A DNA stretch of 34,535 bases from Bacteroidota bacterium (GTDB lineage Bacteria; Bacteroidota; Rhodothermia; Rhodothermales; JANQRZ01): the NCBI GenBank assembly GCA_038746285.1, contig JBCDKT010000042.1:1-34535 (forward strand), written 5' to 3'. This document shows, in pieces, positions 1 through 34,535 of this stretch. The stretch's first letter is position 1. The number at the start of each line of letters is the position of its first letter. Made by a program: the position numbers and the translations under genes. The notes beneath the pieces are model-generated. The model saw only the letters and a list, made by a program, of their open reading frames with translations. It was not told the DNA's origin and did no database searches.

Positions 1-1551
1 ACGACGGCGACCGATGTCTACGCCCTCGGCGTGGTGCTCTACGAACTCCTCGCCGGGCAGCGGCCCTACGACGTCGCGGGCCTCTCGCCGAGCGAGGTCG
101 AACGGACGATCTGCGACACGGCCCCGACCCGCCCCTCGGCCGCCATACAGGCGGCGGAGCGGCCGGTCGACCGGTCGCTGCGGGGCGACCTCGACACGAT
201 CGTGCTCAAGGCGCTGGCCAAAGAGCCGGGGCAGCGCTACGCAACGGCCGACGCCCTGGCGGCGGACCTGAGACGGTACCTGGCCGGCGAGCCGGTGGCG
301 GCGCAGCCGGCGACAGCGGGGTATCGGGCCCGCAAGTTCGTCGCCCGCCACCGGACGAGTGTGACTGTAGCCGCGCTCCTGAGCCTGGCGCTCCTCGTCG
401 GCCTCGGGTCGGTCCTCTGGCAGGGGCGGATCGCAGCCCTCGAGCGGGACCGGGCCGAGGCAGCGGCCGACCAGGCCACGGCCGTCACGGCGTTTCTCCG
501 CTCGACGCTCGCCGCGGCCAAGCCCCGCGAGGGCCAGGCGGTGCCGCCCTCCGAACTGCGCATCGTGGACGCCCTGCGCCCGGCCGCCGCGGCCGCCGCC
601 GACGCGTTCCCGGAGCAGCCCGAGGTCCGCGCGGCGGTCCTTCACACCCTCGGCGAGACCTACCTCGAACTCGGCCTCTACGACGAGGCCGAGGCCCCGC
701 TCCGTGCGGCGCTCGCCCTGCGCGACTCGTTCCACCTCGGCCCTCACCCGGAGCGCATCGAGACCCTGGATGCCCTCGGCCTGCTCGGCCTGTGGGAGCC
801 CACCATCACCGGAGCCGACTCGTTCTACCTGCGCAGCCTCGACCTGCGCCGCCAGCGCTACGGGCAGCAGAGCGCCGAGTACGCCGTCGGGCTCGCGCGG
901 CAGACCGAGCGCCTGCTGGAGTACGGAGATCCTGCCGAAGCGGTCGCCGTCGCTGAAGAGGCCGTCGGCGCGGCACTCGCCGCGGCGGGGCCTCGGTCCG
1001 AGGCTATGGGCGAGGCGCTCTTCGTGCTCGGCACCACGCGGATGCGCGTCGAGCGCTACGCCGCGGCCGACTCGGCGCTGAGCGCGCTGCTCAACCTCGC
1101 CCTCGAAATCACCCCGCCCTCCGACCCCCGGCTTGGGGAACTGCATGCCGTGCTCGGGGCCACGCGGATTTTGCGGGGCCAGCCCGAACGTGCTGAGCCG
1201 GTGCTGCGCCGCGTGCTCGACTTCCGCACGGCGCGCTACGACCCCGGCCACCCGTACCTCGCCGAAGCGCAGCAGCTCTACGCCATCGTGCTCGCCGAAG
1301 AGGGCCGCTACGGCGAGGCCGAGCAGCTTCTCCGCACCGCCCTCCCAACGCTCGCCACGGGCAACCCGTACTCCTTCAGTGCCCCCCTCGCTGTGGCCGA
1401 GCTAGCCGCTGTCGGGGCCGCGCAGGGACGCCCGGTGGCGCTCGACAGCCTGCGCGCGGCCGTCGACGCGCTCGGCGAGAGCCTGGGGCCGGAGCACGCC
1501 TGGACGCGCCGCGCGGCCGGTCACCTCGCTGCGGTGCAGCGCAGCCCCTGA
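1..1551 (+). CDS. Serine/threonine protein kinase with C-terminal TPR region (5' truncated by window edge)
   Basis: The frame is open from base 1, so the gene begins outside the window; 516 residues are visible. The first residues (TDVYALGVVLYELLAGQRPY) are subdomain IX of a Hanks-type kinase. The motif RGDLDTIVLKAL followed by RYATADALAADLRRYL ends the kinase C-lobe. A single membrane segment follows at about residues 118-140 (VTVAALLSLALLVGLGSVLW), and then a long Ala/Leu/Glu-rich helical region with TPR-like units such as LGETYLELGLYDEAEAPLRAAL. This order of cytoplasmic kinase, one TM and TPR array is typical of kinases in Acidobacteria and Rhodothermia. The protein probably phosphorylates regulatory targets at the membrane; its substrate cannot be told. 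The ATP-binding and catalytic loops lie outside the window, so activity cannot be judged. Confidence 0.9.
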   Translation, partial: TTATDVYALGVVLYELLAGQRPYDVAGLSPSEVERTICDTAPTRPSAAIQAAERPVDRSLRGDLDTIVLKALAKEPGQRYATADALAADLRRYLAGEPVAAQPATAGYRARKFVARHRTSVTVAALLSLALLVGLGSVLWQGRIAALERDRAEAAADQATAVTAFLRSTLAAAKPREGQAVPPSELRIVDALRPAAAAAADAFPEQPEVRAAVLHTLGETYLELGLYDEAEAPLRAALALRDSFHLGPHPERIETLDALGLLGLWEPTITGADSFYLRSLDLRRQRYGQQSAEYAVGLARQTERLLEYGDPAEAVAVAEEAVGAALAAAGPRSEAMGEALFVLGTTRMRVERYAAADSALSALLNLALEITPPSDPRLGELHAVLGATRILRGQPERAEPVLRRVLDFRTARYDPGHPYLAEAQQLYAIVLAEEGRYGEAEQLLRTALPTLATGNPYSFSAPLAVAELAAVGAAQGRPVALDSLRAAVDALGESLGPEHAWTRRAAGHLAAVQRSP

Positions 1552-1579
1552 CACCCCCTCGGCACCCCGACTCCGTAGC

Positions 1580-1744
1580 TTAGAGACTGTTTGGTGAGCA
1601 GCCGGAGGCGAGAGCGTGCGAGTGGGGCGGCGGCTAGGAGCCTGAAGCAGATGATGCACGAGCATCAGCGATGCCAGGCGACACCGCCGCCGTGCCTGCG
1701 CAGCCGCTCGTAGCCCGGAAGTCGTCTTACCAAACAGTCTCTTA
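1580..1744. mobile_element. MITE-like element, 159 bp, with 13-bp perfect terminal inverted repeats and TTA target duplication
   Basis: Left terminus GAGACTGTTTGGT at 1583-1595 and its exact reverse complement at 1729-1741 bound a 159-bp element. The match continues inward for three more bases with one mismatch. Both ends are flanked directly by TTA (1580-1582 and 1742-1744), as expected of a 3-bp target-site duplication. The interior has no transposase-length ORF. A TNA-type duplication with GAG-starting ends would fit an IS5-type (IS1031/IS427-like) transposase acting in trans; that family assignment is inference. It lies between the kinase gene and the DUF2461 start, only 22 bp before the ATG, so it may carry or disturb that gene's promoter. 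Confidence 0.8.
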
Positions 1745-1766
1745 CCCCTCCACCCATCTTCTCGCC

Positions 1767-2462
1767 ATGCCGCTGACCGACTTCCCACCCTTCCCCGGCT
1801 TCCGCGCCGAGGGCCTCGCCTTCCTCCGCGCCCTCAAGCAGCGCAACGAGCGCGACTGGTTCAAGCCCCGCAAGCAGACCTTCGACGACGAACTGCAGTG
1901 GCCCATGCGCTGCCTCGTCGCCGACTTCGCCCGGCGCGCGCCGCTCCACGGCCTCCCGCTCACCGCCGACCCCAAGCGGTCGCTGTTCCGCATCTACCGC
2001 GACACGCGGTTCTCGAAGAACAAGCAGCCGTACAAGACCCACGTCTCGGCCGTCCTCTCGCGCAGCGGTGGGCGCAAGGACCCCGGCAGCGTCTACCTCC
2101 ACGTCGAGCCGGGTGCGTCGTTCATCGCTGGCGGCTACTGGCGGCCCGAGACCGCCCTCGTCCGCCGCTGGCGCGCGCGCATGGTCGCCGACCCCGGCGG
2201 CTTTCTGGAGATGACCGGTGCGATGGAGGCGGCGGGTCTCCCCGTCTCGGCGCGGGAGTCGCTCAAGCGGATGCCGCGCGGCTTCGAGGCCGAGCCGGAC
2301 TCCGAGATCGCCGAGTGGCTGAAGGCGAAGTCACTCATCGTCCAGCGCGCCGTGCGCGACGACGAACTCGGCGACCCGGCGTTTACGGATACCGTCGTCG
2401 AGACGGCGCGCGCGATGCTGCCGCTGCTGGCCTTCGGCTGGGAGGCGATGGAGCCGGCGTGA
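1767..2462 (+). CDS. DUF2461 domain-containing protein
   Basis: A 231-residue cytoplasmic protein. The N-terminus (FPGFRAEGLAFLRALKQRN, then RDWFKPRK) and the central FRIYRDTRFSKNKQPYKTH motif are hallmarks of the DUF2461 family, and the length is usual for it. No biochemical role is established that I can name with certainty. I chose the ATG at 1767 because the homologous region begins right there; the same frame is open upstream, but that extension runs into the MITE-like element and has no family similarity. There are no membrane segments or signal peptide. It appears monocistronic, since the next gene starts 251 bp downstream. Confidence 0.88.
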   Translation: MPLTDFPPFPGFRAEGLAFLRALKQRNERDWFKPRKQTFDDELQWPMRCLVADFARRAPLHGLPLTADPKRSLFRIYRDTRFSKNKQPYKTHVSAVLSRSGGRKDPGSVYLHVEPGASFIAGGYWRPETALVRRWRARMVADPGGFLEMTGAMEAAGLPVSARESLKRMPRGFEAEPDSEIAEWLKAKSLIVQRAVRDDELGDPAFTDTVVETARAMLPLLAFGWEAMEPA

Positions 2463-2603
2463 GCGGGCTCGGGTCAGAGGGGTGGCTGCCCGACCTTGCA
2501 CATCTGCCCATTTCGAAGGCGAATCAGCAGGTCGCCCCGCCGGTCCTTGACGTCACGCTCGCCCTCGCCGATCTCTACGACGGCGTCGCCTTCCGCTCGG
2601 CCG

Positions 2604-2635
2604 CTTGCGTTTGAGGCTGCGGCGCGCTATGTTAG
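2604..2635 (+). promoter_or_regulatory. Possible Bacteroidota-type promoter for the lipoprotein gene
   Basis: A TATGTTAG box (2628-2635) resembles the Bacteroidota -7 consensus TAnnTTTG, with a TTG (2605-2607) about 20 bp upstream. It stands 78 bp before the ATG at 2714. This is a visual match only. Confidence 0.3.
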
Positions 2636-2713
2636 GAACTCTTGTCTCCCACGTTTGCCGGACGTTCCATCGCTCTTGGTACCGCCATTTCGTCTCGTCT
2701 AACTCCTGGTACC

Positions 2714-3382
2714 ATGAACCGACTCCCGCTCTTCCTCGCGCTCGCCGCTCTCACCCTCGCGGCCTGCGACTCGAACGACCCCGCACCGCCGTCCGCAGAC
2801 GACCTCGCGCCAGCGACCCTGCTGCCGCTCGACATCGGCAACCGCTGGATCACGGACTTCGTCCGCACCGACGCCGACGGAAACGTCACCGAGCAGACGG
2901 CCGATACGCTCACCGTCGTCCGCGACACCGTGCTCGCCGGTGAGACGTGGTTCCGCATAGAGGGCACCCTCGGCTCCGCGTCCATTCCCGACGGGTGGTA
3001 CGCGAACCGCGAGGACGGCGTCTGGAAGTGGAACGATCTTGAAAACGACGAGGCCTACCTCATCTACCAGTTCCCGGCAGACGAGGGCGACGCCTACCGC
3101 ATCCCCGGACGCGCCGGCTTCGAGGTCACCGTCGCCGACGCTGACTTCCCGGTCGAGACCTCGCAGGGCACGTTCTCGGGCATCCTCTACGAGTGGGACA
3201 CGGAGGAAGCGTACGGCTTCCCCGTCAGCGAAGGCGCAGGCCGATTCGACCGCGTGATGATTCCGGGTCGAGGCTTCGGCTTCATTGGCTGCTCGTACCT
3301 CAGCAGCCGGGGCGACCCGAACGGTCTCGTCGTATCGCAGCGCCTCGACTGGGACGTGGTCGCCTTCGAGACGGCCCCCTGA
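2714..3382 (+). CDS. Putative secreted lipoprotein of unknown function
   Basis: A 222-residue protein starting MNRLPLFLALAALTLAACDS, a signal peptide with a good lipobox (LAAC; Cys after about 16 residues). It is therefore probably lipid-anchored at the cell envelope. The mature part is rich in acidic residues, Trp and Tyr, with no motif I can assign. The pattern 'LDIGNRWITDFVRTDADGN ... FRIEG' is common in small Rhodothermia lipoproteins predicted to be beta-rich. The ATG at 2714 was chosen because it gives the signal peptide directly; the same frame extends upstream to 2642 without one. The gene converges on the NTF2-like gene across a hairpin at 3406-3436. Confidence 0.8.
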   Translation: MNRLPLFLALAALTLAACDSNDPAPPSADDLAPATLLPLDIGNRWITDFVRTDADGNVTEQTADTLTVVRDTVLAGETWFRIEGTLGSASIPDGWYANREDGVWKWNDLENDEAYLIYQFPADEGDAYRIPGRAGFEVTVADADFPVETSQGTFSGILYEWDTEEAYGFPVSEGAGRFDRVMIPGRGFGFIGCSYLSSRGDPNGLVVSQRLDWDVVAFETAP

Positions 3383-3405
3383 CTTCCCGCTAACCCTAGC
3401 GAACA

Positions 3406-3436
3406 CGCCCCGGCTGCCATCGCGGCGGCCGGGGCG
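3406..3436. terminator. Bidirectional terminator-like hairpin
   Basis: Arms CGCCCCGGCTGCC (3406-3418) and GGCGGCCGGGGCG (3424-3436) pair over 13 positions with one G-T wobble and a 5-nt loop. It lies between the converging lipoprotein and NTF2-like genes. No clear U-tract follows on either strand, so termination efficiency is uncertain. Confidence 0.6.
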
Positions 3437-3461
3437 CTGTGTCTTGCGGGGACCGGCCGGT

Positions 3462-3827
3462 TTAGCCGTGGTAGAAGGTCTCGCGGACGATCTGGCCGTC
3501 CTTCCACTCCTGCACGGCGACCTGCTCCATGCGGGTGTCGTCGCCGTAGGCGGCGTGGTCGAAGTGCATGAACCACTCCGAGAAGGCGGTGCCGCTGCCC
3601 TCGCCGGTCTCGTGGACGGCCGAGTTGCGGACCTCGGCCCCGTGGAAGGCGGTGATGCCGCCGACGAACTGCTTCTCGTGCTCGCGGTTCACGTCCTTGC
3701 CGCGGCGGTGGTCCTGGTTGTTGTCGCTCATCACGACGTCCTCGGCGTAGTACTTCTCGAACGCGTCGAGGATCTCGCCGCTGAGGATCATCTGGTTGAG
3801 CGTGTCTACGTGCTGGCGGAGGGACAT
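3462..3827 (-). CDS. NTF2-like / SnoaL-like family protein
   Basis: A 121-residue soluble protein beginning MSLRQHVDTLNQMILSGEIL. The pattern of an N-terminal helix, then YYAEDVVMSDNN, then alternating strands ending VQEWKDGQIVRETFYHG fits the cone-shaped NTF2-like/SnoaL fold, where 'F..YY.EDV.M.D' followed by a late 'W.DGKI..E.FYY' is usual. Members bind small hydrophobic molecules or act as polyketide-type cyclases; the ligand here is unknown. I took the ATG at 3827, since it gives the usual family start; an in-frame ATG 36 bp upstream would add a tail that overlaps the probable promoter. The gene is single, ending at the hairpin shared with the lipoprotein gene. Confidence 0.8.
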   Translation of the reverse strand: MSLRQHVDTLNQMILSGEILDAFEKYYAEDVVMSDNNQDHRRGKDVNREHEKQFVGGITAFHGAEVRNSAVHETGEGSGTAFSEWFMHFDHAAYGDDTRMEQVAVQEWKDGQIVRETFYHG

Positions 3828-3850
3828 GGGATCAGGGGGTTGGTAGTACG

Positions 3851-3880
3851 AAGCGATAGGCAATTAATCGTTGTAACAAA
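3851..3880 (-). promoter_or_regulatory. Possible promoter of the NTF2-like gene
   Basis: Read on the minus strand, TTTG (3880-3877) is followed after 18 bp by TATCGCTT (3858-3851), close to the Bacteroidota -33/-7 arrangement TTTG-N19-TAnnTTTG. The surrounding 60 bp are unusually AT-rich for this window, and the box lies 23 bp upstream of the ATG at 3827. Confidence 0.35.
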
Positions 3881-3910
3881 TAAATGTTCCAGGCCGCTAT
3901 CCAAGCACGA

Positions 3911-3942
3911 AGCCCCGACCGCCTTTGCCGGCAGCCGGGGCT
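3911..3942. terminator. Terminator-like hairpin downstream of the nfu-like gene
   Basis: Arms 3911-3923 (AGCCCCGACCGCC) and 3930-3942 (GGCAGCCGGGGCT) pair at 11 of 13 positions around a 6-nt loop. It begins 22 bp past the stop of the minus-strand NifU-domain gene and so could end the ppx-mrp-nfu transcript. Confidence 0.6.
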
Positions 3943-3964
3943 CTCTTCTGTCTGTGTCTGTGCC

Positions 3965-4234
3965 CTACATCGCGGCCGGCGTGACGGCCTCGACGCGGGT
4001 GACCTCGGGCACGGAGCGCTTGAGCGCCTGCTCGATCCCGGCGCGGAGGGTCATCATGCTCATCGGGCACGTCCCGCACGCGCCGAGCAGCTCGAGCTCG
4101 ACCACGAAGCTGTCGGTGACGTTCTGGAGGCGGACGCTCCCGCCATCGGCCATCAGGTAGGGCCGGATCTGGTCGAGCGTCTCTTCGATGCGCTGGTGGA
4201 GCGCGGGGTCGGTATGAGTGACAGCGTCAGGCAT
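3965..4234 (-). CDS. NifU-like (Nfu-type) iron-sulfur cluster scaffold, single domain
   Basis: An 89-residue protein that is essentially just the NifU C-terminal domain. It has the diagnostic DQIRPYLMADGG segment and the cluster-binding GACGTCPMS motif with Cys53 and Cys56, followed by TLRAGIEQALKRSVPEV. Nfu proteins hold a [4Fe-4S] cluster, usually at a dimer interface, and pass it to client enzymes. The gene lies 35 bp downstream of the Mrp-type P-loop ATPase on the same strand, a sensible pairing because both act in Fe-S cluster trafficking. No targeting signal or extra domain (A-type or IscU-like) is fused. Confidence 0.92.
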   Translation of the reverse strand: MPDAVTHTDPALHQRIEETLDQIRPYLMADGGSVRLQNVTDSFVVELELLGACGTCPMSMMTLRAGIEQALKRSVPEVTRVEAVTPAAM

Positions 4235-4269
4235 GAGTGCAAGATAGTACGTCCTGCGCGGACGGAGGT

Positions 4270-5136
4270 TCAGCGGTAGAGGATTTCAATCGGCTGCGTC
4301 GCCGGCAGGTCGGCGTTGCGGACCGCGACCTGCTCGGCGGCGTGCTCGGCGATGCGCCGGAACGCCTGCGCGCTCGCGCTCTCCGGCTGGGCGGTCACGA
4401 TCGGCGTGCCGCGGTCGCCCGCCTCGCGCGTGGCTTGCTCGATGGGGACTTCGCCGAGGAGTGGGAGGCCCAGGTCTTCGGCGAGCCGCCGCGCCCCGCC
4501 CTGGCCGAAGAGGTAGTACTTCCGCTCCGGCATGTCGGGCGGCGTAAAGTACGCCATGTTCTCGACCACCCCGAGCACCGGCACGTTGACGTTGCCGAAC
4601 ATCGCGACGCCTTTGCGCGCGTCCGCGAGCGCCACCTCCTGCGGTGTCGAGACGATCACGGCCCCGGTCAGCGGAGCGGTCTGGACAATCGTGAGCTGGA
4701 TGTCCCCAGTGCCAGGCGGGAGGTCGAGGATGAGGTAGTCGAGCGCGCCCCAGTCGGCGTCGTTCAGGAACTGGCGGACGGCGGACGACACCATCGGGCC
4801 GCGCCAGACGACGGCCTGGGTCTCGTCGACGAGGAAGCCCATCGAGAGGAGCTTGACGCCGTGCTTTTGCAGCGGAATGATCTTGCGCTTCTCGTTCACG
4901 CGCGGCTTCTCGCCCGGCCCCACCCCGAACATCAGCGGGACGGACGGGCCGTAGATGTCGGTGTCGGCCAGGCCGACGGCCGCGCCCTGCTCGGCGAGGG
5001 CGACCGCGAGGTTGGCGGCCACCGTGCTCTTGCCGACGCCGCCCTTGCCGCTCGCCACGGCGATGATGTTCTTGACCCCGCCGGGGCCGGGCGGCTGCGG
5101 CGCGGCCCCCGGCTTGCTCGTCTCGTTCCGTGCCAT
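4270..5136 (-). CDS. Mrp/ApbC/NBP35-family P-loop ATPase (Fe-S cluster carrier)
   Basis: A 288-residue protein with the deviant Walker A motif SGKGGVGKST (about residues 29-38), the ADTDIYGPS motif, and DYLILDLPPGTGD as the Walker B/switch region. The family carries and transfers Fe-S clusters in an ATP-dependent way. Two points stand out. The N-terminal MIP18/DUF59 domain found in many bacterial Mrps is absent. The metal-binding CxxC normally placed after 'VENMxYF' is also absent; here the text reads VVENMAYFTPPDMPERKYY. The start was set at ATG 5136 (MARNETSKPG), close before the P-loop; an upstream in-frame ATG would run into the spacer repeat. It sits between ppx and the nfu-like gene. 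Confidence 0.92.
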   Translation of the reverse strand: MARNETSKPGAAPQPPGPGGVKNIIAVASGKGGVGKSTVAANLAVALAEQGAAVGLADTDIYGPSVPLMFGVGPGEKPRVNEKRKIIPLQKHGVKLLSMGFLVDETQAVVWRGPMVSSAVRQFLNDADWGALDYLILDLPPGTGDIQLTIVQTAPLTGAVIVSTPQEVALADARKGVAMFGNVNVPVLGVVENMAYFTPPDMPERKYYLFGQGGARRLAEDLGLPLLGEVPIEQATREAGDRGTPIVTAQPESASAQAFRRIAEHAAEQVAVRNADLPATQPIEILYR

Positions 5137-5210
5137 GATCTCAGTTCTTGCGTGTCGAGACAGCGGTTCACGGCAGCCACCGCCGCCGGTTCCTTGCAAA
5201 CGACGAAGGT

Positions 5211-5269
5211 CGAGTGACGAATGACGAACGGGCACCCGTCACGATTCGTCGCTCGTCATTCGTCGCTCG
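5211..5269. repeat. TCGTCATTCG-type inverted repeat at the ppx 3' end
   Basis: A left arm (5211-5229, CGAGTGACGAATGACGAAC) and a right arm (5251-5269, GCTCGTCATTCGTCGCTCG) share a 12-bp core and pair at 17 of 19 positions around a 21-nt loop. The right arm forms the last codons and stop of the ppx-like gene (protein end ATSDE). A related inverted repeat is found at 23293-23354, at the end of the yebC-family gene. It could act as an intra-operon attenuator or RNA-processing site. Confidence 0.65.
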
Positions 5270-6158
5270 TCGCTTGCTCCATCCACCGGAGCGCGAGGCC
5301 GTGGCGCAGCCCGCGCGGGCTCGGGCGGACGGCCTCGAACCCGAACCGCTGCATAAATGCGTCGAGGAGGAGGAGGCCGGCGGCGTAGACGTCGGACCGG
5401 CCGGCGAGGAGGTCCGGGTGGACAGCGAGCACCTCGGCGGCGGACAGGCCGAGGAGCCGGTCGCGCCACGCCCGCACCGTCGCAGCGGTGACCGGAGCCG
5501 TCGGCTCCTGCCGATGTACGAGCGCGCCGAGGACGCGGACCGTCCCCGACGAGCCGAGGAGCGGGAGCGACGCCTCGACGCGCAGACCGGAGAAAGCCTC
5601 GGCGGCGAAGGCCTCGGCTTGCTGCACGGCCTCGGCCGACGGCGGCAGCTCAGGGAAGTGCCGCTCGGTCAGGCGGACGGAGCCAATGTCCACGCTCCTC
5701 CGGCGCGGCTCGCCCTCGGCAGCGCGTCCGGCGACGACCTCGGTCGAGCCGCCGCCGATGTCGATCACGCAGACGCGGTCGAGGTCGGGGTAGGCCGAGC
5801 AGGCGGCGCGGAAGGTCCAGAGCGCCTCCTCCTCGCCCGAGATCACCTGGTAGTCCAGGCCGAGCCGCGCGGCCTGTTCCGTCAACTCGCCGAGGTTGCG
5901 GGCGTCGCGCGAGGCGCTCGTCGCGCCGATCACGACGTGCTCGGCCCCGAGGTCGTCGGCGATGGCCTTGTAGTCGGTCAGCGCAGCTATGACGCGCTGC
6001 ATCGCCTCGGGCGCGAGGCGGTGCTCGGCATCTACGCCCTGCCCGAGTCGGACGTAGCGGTCGGCCTCGCGGACGACCTCCAGCCGCCCGCCGCCGACGT
6101 CGGCCACGAGCAGGAGCGCGGTGTTGGTGCCCACGTCGATCGTGGCGATGCGGGTCAT
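5256..6158 (-). CDS. Ppx/GppA family phosphatase
   Basis: A 300-residue protein with the ASKHA fold of exopolyphosphatase and guanosine pentaphosphatase. It shows the phosphate-1 loop IDVGTNTALLLVADV at the N-terminus, the family motif GATSASRDARN near residue 80, VISGEEEALW near residue 105 and the phosphate-2 loop VIDIGGGSTEVV near residue 138. The length matches the short, two-domain Ppx/GppA form without the C-terminal HD domain. It may degrade polyphosphate or pppGpp; sequence alone does not separate these. It heads a minus-strand cluster with mrp and the nfu-like gene. Its last codons and stop come from a short repeat shared with the yebC-family gene end. Confidence 0.92.
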   Translation of the reverse strand: MTRIATIDVGTNTALLLVADVGGGRLEVVREADRYVRLGQGVDAEHRLAPEAMQRVIAALTDYKAIADDLGAEHVVIGATSASRDARNLGELTEQAARLGLDYQVISGEEEALWTFRAACSAYPDLDRVCVIDIGGGSTEVVAGRAAEGEPRRRSVDIGSVRLTERHFPELPPSAEAVQQAEAFAAEAFSGLRVEASLPLLGSSGTVRVLGALVHRQEPTAPVTAATVRAWRDRLLGLSAAEVLAVHPDLLAGRSDVYAAGLLLLDAFMQRFGFEAVRPSPRGLRHGLALRWMEQATSDE

Positions 6159-6317
6159 GGGGAGGGAGTCAGTCGTCGGGAGGTCGAGAGATGAGGGCTC
6201 AGGCGCTGAATCACATCATCATGCGATTGAACGCGGAGGCGGTGGGGTGCACCTTGACGCTGAGCCGGACCGCGCAGCGAGCCGGTGCGGAATCTACATC
6301 AACCCAGCCTCAGACCG

Positions 6318-7886
6318 ATGCGCCGACTGCTTCTGCTCCCGCTCCTCCTCGCGCTGCCCGCTGCAGCGCAGACCGACGTGATCCCCAACGCCAGCTTCGA
6401 CGTGTGGAGCGCCCTCGACCCCGCCGGATGGCTCGCGAGCAACGATGCGGAGATGACATTCCGCACCGTGGACCCAGTGGCCGATGCCCGCAGTGGACCC
6501 CTCGCTGCGCAGATGAGCGTGACCCCCGTGCCGGGCTTTCCCCAGATCCCGATCCCTCCGGCGATGGAAACGTGCGCGCCCTCGGCGGTCTGCCGGGACA
6601 ACCCGGAGTTTGAGAACGCCGCCTTCCCGGTCTCGCAGCGGCACGAAGCCTTCTGCGGCTACTACAAGGCTTCGCTGCTGGACGGTGACAAGATCCTGCT
6701 CGGGACGTTCATGACGGTCGGCGATGAAGAACCCGTCGCCGTTCTAAACCAGGCTACGGGGGACGGCTTCATCACCGAGAACGCCGCCGACTGGACCCGA
6801 TTCATCAAGCCCTTCACCTACGTCTCCGACGAGACGCCGACCGATGGGGTGGTCGTGTTCTCGATTGTCGCCGGGAGCTTTCCGAGCCAGGACGTGCCCA
6901 CGGTCGGCTCGACGGCAACGTTGGACGACCTGTACTACTGCAACCTCGACGGCGCGCCGACCGGGGGCGGCGATGGCGGCCTCGACAGCGGCGACGCGCT
7001 CCTCATCATCGACGACGCCGGCGACCCAGCCTTCGCCGACCTGAACGTCGAGGGCCTGCTCGGCTCGCTCGGCTTCGACGTGCTCGTGCGCTCCGACGAA
7101 GCGGCGACGAACGCCGACGCCGACGACAAAGCGATCATCCTGATCTCCGGCTCGGTCGATCCCGCCGTGCTGACGGCGGGCTACGACCAGACGGCTGTGC
7201 CGCTCATCCTCTGGGAGCCGGCGTTGTATGGCGACCTGCGCCTCACCGCCGCCTCGGCCTTCGGCTCGACGGGCGCGGTGACGGACGTGGAGATCACGAA
7301 CGAGGACCACCCGATTGCCGTCGGCTTCGCGCTCGGCGACACGACGGTCTACGCCCTCGCCTCGCCGATGACGTTCGGGCAGCCGGGCGGCGACGCGGTC
7401 ACGGTCGGGACCGCCGACGGGCAGGCCGTGCTCTTCGCCTACGACGACGGCGCGGCGATGGCGAGCGGCACGGCTCCGGCCCGCCGCGTCGGGTTCTTCG
7501 CCGACAACGACGGCCTGGGCGAGGCGACCGGCGCGGGCATCCAACTCCTGGAGAACGCCATCATCTGGGCCGCCGACCTCGACCTGCCGGTAGCCTCGGA
7601 TCCCGTTCCGGGTGCGACGCCGAGCACGCTCACCCTCACGGCTAATTTTCCCAACCCGTTCGCCGCTTCGACGACGCTAGAGTATGCGCTGCCCGAGGCC
7701 GGTCCCGTCTCGCTCGCGGTCTACGACGCACTGGGCCGCCGCGTGGCCGTACTCACTGACGAGACACAGGCGGCAGGCCGGTACCGGGCCGCGTGGAACG
7801 CTGGCGGCCTCGCAGCAGGCGTTTACCTCGCGGTGCTCCGAGCGGGCGGGCAGGTGCAGACGCGCCGGATGCTGCTGATGCGATGA
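6318..7886 (+). CDS. Secreted protein with C-terminal type IX secretion sorting domain
   Basis: A 522-residue protein. It opens with a signal peptide (MRRLLLLPLLLALPAAAQ), continues with a domain starting VIPNASFDVWS that looks like a carbohydrate-binding-type jelly roll, and a middle region after a Gly-rich linker (GGGDGGLDSGD) that begins LLIIDDAGDPAFADLNVEGL. That middle part recalls the alpha/beta folds often seen in T9SS cargo, but I cannot name it. The last 80 residues are a clear Por/T9SS type A sorting domain: FPNPFAASTTLEYALPEAG, LAVYDALGRRVAVL, AGVYLAVLRAGG, ending TRRMLLMR. The protein is expected to cross the outer membrane by T9SS and be attached or released. The start was taken at 6318 because it gives the signal peptide directly. 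Confidence 0.88.
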   Translation: MRRLLLLPLLLALPAAAQTDVIPNASFDVWSALDPAGWLASNDAEMTFRTVDPVADARSGPLAAQMSVTPVPGFPQIPIPPAMETCAPSAVCRDNPEFENAAFPVSQRHEAFCGYYKASLLDGDKILLGTFMTVGDEEPVAVLNQATGDGFITENAADWTRFIKPFTYVSDETPTDGVVVFSIVAGSFPSQDVPTVGSTATLDDLYYCNLDGAPTGGGDGGLDSGDALLIIDDAGDPAFADLNVEGLLGSLGFDVLVRSDEAATNADADDKAIILISGSVDPAVLTAGYDQTAVPLILWEPALYGDLRLTAASAFGSTGAVTDVEITNEDHPIAVGFALGDTTVYALASPMTFGQPGGDAVTVGTADGQAVLFAYDDGAAMASGTAPARRVGFFADNDGLGEATGAGIQLLENAIIWAADLDLPVASDPVPGATPSTLTLTANFPNPFAASTTLEYALPEAGPVSLAVYDALGRRVAVLTDETQAAGRYRAAWNAGGLAAGVYLAVLRAGGQVQTRRMLLMR

Positions 7887-7893
7887 TTCATCT

Positions 7894-7917
7894 GTAGGGG
7901 CGACCGGTCGCCCCTAC
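7894..7917. repeat. 24-bp perfect GTAGGGGC-type palindrome between convergent genes
   Basis: The arm GTAGGGGCGACC is followed at once by its exact reverse complement. It begins 7 bp after the stop of the T9SS protein gene and covers the stop codon of prmA (7914-7916). It may serve as a bidirectional terminator, but its outer bases match the palindromes at 16082-16139 and 18547-18577, which suggests a dispersed REP-like family. Confidence 0.75.
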
Positions 7918-8750
7918 TTCGTCGCTACCACGCTCCACCATTCGTTTTCGGTGGCCTCGTCGTACAGCGTCAGTCCGGCGTCGCGGACGGCGGCCGTCAT
8001 CGTGTCGCGGTCTGTCCGCAGCAGGCCGGCGAGGACGAGCCGCCCGCCCGGTGCGAGCTTCGCCGCGAGGCCGGGCAGCATCGCCTCCAGCGCGTTGCGG
8101 TTGATGTTGGCGAAGGCGAGGTCGAACCCCACCTCGGGCACCACGTCGAGCGCGCCCTCGCGGACCTCGAACTGCCCGGCGGCACCGTTCAGGAGTGCGT
8201 TCTCGGCGGCGTTCGCCCGCGCCCAGGGGTCGATGTCGAACCCGATGGCGGCGGCGGCCCCGAGCTTGAGCGCAGCGAGGGCGAGGACGCCCGTGCCGGT
8301 GCCCGCGTCGAGGACCTGCTCGCCGCCCCGGACGAGGCCCGGTAGGAACCGGAGCACGAGCCGCGTGCTCTCGTGGTAGCCCGTCCCGAAGCTCATTTTC
8401 GGATCGATCTCCAAGAGCAGCTTGTCCGCGTGCTCGGGCGGGACCTCGGCCCAGGTCGGCTTGACGAGGAAGCGGCCGACGGCATGCGGGCGGATGGTGG
8501 CCTCCCAGCGCGCGTTCCAGTTCTCGTCGCGCATCATCCGCTCCTCGAACGCGTCGTCGGGGAGGCCGTGGGCGCGGAACCAGCGCTCGATCTCCTCGCG
8601 GCTCGCGGCGCTCCAGCGGTTGGCGGGGACGTAGGCGCGGATCTGCCCGTCTTCCTCGGTGAAGCTCTCGAAGTCCAGGTCCGACAGTTCGGCGATGAGG
8701 AACTCGTGGTAGCGGTCCGGGAGGCGGAGGACCAGTTCAACCGTTTTCAT
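7914..8750 (-). CDS. prmA: Ribosomal protein L11 methyltransferase
   Basis: A 278-residue protein with the PrmA layout. An N-terminal substrate-binding domain is followed by a linker and the motif FGTGYHEST (residues 121-129). The SAM-binding motif I is QVLDAGTGTGVLALAAL (about 145-161), the acidic loop is FDIDPWA, and motif IV-like FANINRNAL follows. The enzyme methylates L11 in the cytoplasm. The ATG at 8750 starts the family's normal MKTVELVLRLP; an in-frame ATG 36 bp upstream overlaps the preceding gene. It lies 28 bp downstream of the four-repeat envelope protein on the same strand, so it is likely co-transcribed with it. Its stop codon lies inside a 24-bp perfect palindrome. Confidence 0.93.
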   Translation of the reverse strand: MKTVELVLRLPDRYHEFLIAELSDLDFESFTEEDGQIRAYVPANRWSAASREEIERWFRAHGLPDDAFEERMMRDENWNARWEATIRPHAVGRFLVKPTWAEVPPEHADKLLLEIDPKMSFGTGYHESTRLVLRFLPGLVRGGEQVLDAGTGTGVLALAALKLGAAAAIGFDIDPWARANAAENALLNGAAGQFEVREGALDVVPEVGFDLAFANINRNALEAMLPGLAAKLAPGGRLVLAGLLRTDRDTMTAAVRDAGLTLYDEATENEWWSVVATK

Positions 8751-8778
8751 GGGCGAGGCGTGGAGAGAGGGCGATCCC

Positions 8779-10629
8779 CTACGCATCGCGGACCGCCGGG
8801 TTCGCCGGGGCCGGCGGCGGCGGGGGCACCGCGCTGGACGTGTCGGCTACGGCCGGCGGCGCGGGCGGCGGTGGCGCGGCCCGCTCGACCGTGATCCCCC
8901 ACGCCGATGGGTCGGTCGGCGACCCCTCGTTGAAGCGGCCGAAGGCGTGCGAGTCGTCGGTCTTGAAATGCACCGTGTAGGTTCCCGCCGGGAGTCGGAC
9001 CGTGCCGTCGAACACTCGGTTCTTGCGCGCTCCCCCGCCCGAGCGCGTGTTGGAGCGCGTCATCTCCCAGACGTGGTCGTCCTCGCTCGTGATCCACCCG
9101 TAGTCGAACCGGCCCGAGGGGAGGATTTCGCCGAGGGCGTAGACGCGCAGGTCGGTCTCCTCGTCGAGCGTGAAGGTCCGCTCGACCTGCTGGTCGTTGC
9201 CGAGCGGGGCAAGGCGGATCGGTAGTTCGGCGGTGCCGGAGGCGGGGAGCGAGGCGGGGCCACCATGCTCGCGCTCGCTGCGGCGGTCGACGGCGACGGG
9301 CGCGAAGCGGGGGTTGAGAGCGAAGAGGGTGACGCCCCAGCGCTCGGGGCGCTCCGGCTCGTCGCCGTGCCAGCCGTCGGGGCTGTGGCTGCCGTCGGTC
9401 TCGACGTGGAGCGTGTAGCGACCGGGGGCGAGCGTGAGACTCGCCTCCTCGATCCGGTTGCGGTCGGCACCCCCGGCGTGCCGCGTGCGCGCGTGGTCCA
9501 TCTCCCAGACGACCCCTTCGCCGTCCCGAATGAGCCAGGCGTAGTCGTACGACGAACTCCGGGTCATCTCGCCCGCAGCGTAGACCCAGGCCTGGAGCGG
9601 CGCGTCGAGCGTGAACATCGCCGTCTCCAGGGCGTCGTCGCCCACGCCGGTCATCTCGACCACCTTCGGGAGGCTGTTCCACGGGTCGAAGGCGGCGACG
9701 CTTTCCGGCTCGGCGTAGAGAAACAGCCCGTAGGCGGCAGGGTCGAGCGGCGGGTTGGCGCGCCAGCGGCCCGGATGGTGGGAGCCGTCGGCCTCGAACG
9801 TGGCGCGGTAGAGGCCCGGCGCGAGGGCGAGGGTGCCGCTGGACCGGCGGTTCTTGACGGAGCCGCCGGCCCACGCGGTGTTGGCGTCGTCCATCGTCCA
9901 GACCCGCTCGCCCGTCGAGAGGTTGTCGATCCAGCCTGTGTCGACGGGACCGTTGAAGATCTCGCCCGTCGCCTCGACCCGCACCTGCGCGGGCCGGCGC
10001 ACCTCGAAGACGTGCGAGCGGACCTCGCCCCGGTCGGCATCGGCGCTGGCCCAGACGAGGTCCGGGCCGGAGGGCGTGGCGTCGCGCGCGTCGCCTTCGA
10101 GCTCGCGGACCCCGACGCCGGGGGAACCGGCGAGGTAAAATCGGAAGCGCCACTTGCTTGCGTCTGAGGTCCACGCCCGGTTGCCGAAGCGGAGGAGCTG
10201 GGCCAGGCGCTCGCCGAAGGAGTCCTCGCCCCGGACCCGCAGGAGGGGGTCGCCGTAGCTGGTGAAGTAGGCGTCGTAGGTCCCGGCCGCGAGCGTGAGC
10301 GTGTCGGCGGCGAGGGCGAGGGTGCCGCGCTCGCGCGCCGCGTTCTGGGCTGTCATCTGCCAGACTACGCCCCGGTCCTCGCGGCGGACGACCCACCCGT
10401 AGGCCGCCAGCGCCGAGTCCGTCTCGAACGACCCAGTCGCCGAGACCGCGATGCGGGTCGGCCGGTCCAGCCGGAACGCCTTGTGGCGAAGTTCGTCGGC
10501 GTCCCAGCCCTCGCCGAAGTCCACGAAGCCGCGCTCGTCGCCGGGGGCGATGCAGGCTCGGATCACGAGCCCGCCGCCGAGCGCGCAGAGCACGGCGAGC
10601 AGAAAGCGGGAGACGCTGCGACGCGTCAT
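8779..10629 (-). CDS. Envelope protein with four beta-sandwich-like repeats, unknown function
   Basis: A 616-residue protein starting MTRRSVSRFLLAVLCALGGGLVIRAC, which can be read as a signal anchor or an atypical lipoprotein signal. Four copies of a roughly 100-residue unit follow. Each has a strand such as 'FTLDEETDLRVYALGEI', a central 'VWEM-R-NT--GG--KNR' and 'LAPGRYTLHVETDGSHSPDGW', ending in 'P--WGVTLF'. Copies 2-4 are close to each other and copy 1 is more diverged. The architecture recalls bacterial pre-peptidase C-like beta sandwiches used for envelope binding, but there is no catalytic domain. The C-terminus is a Pro/Ala-rich tail. The ATG at 10629 was chosen because it starts the hydrophobic segment. 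It is followed closely by prmA. Confidence 0.75.
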   Translation of the reverse strand: MTRRSVSRFLLAVLCALGGGLVIRACIAPGDERGFVDFGEGWDADELRHKAFRLDRPTRIAVSATGSFETDSALAAYGWVVRREDRGVVWQMTAQNAARERGTLALAADTLTLAAGTYDAYFTSYGDPLLRVRGEDSFGERLAQLLRFGNRAWTSDASKWRFRFYLAGSPGVGVRELEGDARDATPSGPDLVWASADADRGEVRSHVFEVRRPAQVRVEATGEIFNGPVDTGWIDNLSTGERVWTMDDANTAWAGGSVKNRRSSGTLALAPGLYRATFEADGSHHPGRWRANPPLDPAAYGLFLYAEPESVAAFDPWNSLPKVVEMTGVGDDALETAMFTLDAPLQAWVYAAGEMTRSSSYDYAWLIRDGEGVVWEMDHARTRHAGGADRNRIEEASLTLAPGRYTLHVETDGSHSPDGWHGDEPERPERWGVTLFALNPRFAPVAVDRRSEREHGGPASLPASGTAELPIRLAPLGNDQQVERTFTLDEETDLRVYALGEILPSGRFDYGWITSEDDHVWEMTRSNTRSGGGARKNRVFDGTVRLPAGTYTVHFKTDDSHAFGRFNEGSPTDPSAWGITVERAAPPPPAPPAVADTSSAVPPPPPAPANPAVRDA

Positions 10630-10724
10630 AGGACGAAGGCTAGCGGGCAATGAGACCGGGACGTGTCCGGGCTCTACGGGGGCGTAGCGGGGAAGTTACC
10701 CCCTCGTCCCGGACGCGGCAGCGC

Positions 10725-10731
10725 TATATTG
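10725..10731 (+). promoter_or_regulatory. Possible promoter box (TATATTG) upstream of the SpoIIE-type phosphatase
   Basis: TATATTG here resembles TATATT boxes seen upstream of the yebC-family gene (24146-24151, minus) and the transglutaminase-like gene (32274-32280, minus). No convincing -33 element is visible. It would sit about 140 bp ahead of the chosen start. Confidence 0.25.
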
Positions 10732-10777
10732 CGGCTGCGTCCCGCGCGCTCTGGCGCCCGTGAACCGGGGCCTCCGT

Positions 10778-10821
10778 GCAACATCGAGGCCGGTTCGCTG
10801 CAACATCGAGGCCGGTTCGCT
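10778..10821. repeat. Exact tandem duplication of a 22-bp unit
   Basis: Two back-to-back identical 22-bp units (10778-10799 and 10800-10821), each beginning GCAACATCGAGG and ending GGTTCGCT. A partial inverted copy (GAACCGGGGCCTC, about 10762-10774) precedes them. They lie upstream of the chosen start of the phosphatase gene and could be an operator, or simply a slippage duplication. Confidence 0.8.
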
Positions 10822-10872
10822 CGATACGCATACGGTCTGCCCGTCCACTCGCCCGAGGCCCCGCTGCCCACC

Positions 10873-13107
10873 GTGCCGCTCCCGTCGCTCTCGATCGCGC
10901 ACGTCCGCCCTGCCCTGACGGCGGGACGCGCACGCCGGGTGCTCCTGTGGGCGCTCGTCGGGCTGGGCTTCGCCCTCCTGGTGGTCTACCACCTCGGCAT
11001 CACGTCGGTCGGCGAGCCGCCGTCGCAGATGACGCTGGTGCTGGTCAACCTCAGCGTGGTGGCGTGCGTCGCGCTCGCAGCGCTGCTCCTGGCGGACACT
11101 CTGGGGAGCCGGAGCTACAACCCGGTGCGGGCACTGTGGCATCCGTTCATCGCGGCCGTGCTCGGCCTCGGCGTCGCCGCCGGCTCGACGACGCTGGCCG
11201 GGAGCATCTCGGTGGACCCCCTCACCGGCGTACCGGACGGGTTCTCGGACGTCTTCCAGATCAGCACGATCGCCATCGTCGACGTCGCCGTAGCGCTCGT
11301 GCTGCTGTTCTCGCTGCGGACCCTCGTGCTCTTCAAGCGCACCGCCGGGAGCGTCCGCAACTGGCGCGGCATGCTCGTCACGATGGCGATTGCGTCACTC
11401 GCCCTCGTCGGCACGGGCGCGACAGACGCGGCCAACGAGAACTGGGTCCACATCGCGCTCGCCGTCGTCGCGGTCCTGGCGATGGTGTTCAACGCCTTCC
11501 GGCTGGCCTGGATCGTCTACCTCCCGTTCCGGCAGAAGATGATCACGCTCGGGCTGTGCATCGGGCTGATCGTGCTGCTCGGGCTCCTGCTGGACTACGC
11601 CGGGCGCGGCGTCGAGAGCAGCGCGGACCTCGGGGCGGGCTTTTACATCGACGACCTCGCCCTGACGGCGGTGTTCTCGCACCCCCTGAGCCAGTTCATC
11701 CGGCTGTCGTTCGGGTTCGGCATCCTGTACGCGGCGACGGCCGTCCTCTCGCTGCTGTTCCACCTCCCGACGGCGGCGGCGCTCCAGCAGAAGACGGGCG
11801 AGATGGAGGCCCTCCAGGCCCTCGCTCGCCTCTCGGGCGAGGTCTTCGACCGCGACAAGCTCGTCGACACGATCGCCGGGGCCCCAGTCGAGGCTGGGGT
11901 GGCGCAGGCGGCGTGGCTCGCGCTGATCGACGAGGACAGCGGCTCGCTCACGCCCCGGATCACGGCCGCGCTCGGCCTGACGCCGGTCCAGATCAAGGCC
12001 CTCACCGACTACGAATCCCTCGCCCGCGACGCCCTCGACGCGGGCGCGCCGCTGCTGCTGCGCCAGGCCCCGGCCGACCACCGCGTCCGCGCCCGCCCGG
12101 GCGACGGGCTGGGCAGCCTCCTCGTGCTCCCGCTCGTGGCCCACGCCGAGCCAATGGGGGCGCTCTTCGCCACGCGCGCCGTCTCCGAGGGCTTCGAGGA
12201 AGACGATGTGGACGCCCTCGCCACCTTCGCCGGGCAGGCCGCGCTCGCCCTGAGCAACGCCGACCTCTTCGCCGAGCGCCTCGAGCGCGAGCGCCTCGAG
12301 CGCGAACTGGCCATCGCCCGCGAGGTGCAGCAGCGCCTCCTCCCCCAGCATCTGCCAGACCTCGACGGCGTGTCGCTCTCGGCCACGAGCGTCCCCGCGC
12401 AAGAGGTCTGCGGCGACTACTACGACTTCGTCCGCATCGGCCCGCACTGCCTCGGCGTGATCGTCGGCGACGTATCGGGCAAGGGCACGAGCGCGGCATT
12501 CTACATGGCCGAGCTGAAGGGCATCTTCCAGTCGGCCAGCCGCCTGACGCAGTCGCCCGCCGAGCTGCTGAGCCAGGCCAACGAGGCCCTCGCTGGGTCG
12601 CTCGGGAAGAACGCGTTCATCACGGCCGTCTACGGCATCCTGAACACCGAGGACGGCGTGTTCACCTTTGCCCGCGCCGGGCACTGCCCCGTCGCGCTTG
12701 CCCGCGCCGACGGGAGCGTCTCATTGCTGCGCGCCGGCGGCCTCGGCCTCGGGATGGACCGGGGGCCACTCTTCCGCAGGGCCCTCACCGAGGAGCAGGT
12801 CCACCTCCGGCCCGGCGACACGTTCGTGCTCTACAGCGACGGTCTCGTCGAGACGCGCGACCGCGCCGGGACGGGCGAGGAGTACGGCTACGACCGCCTC
12901 GCCGCGGCGGTCGCCAAGCACCGCGCGCTCGCCCCGAAGCCGCTGCGCGACGCCCTCCTGTCCGACCTCTACCGGTTCGCCGGGCACGACACCTGGGGCG
13001 ACGACCTGACGCTCGTCGTCGTCAAGTGGGACGGCGCGGCGACGCCGACCTCCGAGGGCACCCTCACCACCCACGCTGCTCAAGACTCCCCACCGACCCG
13101 GCCGTGA
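10873..13107 (+). CDS. Membrane-bound GAF-SpoIIE (RsbU-type PP2C) serine phosphatase
   Basis: A 744-residue protein. Roughly residues 1-310 hold about eight hydrophobic segments (for example VLLWALVGLGFALLVVYHLG and LVLVNLSVVACVALAALLLA). A GAF domain follows (about 312-465), then a short coiled coil (RLERERLERELAIAREVQQRLLP) and a PP2C/SpoIIE phosphatase domain with GDYYDF (about 513), GDVSGKGTS (about 532), FARAGHCP and DDLTLVVV (about 709). These carry the metal-binding Asp residues of the family. RsbU-type enzymes dephosphorylate a STAS anti-anti-sigma factor, and the next two genes are that factor and its kinase. The start is uncertain. I used GTG 10873, just ahead of the first TM; an earlier GTG at 10663 would add 70 residues of low-complexity sequence across the tandem repeat. 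Confidence 0.88.
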   Translation: MPLPSLSIAHVRPALTAGRARRVLLWALVGLGFALLVVYHLGITSVGEPPSQMTLVLVNLSVVACVALAALLLADTLGSRSYNPVRALWHPFIAAVLGLGVAAGSTTLAGSISVDPLTGVPDGFSDVFQISTIAIVDVAVALVLLFSLRTLVLFKRTAGSVRNWRGMLVTMAIASLALVGTGATDAANENWVHIALAVVAVLAMVFNAFRLAWIVYLPFRQKMITLGLCIGLIVLLGLLLDYAGRGVESSADLGAGFYIDDLALTAVFSHPLSQFIRLSFGFGILYAATAVLSLLFHLPTAAALQQKTGEMEALQALARLSGEVFDRDKLVDTIAGAPVEAGVAQAAWLALIDEDSGSLTPRITAALGLTPVQIKALTDYESLARDALDAGAPLLLRQAPADHRVRARPGDGLGSLLVLPLVAHAEPMGALFATRAVSEGFEEDDVDALATFAGQAALALSNADLFAERLERERLERELAIAREVQQRLLPQHLPDLDGVSLSATSVPAQEVCGDYYDFVRIGPHCLGVIVGDVSGKGTSAAFYMAELKGIFQSASRLTQSPAELLSQANEALAGSLGKNAFITAVYGILNTEDGVFTFARAGHCPVALARADGSVSLLRAGGLGLGMDRGPLFRRALTEEQVHLRPGDTFVLYSDGLVETRDRAGTGEEYGYDRLAAAVAKHRALAPKPLRDALLSDLYRFAGHDTWGDDLTLVVVKWDGAATPTSEGTLTTHAAQDSPPTRP

Positions 13108-13137
13108 CAGAAAATCAGAGAAGAGAAAATAGAGGGT

Positions 13138-13185
13138 AGAAGATGGCGTCTAGGCTCACGCCTTTCCCTCCACTCTCCATCTTCT
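13138..13185. repeat. Imperfect hairpin in the phosphatase-STAS spacer
   Basis: AGAAGATGG (13138-13146) and CCATCTTCT (13177-13185) are exact inverted repeats 30 nt apart. The 159-bp spacer (13108-13266) is purine-rich on its left side and pyrimidine-rich on its right, and lower in GC than its neighbours. It could be an attenuator or weak terminator inside the partner-switching cluster. Confidence 0.4.
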
Positions 13186-13266
13186 CTTGTCTATCCTCCA
13201 TATGCTCGACACGAGACGTCTTGAACCAGCGCTCGTTGTGCCTCTCACCCTCCAACGCAATCAACT

Positions 13267-13635
13267 GTGAGTTCCTTTTCCGTCACCTTCCGCTCGCCCG
13301 ACGCCGCGCCGGAGCGCGGCAGCGTCTGCGTGCTCGACCTGAAGGGCGAGCTCGACGCCCACACGTCCGGCGAGCTCGAGGCCGCCTTCCAGAAGTGCAT
13401 CGACGACGAGCGCCCGCGCATCGTGGTCCACGGCGGCGACCTCCAGTACATCTCGTCGGCCGGCCTCGGCGTCTTCATGGCCTACATCGAGGAGGTCCGT
13501 GAGCAGGGCGGCGATATCAAGATCGCCGCGCTCCAGCCCCGCGTCTACAACGTCTTCGACCTGCTCGGCTTCCCCGTCCTCTTCGACATCACCGACTCCG
13601 AGGCCGAGGCCGTTGAGCGCTTCGACGCTGCCTGA
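13267..13635 (+). CDS. STAS-domain anti-sigma factor antagonist
   Basis: A 122-residue single-domain protein of the SpoIIAA/RsbV type. It has strand segment SVCVLDLKGELDAHT, then the phosphorylation loop LQYISSAGLGVF, in which Ser63 or Ser64 would be phosphorylated, and a C-terminal helix ending AVERFDAA. In the unphosphorylated state such proteins bind the RsbW-like kinase and free its client, classically a sigma factor. The start is a GTG at 13267 (MSSFSVTFRS). The gene lies 159 bp after the SpoIIE-type phosphatase and 5 bp before the RsbW-like kinase, so the three form a complete switch. No sigma factor gene is visible in the window, so the client is unknown. Confidence 0.93.
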   Translation: MSSFSVTFRSPDAAPERGSVCVLDLKGELDAHTSGELEAAFQKCIDDERPRIVVHGGDLQYISSAGLGVFMAYIEEVREQGGDIKIAALQPRVYNVFDLLGFPVLFDITDSEAEAVERFDAA

Positions 13636-13640
13636 CCGCG

Positions 13641-14084
13641 ATGCCCGCTACCCGCCCCACCCTCACGATCCCGAGTGCCACGCGCTACCTCGCGCGGGTC
13701 CGCCGGTTCATGGACGCGCAGACCGCGGCGGCCGGCCTGTCCGAGAAAGCGGCCGACGAGGTGAGGCTCGCCGTGGACGAAGCGTGCTGCAACGCCATCG
13801 AGCATGCCTACGGGAGCCGAGAAGTAGGTACGGTGGAGATCGTCACGCGCAAGACGAAGCGCCAGTTCACGGTCACCATCCGCCACTCCGGGGTGCCGTT
13901 CGACGCCTCCAAGTACCAGCCGCCGGACCTCAAGCGCGCCGCCGCCGAGCGCCGGCAGGGCGGCTTCGGCGTGGCGCTGATGCACCGCCTGATGGACCGC
14001 GTCGAGTACCGCCAGCGCGGACATACGAACGAAGTTTACCTCGTCAAATTCCTGAGCAGCCGCCCCGGCACAGCCACCGCGTGA
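13641..14084 (+). CDS. RsbW-like serine kinase / anti-sigma factor (HATPase_c family)
   Basis: A 147-residue protein of the GHKL ATPase fold. The N-box is DEACCNAIEHAY (about residues 46-57, Asn51 being the metal-site Asn), and the G2 box is QGGFGVALMHRLMDRVEY near residues 109-126. In the G1 box, where Asp normally contacts the adenine in DxGxx[FP], the sequence reads RHSGVPFD with His82 in place of Asp. The protein should phosphorylate the STAS partner encoded just upstream and bind an unknown client. The unusual G1 residue means the ATP-dependent step needs testing. The ATG is 5 bp after the STAS stop codon, supporting translational linkage. Confidence 0.9.
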   Translation: MPATRPTLTIPSATRYLARVRRFMDAQTAAAGLSEKAADEVRLAVDEACCNAIEHAYGSREVGTVEIVTRKTKRQFTVTIRHSGVPFDASKYQPPDLKRAAAERRQGGFGVALMHRLMDRVEYRQRGHTNEVYLVKFLSSRPGTATA

Positions 14085-14096
14085 CCCCGTAGCGAC

Positions 14097-14357
14097 TCAG
14101 CGGTACGCTTCCTGCCGGTGCCGGACCGCGAAGACGTCTACTACGCGCTCTGCATCATCGACCTCGTAGAGCACGCGGTAGTCGCCGATGCGAATGCGCC
14201 ACAGTGCATCGCTCCCGCTCAGCTTGGTACAACCACTCGGGCGTAGGTCGTCGGCTAGCGCCTCTATCTGGCGGAAAATGCGCGTCACGGCTGGCGGCCG
14301 CAGCTTCGACAGCTCTTTCTCAGCGGAGCGGGCGAAGGTGACGCGGTACTCACTCAT
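14097..14357 (-). CDS. RelE/ParE-family toxin of a type II toxin-antitoxin pair
   Basis: An 86-residue protein: MSEYRVTFARSAEKELSKL, then RIFRQIEALADDLRP, KLSGSDALWRIRIGDYRVLYEV, VVDVFAVRHRQEAYR. This is the classic RelE/ParE fold with the R-x-R-G-x-YR-x-x-Y strand and a terminal HR-x-x-YR. RelE homologues cut mRNA on the ribosome; ParE homologues poison gyrase, and the two cannot be separated by eye. It starts inside the end of the antitoxin gene (8-bp overlap), the usual coupled order of antitoxin first. It converges on the RsbW-like gene with a 12-bp gap. Confidence 0.9.
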   Translation of the reverse strand: MSEYRVTFARSAEKELSKLRPPAVTRIFRQIEALADDLRPSGCTKLSGSDALWRIRIGDYRVLYEVDDAERVVDVFAVRHRQEAYR

Positions 14358-14547
14358 CACCGAGGAGCTTGCCCTGTTCGGTGAGCCGCTGCCGCACCGC
14401 GTCGAGCGACGCACGCGGCTCGTTCCGTCGCTGCTGCGCGAGGAGGTGGTCGTAGAAGTCCTCCCACACGGCCCCGTTCTCCGCGAGGTCGATCACGACG
14501 GCCGTTCGTTCTCCGCGCTCGTCAACGATAAACTGAATGCCTTCCAT
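14350..14547 (-). CDS. Antitoxin partner of the RelE/ParE-type toxin
   Basis: A 65-residue protein starting MEGIQFIVDERGERTAVVIDL and ending LTEQGKLLGDE. The pattern 'I-Y/F-I-x-D-x-G-x-x-T-A-V-V-I-D-L ... VWEDFYD' is common for small antitoxins encoded just before RelE-type toxins. The C-terminus would wrap the toxin. No separate DNA-binding domain is evident, so autoregulation may depend on the complex. The end of the gene overlaps the toxin start by 8 bp. Confidence 0.82.
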   Translation of the reverse strand: MEGIQFIVDERGERTAVVIDLAENGAVWEDFYDHLLAQQRRNEPRASLDAVRQRLTEQGKLLGDE

Positions 14548-14573
14548 CGATCTCTCGCTTAGGTCTCGTTGAG

Positions 14574-14780
14574 TCAGAAGCTGTCCGGCAGCGGCTCATC
14601 GAAGTCGTCGCTCATCACGATGGCTCCGGGGTGCAGCCCGGCGACGCGGCGCTTGAGCACCGGGACGAGTCGGAACGCGACCCCATCGCCGCGCTCAATG
14701 ACGACCTCAGCTCCACCGGCGGCCTCGTCCATCAGCTCGTCCAGCCGCTCTTTCGCTTCCTGCATTTCGACTTTCCGCAT
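14574..14780 (-). CDS. Orphan Phd/YefM-type antitoxin
   Basis: A 68-residue protein whose first half (MRKVEMQEAKERLDELMDEA, then EVVIERGDGVAFRLVPV) is the Phd/YefM fold: DNA-binding N-terminus followed by a toxin-binding tail (SDDFDEPLPDSF, typical of antitoxins paired with VapC/PIN toxins). No PIN-domain gene follows. 26 bp downstream comes the second antitoxin, then the RelE-type toxin, all on the same strand. The toxin partner may have been lost, or the protein may regulate the neighbouring pair. It follows the large barrel gene by 35 bp. Confidence 0.85.
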   Translation of the reverse strand: MRKVEMQEAKERLDELMDEAAGGAEVVIERGDGVAFRLVPVLKRRVAGLHPGAIVMSDDFDEPLPDSF

Positions 14781-14815
14781 AGCGCTGATCGTTGCACCGA
14801 GGTGTCAATCTACGC

Positions 14816-17800
14816 TCAGAAGTCCAGCCCGATGGAGAAGTAGAGCTGGGCCTCGCCGAAGTCGCGGCCGTCGTAGGGCCAGGCCCAGTCGAGCCGCAGC
14901 GGGTAGCCCAAGAGGATCGTCCGAAGCCCGACACCCGCGCCGACGAGCAGGTCGTCGAAGACTTCCCGCCCCTCGTCGTTCAGCCGGCGGAGGTTGAAGT
15001 CGTCGGAGTAGATCACGCCTGCGTCGAGGAAGGCGGTGCCCTGGAGGTTGTAGAGCGGGAGGACGGGGATCGGGCCGGGGAGGATCGCGGCGAAGAGCGG
15101 GAACCGGAACTCGGCGTTGACGAGCCCGAAGCGCGAGCCGCTCCGCTCGTCGATCCCGAAGCCGCGCAGCGGGAGCACCGGCGTCAGGAAGGCGAAGTCG
15201 TTGACGTCGTCGATGGGGATGTTCTGGAAGCGGGGGTTGATCCAGTTCTGCACCCCGGCCGCGTAGAACCGCTGCGGGTTCGGCCCGAGGGAGAGGCCCG
15301 CGCTCGCCCGCAGCGCGAGCGAGTAGAACCGCCCACCGAGGTACTGACGTGCGTCGCCGAGGAGCGTGGCGAACGTCACCGACGGGCCGGGGCTCCCCTC
15401 CAGCCGGAGCGCGTACCGCCGCCCGCCTGCGGGAAACAGGAAGCCCGGCTCGGTCATGTCGACCGTGTAGGTCGCCGACGGGTTGAAGACGGTCCGGCTG
15501 CGCGACTGGAGCGCCGGGTCCACGAGGTCCGTCACCGACGTGCCGATCACCGACAGGTCGGTCTCGACGCGGCGGAACTTGTCGAGCGGGTACGACGCCG
15601 AGACCGTGAGGCCGTAGTTGCGGTAGCGGAAGACCGTCTCGCGCGAGAAGTCGGTGAGCTGCCGGGCGAGGTGGAAGCCAGTGAGGGCGAAGTCGGTCCG
15701 GCGCGGGAGGTAGCGGTAGGAGAGCAGGTAGTCCGAGTTGCGGAGGTCGATGATGAGGTTCGTCGCGGCGAAGACCTGGTGGTTGCCGAGCATGTCGGAG
15801 AAGAGCATCTGGGTGACGCTCTGGACCCCGAAGATGGCGTCGTAGCCGACGTTGCCGTAGACGATGTCCGGCGTGAACCGGAGCCGGTAGCGCTTCTCCT
15901 TGAAGGAGCCGTCCTCGTTGAGGTTATCCAGCGATTCGAAGCGCGGGCGGACCTTCTCCTCACGCCGCCGCTGCGCCTCCTCGAAGGCCTCGGAGAAGAC
16001 GTAGTTGCGGAAGTCGACCCGGACCTCGCCGTACGCCGTCGAGTCCGCCTCGCCCTCAGCCGTTTCGCCGGACGCCTCCAACGTAGGGGCAGGTCTCGTG
16101 CCTGCCTCCTCGGGGCCGACACGCGGGTCTGCCCGTACGCCGCCAACTCCGCTCGTCCCGACGGCCTCGGTGGAGGCGATCAGGTCCTCGGGCAGGCGGC
16201 GCGTGCGCATCGGGTCGGCGAGGAAGGGGGCCTCGCTGGCGGCCTCGCGCAGGATCGGGTTGCCGTCGAGCGTGCCCGCCCCGGCGAGGGCGACGGCCGG
16301 GGCGTCCTCGGCGACGGTGCCCTGGACGCGCTGCGCCCACACCGTCGGCCGGAGCGTCTCGCCCTCCAGGGTGCGTCCGAACGGGTCCCGCAGGAGGTAG
16401 ACCGACTGCACGCCCTCTTTGAGCGCGACGAGCGCCGCGCGCGACCCGTCGGCGCTGAGGCTGACCTGGGTGACGCCGACCATGAGGTCCGTCAGCGGAC
16501 GCTCGGCCCCCGTACCGAGGGTGTGCTCCCAGAGGTTGTAGACCCCGTTGCGGTCCGAGACGAACAGCACCCGGCCGGGGTCGGACCCGAAGGCGGCGCT
16601 CTGCTCGTCCCAGTCGGCGCTGTCGGTCAGCCGGTCGAGCCGGTGCGGCGCGTCGAGGTCGAGGCGGTAGAGGTCGAACTGCGCGTAGTCGTGCCCGAGG
16701 AGGTCGAACGCTTCGGCGGTGTAGCGGCCGGTCCGGACGTGCGCGCCCCGGTCCGAGTGGAAGACGAGCGAGCGCCCGTCGGGGCTCCACGCCGGCTCGT
16801 GGTCGCTGAAGATGTCGGCCGTGTAGTTCATCGTCTCGCCCGATTCCAGGTCGAGCACGTAGAGGTCGGACTGCGGCCCGGCCGTCCCCTCGAAGGCGAT
16901 CCGGTCCCCCGCCGGGCTCCACTTGACGCTTACGATGGCGTCGATGTCGGGGACGCGGTAGTGGACCGCCTCGCGCGTGGCGACGTCCACAATCGCAATG
17001 GCGTCGCTCTGCCCGCTCTTGACGGCGACCGCGAGGCGCTCCCCGTCCGGCCCCCACGAGAGGCCGGGCGTGAGGATGCGGAGGCTCTCGAACTGCGGGT
17101 TGTTCTGCCCATCGATGATCTTGCGCGGCGGCGCGTCGCCGGTCGTCGAGACGACGTAGACGTCGAAGAGCGGACCCTTCGCCGTGAGGAACGCCACGCG
17201 GTCACCCTGCGGCGAGATCGCCGGGCTGGTGTTGTAGAACCCGCCGTTCTTGTCGGTGACGAGGGCTTTTGCGATCTGGTCGAGGTCCTCGCGCGCGGCG
17301 ACCTCGGGGAAGTAGACGGCCTTGAGCGTGTTGTGCCAGCGCTCGGAGAGGTCGTCGAGGCTGAGGCCGGTGGCGCGCTTGAACGAGCCGCCGACGGACC
17401 GGCTGACGCGGAGGCGCTGGAGGATCTCGGTGATCTTCTCGCGGCCGTACTGCGCCGCGATGTAATCCCACACGCCCTGCCCGCCCCGGTAGGCGAAGTA
17501 GCCGCCGAGCCCCTGGATCGGCGCGAGGTAGTCGTTCACGACGGCGTCGCGGACGAACATGTCGGAGTTCGTGTCCCACCCGAGCGCCGAGTACTCGGCG
17601 ATCCCCTCGTTGAACCACAGCGGGATCTGGAGCCGGATGCCGTTCTGGATGATCGACTGGATCGATCCGCCGTAGAACATGTCGTTGACGACGGCGTGGA
17701 CGATTTCGTGGTGGATCACCCGGCGGAAGTCGCGGTAGTCGCCGGTGAACGGGACGGCGACGCGGTTCTTGAACAGCTCGGTGACGCCGCCGATGCCCTC

Positions 17801-18139
17801 GGAGTAGATCGGCAGGTTGACGGCGTTCGTGACGACGAAGTCGTTGTGGCTCTGGTAGACGAGGAACGGAATCCGGTCGGTGATCCGGTAGCCGAAGAGC
17901 TCGCTGATCTGAGCGTAGGCGTCCTCGGCCGCGTGGGCGGTGAAGTCGGCGAGGGCGCGCCCGCCCGGCTCGTAGTAGAAGATGTCGAAGTGCGTACTCT
18001 GGAGGTACTGCCAGTCGAGGTTTTCGTACTGGACCTTGTTCTTGCCGAAGCGGAAATACTGCGCCTCGGCCACGCCCGGCCACCCCCCCGTGACGAGGGC
18101 CGCGACAAGGGCGAGGGGTAGCAGGCAGCGGCGAGGCAT
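14816..18139 (-). CDS. Metallopeptidase-like / TolB-like propeller / outer-membrane barrel fusion protein
   Basis: A 1107-residue protein. A signal peptide (MPRRCLLPLALVAALVTGGW, cleaved after about AEA) leads into a gluzincin-like domain with HEIVH at residues 144-148 and a downstream NEGIAEY whose Glu178 fits the third zinc ligand. A beta-propeller of TolB/WD40-like repeats follows (for example SPQGDRVAFLT, SWGPDGERLAVA, WSPDGRSLVFHSDRG). The C-terminal third is rich in alternating strands (RLRFTPDIVYGNVGYDA, LRGFGIDERSGSRFGL) and ends LYFSIGLDF with a terminal Phe, the mark of an Omp85/BamA-like barrel. It is probably an outer-membrane protein. In-frame repeat sequence is inserted at about residues 667-686. 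The start at 18139 gives a good signal peptide. Confidence 0.85.
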   Translation of the reverse strand: MPRRCLLPLALVAALVTGGWPGVAEAQYFRFGKNKVQYENLDWQYLQSTHFDIFYYEPGGRALADFTAHAAEDAYAQISELFGYRITDRIPFLVYQSHNDFVVTNAVNLPIYSEGIGGVTELFKNRVAVPFTGDYRDFRRVIHHEIVHAVVNDMFYGGSIQSIIQNGIRLQIPLWFNEGIAEYSALGWDTNSDMFVRDAVVNDYLAPIQGLGGYFAYRGGQGVWDYIAAQYGREKITEILQRLRVSRSVGGSFKRATGLSLDDLSERWHNTLKAVYFPEVAAREDLDQIAKALVTDKNGGFYNTSPAISPQGDRVAFLTAKGPLFDVYVVSTTGDAPPRKIIDGQNNPQFESLRILTPGLSWGPDGERLAVAVKSGQSDAIAIVDVATREAVHYRVPDIDAIVSVKWSPAGDRIAFEGTAGPQSDLYVLDLESGETMNYTADIFSDHEPAWSPDGRSLVFHSDRGAHVRTGRYTAEAFDLLGHDYAQFDLYRLDLDAPHRLDRLTDSADWDEQSAAFGSDPGRVLFVSDRNGVYNLWEHTLGTGAERPLTDLMVGVTQVSLSADGSRAALVALKEGVQSVYLLRDPFGRTLEGETLRPTVWAQRVQGTVAEDAPAVALAGAGTLDGNPILREAASEAPFLADPMRTRRLPEDLIASTEAVGTSGVGGVRADPRVGPEEAGTRPAPTLEASGETAEGEADSTAYGEVRVDFRNYVFSEAFEEAQRRREEKVRPRFESLDNLNEDGSFKEKRYRLRFTPDIVYGNVGYDAIFGVQSVTQMLFSDMLGNHQVFAATNLIIDLRNSDYLLSYRYLPRRTDFALTGFHLARQLTDFSRETVFRYRNYGLTVSASYPLDKFRRVETDLSVIGTSVTDLVDPALQSRSRTVFNPSATYTVDMTEPGFLFPAGGRRYALRLEGSPGPSVTFATLLGDARQYLGGRFYSLALRASAGLSLGPNPQRFYAAGVQNWINPRFQNIPIDDVNDFAFLTPVLPLRGFGIDERSGSRFGLVNAEFRFPLFAAILPGPIPVLPLYNLQGTAFLDAGVIYSDDFNLRRLNDEGREVFDDLLVGAGVGLRTILLGYPLRLDWAWPYDGRDFGEAQLYFSIGLDF
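16082..16139. repeat. REP-like element inserted in frame within the protease-barrel gene
   Basis: The outer arms CGTAGGGGCAG (16082-16092) and CTGCCCGTACG (16129-16139) are inverted with one mismatch. Inside the left arm is a GGCAGG...CCTGCC hairpin and on the right a related GCGGGTCTGCCC. The layout and GTAGGGGC start link it to the palindromes at 7894 and 18547. The host protein segment across it (RADPRVGPEEAGTRPAPTL) is low-complexity and joins the propeller to the barrel. Confidence 0.7.
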
Positions 18140-18244
18140 AGCGGCGTGGATCGGACAGGGAAGACTAGCCCATTTGCCCGCCCGATGCAAGGCAAACTGG
18201 ACGGGCGAAGGTTACAACGCGCTCCGGCCGGGGTCTATTGGGCG

Positions 18245-18850
18245 ATGCCCTACGACCCGTCCCGTCACCACCGCCGCTCGGTCCGGCTCCGCGGCTACGA
18301 CTACGCGCAGCCGGGGGCGTACTTCGCCACCGTCTACCTCCATGATCGTCAGGTCTCCCTTCTTGGCGACGTTCGGGACGGCGTGATGCGCCTGTCCGAG
18401 GCCGGCGCAATCGTGGAGTCTGCGTGGGACCACCTGCCCTCGCATTATTCGCACGTTCGCCTCGACGTGTTTGTGGTGATGCCCAACCACATCCACGGCA
18501 TCATCGGCCTCGTCGACCCAACCGACGGCTCATGCGCCACCGATGTCGTAGGGGCGGGTTTGAAACCCGCCCCTACGGGGGCCTCGCAAAACGGCCCGCG
18601 ACGGCCGAAACGGCACGGCCTGCCAGAAATCGTGCGCGGGTTCAAAACGTTCTCGGCCCGGCGCATCAACCGGGCGCGTGGAATGTCCGGCGTACCTGTG
18701 TGGCAGCGCAATTATTGGGAACGCGTCATCCGCAACGAGCGCGAACTGGACCTCGTGCGGCGGTACATCCGCGACAACCCGGCCCGCTGGCACCGCGACC
18801 GGATGCACCCAAACCGGACAGACCCAGGCAGACGGCTGCCTCAGGCGTAG
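18245..18850 (+). CDS. REP-associated tyrosine transposase (RAYT, Y1_Tnp/IS200-like HUH fold)
   Basis: A 201-residue protein starting MPYDPSRHHRRSVRLRGYDY. It carries the HUH motif PNHIHGII (His82, His84), then WQRNYWERVIRNERELD, and the RRYIRDNPARW segment that holds the usual catalytic Tyr (Tyr174). RAYTs cut and move REP hairpins and are single-copy chromosomal genes, not part of an IS. The start was placed at ATG 18245 because the family begins there; an upstream ATG is in frame but unsupported. The gene carries a 31-bp palindrome in frame (residues about 101-111, VGAGLKPAP). It overlaps the stop of the convergent ABC permease gene by 10 bp. Confidence 0.9.
   Translation: MPYDPSRHHRRSVRLRGYDYAQPGAYFATVYLHDRQVSLLGDVRDGVMRLSEAGAIVESAWDHLPSHYSHVRLDVFVVMPNHIHGIIGLVDPTDGSCATDVVGAGLKPAPTGASQNGPRRPKRHGLPEIVRGFKTFSARRINRARGMSGVPVWQRNYWERVIRNERELDLVRRYIRDNPARWHRDRMHPNRTDPGRRLPQA
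18547..18577. repeat. 31-bp perfect palindrome inside the RAYT coding sequence
   Basis: Arms of 15 bp (CGTAGGGGCGGGTTT at 18547-18561 and its exact reverse complement at 18563-18577) are separated by one base. It encodes V-G-A-G-L-K-P-A-P in frame. Translated copies of such palindromes (GAGLKPAP and similar) are, in my recollection, common at this position in RAYT proteins. Confidence 0.85.
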
Positions 18851-20136
18851 CGCACCCACCGCGCGAGGTCGCGGAAGCTCGCCTTCTTGCCGTACATCAG
18901 AATCCCGACCCGGTAGATGCGGCTCGCCAGCCAGATCGTCCCGACGAACGCGGCGGCGAGGAGCGTGAGCGCGAGCGCCATCTGCCAGAACGGAACGTCC
19001 GTCGCCGCGGCGCGGACCACCATCAGGATCGGCGAGAAGAACGGGACGAGCGACAGCACCACCGACATCGGCGCGTCGGGGTTGTCAGCGATGAAGGGGA
19101 GGAAGAGCGCAGGTAGGATGATAGGGATGTAGAGCGGCGTCTGCAGGCTCTGGGCGTCGCTCTCCTGTTCGACGGCCGAGCCGACCGCCGCGAAGAGGCT
19201 GCCGTAGAGGAGGTAGCCCCCGAGGAAGAACAGGAGGAAGTAGACGATTAGGTCGAAGGGGATGTCGGCAAGGCTGAAGCCCGACGGGTCGAACGGCAGG
19301 TCCTGCACTTCGGCCGCCTCGGCTCCGGCGAGGGCCGCCGGGTCAACGAGGGCTCCGAGCACGGCCCCGGCCGCGAACAGGCCCGCGAGCGCGAGCACGA
19401 CCCACAGCACGAACTGCGTCAGCCCGACCGCCCCGATCCCGAGCACCTTGCCCATCATGAGCTGGAACGGCTTCGCACTCGACGCCACGACCTCGATGAT
19501 CCGGTTGGTCTTCTCCTCGATCACCCCGCGCATCACCATCGCGCCGTAGACGAACATAGCGATGTAGATGACGAATCCCATCGCATAGCCCAGGCCAGAG
19601 TAGACCCACGACGTGTCCTCGGCCTCGCCCTCCTCGGTGAGCGCGACCATCCGCACGTCCACGCCGGACTCGGCCGCCCGGAGCACGTCGTCCGAGGCAC
19701 CCGTCGCCCGGAGACGCGCCCGACGCACCACGTCCTCGACCGCCCGCTGAAGCCGCATCTGCGCCGAGAAGCCGCCGACGCCCTCGGAGTAGAACGCCGC
19801 CTCGTCGTCGCCGCTGATGAGGCGCTCCGGGAGCACGAAGTAGCCGTCGAGGGCACCCCGTTCGACGCGGGCGCGGAGGCTGTCGAGCGGGGCCGTCTCG
19901 ACGAGCGCCGCGTAGTTGTCCGGCAGCCGCTCCGAGAGCGCCGCGCCAAGCTCTCCCGTCTCATCGACCACCGCGACCGTCCGCGCCCCGCCTTCCTGCG
20001 TCACGATGCCAACCCACACCGAGACGGCGACGAGCGCCAGCAAGGCAATCGGCGCGAGGAGCGTGGCGATGACAAAGGCCTTGGTGCGGACCCGGCGGAG
20101 GTACTCGCTCCGGGCGATGAGCGGAATCTTGTTCAT
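18841..20136 (-). CDS. ABC-2 type transporter permease (NatB-like)
   Basis: A 431-residue integral membrane protein. The first TM follows MNKIPLIARSEYLRRVRTKAF (IATLLAPIALLALVAVSVWV), then comes a large extracytoplasmic loop of about 150 residues (VAVVDETGELGAALSERL ...). Several TM segments follow (GYAMGFVIYIAMFVYGAMVM, VGLTQFVLWVVLALAGLF, LIVYFLLFFLGGYLLYGSLF, VLSLVPFFSPILMVVRAAA). The cytoplasmic motif VIEEKTNRIIEVVASSAKP is diagnostic for NatB-like ABC-2 permeases. Homologues export sodium or small toxic molecules; the substrate here is unknown. The start codon overlaps the stop of the ATPase gene by 4 bp, so the two are translationally coupled and form one exporter. Confidence 0.92.
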   Translation of the reverse strand: MNKIPLIARSEYLRRVRTKAFVIATLLAPIALLALVAVSVWVGIVTQEGGARTVAVVDETGELGAALSERLPDNYAALVETAPLDSLRARVERGALDGYFVLPERLISGDDEAAFYSEGVGGFSAQMRLQRAVEDVVRRARLRATGASDDVLRAAESGVDVRMVALTEEGEAEDTSWVYSGLGYAMGFVIYIAMFVYGAMVMRGVIEEKTNRIIEVVASSAKPFQLMMGKVLGIGAVGLTQFVLWVVLALAGLFAAGAVLGALVDPAALAGAEAAEVQDLPFDPSGFSLADIPFDLIVYFLLFFLGGYLLYGSLFAAVGSAVEQESDAQSLQTPLYIPIILPALFLPFIADNPDAPMSVVLSLVPFFSPILMVVRAAATDVPFWQMALALTLLAAAFVGTIWLASRIYRVGILMYGKKASFRDLARWVRYA

Positions 20137-21143
20137 CGGGAGAGCGGGAGATCGGAGGATTGAGGGAGTGGGGTGCCGGCCTCGGCGCCCGAATCACCGT
20201 GGTCCATTCCCCGATCTTCTGGTTCGTCCGTCCCCCGGTCTCCATTCACCGCCATCACAAAAATCTCGGAGAGCGGCGGCTCGTTGAGCTCGAAGCGGTA
20301 GAGGTCGTCCACGCGCGGGAGGACGGTTTCGAGGACCTGCCGGGCGGTCGTCTCGCCGAGGAGGCGGAACTCGGCGTGGCCCGCCGTGCGCGAGCGGACG
20401 CGGATCGCCTCGCGCGCTTCGAGCCGGTCGAGGAACGCGTCGTCGCCGCTGAACTCCACGGTGACGGTGTTTTTGCCGAACGACCGCTTCACGTCGCGGA
20501 GCGAGCCGTGGAGCACCTCGCGCCCGCCGGCGATCAGGAAGAGGTCGTCGCAGAGCTGCTCGACCTGCTCCATCCGGTGGCTGGCGAAGAGGATCGTCCG
20601 GCCCGCCTCGCGGAGTTCGAGGATGATGTCCTGGAGGAGCGCCGCGTTGATCGGGTCGAGGCCGGAGAACGGCTCGTCGAAGATGAGCAGCTGCGGGCCG
20701 TGGAGGATCGTGGCGATGAACTGAACCTTCTGCTGCATCCCCTTCGACAACTCCTCGACCTTTTTGCCGGCCCAGCTTCGCGCCTCGAACCGGTCGAGCC
20801 AGCGGCGGGCGGCGGCGCGGGCGTCGGCCTTGGACAGCCCCTTCAGTTGGCCGAGGTAGACGAGCTGCTCGCCGACCTTCATCTTGCGGTAGAGGCCGCG
20901 CTCCTCGGGCAGGTACCCCATCCGCTGCTGCGACTGAGGGCCGACCGCCTCGCCGCCGAACGTGATCCGGCCCTCGTCCGGCGACGTGATGTAGGTGATC
21001 ATCCGGATCGTCGAGGTCTTCCCGGCCCCGTTCGGCCCGAGGACCCCGAAGATGCGCCCCGGCTCGACGGCGAACGAGACGCCGTCCACGGCGAGGTGCG
21101 CCCCGTAGCGCTTGGTGACGGTGTCGACGACGAGGGTGGACAT
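20133..21143 (-). CDS. ABC transporter ATP-binding protein (NatA-like)
   Basis: A 336-residue ATPase: Walker A LGPNGAGKTSTIRM (about residues 35-48), Q-loop near QRMGYLPEERGLY, a signature written ELSKGMQQKVQF, Walker B LLIFDEPFSGLDP, and the switch His in LFASHRMEQ. A C-terminal accessory domain follows (VEFSGDDAFLDRLEARE...). The last 30 residues (GTDEPEDRGMDHGDSGAEAG...) are acidic, low-complexity and probably recently added by readthrough into spacer sequence. It is upstream of the permease on the same strand with an overlapping ATGA, so the pair forms one exporter. The upstream 190 bp carry a TGTCATTGCGAG repeat. Confidence 0.93.
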   Translation of the reverse strand: MSTLVVDTVTKRYGAHLAVDGVSFAVEPGRIFGVLGPNGAGKTSTIRMITYITSPDEGRITFGGEAVGPQSQQRMGYLPEERGLYRKMKVGEQLVYLGQLKGLSKADARAAARRWLDRFEARSWAGKKVEELSKGMQQKVQFIATILHGPQLLIFDEPFSGLDPINAALLQDIILELREAGRTILFASHRMEQVEQLCDDLFLIAGGREVLHGSLRDVKRSFGKNTVTVEFSGDDAFLDRLEAREAIRVRSRTAGHAEFRLLGETTARQVLETVLPRVDDLYRFELNEPPLSEIFVMAVNGDRGTDEPEDRGMDHGDSGAEAGTPLPQSSDLPLSR

Positions 21144-21229
21144 GGAGGCGGAAGGTGAGCCGGGGTTCTATTCGAGCGACCGAGTCGGAAGTTACAGCCC
21201 CAGCCCCCCTACCTCCTTCTGTCATTGCG

Positions 21230-21330
21230 AGCGCAGCGAAGCAACCCCGAAGGGCTCGGCGCAGCCAATCTCCTGAGGTTTAGAATTCGTCGGGAGATTG
21301 CCACGTCGCCTACGGCTCCTCGCAATGACA
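21230..21330. repeat. TGTCATTGCGAG-type interspersed repeat, copy 1 (101 bp)
   Basis: It begins TGTCATTGCGAGCGCAGCGA and ends GGCTCCTCGCAATGACA, so the termini are inverted repeats, with an inner GAGATTGCCACGTCGCC block. It has the same orientation and near-identical ends to copy 2 at 22270-22358, but carries a 24-bp insertion near its left arm. It lies in the space between the ABC ATPase gene and a small membrane-protein gene. Similar elements are, to my knowledge, widespread in unrelated bacteria. Confidence 0.85.
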
Positions 21331-21333
21331 AAT

Positions 21334-21546
21334 TCAGAGCAGGAGTTGAAAGAGTGTCACTCCCGCAATCGCTGTCCAAAGTAAAACCCACCTAAGCCAT
21401 TCGTGGTTGCTGAAGTTGTCGAGGCTCCTGGGCCCAGTAAAGTCGTACCAGGGCTGTCCCTCCTCTCGCCCCCAGATTTTGTAGTAGAACCATGCCGACA
21501 AGAGCATGAATGCGAGCAGGGCAGCGAACAGCGCACCGTCGAACAT
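21334..21546 (-). CDS. Small hypothetical membrane protein
   Basis: A 70-residue protein with two probable membrane segments (MFDGALFAALLAFMLLSAWF and WVLLWTAIAGVTLFQLLL) joined by a polar loop rich in aromatic residues (YKIWGREEGQPWYDF). No family recognised. Base composition is lower in GC than the neighbours, and third-position GC bias is weaker. It ends 3 bp from repeat copy 1 and lies 6 bp downstream of the SH3-like gene on the same strand, so the two are probably co-transcribed. Confidence 0.6.
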   Translation of the reverse strand: MFDGALFAALLAFMLLSAWFYYKIWGREEGQPWYDFTGPRSLDNFSNHEWLRWVLLWTAIAGVTLFQLLL

Positions 21547-21552
21547 GGTACT

Positions 21553-21843
21553 TCATAGCAGCGCCATCCGGTCGGCCGGGATGGGCAGGAGGTACTGCGG
21601 CTCCATCACCTCCTCGTGGATGCCGAACTCGCCCGTGCCCCGGAAGTCGACCGCGACGAACTTCTCCGAGACGTGCGTCACCTCGCCGATGCCGTAGAAC
21701 GTCGGCGACGGGCCGTAGTAGACGAGGTCGCCCACGGCGAGCGGTGCCCCGTGCCGCGCCTTGCGGAAGTACGGGTACACCGTCGGCAAGAGCTCCAGCC
21801 GGTAGGCTGGGCGGCCGCGTCTGAAAAAGGCAGTGGGTTCCAT
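21553..21843 (-). CDS. Hypothetical protein with SH3-like beta barrel pattern
   Basis: A 96-residue protein. After a basic N-terminus (MEPTAFFRRGRPAYRLELLP) it shows GDLVYYGPSPTFYGIGEVTHV and FVAVDFRGTGEFGI, a 'GD-x-V ... G-x-G-x-V ... V-x-F' pattern often found in small SH3-like or Tudor-like domains that bind nucleic acid or protein. The match is a fold-level impression and no family name is secure. GC and codon use are normal for the window. It precedes the small membrane-protein gene by 6 bp on the same strand. Confidence 0.65.
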   Translation of the reverse strand: MEPTAFFRRGRPAYRLELLPTVYPYFRKARHGAPLAVGDLVYYGPSPTFYGIGEVTHVSEKFVAVDFRGTGEFGIHEEVMEPQYLLPIPADRMALL

Positions 21844-21961
21844 CGGGTTATCTTGGAGCGGGTGCGTAAACTACGGCCTGTTGCCGGTCCGGGCAGAACC
21901 ATTCGACGCGCCCTCCGGTATAGGCGAAGCGGCGTCGGCCGTTCATCTCTCCCACTCTAGC

Positions 21962-22249
21962 ATGGTCTCAGCGATGCAGTACGACGACAAGATTATTGAT
22001 CGGCAGGTTGGGCGCAACGCTCAACTCTACGCCCAGGCTGTCTCGGAGCTGACCTCGGAGGAGGACCGGTACCCGTACCTCCGCATTTTGGTATCGGTCA
22101 TCGAGCAGGCGCACCCGGAGTGGGGCCAGGCTCCGGAAAAGGACCGCCAGATCGCCGAGCTAGCCCACGACCTCTCCGGCGGCGCGCTCGACCTGGACGA
22201 GACCGCCCTCGTCGTCCGCGCCCGCGACGAGGAGCGTGGCTATCGGTAG
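21962..22249 (+). CDS. Small hypothetical protein, possibly related to DUF4290
   Basis: A 95-residue protein if started at ATG 21962 (91 if at ATG 21974, MQYDDKIIDRQVGRN). The pattern 'MQYD ... GRNAQLYAQAVSELTSEEDR' resembles the start of the Bacteroidota DUF4290 family, but that family is usually about twice as long, so this could be a shortened relative; the match is tentative. It is acidic and helical with no signal or membrane segment. It is divergent from the SH3-like gene (118 bp apart) and followed 20 bp later by repeat copy 2. Confidence 0.65.
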   Translation: MVSAMQYDDKIIDRQVGRNAQLYAQAVSELTSEEDRYPYLRILVSVIEQAHPEWGQAPEKDRQIAELAHDLSGGALDLDETALVVRARDEERGYR

Positions 22250-22269
22250 GGCTCAGTCAGAAGGATGGC

Positions 22270-22358
22270 TGTCATTGCGAGCGCAGCGAAGCAATCTCTT
22301 TGAGTATGAGGCTTTGATCAGGAGATTGCCACGTCGCCTTCGGCTCCTCGCAATGACA
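22270..22358. repeat. TGTCATTGCGAG-type interspersed repeat, copy 2 (89 bp)
   Basis: Termini TGTCATTGCGAG and CTCGCAATGACA are exact inverted repeats. The left block GCGCAGCGAAGCAATCTC and the right block GGAGATTGCCACGTCGCC are shared with copy 1, in the same orientation about 1 kb away; the loop between them differs. It lies between two small hypothetical genes. Confidence 0.88.
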
Positions 22359-22389
22359 AGCTGGACTTTACAGGACGGCACCTAAGACC

Positions 22390-22722
22390 GTGACCTCTGA
22401 ACAGGAAATTGCCGGACGCAGGAGCCTCGTCTCAGCAGCACGCGCTGTATTGACTCTGCAAATGGGTTTGGTGCCAGGATGCTCGCGGGTTCTCAATGCC
22501 GCATTTCATCTAGGCCGCGAATTTGCTGATCGCTTCGACAGCGAATACCCTGTTTTTTCCGTTGTCCGCAGTCGCACGCGACAATACCCTGTGTCAACAG
22601 AGCGGCTCCACTGGAACCCAGAGGTACTCCTCCAGCTCGATGCAGAATTAGCAGAGATAGAGACAGAACTGAGGCCCGCCGTGATGTCCGCTTGCTTCGC
22701 TGTTATTGATACGTACGGCTAA
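22390..22722 (+). CDS. Hypothetical protein, atypically low GC
   Basis: A 110-residue protein from a GTG start (MTSEQEIAGRRSLVSAARAV), with a helical middle (SRVLNAAFHLGREFADRF) and end (LLQLDAELAEIETELRPAVM). I recognise no family. Its base composition (mid-50s % G+C by eye) and use of codons such as TTT, ATT and GCA differ clearly from the surrounding genes, suggesting recent arrival. It sits 31 bp after repeat copy 2 and 20 bp before the ruvC stop, convergent with ruvC. It could be a real orphan gene or a decaying one. Confidence 0.5.
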   Translation: MTSEQEIAGRRSLVSAARAVLTLQMGLVPGCSRVLNAAFHLGREFADRFDSEYPVFSVVRSRTRQYPVSTERLHWNPEVLLQLDAELAEIETELRPAVMSACFAVIDTYG

Positions 22723-22742
22723 CAGCGAGTACTCACCAGATC

Positions 22743-23276
22743 CTACTTCACCCGCTCGGGATTTGCGGCGACGAAGTTGGCCCAGGACTTGAACTGGCCC
22801 GTCGGCCCGGCCTCGACGCGGCGGGCGTGGCAGAGGGCGACGGCGAGGGCGTCGGAGGCGTCGAGGCCGCGGTCTTCGGTCAGGTCGAGCTGGGCGCGGA
22901 GCATGAACCAGACCTGCTCCTTCGCCGCGTTGCCGTTGCCGACGACGGCCTTCTTGATCTCGCGCGGGGCGTACTGCGTGACCTGCACCTCGCGGTCGAG
23001 CGCGGCCTTCATCACGAACCCCTGCACCTGCCCGAGCTTGAGCATCGCCTGCGCGTTTTTCCCCATGAACGGCATCTCAATCGCGAGTTCGTCCGGCGTG
23101 TGCCGCTCGATGAGCGCGTCGACGGCCTCGCCGATCCGCTGGAGCCGCACCATCAGGTCCAGCTTGGCCGGCGGGTCGACCGTCCCGTAGTCGACGACCG
23201 TCTCGCGCGTACCCTCGGCAGCGAGCACGCCGAAGCCCGTGTGCCGCGTGCCGGGGTCGATGCCGAGGATGATCAT
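22743..23276 (-). CDS. ruvC: Holliday junction endodeoxyribonuclease RuvC
   Basis: A 177-residue protein of normal RuvC length. The four acidic catalytic residues are visible: Asp7 in ILGIDPGTRHTGFG, Glu67 in LAIEMPFMGKNAQ, and Asp139 and Asp142 in RGLDASDALAVALCHA. The dimer/junction motif QYAPREIKKAVVGNGNAAKEQV is also present. The dimer cuts Holliday junctions handed over by RuvAB. ruvA and ruvB are not in the window. It lies 64 bp downstream of the yebC-family gene, the common yebC-ruvC order, with a short inverted repeat in between. Confidence 0.96.
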   Translation of the reverse strand: MIILGIDPGTRHTGFGVLAAEGTRETVVDYGTVDPPAKLDLMVRLQRIGEAVDALIERHTPDELAIEMPFMGKNAQAMLKLGQVQGFVMKAALDREVQVTQYAPREIKKAVVGNGNAAKEQVWFMLRAQLDLTEDRGLDASDALAVALCHARRVEAGPTGQFKSWANFVAANPERVK

Positions 23277-23292
23277 GGGAGCGACGCGCGTT

Positions 23293-23354
23293 GAACGACG
23301 AGCGACGAGGGTTTGCTTGGCAGGAGGAACTAGCTGTTCGTCACTCGTAGTTCG
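23293..23354. repeat. TCGTCATTCG-type inverted repeat at the yebC-family gene 3' end
   Basis: GAACGACGAGCGACGAG (23293-23309) pairs with TTCGTCACTCGTAGTTC (23338-23354) at 14 of 17 positions. The right arm and the following TCGTCATTCG provide the last codons (RMTNYE) and stop of the yebC-family gene. It is related to the repeat at 5211-5269. Confidence 0.6.
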
Positions 23355-24099
23355 TCATTCGTAGTTCCTCTACGGCGTCGTCTATCTCCAGCGTCGTGAA
23401 CACGTCCTGCACGTCCTGGAGTTCTTCGAGGGCGTCGACGAGGCGGAGGACTTTGGCGGTGTCGTCCGGCGGGAGGCTCGTGGTGGTCGTCGGGAGGCGG
23501 ACGAGGCCAGCCTCGGCGGGTTCGATGCCGGCGGCTTCGACCGCGCTCTGGACGGCGGCGAAGGCCTCCATCGGGGTCGTGACGACGAAGCGGCCGTCCT
23601 CCTGCCCTAGATCTTCGGCTCCGGCTTCGGCGACGAGGAGGAAGAGGTCGTCCTCGTCCTGCCCCTCGGCGTCGATCTCGATCTGCCCCTTGCGCTCGAA
23701 GAGGTAGGCGACTGAGCCGGAGGTGCCGAGGTTACCGCCGTGCTTGGTGAAGGCGTGGCGCACGTCGGCGACGGTACGGTTGGTGTTGTCGGTCAGGCAC
23801 TCGACGAAGAGGGCGACGCCGCCGGGGCCGTAGCCCTCGTAGCTCATCTCTTCGTAGTCCGCGCCCTCGATCTCGCCCGTGCCGCGCTTGATGGCGCGCT
23901 CGATGTTGTCCTTGGGCATGTTCTCGGCCTTCGCCTTCTCGATCGAGAGTGCGAGCCGGGGGTTCATGTTCGGGTCGCCGCCGCCCTCGCGGGCGGCGAT
24001 CATCATGTCGCGCGTGATACGCGCCCAGATTTTGGAGCGCCGCGCGTCGGCGACGCCTTTCTTGCGCTTGACCTTCGACCACTTGTTGTGTCCTGCCAT
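23341..24099 (-). CDS. YebC/PmpR family protein
   Basis: A 252-residue protein opening MAGHNKWSKVKRKKGVADARR, the family signature, followed by NPRLALSIEKAKAENMPKDNIERAI, YEGYGPGGVALFVECLTDN and FTKHGGNLGTSGSVAYLF. YebC/TACO1 proteins act as transcriptional regulators (PmpR) or in translation of difficult sequences such as polyproline; both roles have been reported for the family, and sequence does not decide. The frame is open far upstream, but the family start fixes ATG 24099. It is co-directional with ruvC. The last codons (RMTNYE) and stop come from a TCGTCATTCG-type repeat. Confidence 0.95.
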   Translation of the reverse strand: MAGHNKWSKVKRKKGVADARRSKIWARITRDMMIAAREGGGDPNMNPRLALSIEKAKAENMPKDNIERAIKRGTGEIEGADYEEMSYEGYGPGGVALFVECLTDNTNRTVADVRHAFTKHGGNLGTSGSVAYLFERKGQIEIDAEGQDEDDLFLLVAEAGAEDLGQEDGRFVVTTPMEAFAAVQSAVEAAGIEPAEAGLVRLPTTTTSLPPDDTAKVLRLVDALEELQDVQDVFTTLEIDDAVEELRMTNYE

Positions 24100-24145
24100 C
24101 GTTCCGGTTCGGTGTCTGTTCGGCACGGTGTGAAGTACGTGCCGG

Positions 24146-24151
24146 AATATA
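24146..24151 (-). promoter_or_regulatory. Possible TATATT promoter box for the yebC-ruvC unit
   Basis: TATATT is read on the minus strand, 46 bp upstream of ATG 24099, in a 195-bp divergent spacer (24100-24294) that otherwise shows no clear structure. The match to TATATT at 10725 and 32274 is visual only. Confidence 0.25.
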
Positions 24152-24294
24152 CCCTCGGGCCCGGCGTACCGGCCCTTTCCGAACTTGGCCCCAGAACGAA
24201 CGTTGAAAAGCGCAAGTACCACCTCTTGGCCGCCCGCCGTTTGTTGCATGATACTGTGATGCGCGTGCCGGCCGTCTCTCTTTTCCCCCTGTCC

Positions 24295-25440
24295 ATGCTC
24301 TCCCGCTCCGTGCTCGTCCTCGCGCTGACCCTCGCCGTGACCGCGTGCAGCGGGCTCGACTCCGTGGTGACCGACCTCGCCTACGACCAGGGCCCGGGGG
24401 ACGGACCGGTCCAGTACGTGATCCACGTCAGCGTGGACGGCCTCCGTCCGGACGCGGTCACGCGCCAGCTCGGCTCGCTCCCAGCGTTCAGCCGGCTCCG
24501 AGCGCAGGGGGCGTTCACCGACAACGCCCGCACCGACGCCACCTTCAGCAACACGCTCCCCAACCACACCGCCCAACTCACAGGGCGCGGGGTCAGCGGC
24601 CCGGACGGGCACGGGTGGACGACCAACACACTCCCCGCACCGACCGCCACGCTCCACTCCAACCGCGGCGCCTACGTCGCCAGCGCCTTCGACGTGGCGC
24701 ACGACCACGGGCTGCGGACCGGCCTCTACGCGAGCAAGCCGAAATTCGTGCTCTACGAGCGGAGCTACGGAGCCGAGCACGGTGCCCCCGACACGACCGG
24801 GCCCGACGACGGCCGCGCCAAGATCGACACCTTCGTCGTCGACCCGGACACGAAGGACCTCGTGGCGCGGTTCGTGGCCGGCATGCAGGCCGAGCCGCTC
24901 CACTACGCGTTCGTCCACCTCCGCGACCCCGACGCGGCCGGCCACCTCTGGGGCTGGCGGCTGTGGGGCTGGCACCCGTACATGAAGGCCGTCCGCTACG
25001 CCGACGGCCACATCGGCACCATCCTCGATGCGGTCTTGGCTGACCCGCGCCTCGCCGGCCGCACCGCGGTCATCGTCACCTCGGACCACGGTGGGAGCGG
25101 GCACTCCCACCTCAAAGACAATCCCGAGCACTACACGGTGCCCTTCTACGTCTGGGGCCCTGGCGTCCCGGCCGGCGACCTCTACGACCTCAACCCCGAG
25201 ACGCGCGAAGACCCCGGCGAAGACCGCCCCGGCTTCGGAGCCGAGGTCCAGCCCATCCGCAACGGGGCCGTCGCCAACCTCGCCCTGGGCCTCCTCGGCC
25301 TGCCGCCCGTCCCCGGCTCGACAATCAACACCGAGCGCAAGCTGCGGGTGCGGCCCGTCCCCGAACCTGCCGCGGGGACGGCACCGGGCAGCGCAGCGCC
25401 TGCACTGGGCTCGCCCGCTGCGTCCGGTTCGGACTACTGA
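24295..25440 (+). CDS. Type I phosphodiesterase/alkaline phosphatase superfamily lipoprotein
   Basis: A 381-residue protein. MLSRSVLVLALTLAVTACSG is a lipoprotein signal with Cys18. The mature part has VSVDGLRPD (metal ligand Asp48), then FSNTLPNHT with the probable nucleophile Thr87, HLRDPDAAGH (Asp and His ligands), and TSDHGGSGHSH (Asp-His and a further His). These match the two-zinc site of the NPP/alkaline phosphatase superfamily. The protein likely hydrolyses phosphodiesters or phosphate esters at the cell envelope; its substrate is unknown. ATG 24295 was preferred over an in-frame ATG at 24259 because it gives a compact lipoprotein signal. Its 3' end overlaps the convergent DUF805-SRPBCC gene by 7 bp. 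Confidence 0.88.
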   Translation: MLSRSVLVLALTLAVTACSGLDSVVTDLAYDQGPGDGPVQYVIHVSVDGLRPDAVTRQLGSLPAFSRLRAQGAFTDNARTDATFSNTLPNHTAQLTGRGVSGPDGHGWTTNTLPAPTATLHSNRGAYVASAFDVAHDHGLRTGLYASKPKFVLYERSYGAEHGAPDTTGPDDGRAKIDTFVVDPDTKDLVARFVAGMQAEPLHYAFVHLRDPDAAGHLWGWRLWGWHPYMKAVRYADGHIGTILDAVLADPRLAGRTAVIVTSDHGGSGHSHLKDNPEHYTVPFYVWGPGVPAGDLYDLNPETREDPGEDRPGFGAEVQPIRNGAVANLALGLLGLPPVPGSTINTERKLRVRPVPEPAAGTAPGSAAPALGSPAASGSDY

Positions 25441-26807
25441 TCCGCCTCGCTGAGCGTGCGGACGTGGCGGAGCACGCGGAGGTGGATGCGGTGCAGGATG
25501 GCGTCGGACCAGAGCTGCCAGTAGGCGTTGGGCCAGACGTGGTGGCGGTACCACGTCGTGCCTTCGAGCCGGGTGCCGCCGCCCGGCAGCGGGATCAGCA
25601 GGAACTGCCCGCGCTCGGAGACGAAGTAGCCGTTCAGGTGGTGCGGCTCGACGTGCTCGTAGAAGCCCCACTCCCGCATCGGCTGCGGCTGCGCCTCGAC
25701 GGTGAACGCGAGCCGGCGGCCAGGCTCCCAGACCGTCACCGGCTCGACGAACGCGCCCGTCGTGAACTCACACCGGCGCACGGCCCCGACGCCGGTCCCC
25801 TCGATCGTCGCTCGGATAGGGTAGGCGATGCCGGTCTTGAAGAGCCAATCCTCCGGCGGCGGCAGCTCGGCGAAGGCGACGACGTGCTCCCACACCGTCT
25901 CCGGCGAGGCCGCGATCTCGACGCTCGTCCGCACCGGGATGAGCGGCGGCGTCTCGGGCCCCGCGACCTCGACCCCGATCAGCAGCGGCACCACCACGCT
26001 CACGGCCAGGACCGTCGGCGGCGCGGCGCGCGTGCCGTGCCGCTGCTGGAGCGCGTACCCAAACGCCCCGCCGATGGCTGCGATCGTGATGCCGAGCGGG
26101 GCCGCCATGAGGAGGCAGATCGCCCCCTCGGCGCCGAGGGCGGCCAGCCCGAGGGCCAGCAGCACCGCCGAGAGCGTGGCTACGCCGACGCATTCCCCGA
26201 TGGTCCGCGGGCTGTGCACGCTGTAGAGCAGCGCCGCGACTAGCCCGAGCGCGAACGGGATCCCCACGAACAGGCTCCACCCGTAGGAGGCGAAGACGTG
26301 CGCGGTGACGTAGGCCCCGAGCAGCCCGGCCGGAAGCGTGAGCCCCAGACTCATCGCCGCGCTGCCGAGCTTGCTCTCCGGGACGAGCCGCTCCAGCAGC
26401 GCCCGGCCGCCGGTCTCGCGCGCCCGGCCGACCTCGCCGGAGGGCACCGCCGAGAGCACGGCGAAGAAGATGAGGTTCAACAGTGGCACGAAGAACAGCA
26501 CCACGAGCGTCCCCGGCACCCCGATGGCACGCAGCCGCCTGAGCGTCAGCGCCGTCCCGATCCAGATGAACGGCACCGCGAGCGCGACGAGCGCCGCGCA
26601 GTAGGCCACGTCCGAGACCGAGAGCGTCGTGATCCGGCCCACGCCCGTCACGTCGAGGTACGACAGCGGCGAGAAGGACCGTCTGAAGATGCCTTCGCTG
26701 ACGAGGCGGTCGAGGTTGTACTTGACCAGGAGCAGGACCGTGCCGGCGACGGCGTAGTCCCGCCGTCCGACCGTCCCCCGCCAACTCAGCGCATCGAGCA
26801 GTTTCAT
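25434..26807 (-). CDS. DUF805-like membrane region fused to SRPBCC (START-like) domain
   Basis: A 457-residue protein. Its first part (MKLLDALSWRGTVGRRDYAV) matches the start of DUF805 membrane proteins. It continues with several hydrophobic segments (LVALAVPFIWIGTALTLRRL, LVVLFFVPLLNLIFFAVLSA, SLFVGIPFALGLVAALLYSV and others) to about residue 285. The final 170 residues are a START/SRPBCC-type domain: TSVEIAASPETVWEHVVAF, then GTGVGAVRRCEFTTGAFVEPV, then GTRLEGTTWYRHHVWP. SRPBCC domains bind lipids or hydrophobic ligands. Joining one to a DUF805 membrane part suggests a membrane-linked ligand sensor or handler, but this is inference. It is downstream of the MepA-like gene by 66 bp, same strand. 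Confidence 0.8.
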   Translation of the reverse strand: MKLLDALSWRGTVGRRDYAVAGTVLLLVKYNLDRLVSEGIFRRSFSPLSYLDVTGVGRITTLSVSDVAYCAALVALAVPFIWIGTALTLRRLRAIGVPGTLVVLFFVPLLNLIFFAVLSAVPSGEVGRARETGGRALLERLVPESKLGSAAMSLGLTLPAGLLGAYVTAHVFASYGWSLFVGIPFALGLVAALLYSVHSPRTIGECVGVATLSAVLLALGLAALGAEGAICLLMAAPLGITIAAIGGAFGYALQQRHGTRAAPPTVLAVSVVVPLLIGVEVAGPETPPLIPVRTSVEIAASPETVWEHVVAFAELPPPEDWLFKTGIAYPIRATIEGTGVGAVRRCEFTTGAFVEPVTVWEPGRRLAFTVEAQPQPMREWGFYEHVEPHHLNGYFVSERGQFLLIPLPGGGTRLEGTTWYRHHVWPNAYWQLWSDAILHRIHLRVLRHVRTLSEADQ

Positions 26808-26873
26808 AGCCGTCCTTGTTGCTCCAGGTTCGCGCGAAGGGTACCCGTTGCAGCTCTCGGCATGCAACCCCCG

Positions 26874-27581
26874 TCAGTCGTCCAATTCAAAATCGACGTG
26901 GTAGTGCTCGTCGTGGCGGACCCAGGAGCGGCGCTCGGAGACTTGCAACCGTCTCACCTCCGGCACCGCTGCAACGAGGTCTGGCTGAAGCTGCGGGTCG
27001 AAAATGACGCGGCGGATGCGCAGCCCATTCGCCTGCGCGGATTGTTCGAGCGCGAGCAGGTGCAGCCCGAGCGCTTCGTAGTCGATGCGCAGATCGCCGA
27101 GCTGGCCCTCGGCGTCGAACTCGTGGCGGTAGCCCCAGAGGTTGAAGACAGAAGTCGGCAGCGGCACGCTGCGCCCGGCTTCGTTCACGGCGGGCGTCAT
27201 GAAATCCACCGATAGCCCGTTGCGGTGGGTCTTGTGCGGGCGAAAGGGACCGCCCGCTGGCCAGCCGGTTTCGCCGTACACGAACTGGAGCGGTGCCGTC
27301 TCCGAGTCAGCACTGAGGTCACTGTAGGCCTCGAGCATGGCATCCCGAACGCGCCCGTGCACAGCGTTCCGGCCGATCAGCGCGCCGAGGCGCGAGTACG
27401 TGCGGAAGTTATCGCCCGCCGAGGGGAGTCGCTTGCCGTGCTCCAGCCAACCGTCCGCTGTCGTGCCGTGACTCACACTCGGAGCGTCCGACTCGAACAC
27501 TCGGGCGAGATCGTTGCCAAGCCAAACAATACTCCACAGACCGAGCAGCGCCACGCCGATTCGCACACCCCACTGCTTCAC
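26874..27581 (-). CDS. MepA-like penicillin-insensitive murein endopeptidase (LAS family)
   Basis: A 235-residue protein beginning with a GTG. An N-terminal TM or signal anchor (VRIGVALLGLWSIVWLG) is followed by a LAS-type metallopeptidase domain: HKTHRNGLSVDF, which gives the His/Asp zinc ligands, and WVRHDEHYHVDFE, which gives the His-x-His pair. MepA-type enzymes cut D-Ala-mDAP cross-links in peptidoglycan, so an envelope location is expected. The sequence is shorter than E. coli MepA and more diverged. The GTGA at 27578-27581 overlaps the stop of the upstream D-threonine-aldolase-like gene by 4 bp, so translation is coupled. Confidence 0.82.
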   Translation of the reverse strand: MKQWGVRIGVALLGLWSIVWLGNDLARVFESDAPSVSHGTTADGWLEHGKRLPSAGDNFRTYSRLGALIGRNAVHGRVRDAMLEAYSDLSADSETAPLQFVYGETGWPAGGPFRPHKTHRNGLSVDFMTPAVNEAGRSVPLPTSVFNLWGYRHEFDAEGQLGDLRIDYEALGLHLLALEQSAQANGLRIRRVIFDPQLQPDLVAAVPEVRRLQVSERRSWVRHDEHYHVDFELDD

Positions 27582-28756
27582 GTCACCGCCCCCCGCGCGT
27601 CCACCGCCCACCGCGCGACGACCTGCTCGCCGTCGACCACGACGAGTTCGTCTTGGGTGTTGACGACGACGCAGGCGTGGTTCGGGACAACGCGGACGCG
27701 GTCGCCGACGTCGAGCGTGGCGGCACCGGGGACGCGGACCCAGCCGTGCTCCTCGGAGAGCGCGAAGAGGTCGGCGTGGGGGAGCGGGCGCATGCGGTCG
27801 GGGTCGTAGAGGAGGACGCCGTAGCCCTCGGTGCCGTAGCCGGTGTCGCTCGTGAGGACCTTCTTGCCCGCGTCGAGGAAGAGGTGCGAGCCGCCGCGCT
27901 CGTCGGGCTGCTTCGAGACAACCGTGGCGTAGACCGTGAGCGCGCAGTCGCCGAGCTTGGCCGCGCCGAGGGCGACCTGCTCTTGGTCGTGGAAGGCGTA
28001 GTTGCCGGGGCGGATCTCGGTGATCCGAAACGGGACCCCGCCAGCCGATGTGGCCTCGGCGTTCTCGAAGACGCTCATCGTCGGGGTCGAGCCGACGGAC
28101 AGCTCGGCATCGGGGTCGAGGAGGCCGGCCTCGTGGAGGCGCACGGCGAGGGCGAGGAGGCGGTCGCGCTCCTCGGTCATCGTGCGGACGAGCGCGGCGT
28201 GCTTGGTCTCGCCCTCGGCCGGGCCGACATACCCCTGCCCGCCGTGCGTGAGGAGGCCGGCGAGCCTCAGTCCGGGCAGGTCGCGGACGGCGCGGGCGAG
28301 GTCCGGCGCGTCGGGGTTGTCCCACGCAACGCCGCAGCGCCCGTGCCCCGTGTCGACCTCGGTCAGCACCTCGGCCTCGGCCCCGCGCTCGGCGAAAAAC
28401 GCGGACGCCGCCCGCGAGCCCTCGACCGTGTCGAGGCAGAACGAGACCCGGACGCCGCGCGCCATCAGCCGGTGCAGCCGCGCCCACTTGGCGGTGCCGA
28501 AGACGCAGTACGCGAGCCGGATGTCGTCGAACCCGGCTTCGGCGAAGACCTCGGCCTCGCCGGGCTTCGCGACGGTCACGCCGCGCGCCCCGCCCTCGAC
28601 CTGCCGCCGCGCAAGGGCGACCGACTTGTGGGTCTTGAGGTGGGGCCGGAGCGCGACGCCCTGCGCCTCGGCCCGCGCCTGCATCCGGCGGAGGTTGGCG
28701 CTGAGGCGGCGCTGCTCCACGAGCAGGCACGGCGTGTCGAGGTCGGCGAGGATCAT
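27578..28756 (-). CDS. D-threonine aldolase / D-serine dehydratase-like PLP enzyme
   Basis: A 392-residue fold-type III PLP enzyme. RPHLKTHKS (about residues 37-45) holds the PLP-binding lysine, LTEVDTGHGRCG lies near residue 130, and AGLLTHGGQGY and VGSTPTMSV follow. The C-terminal metal site of the DSD1/DTA group is seen as VPNHACVVV. Such enzymes cleave D-threonine or dehydrate D-serine and related beta-hydroxy-D-amino acids. Coupling to a peptidoglycan peptidase gene immediately downstream invites a role in recycling D-amino acids, but that is inference from gene order only. The start ATG 28756 gives the expected N-terminus (MILADLDTPCLLVEQ). Confidence 0.9.
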   Translation of the reverse strand: MILADLDTPCLLVEQRRLSANLRRMQARAEAQGVALRPHLKTHKSVALARRQVEGGARGVTVAKPGEAEVFAEAGFDDIRLAYCVFGTAKWARLHRLMARGVRVSFCLDTVEGSRAASAFFAERGAEAEVLTEVDTGHGRCGVAWDNPDAPDLARAVRDLPGLRLAGLLTHGGQGYVGPAEGETKHAALVRTMTEERDRLLALAVRLHEAGLLDPDAELSVGSTPTMSVFENAEATSAGGVPFRITEIRPGNYAFHDQEQVALGAAKLGDCALTVYATVVSKQPDERGGSHLFLDAGKKVLTSDTGYGTEGYGVLLYDPDRMRPLPHADLFALSEEHGWVRVPGAATLDVGDRVRVVPNHACVVVNTQDELVVVDGEQVVARWAVDARGAVT

Positions 28757-28807
28757 GCGGCGCGGGGCAAGGCGAGGCGGGAAGCTACGCCTCAGCGCCG
28801 TCCCGTC

Positions 28808-30523
28808 CTATCCGGCCAGGGCCTGCGCGGACGCGCCGAGCGGGCGGACCTGGGCGATCTGCTCGGCCAGCTCTTCGCGGCGGACCGGCTTGGTGAGGTA
28901 GCCGTCGGCCCCGGCCTCCAGGCAGTCTTCGCGGTCGCCCTCCATGGCGTTCGCCGTCAGCGCAAGGATCGTCGGCTGCACGTCGGGGGCCAGGTCCGTG
29001 CGGATGCGGCGCGTGGCGGCCAGCCCGTCGAGGACCGGCATCTGGATGTCCATCAGCACGAGGTCGTACGGAGCCTGCGACTCAGCAGCATCGAGGAGCG
29101 CGCTGAGCGCCTGCGCGCCGTCGCCGACCACGTCGGGCTGGATGCCGAGGCGGTCCAGCAGGCGCCGGATGACGGTCTGGTTGACGGCGTTGTCCTCGGC
29201 CACGAGCACGCGGAGGGCGTCGCCCGGACGGTCCTGCGGCTGTGCATCACCCAGTGCGGCGGCCGGCGCGTCCTGCGGCGTGTCGGCGGCAGGGGCGTCG
29301 ACGCGGAACGTGAACGTCGAGCCACGGCCCGGCTCGCTCGCCGCCGTCAGCGTACCCCCCATCAGAACGGCCAAGCGCTGCGAGATCGTCAGGCCGAGCC
29401 CGGTGCCGCCGTACTCCCGCGTTGTCGAGGCATCGGCCTGGGTAAAGCTCTCGAAGACGACGCCGAGCTCTTCCTCGGTCATCCCGATTCCGGTGTCGGC
29501 GACCTGGAACTGCACATGGTCGCCGTCGCGCCCGACGCGCAGCGTGACGCTCCCCTCGTGGGTGAACTTGACGGCGTTCGAGAGCAGGTTGAGGAGCACC
29601 TGGCGCACCTTTGCCGGATCGCCCAGCGCCGCCGGCGGCAGGCCGGGTGCCACGTCGAGGCGAAGCTCCAGACCGCGCTCTTTCGCCTGGACACGCACCA
29701 CGCCGAGCGCCTGCCGGGCCAGGTTCGCCGGCTGGAACGGGACCGACTCGACCGTGATTCCGCCGGCCTCGATCTTCGACAGGTCGAGCACATCGTTAAT
29801 GATGCTGAGTAGGGCCCCGCCGCTCGTCTGAATGATGTCCACCGACTCCTGCTGCTCGTCCGTGAGGGACGTGTCGGCGAGGAGGTCGGCCATGCCGATA
29901 ATGCCGTTCATCGGCGTTCGGATCTCGTGACTCATCGTTGCCAGGAACTCCGACTTGAGGCGGGCGGCGGCCTCGGCCTGCTCTCGGGCAGCGGCGTAGT
30001 CGCGGTTGAGTCGCTTCAGGACGCGCTCGGTATGCAGGCGGATTGCTGTCGTGGCGGTGACGGCGAGCGCGACGACCGCCATCACGGTTACGACGATGAC
30101 GCCGTCTTCCGCAGCAAGCGACCCGGAGAGCGATGCCCAGCCGATCACGGCGCACACAAGCGCAGCGTACGGGACCACACCCCACCAGCTTTGTGAAAGC
30201 ATCCCTACGATGATGGCCCCGACGGTTGGCACGAGCATCGCCCAGAGCAGTTCGCCAGGAATCCCTACGCCGAGCGAGAAGGTGAGGTCGAGGTTCGTGG
30301 TGACGTAGGTCAGCGCAATGATTGCCTGCCCAGACCGCCTCCGGAGCGCGGGGATGAAGGCCACGGCGATGCCCACCAGCACGATGAAGGCGTAGAGGGC
30401 GAAGAAGACCGCGAGGTCGACGTAGGCCATCTGGCTGCCGAGCGCCAGGTTCACGCCTATCCCCGCAACGCCTGCGGCGACGATGAAGGCGATGTGGAAG
30501 CGGGAGTAATCGACCAGGGACAT
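28808..30523 (-). CDS. Hybrid sensor histidine kinase / response regulator
   Basis: A 571-residue protein. The first 170 residues form about six membrane segments ([58 protein letters not shown] and others) with no periplasmic domain of size. The HisKA box is [19 protein letters not shown] with His199 as the phosphoacceptor. HATPase motifs are [17 protein letters not shown] (N-box), VADTGIGM (G1) and [13 protein letters not shown] (G2). The C-terminal receiver domain has [13 protein letters not shown] with Asp492 as phosphoacceptor. No output domain or cognate regulator gene is adjacent, so the signal probably goes to an HPt or stays within the receiver. The stop is 51 bp upstream of the D-threonine-aldolase-like gene. 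Confidence 0.94.
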
Positions 30524-30580
30524 GACCCCCCGGTTATCGTTTCCAATCGCCCTCCCTTAAGGACGCTGCTCCCTCCCGTC

Positions 30581-30648
30581 CTGCCTGGGCGCAGCCCACT
30601 CTGGCCCCGACAGGGTGAGGGTGATCCAGCGGCTGCGCTCAGGTAGGC
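30581..30648. repeat. Long stem-loop in the spacer between the kinase and TPR genes
   Basis: A 17-bp arm at 30581-30597 pairs with 30632-30648 at 15 of 17 positions around a 34-nt loop. The core is GCGCAGCC/GGCTGCGC. It lies in the 155-bp spacer downstream of the TPR gene and upstream of the histidine kinase. It could be a terminator for the first or a regulatory structure for the second; there is no clear U-tract. Confidence 0.5.
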
Positions 30649-30678
30649 GCGAGGCGGCACAGCCGGCACGCGCTACCG

Positions 30679-32244
30679 TCAGTATGTCTCCCGGATGAGG
30701 TCGAGGTCTTCGCGCAGCATCTGGTCGTCGGGGGCGTAGCGCAGCCCTTCTTCGACTAGGGCTGCGGCGGCCTCGTAATCGTCGGCGCGGATTTCAGCCA
30801 TCGCCTCTTCATGGTATATCCAGGCCATCGCCGACCGCAGCTCGGACCGGTCCGGGACGACCTCCAGCGCGTGCCGGACGAGCGCTTTCGCCGCTTCGGG
30901 ATCGGACTTGTTCAGCGCGTCCGGGCCCGAGGCGACGCGGTGCAAGACGAGCCTCGCGTAGGCTTCCCCGATGATCGGGTAGGCCTCGACGTGCTCCGTC
31001 AGCGCCTCGACGATTTCGATGCCTGCCTCCGCGTCTCCCTGGTCGCCGAGGTGCGCCGCGTAGCGGCAGGAGGCGAACACGTAGTTCTCGTGGAACAGGG
31101 GCTCGTCCGGCACCAGGGCGTATGCCCTGCCGCCCTTCTCCCATACCGCTTCGTAGTCCCCGCGCCGCATCATCGACGTGGACCAGTCGTGGTGCACGCC
31201 CGCTTCGAGACGCGCCAGTCCGTCTACGTCCTCCAGCTCCTGCGGCATGTGCGTCCGGGCGAGGCGCACGGTCTCGACGGCCGCCTCGAACCGCTGCTTC
31301 ACCACGAGTTGGATCGCCATGCCTCGCACGACGGGCAGTGCGGCTTCGGCGAACAGCGTGTCCCCGCCACGCGCCGCCAGCGCCCGGTGCAGGGTGGGAA
31401 TGACCTCTTCGGGGTCCTCGCTGCGATCGTACGCCAGTATCGCGAGCGCTCCTGCGTACGCCCGGCGGTACTCCTCCCGGTCGGGCTCGATGCGCAGCGC
31501 CTTCTCGTAGGCCCCGACCGCCGCCTCGTACTGCTCCGCTGCTATGCTGAGTGCGGCCTCGTTGTTGTAGACGATGCCGACGAGGTCCTCCGGCTGAATC
31601 GTCCACTCGTCCCCCATGAAGGTCCGGTAGACCGCGTCTTCGCCTTCGAGCGCCAGCTCCTCCGGGGTGATCATCTTGTAGGCGAGCAGGTGGTCGATCA
31701 CGTCCTCCCGTTCGTCGTCGAAATCGAAGCCCTTCTTGGGGTCGGTGATTTCGATGCGGAGCGCCTCGCCTGCCGGGTCGGCGACGGCGTAGACGTGGAC
31801 CGGGGTGGCGTGGAGCGCGACCGGCACCCCGTGGCGCTGCGCGGCGAGGTAGAACAGCGCGGTCCCGGTGACGCAGTTGAAGCGCCCTCCGTCGGCGAGG
31901 TCGGCGAGTTGAGCGTCCTCGTCGTACCGCTTCAGCACGTCCCGGTGCAGGCGCTTGAAGATGGTCTTGGCTTTCTTCCCGGCGGCGTGCCGGTCCCGGA
32001 CGTGCTGGTCGATGCCGGCGAGCACGTCCTCCACTACGGCTTCGTGAGCGGCGAGGACCTCGGGGCTGGAGACGCCTTCGGCCAGGAGCATCGCGCGCAC
32101 GAGCGAGACGGGCAGGGTGCGCTGCTCCTGCCACTGCTCCAGCATGTGCTCTTCCTCGGCCGAAGCGTAGAGGTCGGGCTGGGCAGCCGCCGCCGTTCCT
32201 GCGAGTGCCAGCAGGATGAGTAGGTGCGCAGCGGAACGTCGCAT
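30679..32244 (-). CDS. Secreted transglutaminase-like protein with TPR-like repeats
   Basis: A 521-residue protein. A signal peptide (MRRSAAHLLILLALAGTAAA) leads into a papain/transglutaminase-like domain: FNCVTGTALFYLAAQRHGVP with Cys124, TPVHVYAV with His150, and IEITDPKKGF with Asp168 as a possible catalytic triad. From about residue 220 the protein is TPR-like (NEAALSIAAEQYEAAVGAYEKAL, AMAEIRADDYEAAAALVEEGL, and others). A function as a periplasmic peptidase or peptide-linking scaffold is plausible, though many such domains are inactive. The ATG at 32244 starts the signal peptide directly. A TATATT box lies 30 bp upstream. Confidence 0.82.
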   Translation of the reverse strand: MRRSAAHLLILLALAGTAAAAQPDLYASAEEEHMLEQWQEQRTLPVSLVRAMLLAEGVSSPEVLAAHEAVVEDVLAGIDQHVRDRHAAGKKAKTIFKRLHRDVLKRYDEDAQLADLADGGRFNCVTGTALFYLAAQRHGVPVALHATPVHVYAVADPAGEALRIEITDPKKGFDFDDEREDVIDHLLAYKMITPEELALEGEDAVYRTFMGDEWTIQPEDLVGIVYNNEAALSIAAEQYEAAVGAYEKALRIEPDREEYRRAYAGALAILAYDRSEDPEEVIPTLHRALAARGGDTLFAEAALPVVRGMAIQLVVKQRFEAAVETVRLARTHMPQELEDVDGLARLEAGVHHDWSTSMMRRGDYEAVWEKGGRAYALVPDEPLFHENYVFASCRYAAHLGDQGDAEAGIEIVEALTEHVEAYPIIGEAYARLVLHRVASGPDALNKSDPEAAKALVRHALEVVPDRSELRSAMAWIYHEEAMAEIRADDYEAAAALVEEGLRYAPDDQMLREDLDLIRETY

Positions 32245-32273
32245 ATGCCGGGGGTAGCTTAGGTTCAGGCGGG

Positions 32274-32280
32274 CAATATA
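32274..32280 (-). promoter_or_regulatory. Possible TATATT promoter box for the transglutaminase-like gene
   Basis: TATATTG is read on the minus strand, 29 bp ahead of ATG 32244. It matches the box at 10725 and the TATATT at 24146 (minus). No clear -33 element is seen. Confidence 0.3.
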
Positions 32281-32397
32281 GAGCCGTCCCTCCGGCGTGT
32301 CCGCCGTCTTCGCAGCCCGGAGCGACGACCCGAAGCTACGGCCTGGCGTGGTACGCTCTCCCAACCTCACCGCTTTTCTCACCCAACCCCTACCGCT

Positions 32398-33033
32398 ATG
32401 AACATCGGCATTCTCGGCTCCGGCGAGGTGGGCCGCACCCTCGGCGCGGGCTTCGCCGCACGCGGCCACGACGTCCACCTGGGCACCCGCTCTCCCGACC
32501 GCAACGAGCTTCGGCAGTGGGCGTCGGACACCGGCGCGAGCGTCGCGGCGTTCGACGGCGCGGCGGCCTTCGGGCACGTCCTCGTGCTGGCTACCGCGTG
32601 GGACGGGACGGAGAACGCGGTCCGCCTCGCCGGCCCCGACCACTTCGCCGGCAAGACGGTCCTCGACGCCACCAACCCGCTCGATTTCTCCGAGGGCTCG
32701 CTCCGCCTCGCGGTCTCGGGCGAAGACTCCTCCGGCGAGCGCGTGCAGGCGTGGCTTCCCGAGGCGCACGTCGTCAAGTGCTTCAACACGGTCGGGGCCG
32801 GCCTGATGGTGGACCCCGACCTCCCCGGCGGCCCGCCGACGATGTTCATCGCCGGCAACGACGAGCACGCGAAGAAGACGGCCGCTGAGGTGCTCAGTGC
32901 CTTCGGCTGGGAGGGCGTCGACCTCGGCGGGATCGAGATGTCGCGCCACCTCGACGCCCTCGCCATCATCTGGATCACGCACGCGATGCGGACGCAGTCT
33001 CGGGACCACGCCTTCAAGCTGCTCGCCGGCTGA
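32398..33033 (+). CDS. NADPH-dependent F420 reductase-like oxidoreductase
   Basis: A 211-residue protein. It opens with a Rossmann dinucleotide-binding motif MNIGILGSGEVGRTLGAGFA, followed by VHLGTRSPD, where an Arg/Ser pair would prefer NADP. Typical family segments are KTVLDATNPL, VVKCFNTVGAGL and PTMFIAGND. The family includes archaeal F420:NADPH reductase and many NAD(P)-binding relatives of unknown substrate; the length fits. F420 synthesis genes are not in this window, so F420 use is not established. The gene is divergent from the transglutaminase-like gene and 77 bp upstream of the SbtA-like gene on the same strand. Confidence 0.85.
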   Translation: MNIGILGSGEVGRTLGAGFAARGHDVHLGTRSPDRNELRQWASDTGASVAAFDGAAAFGHVLVLATAWDGTENAVRLAGPDHFAGKTVLDATNPLDFSEGSLRLAVSGEDSSGERVQAWLPEAHVVKCFNTVGAGLMVDPDLPGGPPTMFIAGNDEHAKKTAAEVLSAFGWEGVDLGGIEMSRHLDALAIIWITHAMRTQSRDHAFKLLAG

Positions 33034-33110
33034 GGCGTCTCGGGAGCGCGGGGCATTGCGGCACCCGCTGTATCTTCGCCGGTCCGCCCATCTCGCCGCC
33101 CCGCAAGGCC

Positions 33111-34076
33111 ATGGAAAGTATCGGCGCGCTCGCCGCCAACCTCCTCTCGCCGATCATCCTGGCCTTCGTCCTGGGCGTCTTCGCCTCGCTGGTGCGGAGC
33201 GACCTCCGGCTGCCGGAGGGGCTCTACAGCTCGCTCTCGATCTACCTCCTGCTCGCGATTGGACTCAAGGGCGGCGTCGAGCTGAGCAAGACCCCACTCA
33301 GCGAGTTCGTCGGCCCGGCTCTGCTCACGCTCGGCCTCGGCATCCTCACGCCGATCACCGCCTACAACGTCCTCCGCAAGCTCGGCCGGTTCGACCGCGA
33401 GAACGCCGCGGCGATCGCCGCCCACTACGGCTCGGTCTCAGCGGTGACCTTCATCGTCGCGATCACCTTCGGCTCGATGACGGGGCAGGTGCCCGAGGGG
33501 TTCATGCCGACGCTCGTGGCGATCCTCGAAGTGCCGGCGATCGTCGTGGCGCTGATGATCGCCTTCACGCGGGCCAAGCGCGCGGGGTCGTGGAAGGAGG
33601 CGCTGCACGAGGTGCTCGCCGGGCGCAGCGTGGTCCTGCTCGTCGGGGGCGTGCTGATCGGGTGGGCCGTCGGGCCGGCTGGGTTCGAGCCGGTGGCGCC
33701 GTTCTTCGCGGCGGGCTTCCAGGGGGCGCTCACGCTCTTCCTGCTGGAGATGGGGATCGTCGCGGCGCGGCGGCTGAAAGACCTCCGCGAGGTCGGCGTC
33801 TTCCTGGTCGGCTTCGGCATCCTCGTCCCGATCCTCCACGGGCTGCTCGCGGTGTGGCTCGGCAGCCTCGTCGGGCTCTCGGTGGGCGGCAGCGCGGTGC
33901 TCGGCGCGATGGTCTCGAGCGCGTCCTACATCGCGGCCCCCGCCGCCGTCCGCATCGCCCTGCCGGAGGCCAACCCGACGTTCTACCTCACCGCCTCGCT
34001 GGGCATCACGTTCCCGTTCAACGTCACGCTCGGCATCCCGCTCTATTTTACGTTTGCCCAGTGGTTCTGCTGCTGA
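33111..34076 (+). CDS. SbtA-family sodium-dependent bicarbonate transporter
   Basis: A 321-residue membrane protein with ten or so hydrophobic segments, beginning MESIGALAANLLSPIILAFV. The family marks LAIGLKGGVELS, AAHYGSVSAVTFIVAITF and ASYIAAPAAVRIALPEA are present; the last holds the conserved substrate/sodium crossover region of the SbtA fold. Cyanobacterial SbtA imports bicarbonate with sodium, and homologues occur in many heterotrophs. The partner PII-like SbtB gene follows 19 bp later, which supports the assignment. In a heterotroph, imported bicarbonate would serve carboxylases or pH balance; that is inference. Confidence 0.92.
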   Translation: MESIGALAANLLSPIILAFVLGVFASLVRSDLRLPEGLYSSLSIYLLLAIGLKGGVELSKTPLSEFVGPALLTLGLGILTPITAYNVLRKLGRFDRENAAAIAAHYGSVSAVTFIVAITFGSMTGQVPEGFMPTLVAILEVPAIVVALMIAFTRAKRAGSWKEALHEVLAGRSVVLLVGGVLIGWAVGPAGFEPVAPFFAAGFQGALTLFLLEMGIVAARRLKDLREVGVFLVGFGILVPILHGLLAVWLGSLVGLSVGGSAVLGAMVSSASYIAAPAAVRIALPEANPTFYLTASLGITFPFNVTLGIPLYFTFAQWFCC

Positions 34077-34095
34077 CCCTCAACGGTTTCCCGCC

Positions 34096-34398
34096 ATGCA
34101 CACCGTCACGCTGAAGCTCGTCACGATCGTCACCGAGCGCATCTTGAAGGACCACCTGCTGCGCGCGCTGGAGGAGCTGGGCGCGAAGGGCTACACGCTG
34201 ACGAAGGCGCAGGGCGAGGGCTCGCGGGGCGTCCGCGTCAGCGAGTGGGAGGGCTCGGACACGAAGATCGAGACGCTCGTGAGCGAGGACGTGGCGAAGG
34301 CCCTCGTGGCGCACGTCGCCGAGAAGTACTTCGAGCACTACGCCGTGATCGTCTACGTCCAGGACGCCGAGGTCGTGCGGGGCGACAAGTATATCTAA
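34096..34398 (+). CDS. SbtB-like PII-family regulator
   Basis: A 100-residue protein with a ferredoxin-like PII fold: MHTVTLKLVTIVTERILKD (strand 1 and helix), ELGAKGYTLTKAQGEGSRG (entry to the T-loop), TKIETLVSEDVAKALVAHV, and YAVIVYVQDAEVV. The family binds adenine nucleotides (cAMP, AMP, ADP/ATP, c-di-AMP) between subunits and gates the SbtA partner through the T-loop. The protein ends at GDKYI and lacks the Cys-containing C-terminal extension known in cyanobacterial SbtB (a CGPEGC-type loop linked to redox control). The ATG at 34096 was chosen because it gives the normal PII start; it is 19 bp after the SbtA stop. Confidence 0.88.
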   Translation: MHTVTLKLVTIVTERILKDHLLRALEELGAKGYTLTKAQGEGSRGVRVSEWEGSDTKIETLVSEDVAKALVAHVAEKYFEHYAVIVYVQDAEVVRGDKYI

Positions 34399-34434
34399 TA
34401 CCAGTTCTTCAGGATAGTGTCTCACCTATACGAG

Positions 34435-34518
34435 GTCGTCCCCGCGCAGGCGGGGACCCATGCACCCCCCTGTGTGAAGCGCCGCCGCCTGATGGATGCC
34501 CGCCTGCGCGGGCATGAC
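34435..34518. repeat. Dyad repeat of two related hairpins
   Basis: Two 27-bp blocks, 34435-34461 and 34492-34518, are inverted relative to each other with few mismatches. Each contains its own hairpin: GTCCCCGC/GCGGGGAC and ATGCCCGC/GCGGGCAT, both 8-bp arms with a 4-nt loop. It begins 36 bp after the sbtB-like stop and may double as its terminator. Paired hairpins of this GCCCGC type are known widely as dispersed elements in bacteria. Confidence 0.75.
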
Positions 34519-34535
34519 ATGAGAGTGAGGCAACA

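Follow-up and report, generated by a model that had tools for sequence, protein, structure and literature searches.

A RAYT gene with a REP hairpin in its reading frame, likely the cognate target of the protein it encodes

How RAYTs recognize their REPs, and how the two partners jointly shift specificity without losing each other, is the question raised by a gene in the 34,535-nt stretch of DNA analyzed here (the window), in which a REP-like palindrome forms part of the coding sequence. The gene opens with ATG. The first-pass annotation had identified it as a RAYT from His82 and His84 of the HUH motif and from YIRDNP, an identification borne out by the translation, by profile matches and by the predicted fold. 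The protein matches the NCBIfam profile for REP-associated tyrosine transposases (REP_Tyr_transpos; E=4e-15, 56 bits, below the 80-bit equivalog cut-off), Pfam Y1_Tnp (E=1.3e-4, 22.5 bits, slightly below the 23-bit cut-off) and a PHROG family of unknown function (E 7e-5). The best PDB match of its AlphaFold model (pLDDT 82) is 4er8_A, the complex of E. coli TnpAREP with REP DNA (Z 12.2, 3.0 Å, 129 residues). With a HUH motif and a single catalytic Tyr, the TnpAREP/IS200 fold and a multi-copy REP family in the same genome, the gene is a RAYT that encodes a putative single-strand HUH nuclease of TnpAREP subclass 2.4. Its features are collected in Table 1; the WQ motif has been described as belonging to the region of TnpAREP that recognizes GTAG (PMC6006769), and residues 97-110 form a low-confidence linker in the model that is predicted to be disordered.

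Table 1. Coordinates of the RAYT gene in the window, its motifs and helices, and the palindrome inside it
Feature	Position	Strand	Basis
RAYT / TnpAREP gene, 201 aa, subclass 2.4 type (RAYT group 4)	18245..18850	+	ORF, profile matches, structure model
Helix alphaB and its end, residues 52-68	18398..18448	+	AlphaFold model, covariation
HUH motif, N81-H82-I83-H84	18485..18496	+	sequence
In-gene double-foot REP, CGTAGGGGCGGGTTT-G-AAACCCGCCCCTACG	18547..18577		covers residues 101-111 (VVGAGLKPAPT)
Helix alpha3, residues 125-141, GLPEIVRGFKTFSARRI	18617..18667	+	AlphaFold model, covariation
WQ motif, W153-Q154	18701..18706	+	sequence; PMC6006769
Tyr motif, Y174-IRDNP	18764..18781	+	sequence

The palindrome between the HUH and Tyr motifs, described at first reading as 31 bp long with perfect 15-bp arms, is exactly that: its arms (18547-18561 and 18563-18577, 15 nt each) are 100% complementary around a 1-nt center. 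It has GTAG...CTAC feet in the double-foot form and the hallmarks of the GTAG superfamily, a foot beside the hairpin and dispersed copies, and its predicted hairpin is stable both as DNA and as RNA (z -3.2 in both). The expectation that further copies would be found in the host genome (4.08 Mb, 134 contigs) also held, since GGGGCGGGTTTNAAACCCGCCCC occurs there in 15 places within 3 mismatches and its reversed control in none. That genome encodes three RAYTs, about 50% identical to one another, each holding a perfect palindrome of its own at the corresponding site, no two alike (GTAGGGGCGGGTTTGAAACCCGCCCCTAC, GTAGGGGCGACCGGCCGGTCGCCCCTAC and GTAGGGGTTTGATTAATCAAACCCCTAC). The general pattern GTASGGG..CCCSTAC occurs in 71 places (control, 1), among which all three palindrome types recur elsewhere in the genome. 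A crude codon-position test left 19 of 28 dispersed host REPs with no coding-like frame across them, but as it also missed known coding cases it is uninformative on whether these REPs are extragenic.

Two further REP observations concern the host. A dispersed family in its genome (G000) has the core CGCAGCA (e.g., C1:41151, C15:40116, C23:48224); a search for a RAYT of this type there with a broad profile (E up to 0.01) found none, and in G002, a genome of the same family, a RAYT (L234) carries this core. The host's own RAYT of this type would have been lost or left unassembled. In the window itself, a degenerate REP doublet at 16082-16139 (GTAGGGGCAGGTCTCGTGCCTGCC... and ...GGGTCTGCCCGTAC, outer arms 11 nt) sits within the adjacent gene on the minus strand (14816-18190), where it encodes a linker, ADPRVGPEEAGTRPAPT.

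We surveyed 190 distinct homologous RAYT genes, a sample in which close relatives of the window gene are overrepresented; the ranking of the 80 GTDB-wide loci followed their similarity to this gene, and whole genomes were sampled from its phylum. A strong palindrome lies between HUH and WQ in 133/190 genes, as against 2/190 in the upstream part of the gene and none in the downstream part. Synonymous recoding of the linker in the 111 members with a recognizable GTAG foot gave arms of at least 10 bp in 1.8% of trials, compared with 92% observed, and for both reasons the linker palindromes cannot be put down to chance. In about 30% of homologues the inner palindrome is missing or decayed rather than strong, so it is not essential to having a RAYT. 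The same 111 genes hold 62 distinct half-sites and 48 seven-base cores; the palindrome is perfect over 14 pairs in 79 of them, and all four Watson-Crick pairs are in use at positions 10-14. A tree of 92 genes, built from the backbone with alphaB and alpha3 left out, requires at least 66 changes of the core.

What is kept at this site is DNA, with changes seen in both arms of the palindrome. The statement in the first-pass annotation that GAGLKPAP recurs here was right insofar as VGAG[LF]KPAPT is encoded by one of the roughly 48 cores, but the peptide itself is not conserved, and a conserved GAGLKPAP peptide was rejected as an explanation, the encoded residues varying between cores and reading frames; a literature search for a palindrome-encoded peptide gave nothing relevant. 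Nor do homologues keep the residues over diverged, non-palindromic DNA, as that annotation had allowed: they keep the palindrome, and the residues differ, in two frames. Different genes translate the core CACGGCA in two different frames, the third frame giving a stop (the TAG of the foot), and the use of both frames therefore indicates that the DNA palindrome, not a peptide, is maintained. Between L037 and L038, 87% identical in DNA, the palindrome lengthens from 28 to 29 nt and is still perfect, with the frame restored by a 10-nt downstream deletion.

Several members depart from the common form. The RAYT linkers of L056 and L057 (genomes G018 and G004) hold tandem half-site repeats, GTAGGGGCACGGCG..CGCCCT, whose center base differs between the two species in most repeats, as if homogenized. 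The near-identical RAYTs L095 and L103 have G or C at the palindrome center (Leu or Phe), which fits an inversion of the palindrome and equally well a point change. A subgroup with alpha3 of the VVQWFKTMTTNEYIRG type (L049, L059, L204, L212) has palindromes that are mostly imperfect and whose loop is larger (GADPRVRP type). In L181 (G082), the assembly has Ns at the center of the in-gene palindrome, which suggests that hairpins of this kind break assemblies. The RAYTs L264, L269 and L279, which lack a clear inner palindrome, carry WH where the others have WQ; their GTAG recognition is possibly altered.

The core of the palindrome covaries with only two parts of the protein, which are separate from each other. 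In 92 representatives with less than 75% identity, mutual information with the core peaks at residues 60, 63, 64, 67 and 68, at the end of alphaB, and again at 125, 128, 131, 132 and 135-139, with helical spacing along alpha3; it is nearly flat at 140-192. The alphaB-end residues covary mainly with the apical base of the core, and one helical face of alpha3 with core positions 10-14. In independent sister pairs, alpha3 identity is 0.84 where the core is the same and 0.45 where it differs (p=2.7e-5), and alphaB identity is 0.46 against 0.24 (p=2e-4), whereas backbone identity is 0.63 and 0.64. The nearest neighbor by alpha3, taken among genes with N-part identity below 0.45, predicts 4.28/7 core bases, compared with 2.94/7 for nearest neighbors by the N-part and the C-terminal part and 2.99 by chance. 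In 24 genes fetched afterwards, three of which share one core and alpha3 and are thus not fully independent, alpha3 predicted 4.81 core bases, compared with 3.54 for the N-part and 2.89 for random choice (p=0.0013 and 3e-5). Single residues, numbered from the invariant Lys of alpha3, follow single features of the core: Ser at K-2 goes with GCA in about 21/24 genes, Thr at K+1 with T at position 12 in 30/30, and Glu at K-6 with GGT in 27/27. In E. coli TnpAREP alpha3 is the DNA-binding helix, and contact of its equivalent with group 3 hairpins has been suggested but not proven (PMC8266576). Covariation does not prove that alphaB or alpha3 contacts the hairpin. What the sequences show is a palindrome that is a REP, persists as DNA at this site and is coupled to the likely DNA-reading elements, the end of alphaB and alpha3.

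The coupled parts also move together. In two adjacent RAYTs of G065, residues 1-55 and the C-terminal part are nearly identical and the middle is swapped, with alphaB, palindrome and alpha3 changing together (CGGGTTC with EIIRQFKTFS, CAATTCA with KIIGYFKMNV); L167 and L162 differ by a swapped middle in the same way. The in-gene palindrome likewise matches the REPs nearby. A GTAG palindrome lies within 600 nt outside the gene in 26/99 cases, and where inner and outer palindromes are both present their cores agree at 5.96/7 bases (chance, 3.09), with 82% matching in at least 6/7. Across genomes of the order, GTAGGGG palindromes were found in 13/21 that bear a RAYT and in 7/39 that do not (p=0.0008).

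These results are best explained, and we think quite likely, by a subclass 2.4 RAYT that carries its own cognate REP hairpin in the reading frame, within a specificity cassette. The encoded protein very probably has the in-gene palindrome as its cognate substrate, and the window protein would bind and cut the window hairpin. Under this model, the variable upper stem of the hairpin would be read by alpha3 and the end of alphaB and the constant GTAGGGG foot presumably by the conserved WQ region, with the palindrome placed in the disordered linker between the two reading elements. Since the palindrome lies between alphaB and alpha3, recognition surfaces and substrate would form one contiguous cassette, which could be inherited, transferred or swapped as a unit. 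The embedded copy may act as an inseparable founder and source of dispersed REPs, with self-regulation as a possible further effect. We lean, somewhat less firmly, toward the cassette being held together by selection, such that a change of target by recombination or transfer brings the matching target with it, the gene is a permanent home and source of its REP family, and a residue-to-base code can be read from genomes. Counting against the explanation as a whole, some host REP families (core CGCAGCA) have no matching RAYT there.

An alternative suggested by Quentin et al. 2018 is that the in-gene copy is a neutral passenger with no role, a random REP insertion that survived because the flexible linker tolerates it. 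The predicted disorder of the linker, the occurrence of REPs in unrelated genes (PMC3733652) and the missing or decayed palindrome in about 30% of genes speak for it, and cognacy could arise without selection if a RAYT acts close to its own gene. Nevertheless, we consider it unlikely, because the palindrome is present in most homologues, in many phyla and with 48 cores, and its symmetry stays perfect through the core changes counted on the backbone tree. The frame restored by deletion in L038, where the palindrome is 1 nt longer than in L037, also argues against a passenger, as do genomes in which the palindrome has hardly any other home: G206, G044 and G125, all complete or nearly so, have it only inside the RAYT (G125 has otherwise background-like matches only), and the sole three perfect copies in G065 all lie within RAYTs. 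It is much less probable still that the covariation reflects mere linkage, the palindrome and alpha3 being adjacent and moved jointly by recombination tracts, even though cassette exchange between paralogues is real. The two separate peaks speak against linkage, as does the HUH strand (residues 72-86), which lies between alphaB and the palindrome and is flat in mutual information with the core while alphaB beyond it covaries. In 40 pairs whose cores differ although both outer parts share at least 70% identity, identity is 0.73 in the HUH strand but 0.41 in alphaB and 0.54 in alpha3. Moreover, RAYTs with no clear inner palindrome mostly still predict their flanking REPs (L233, L040, L072, L088 and L121, though not L132).

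A role of the hairpin in self-regulation is a different matter, as it is compatible with the cognate-cassette explanation and would be its physiological role. The RAYT would bind or cut the hairpin in its own gene, single-stranded at replication, or in its mRNA, or the hairpin would slow translation; in each case the enzyme would keep its own level in check. The stability of the hairpin in DNA and RNA, its cognacy to the encoded protein and the genomes whose sole copy is inside the gene are consistent with such a role, which we regard as conceivable but doubtful. Among mismatched palindrome pairs, RNA wobble was not significantly favored (18 sense vs. 10 antisense, p=0.18); the symmetry takes in both feet, more than an RNA hairpin by itself would need; and genes with no inner palindrome can instead have a cognate REP just upstream, as in L233.

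In-gene REPs were already known: double-foot REPs lie in frame between HuH and Y in TnpAREP subclass 2.4, and the palindrome in the window is therefore no oddity of a single gene (Quentin et al. 2018, PMC6006769). The same authors noted that such inserts may have little impact on the protein. A self-contained cassette would supply a reason for in-gene REPs that were earlier left as probably neutral. Each gene carries its probable substrate, and hundreds of natural enzyme-substrate pairs should therefore be readable from sequence alone, yielding a testable residue-to-base recognition code.

Among related systems, the IS200/IS605 transposases (IS608, ISDra2) share the HUH-Tyr fold and single-strand hairpin recognition; unlike in those elements, left and right ends were not seen around the window gene, and nothing here points to autonomous transposition. 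The E. coli TnpAREP/REPtron (subclass 2.2, 4er8), the only solved TnpAREP structure that we found, shares the fold, the HUH/Tyr core, recognition of GTAG-footed REPs and a DNA-binding alpha3, but in E. coli the REPs that flank the gene are bulged, imperfect palindromes, whereas that of the window has the double-foot form, is perfectly palindromic and lies within the gene. In Stenotrophomonas and relatives, each RAYT likewise has its own REP family, and the two form a coevolving pair (Nunvar et al. 2010, PMC2817692); there the evidence was that tree shapes matched, with REPs that flank the gene, whereas here the REP is in the gene and the coupling is resolved to residues and bases. The closest relatives are those of subclass 2.4, found in Bacteroidetes, Cyanobacteria and scattered phyla (PMC6006769), with which the window gene shares the NH[IFV]H and WQ motifs (here NHIH and W153-Q154) and the in-frame double-foot REP. 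Their HuH-Y spacing is long and variable (median 88 aa), and H82 and Y174 in the window are 92 residues apart; the YIRDNP of the window differs by one residue from YIxNNP, a comparison with the published motif rather than a subclass profile. The text of PMC6006769 does not report the insert as a cognate substrate or the covariation with alphaB and alpha3. New here are the survey counts over 190 genes, the prediction of cores from alpha3, the match between inner cores and flanking REPs, the genomes whose palindrome lies only inside the RAYT and the covariation of the core with the end of alphaB and with alpha3.
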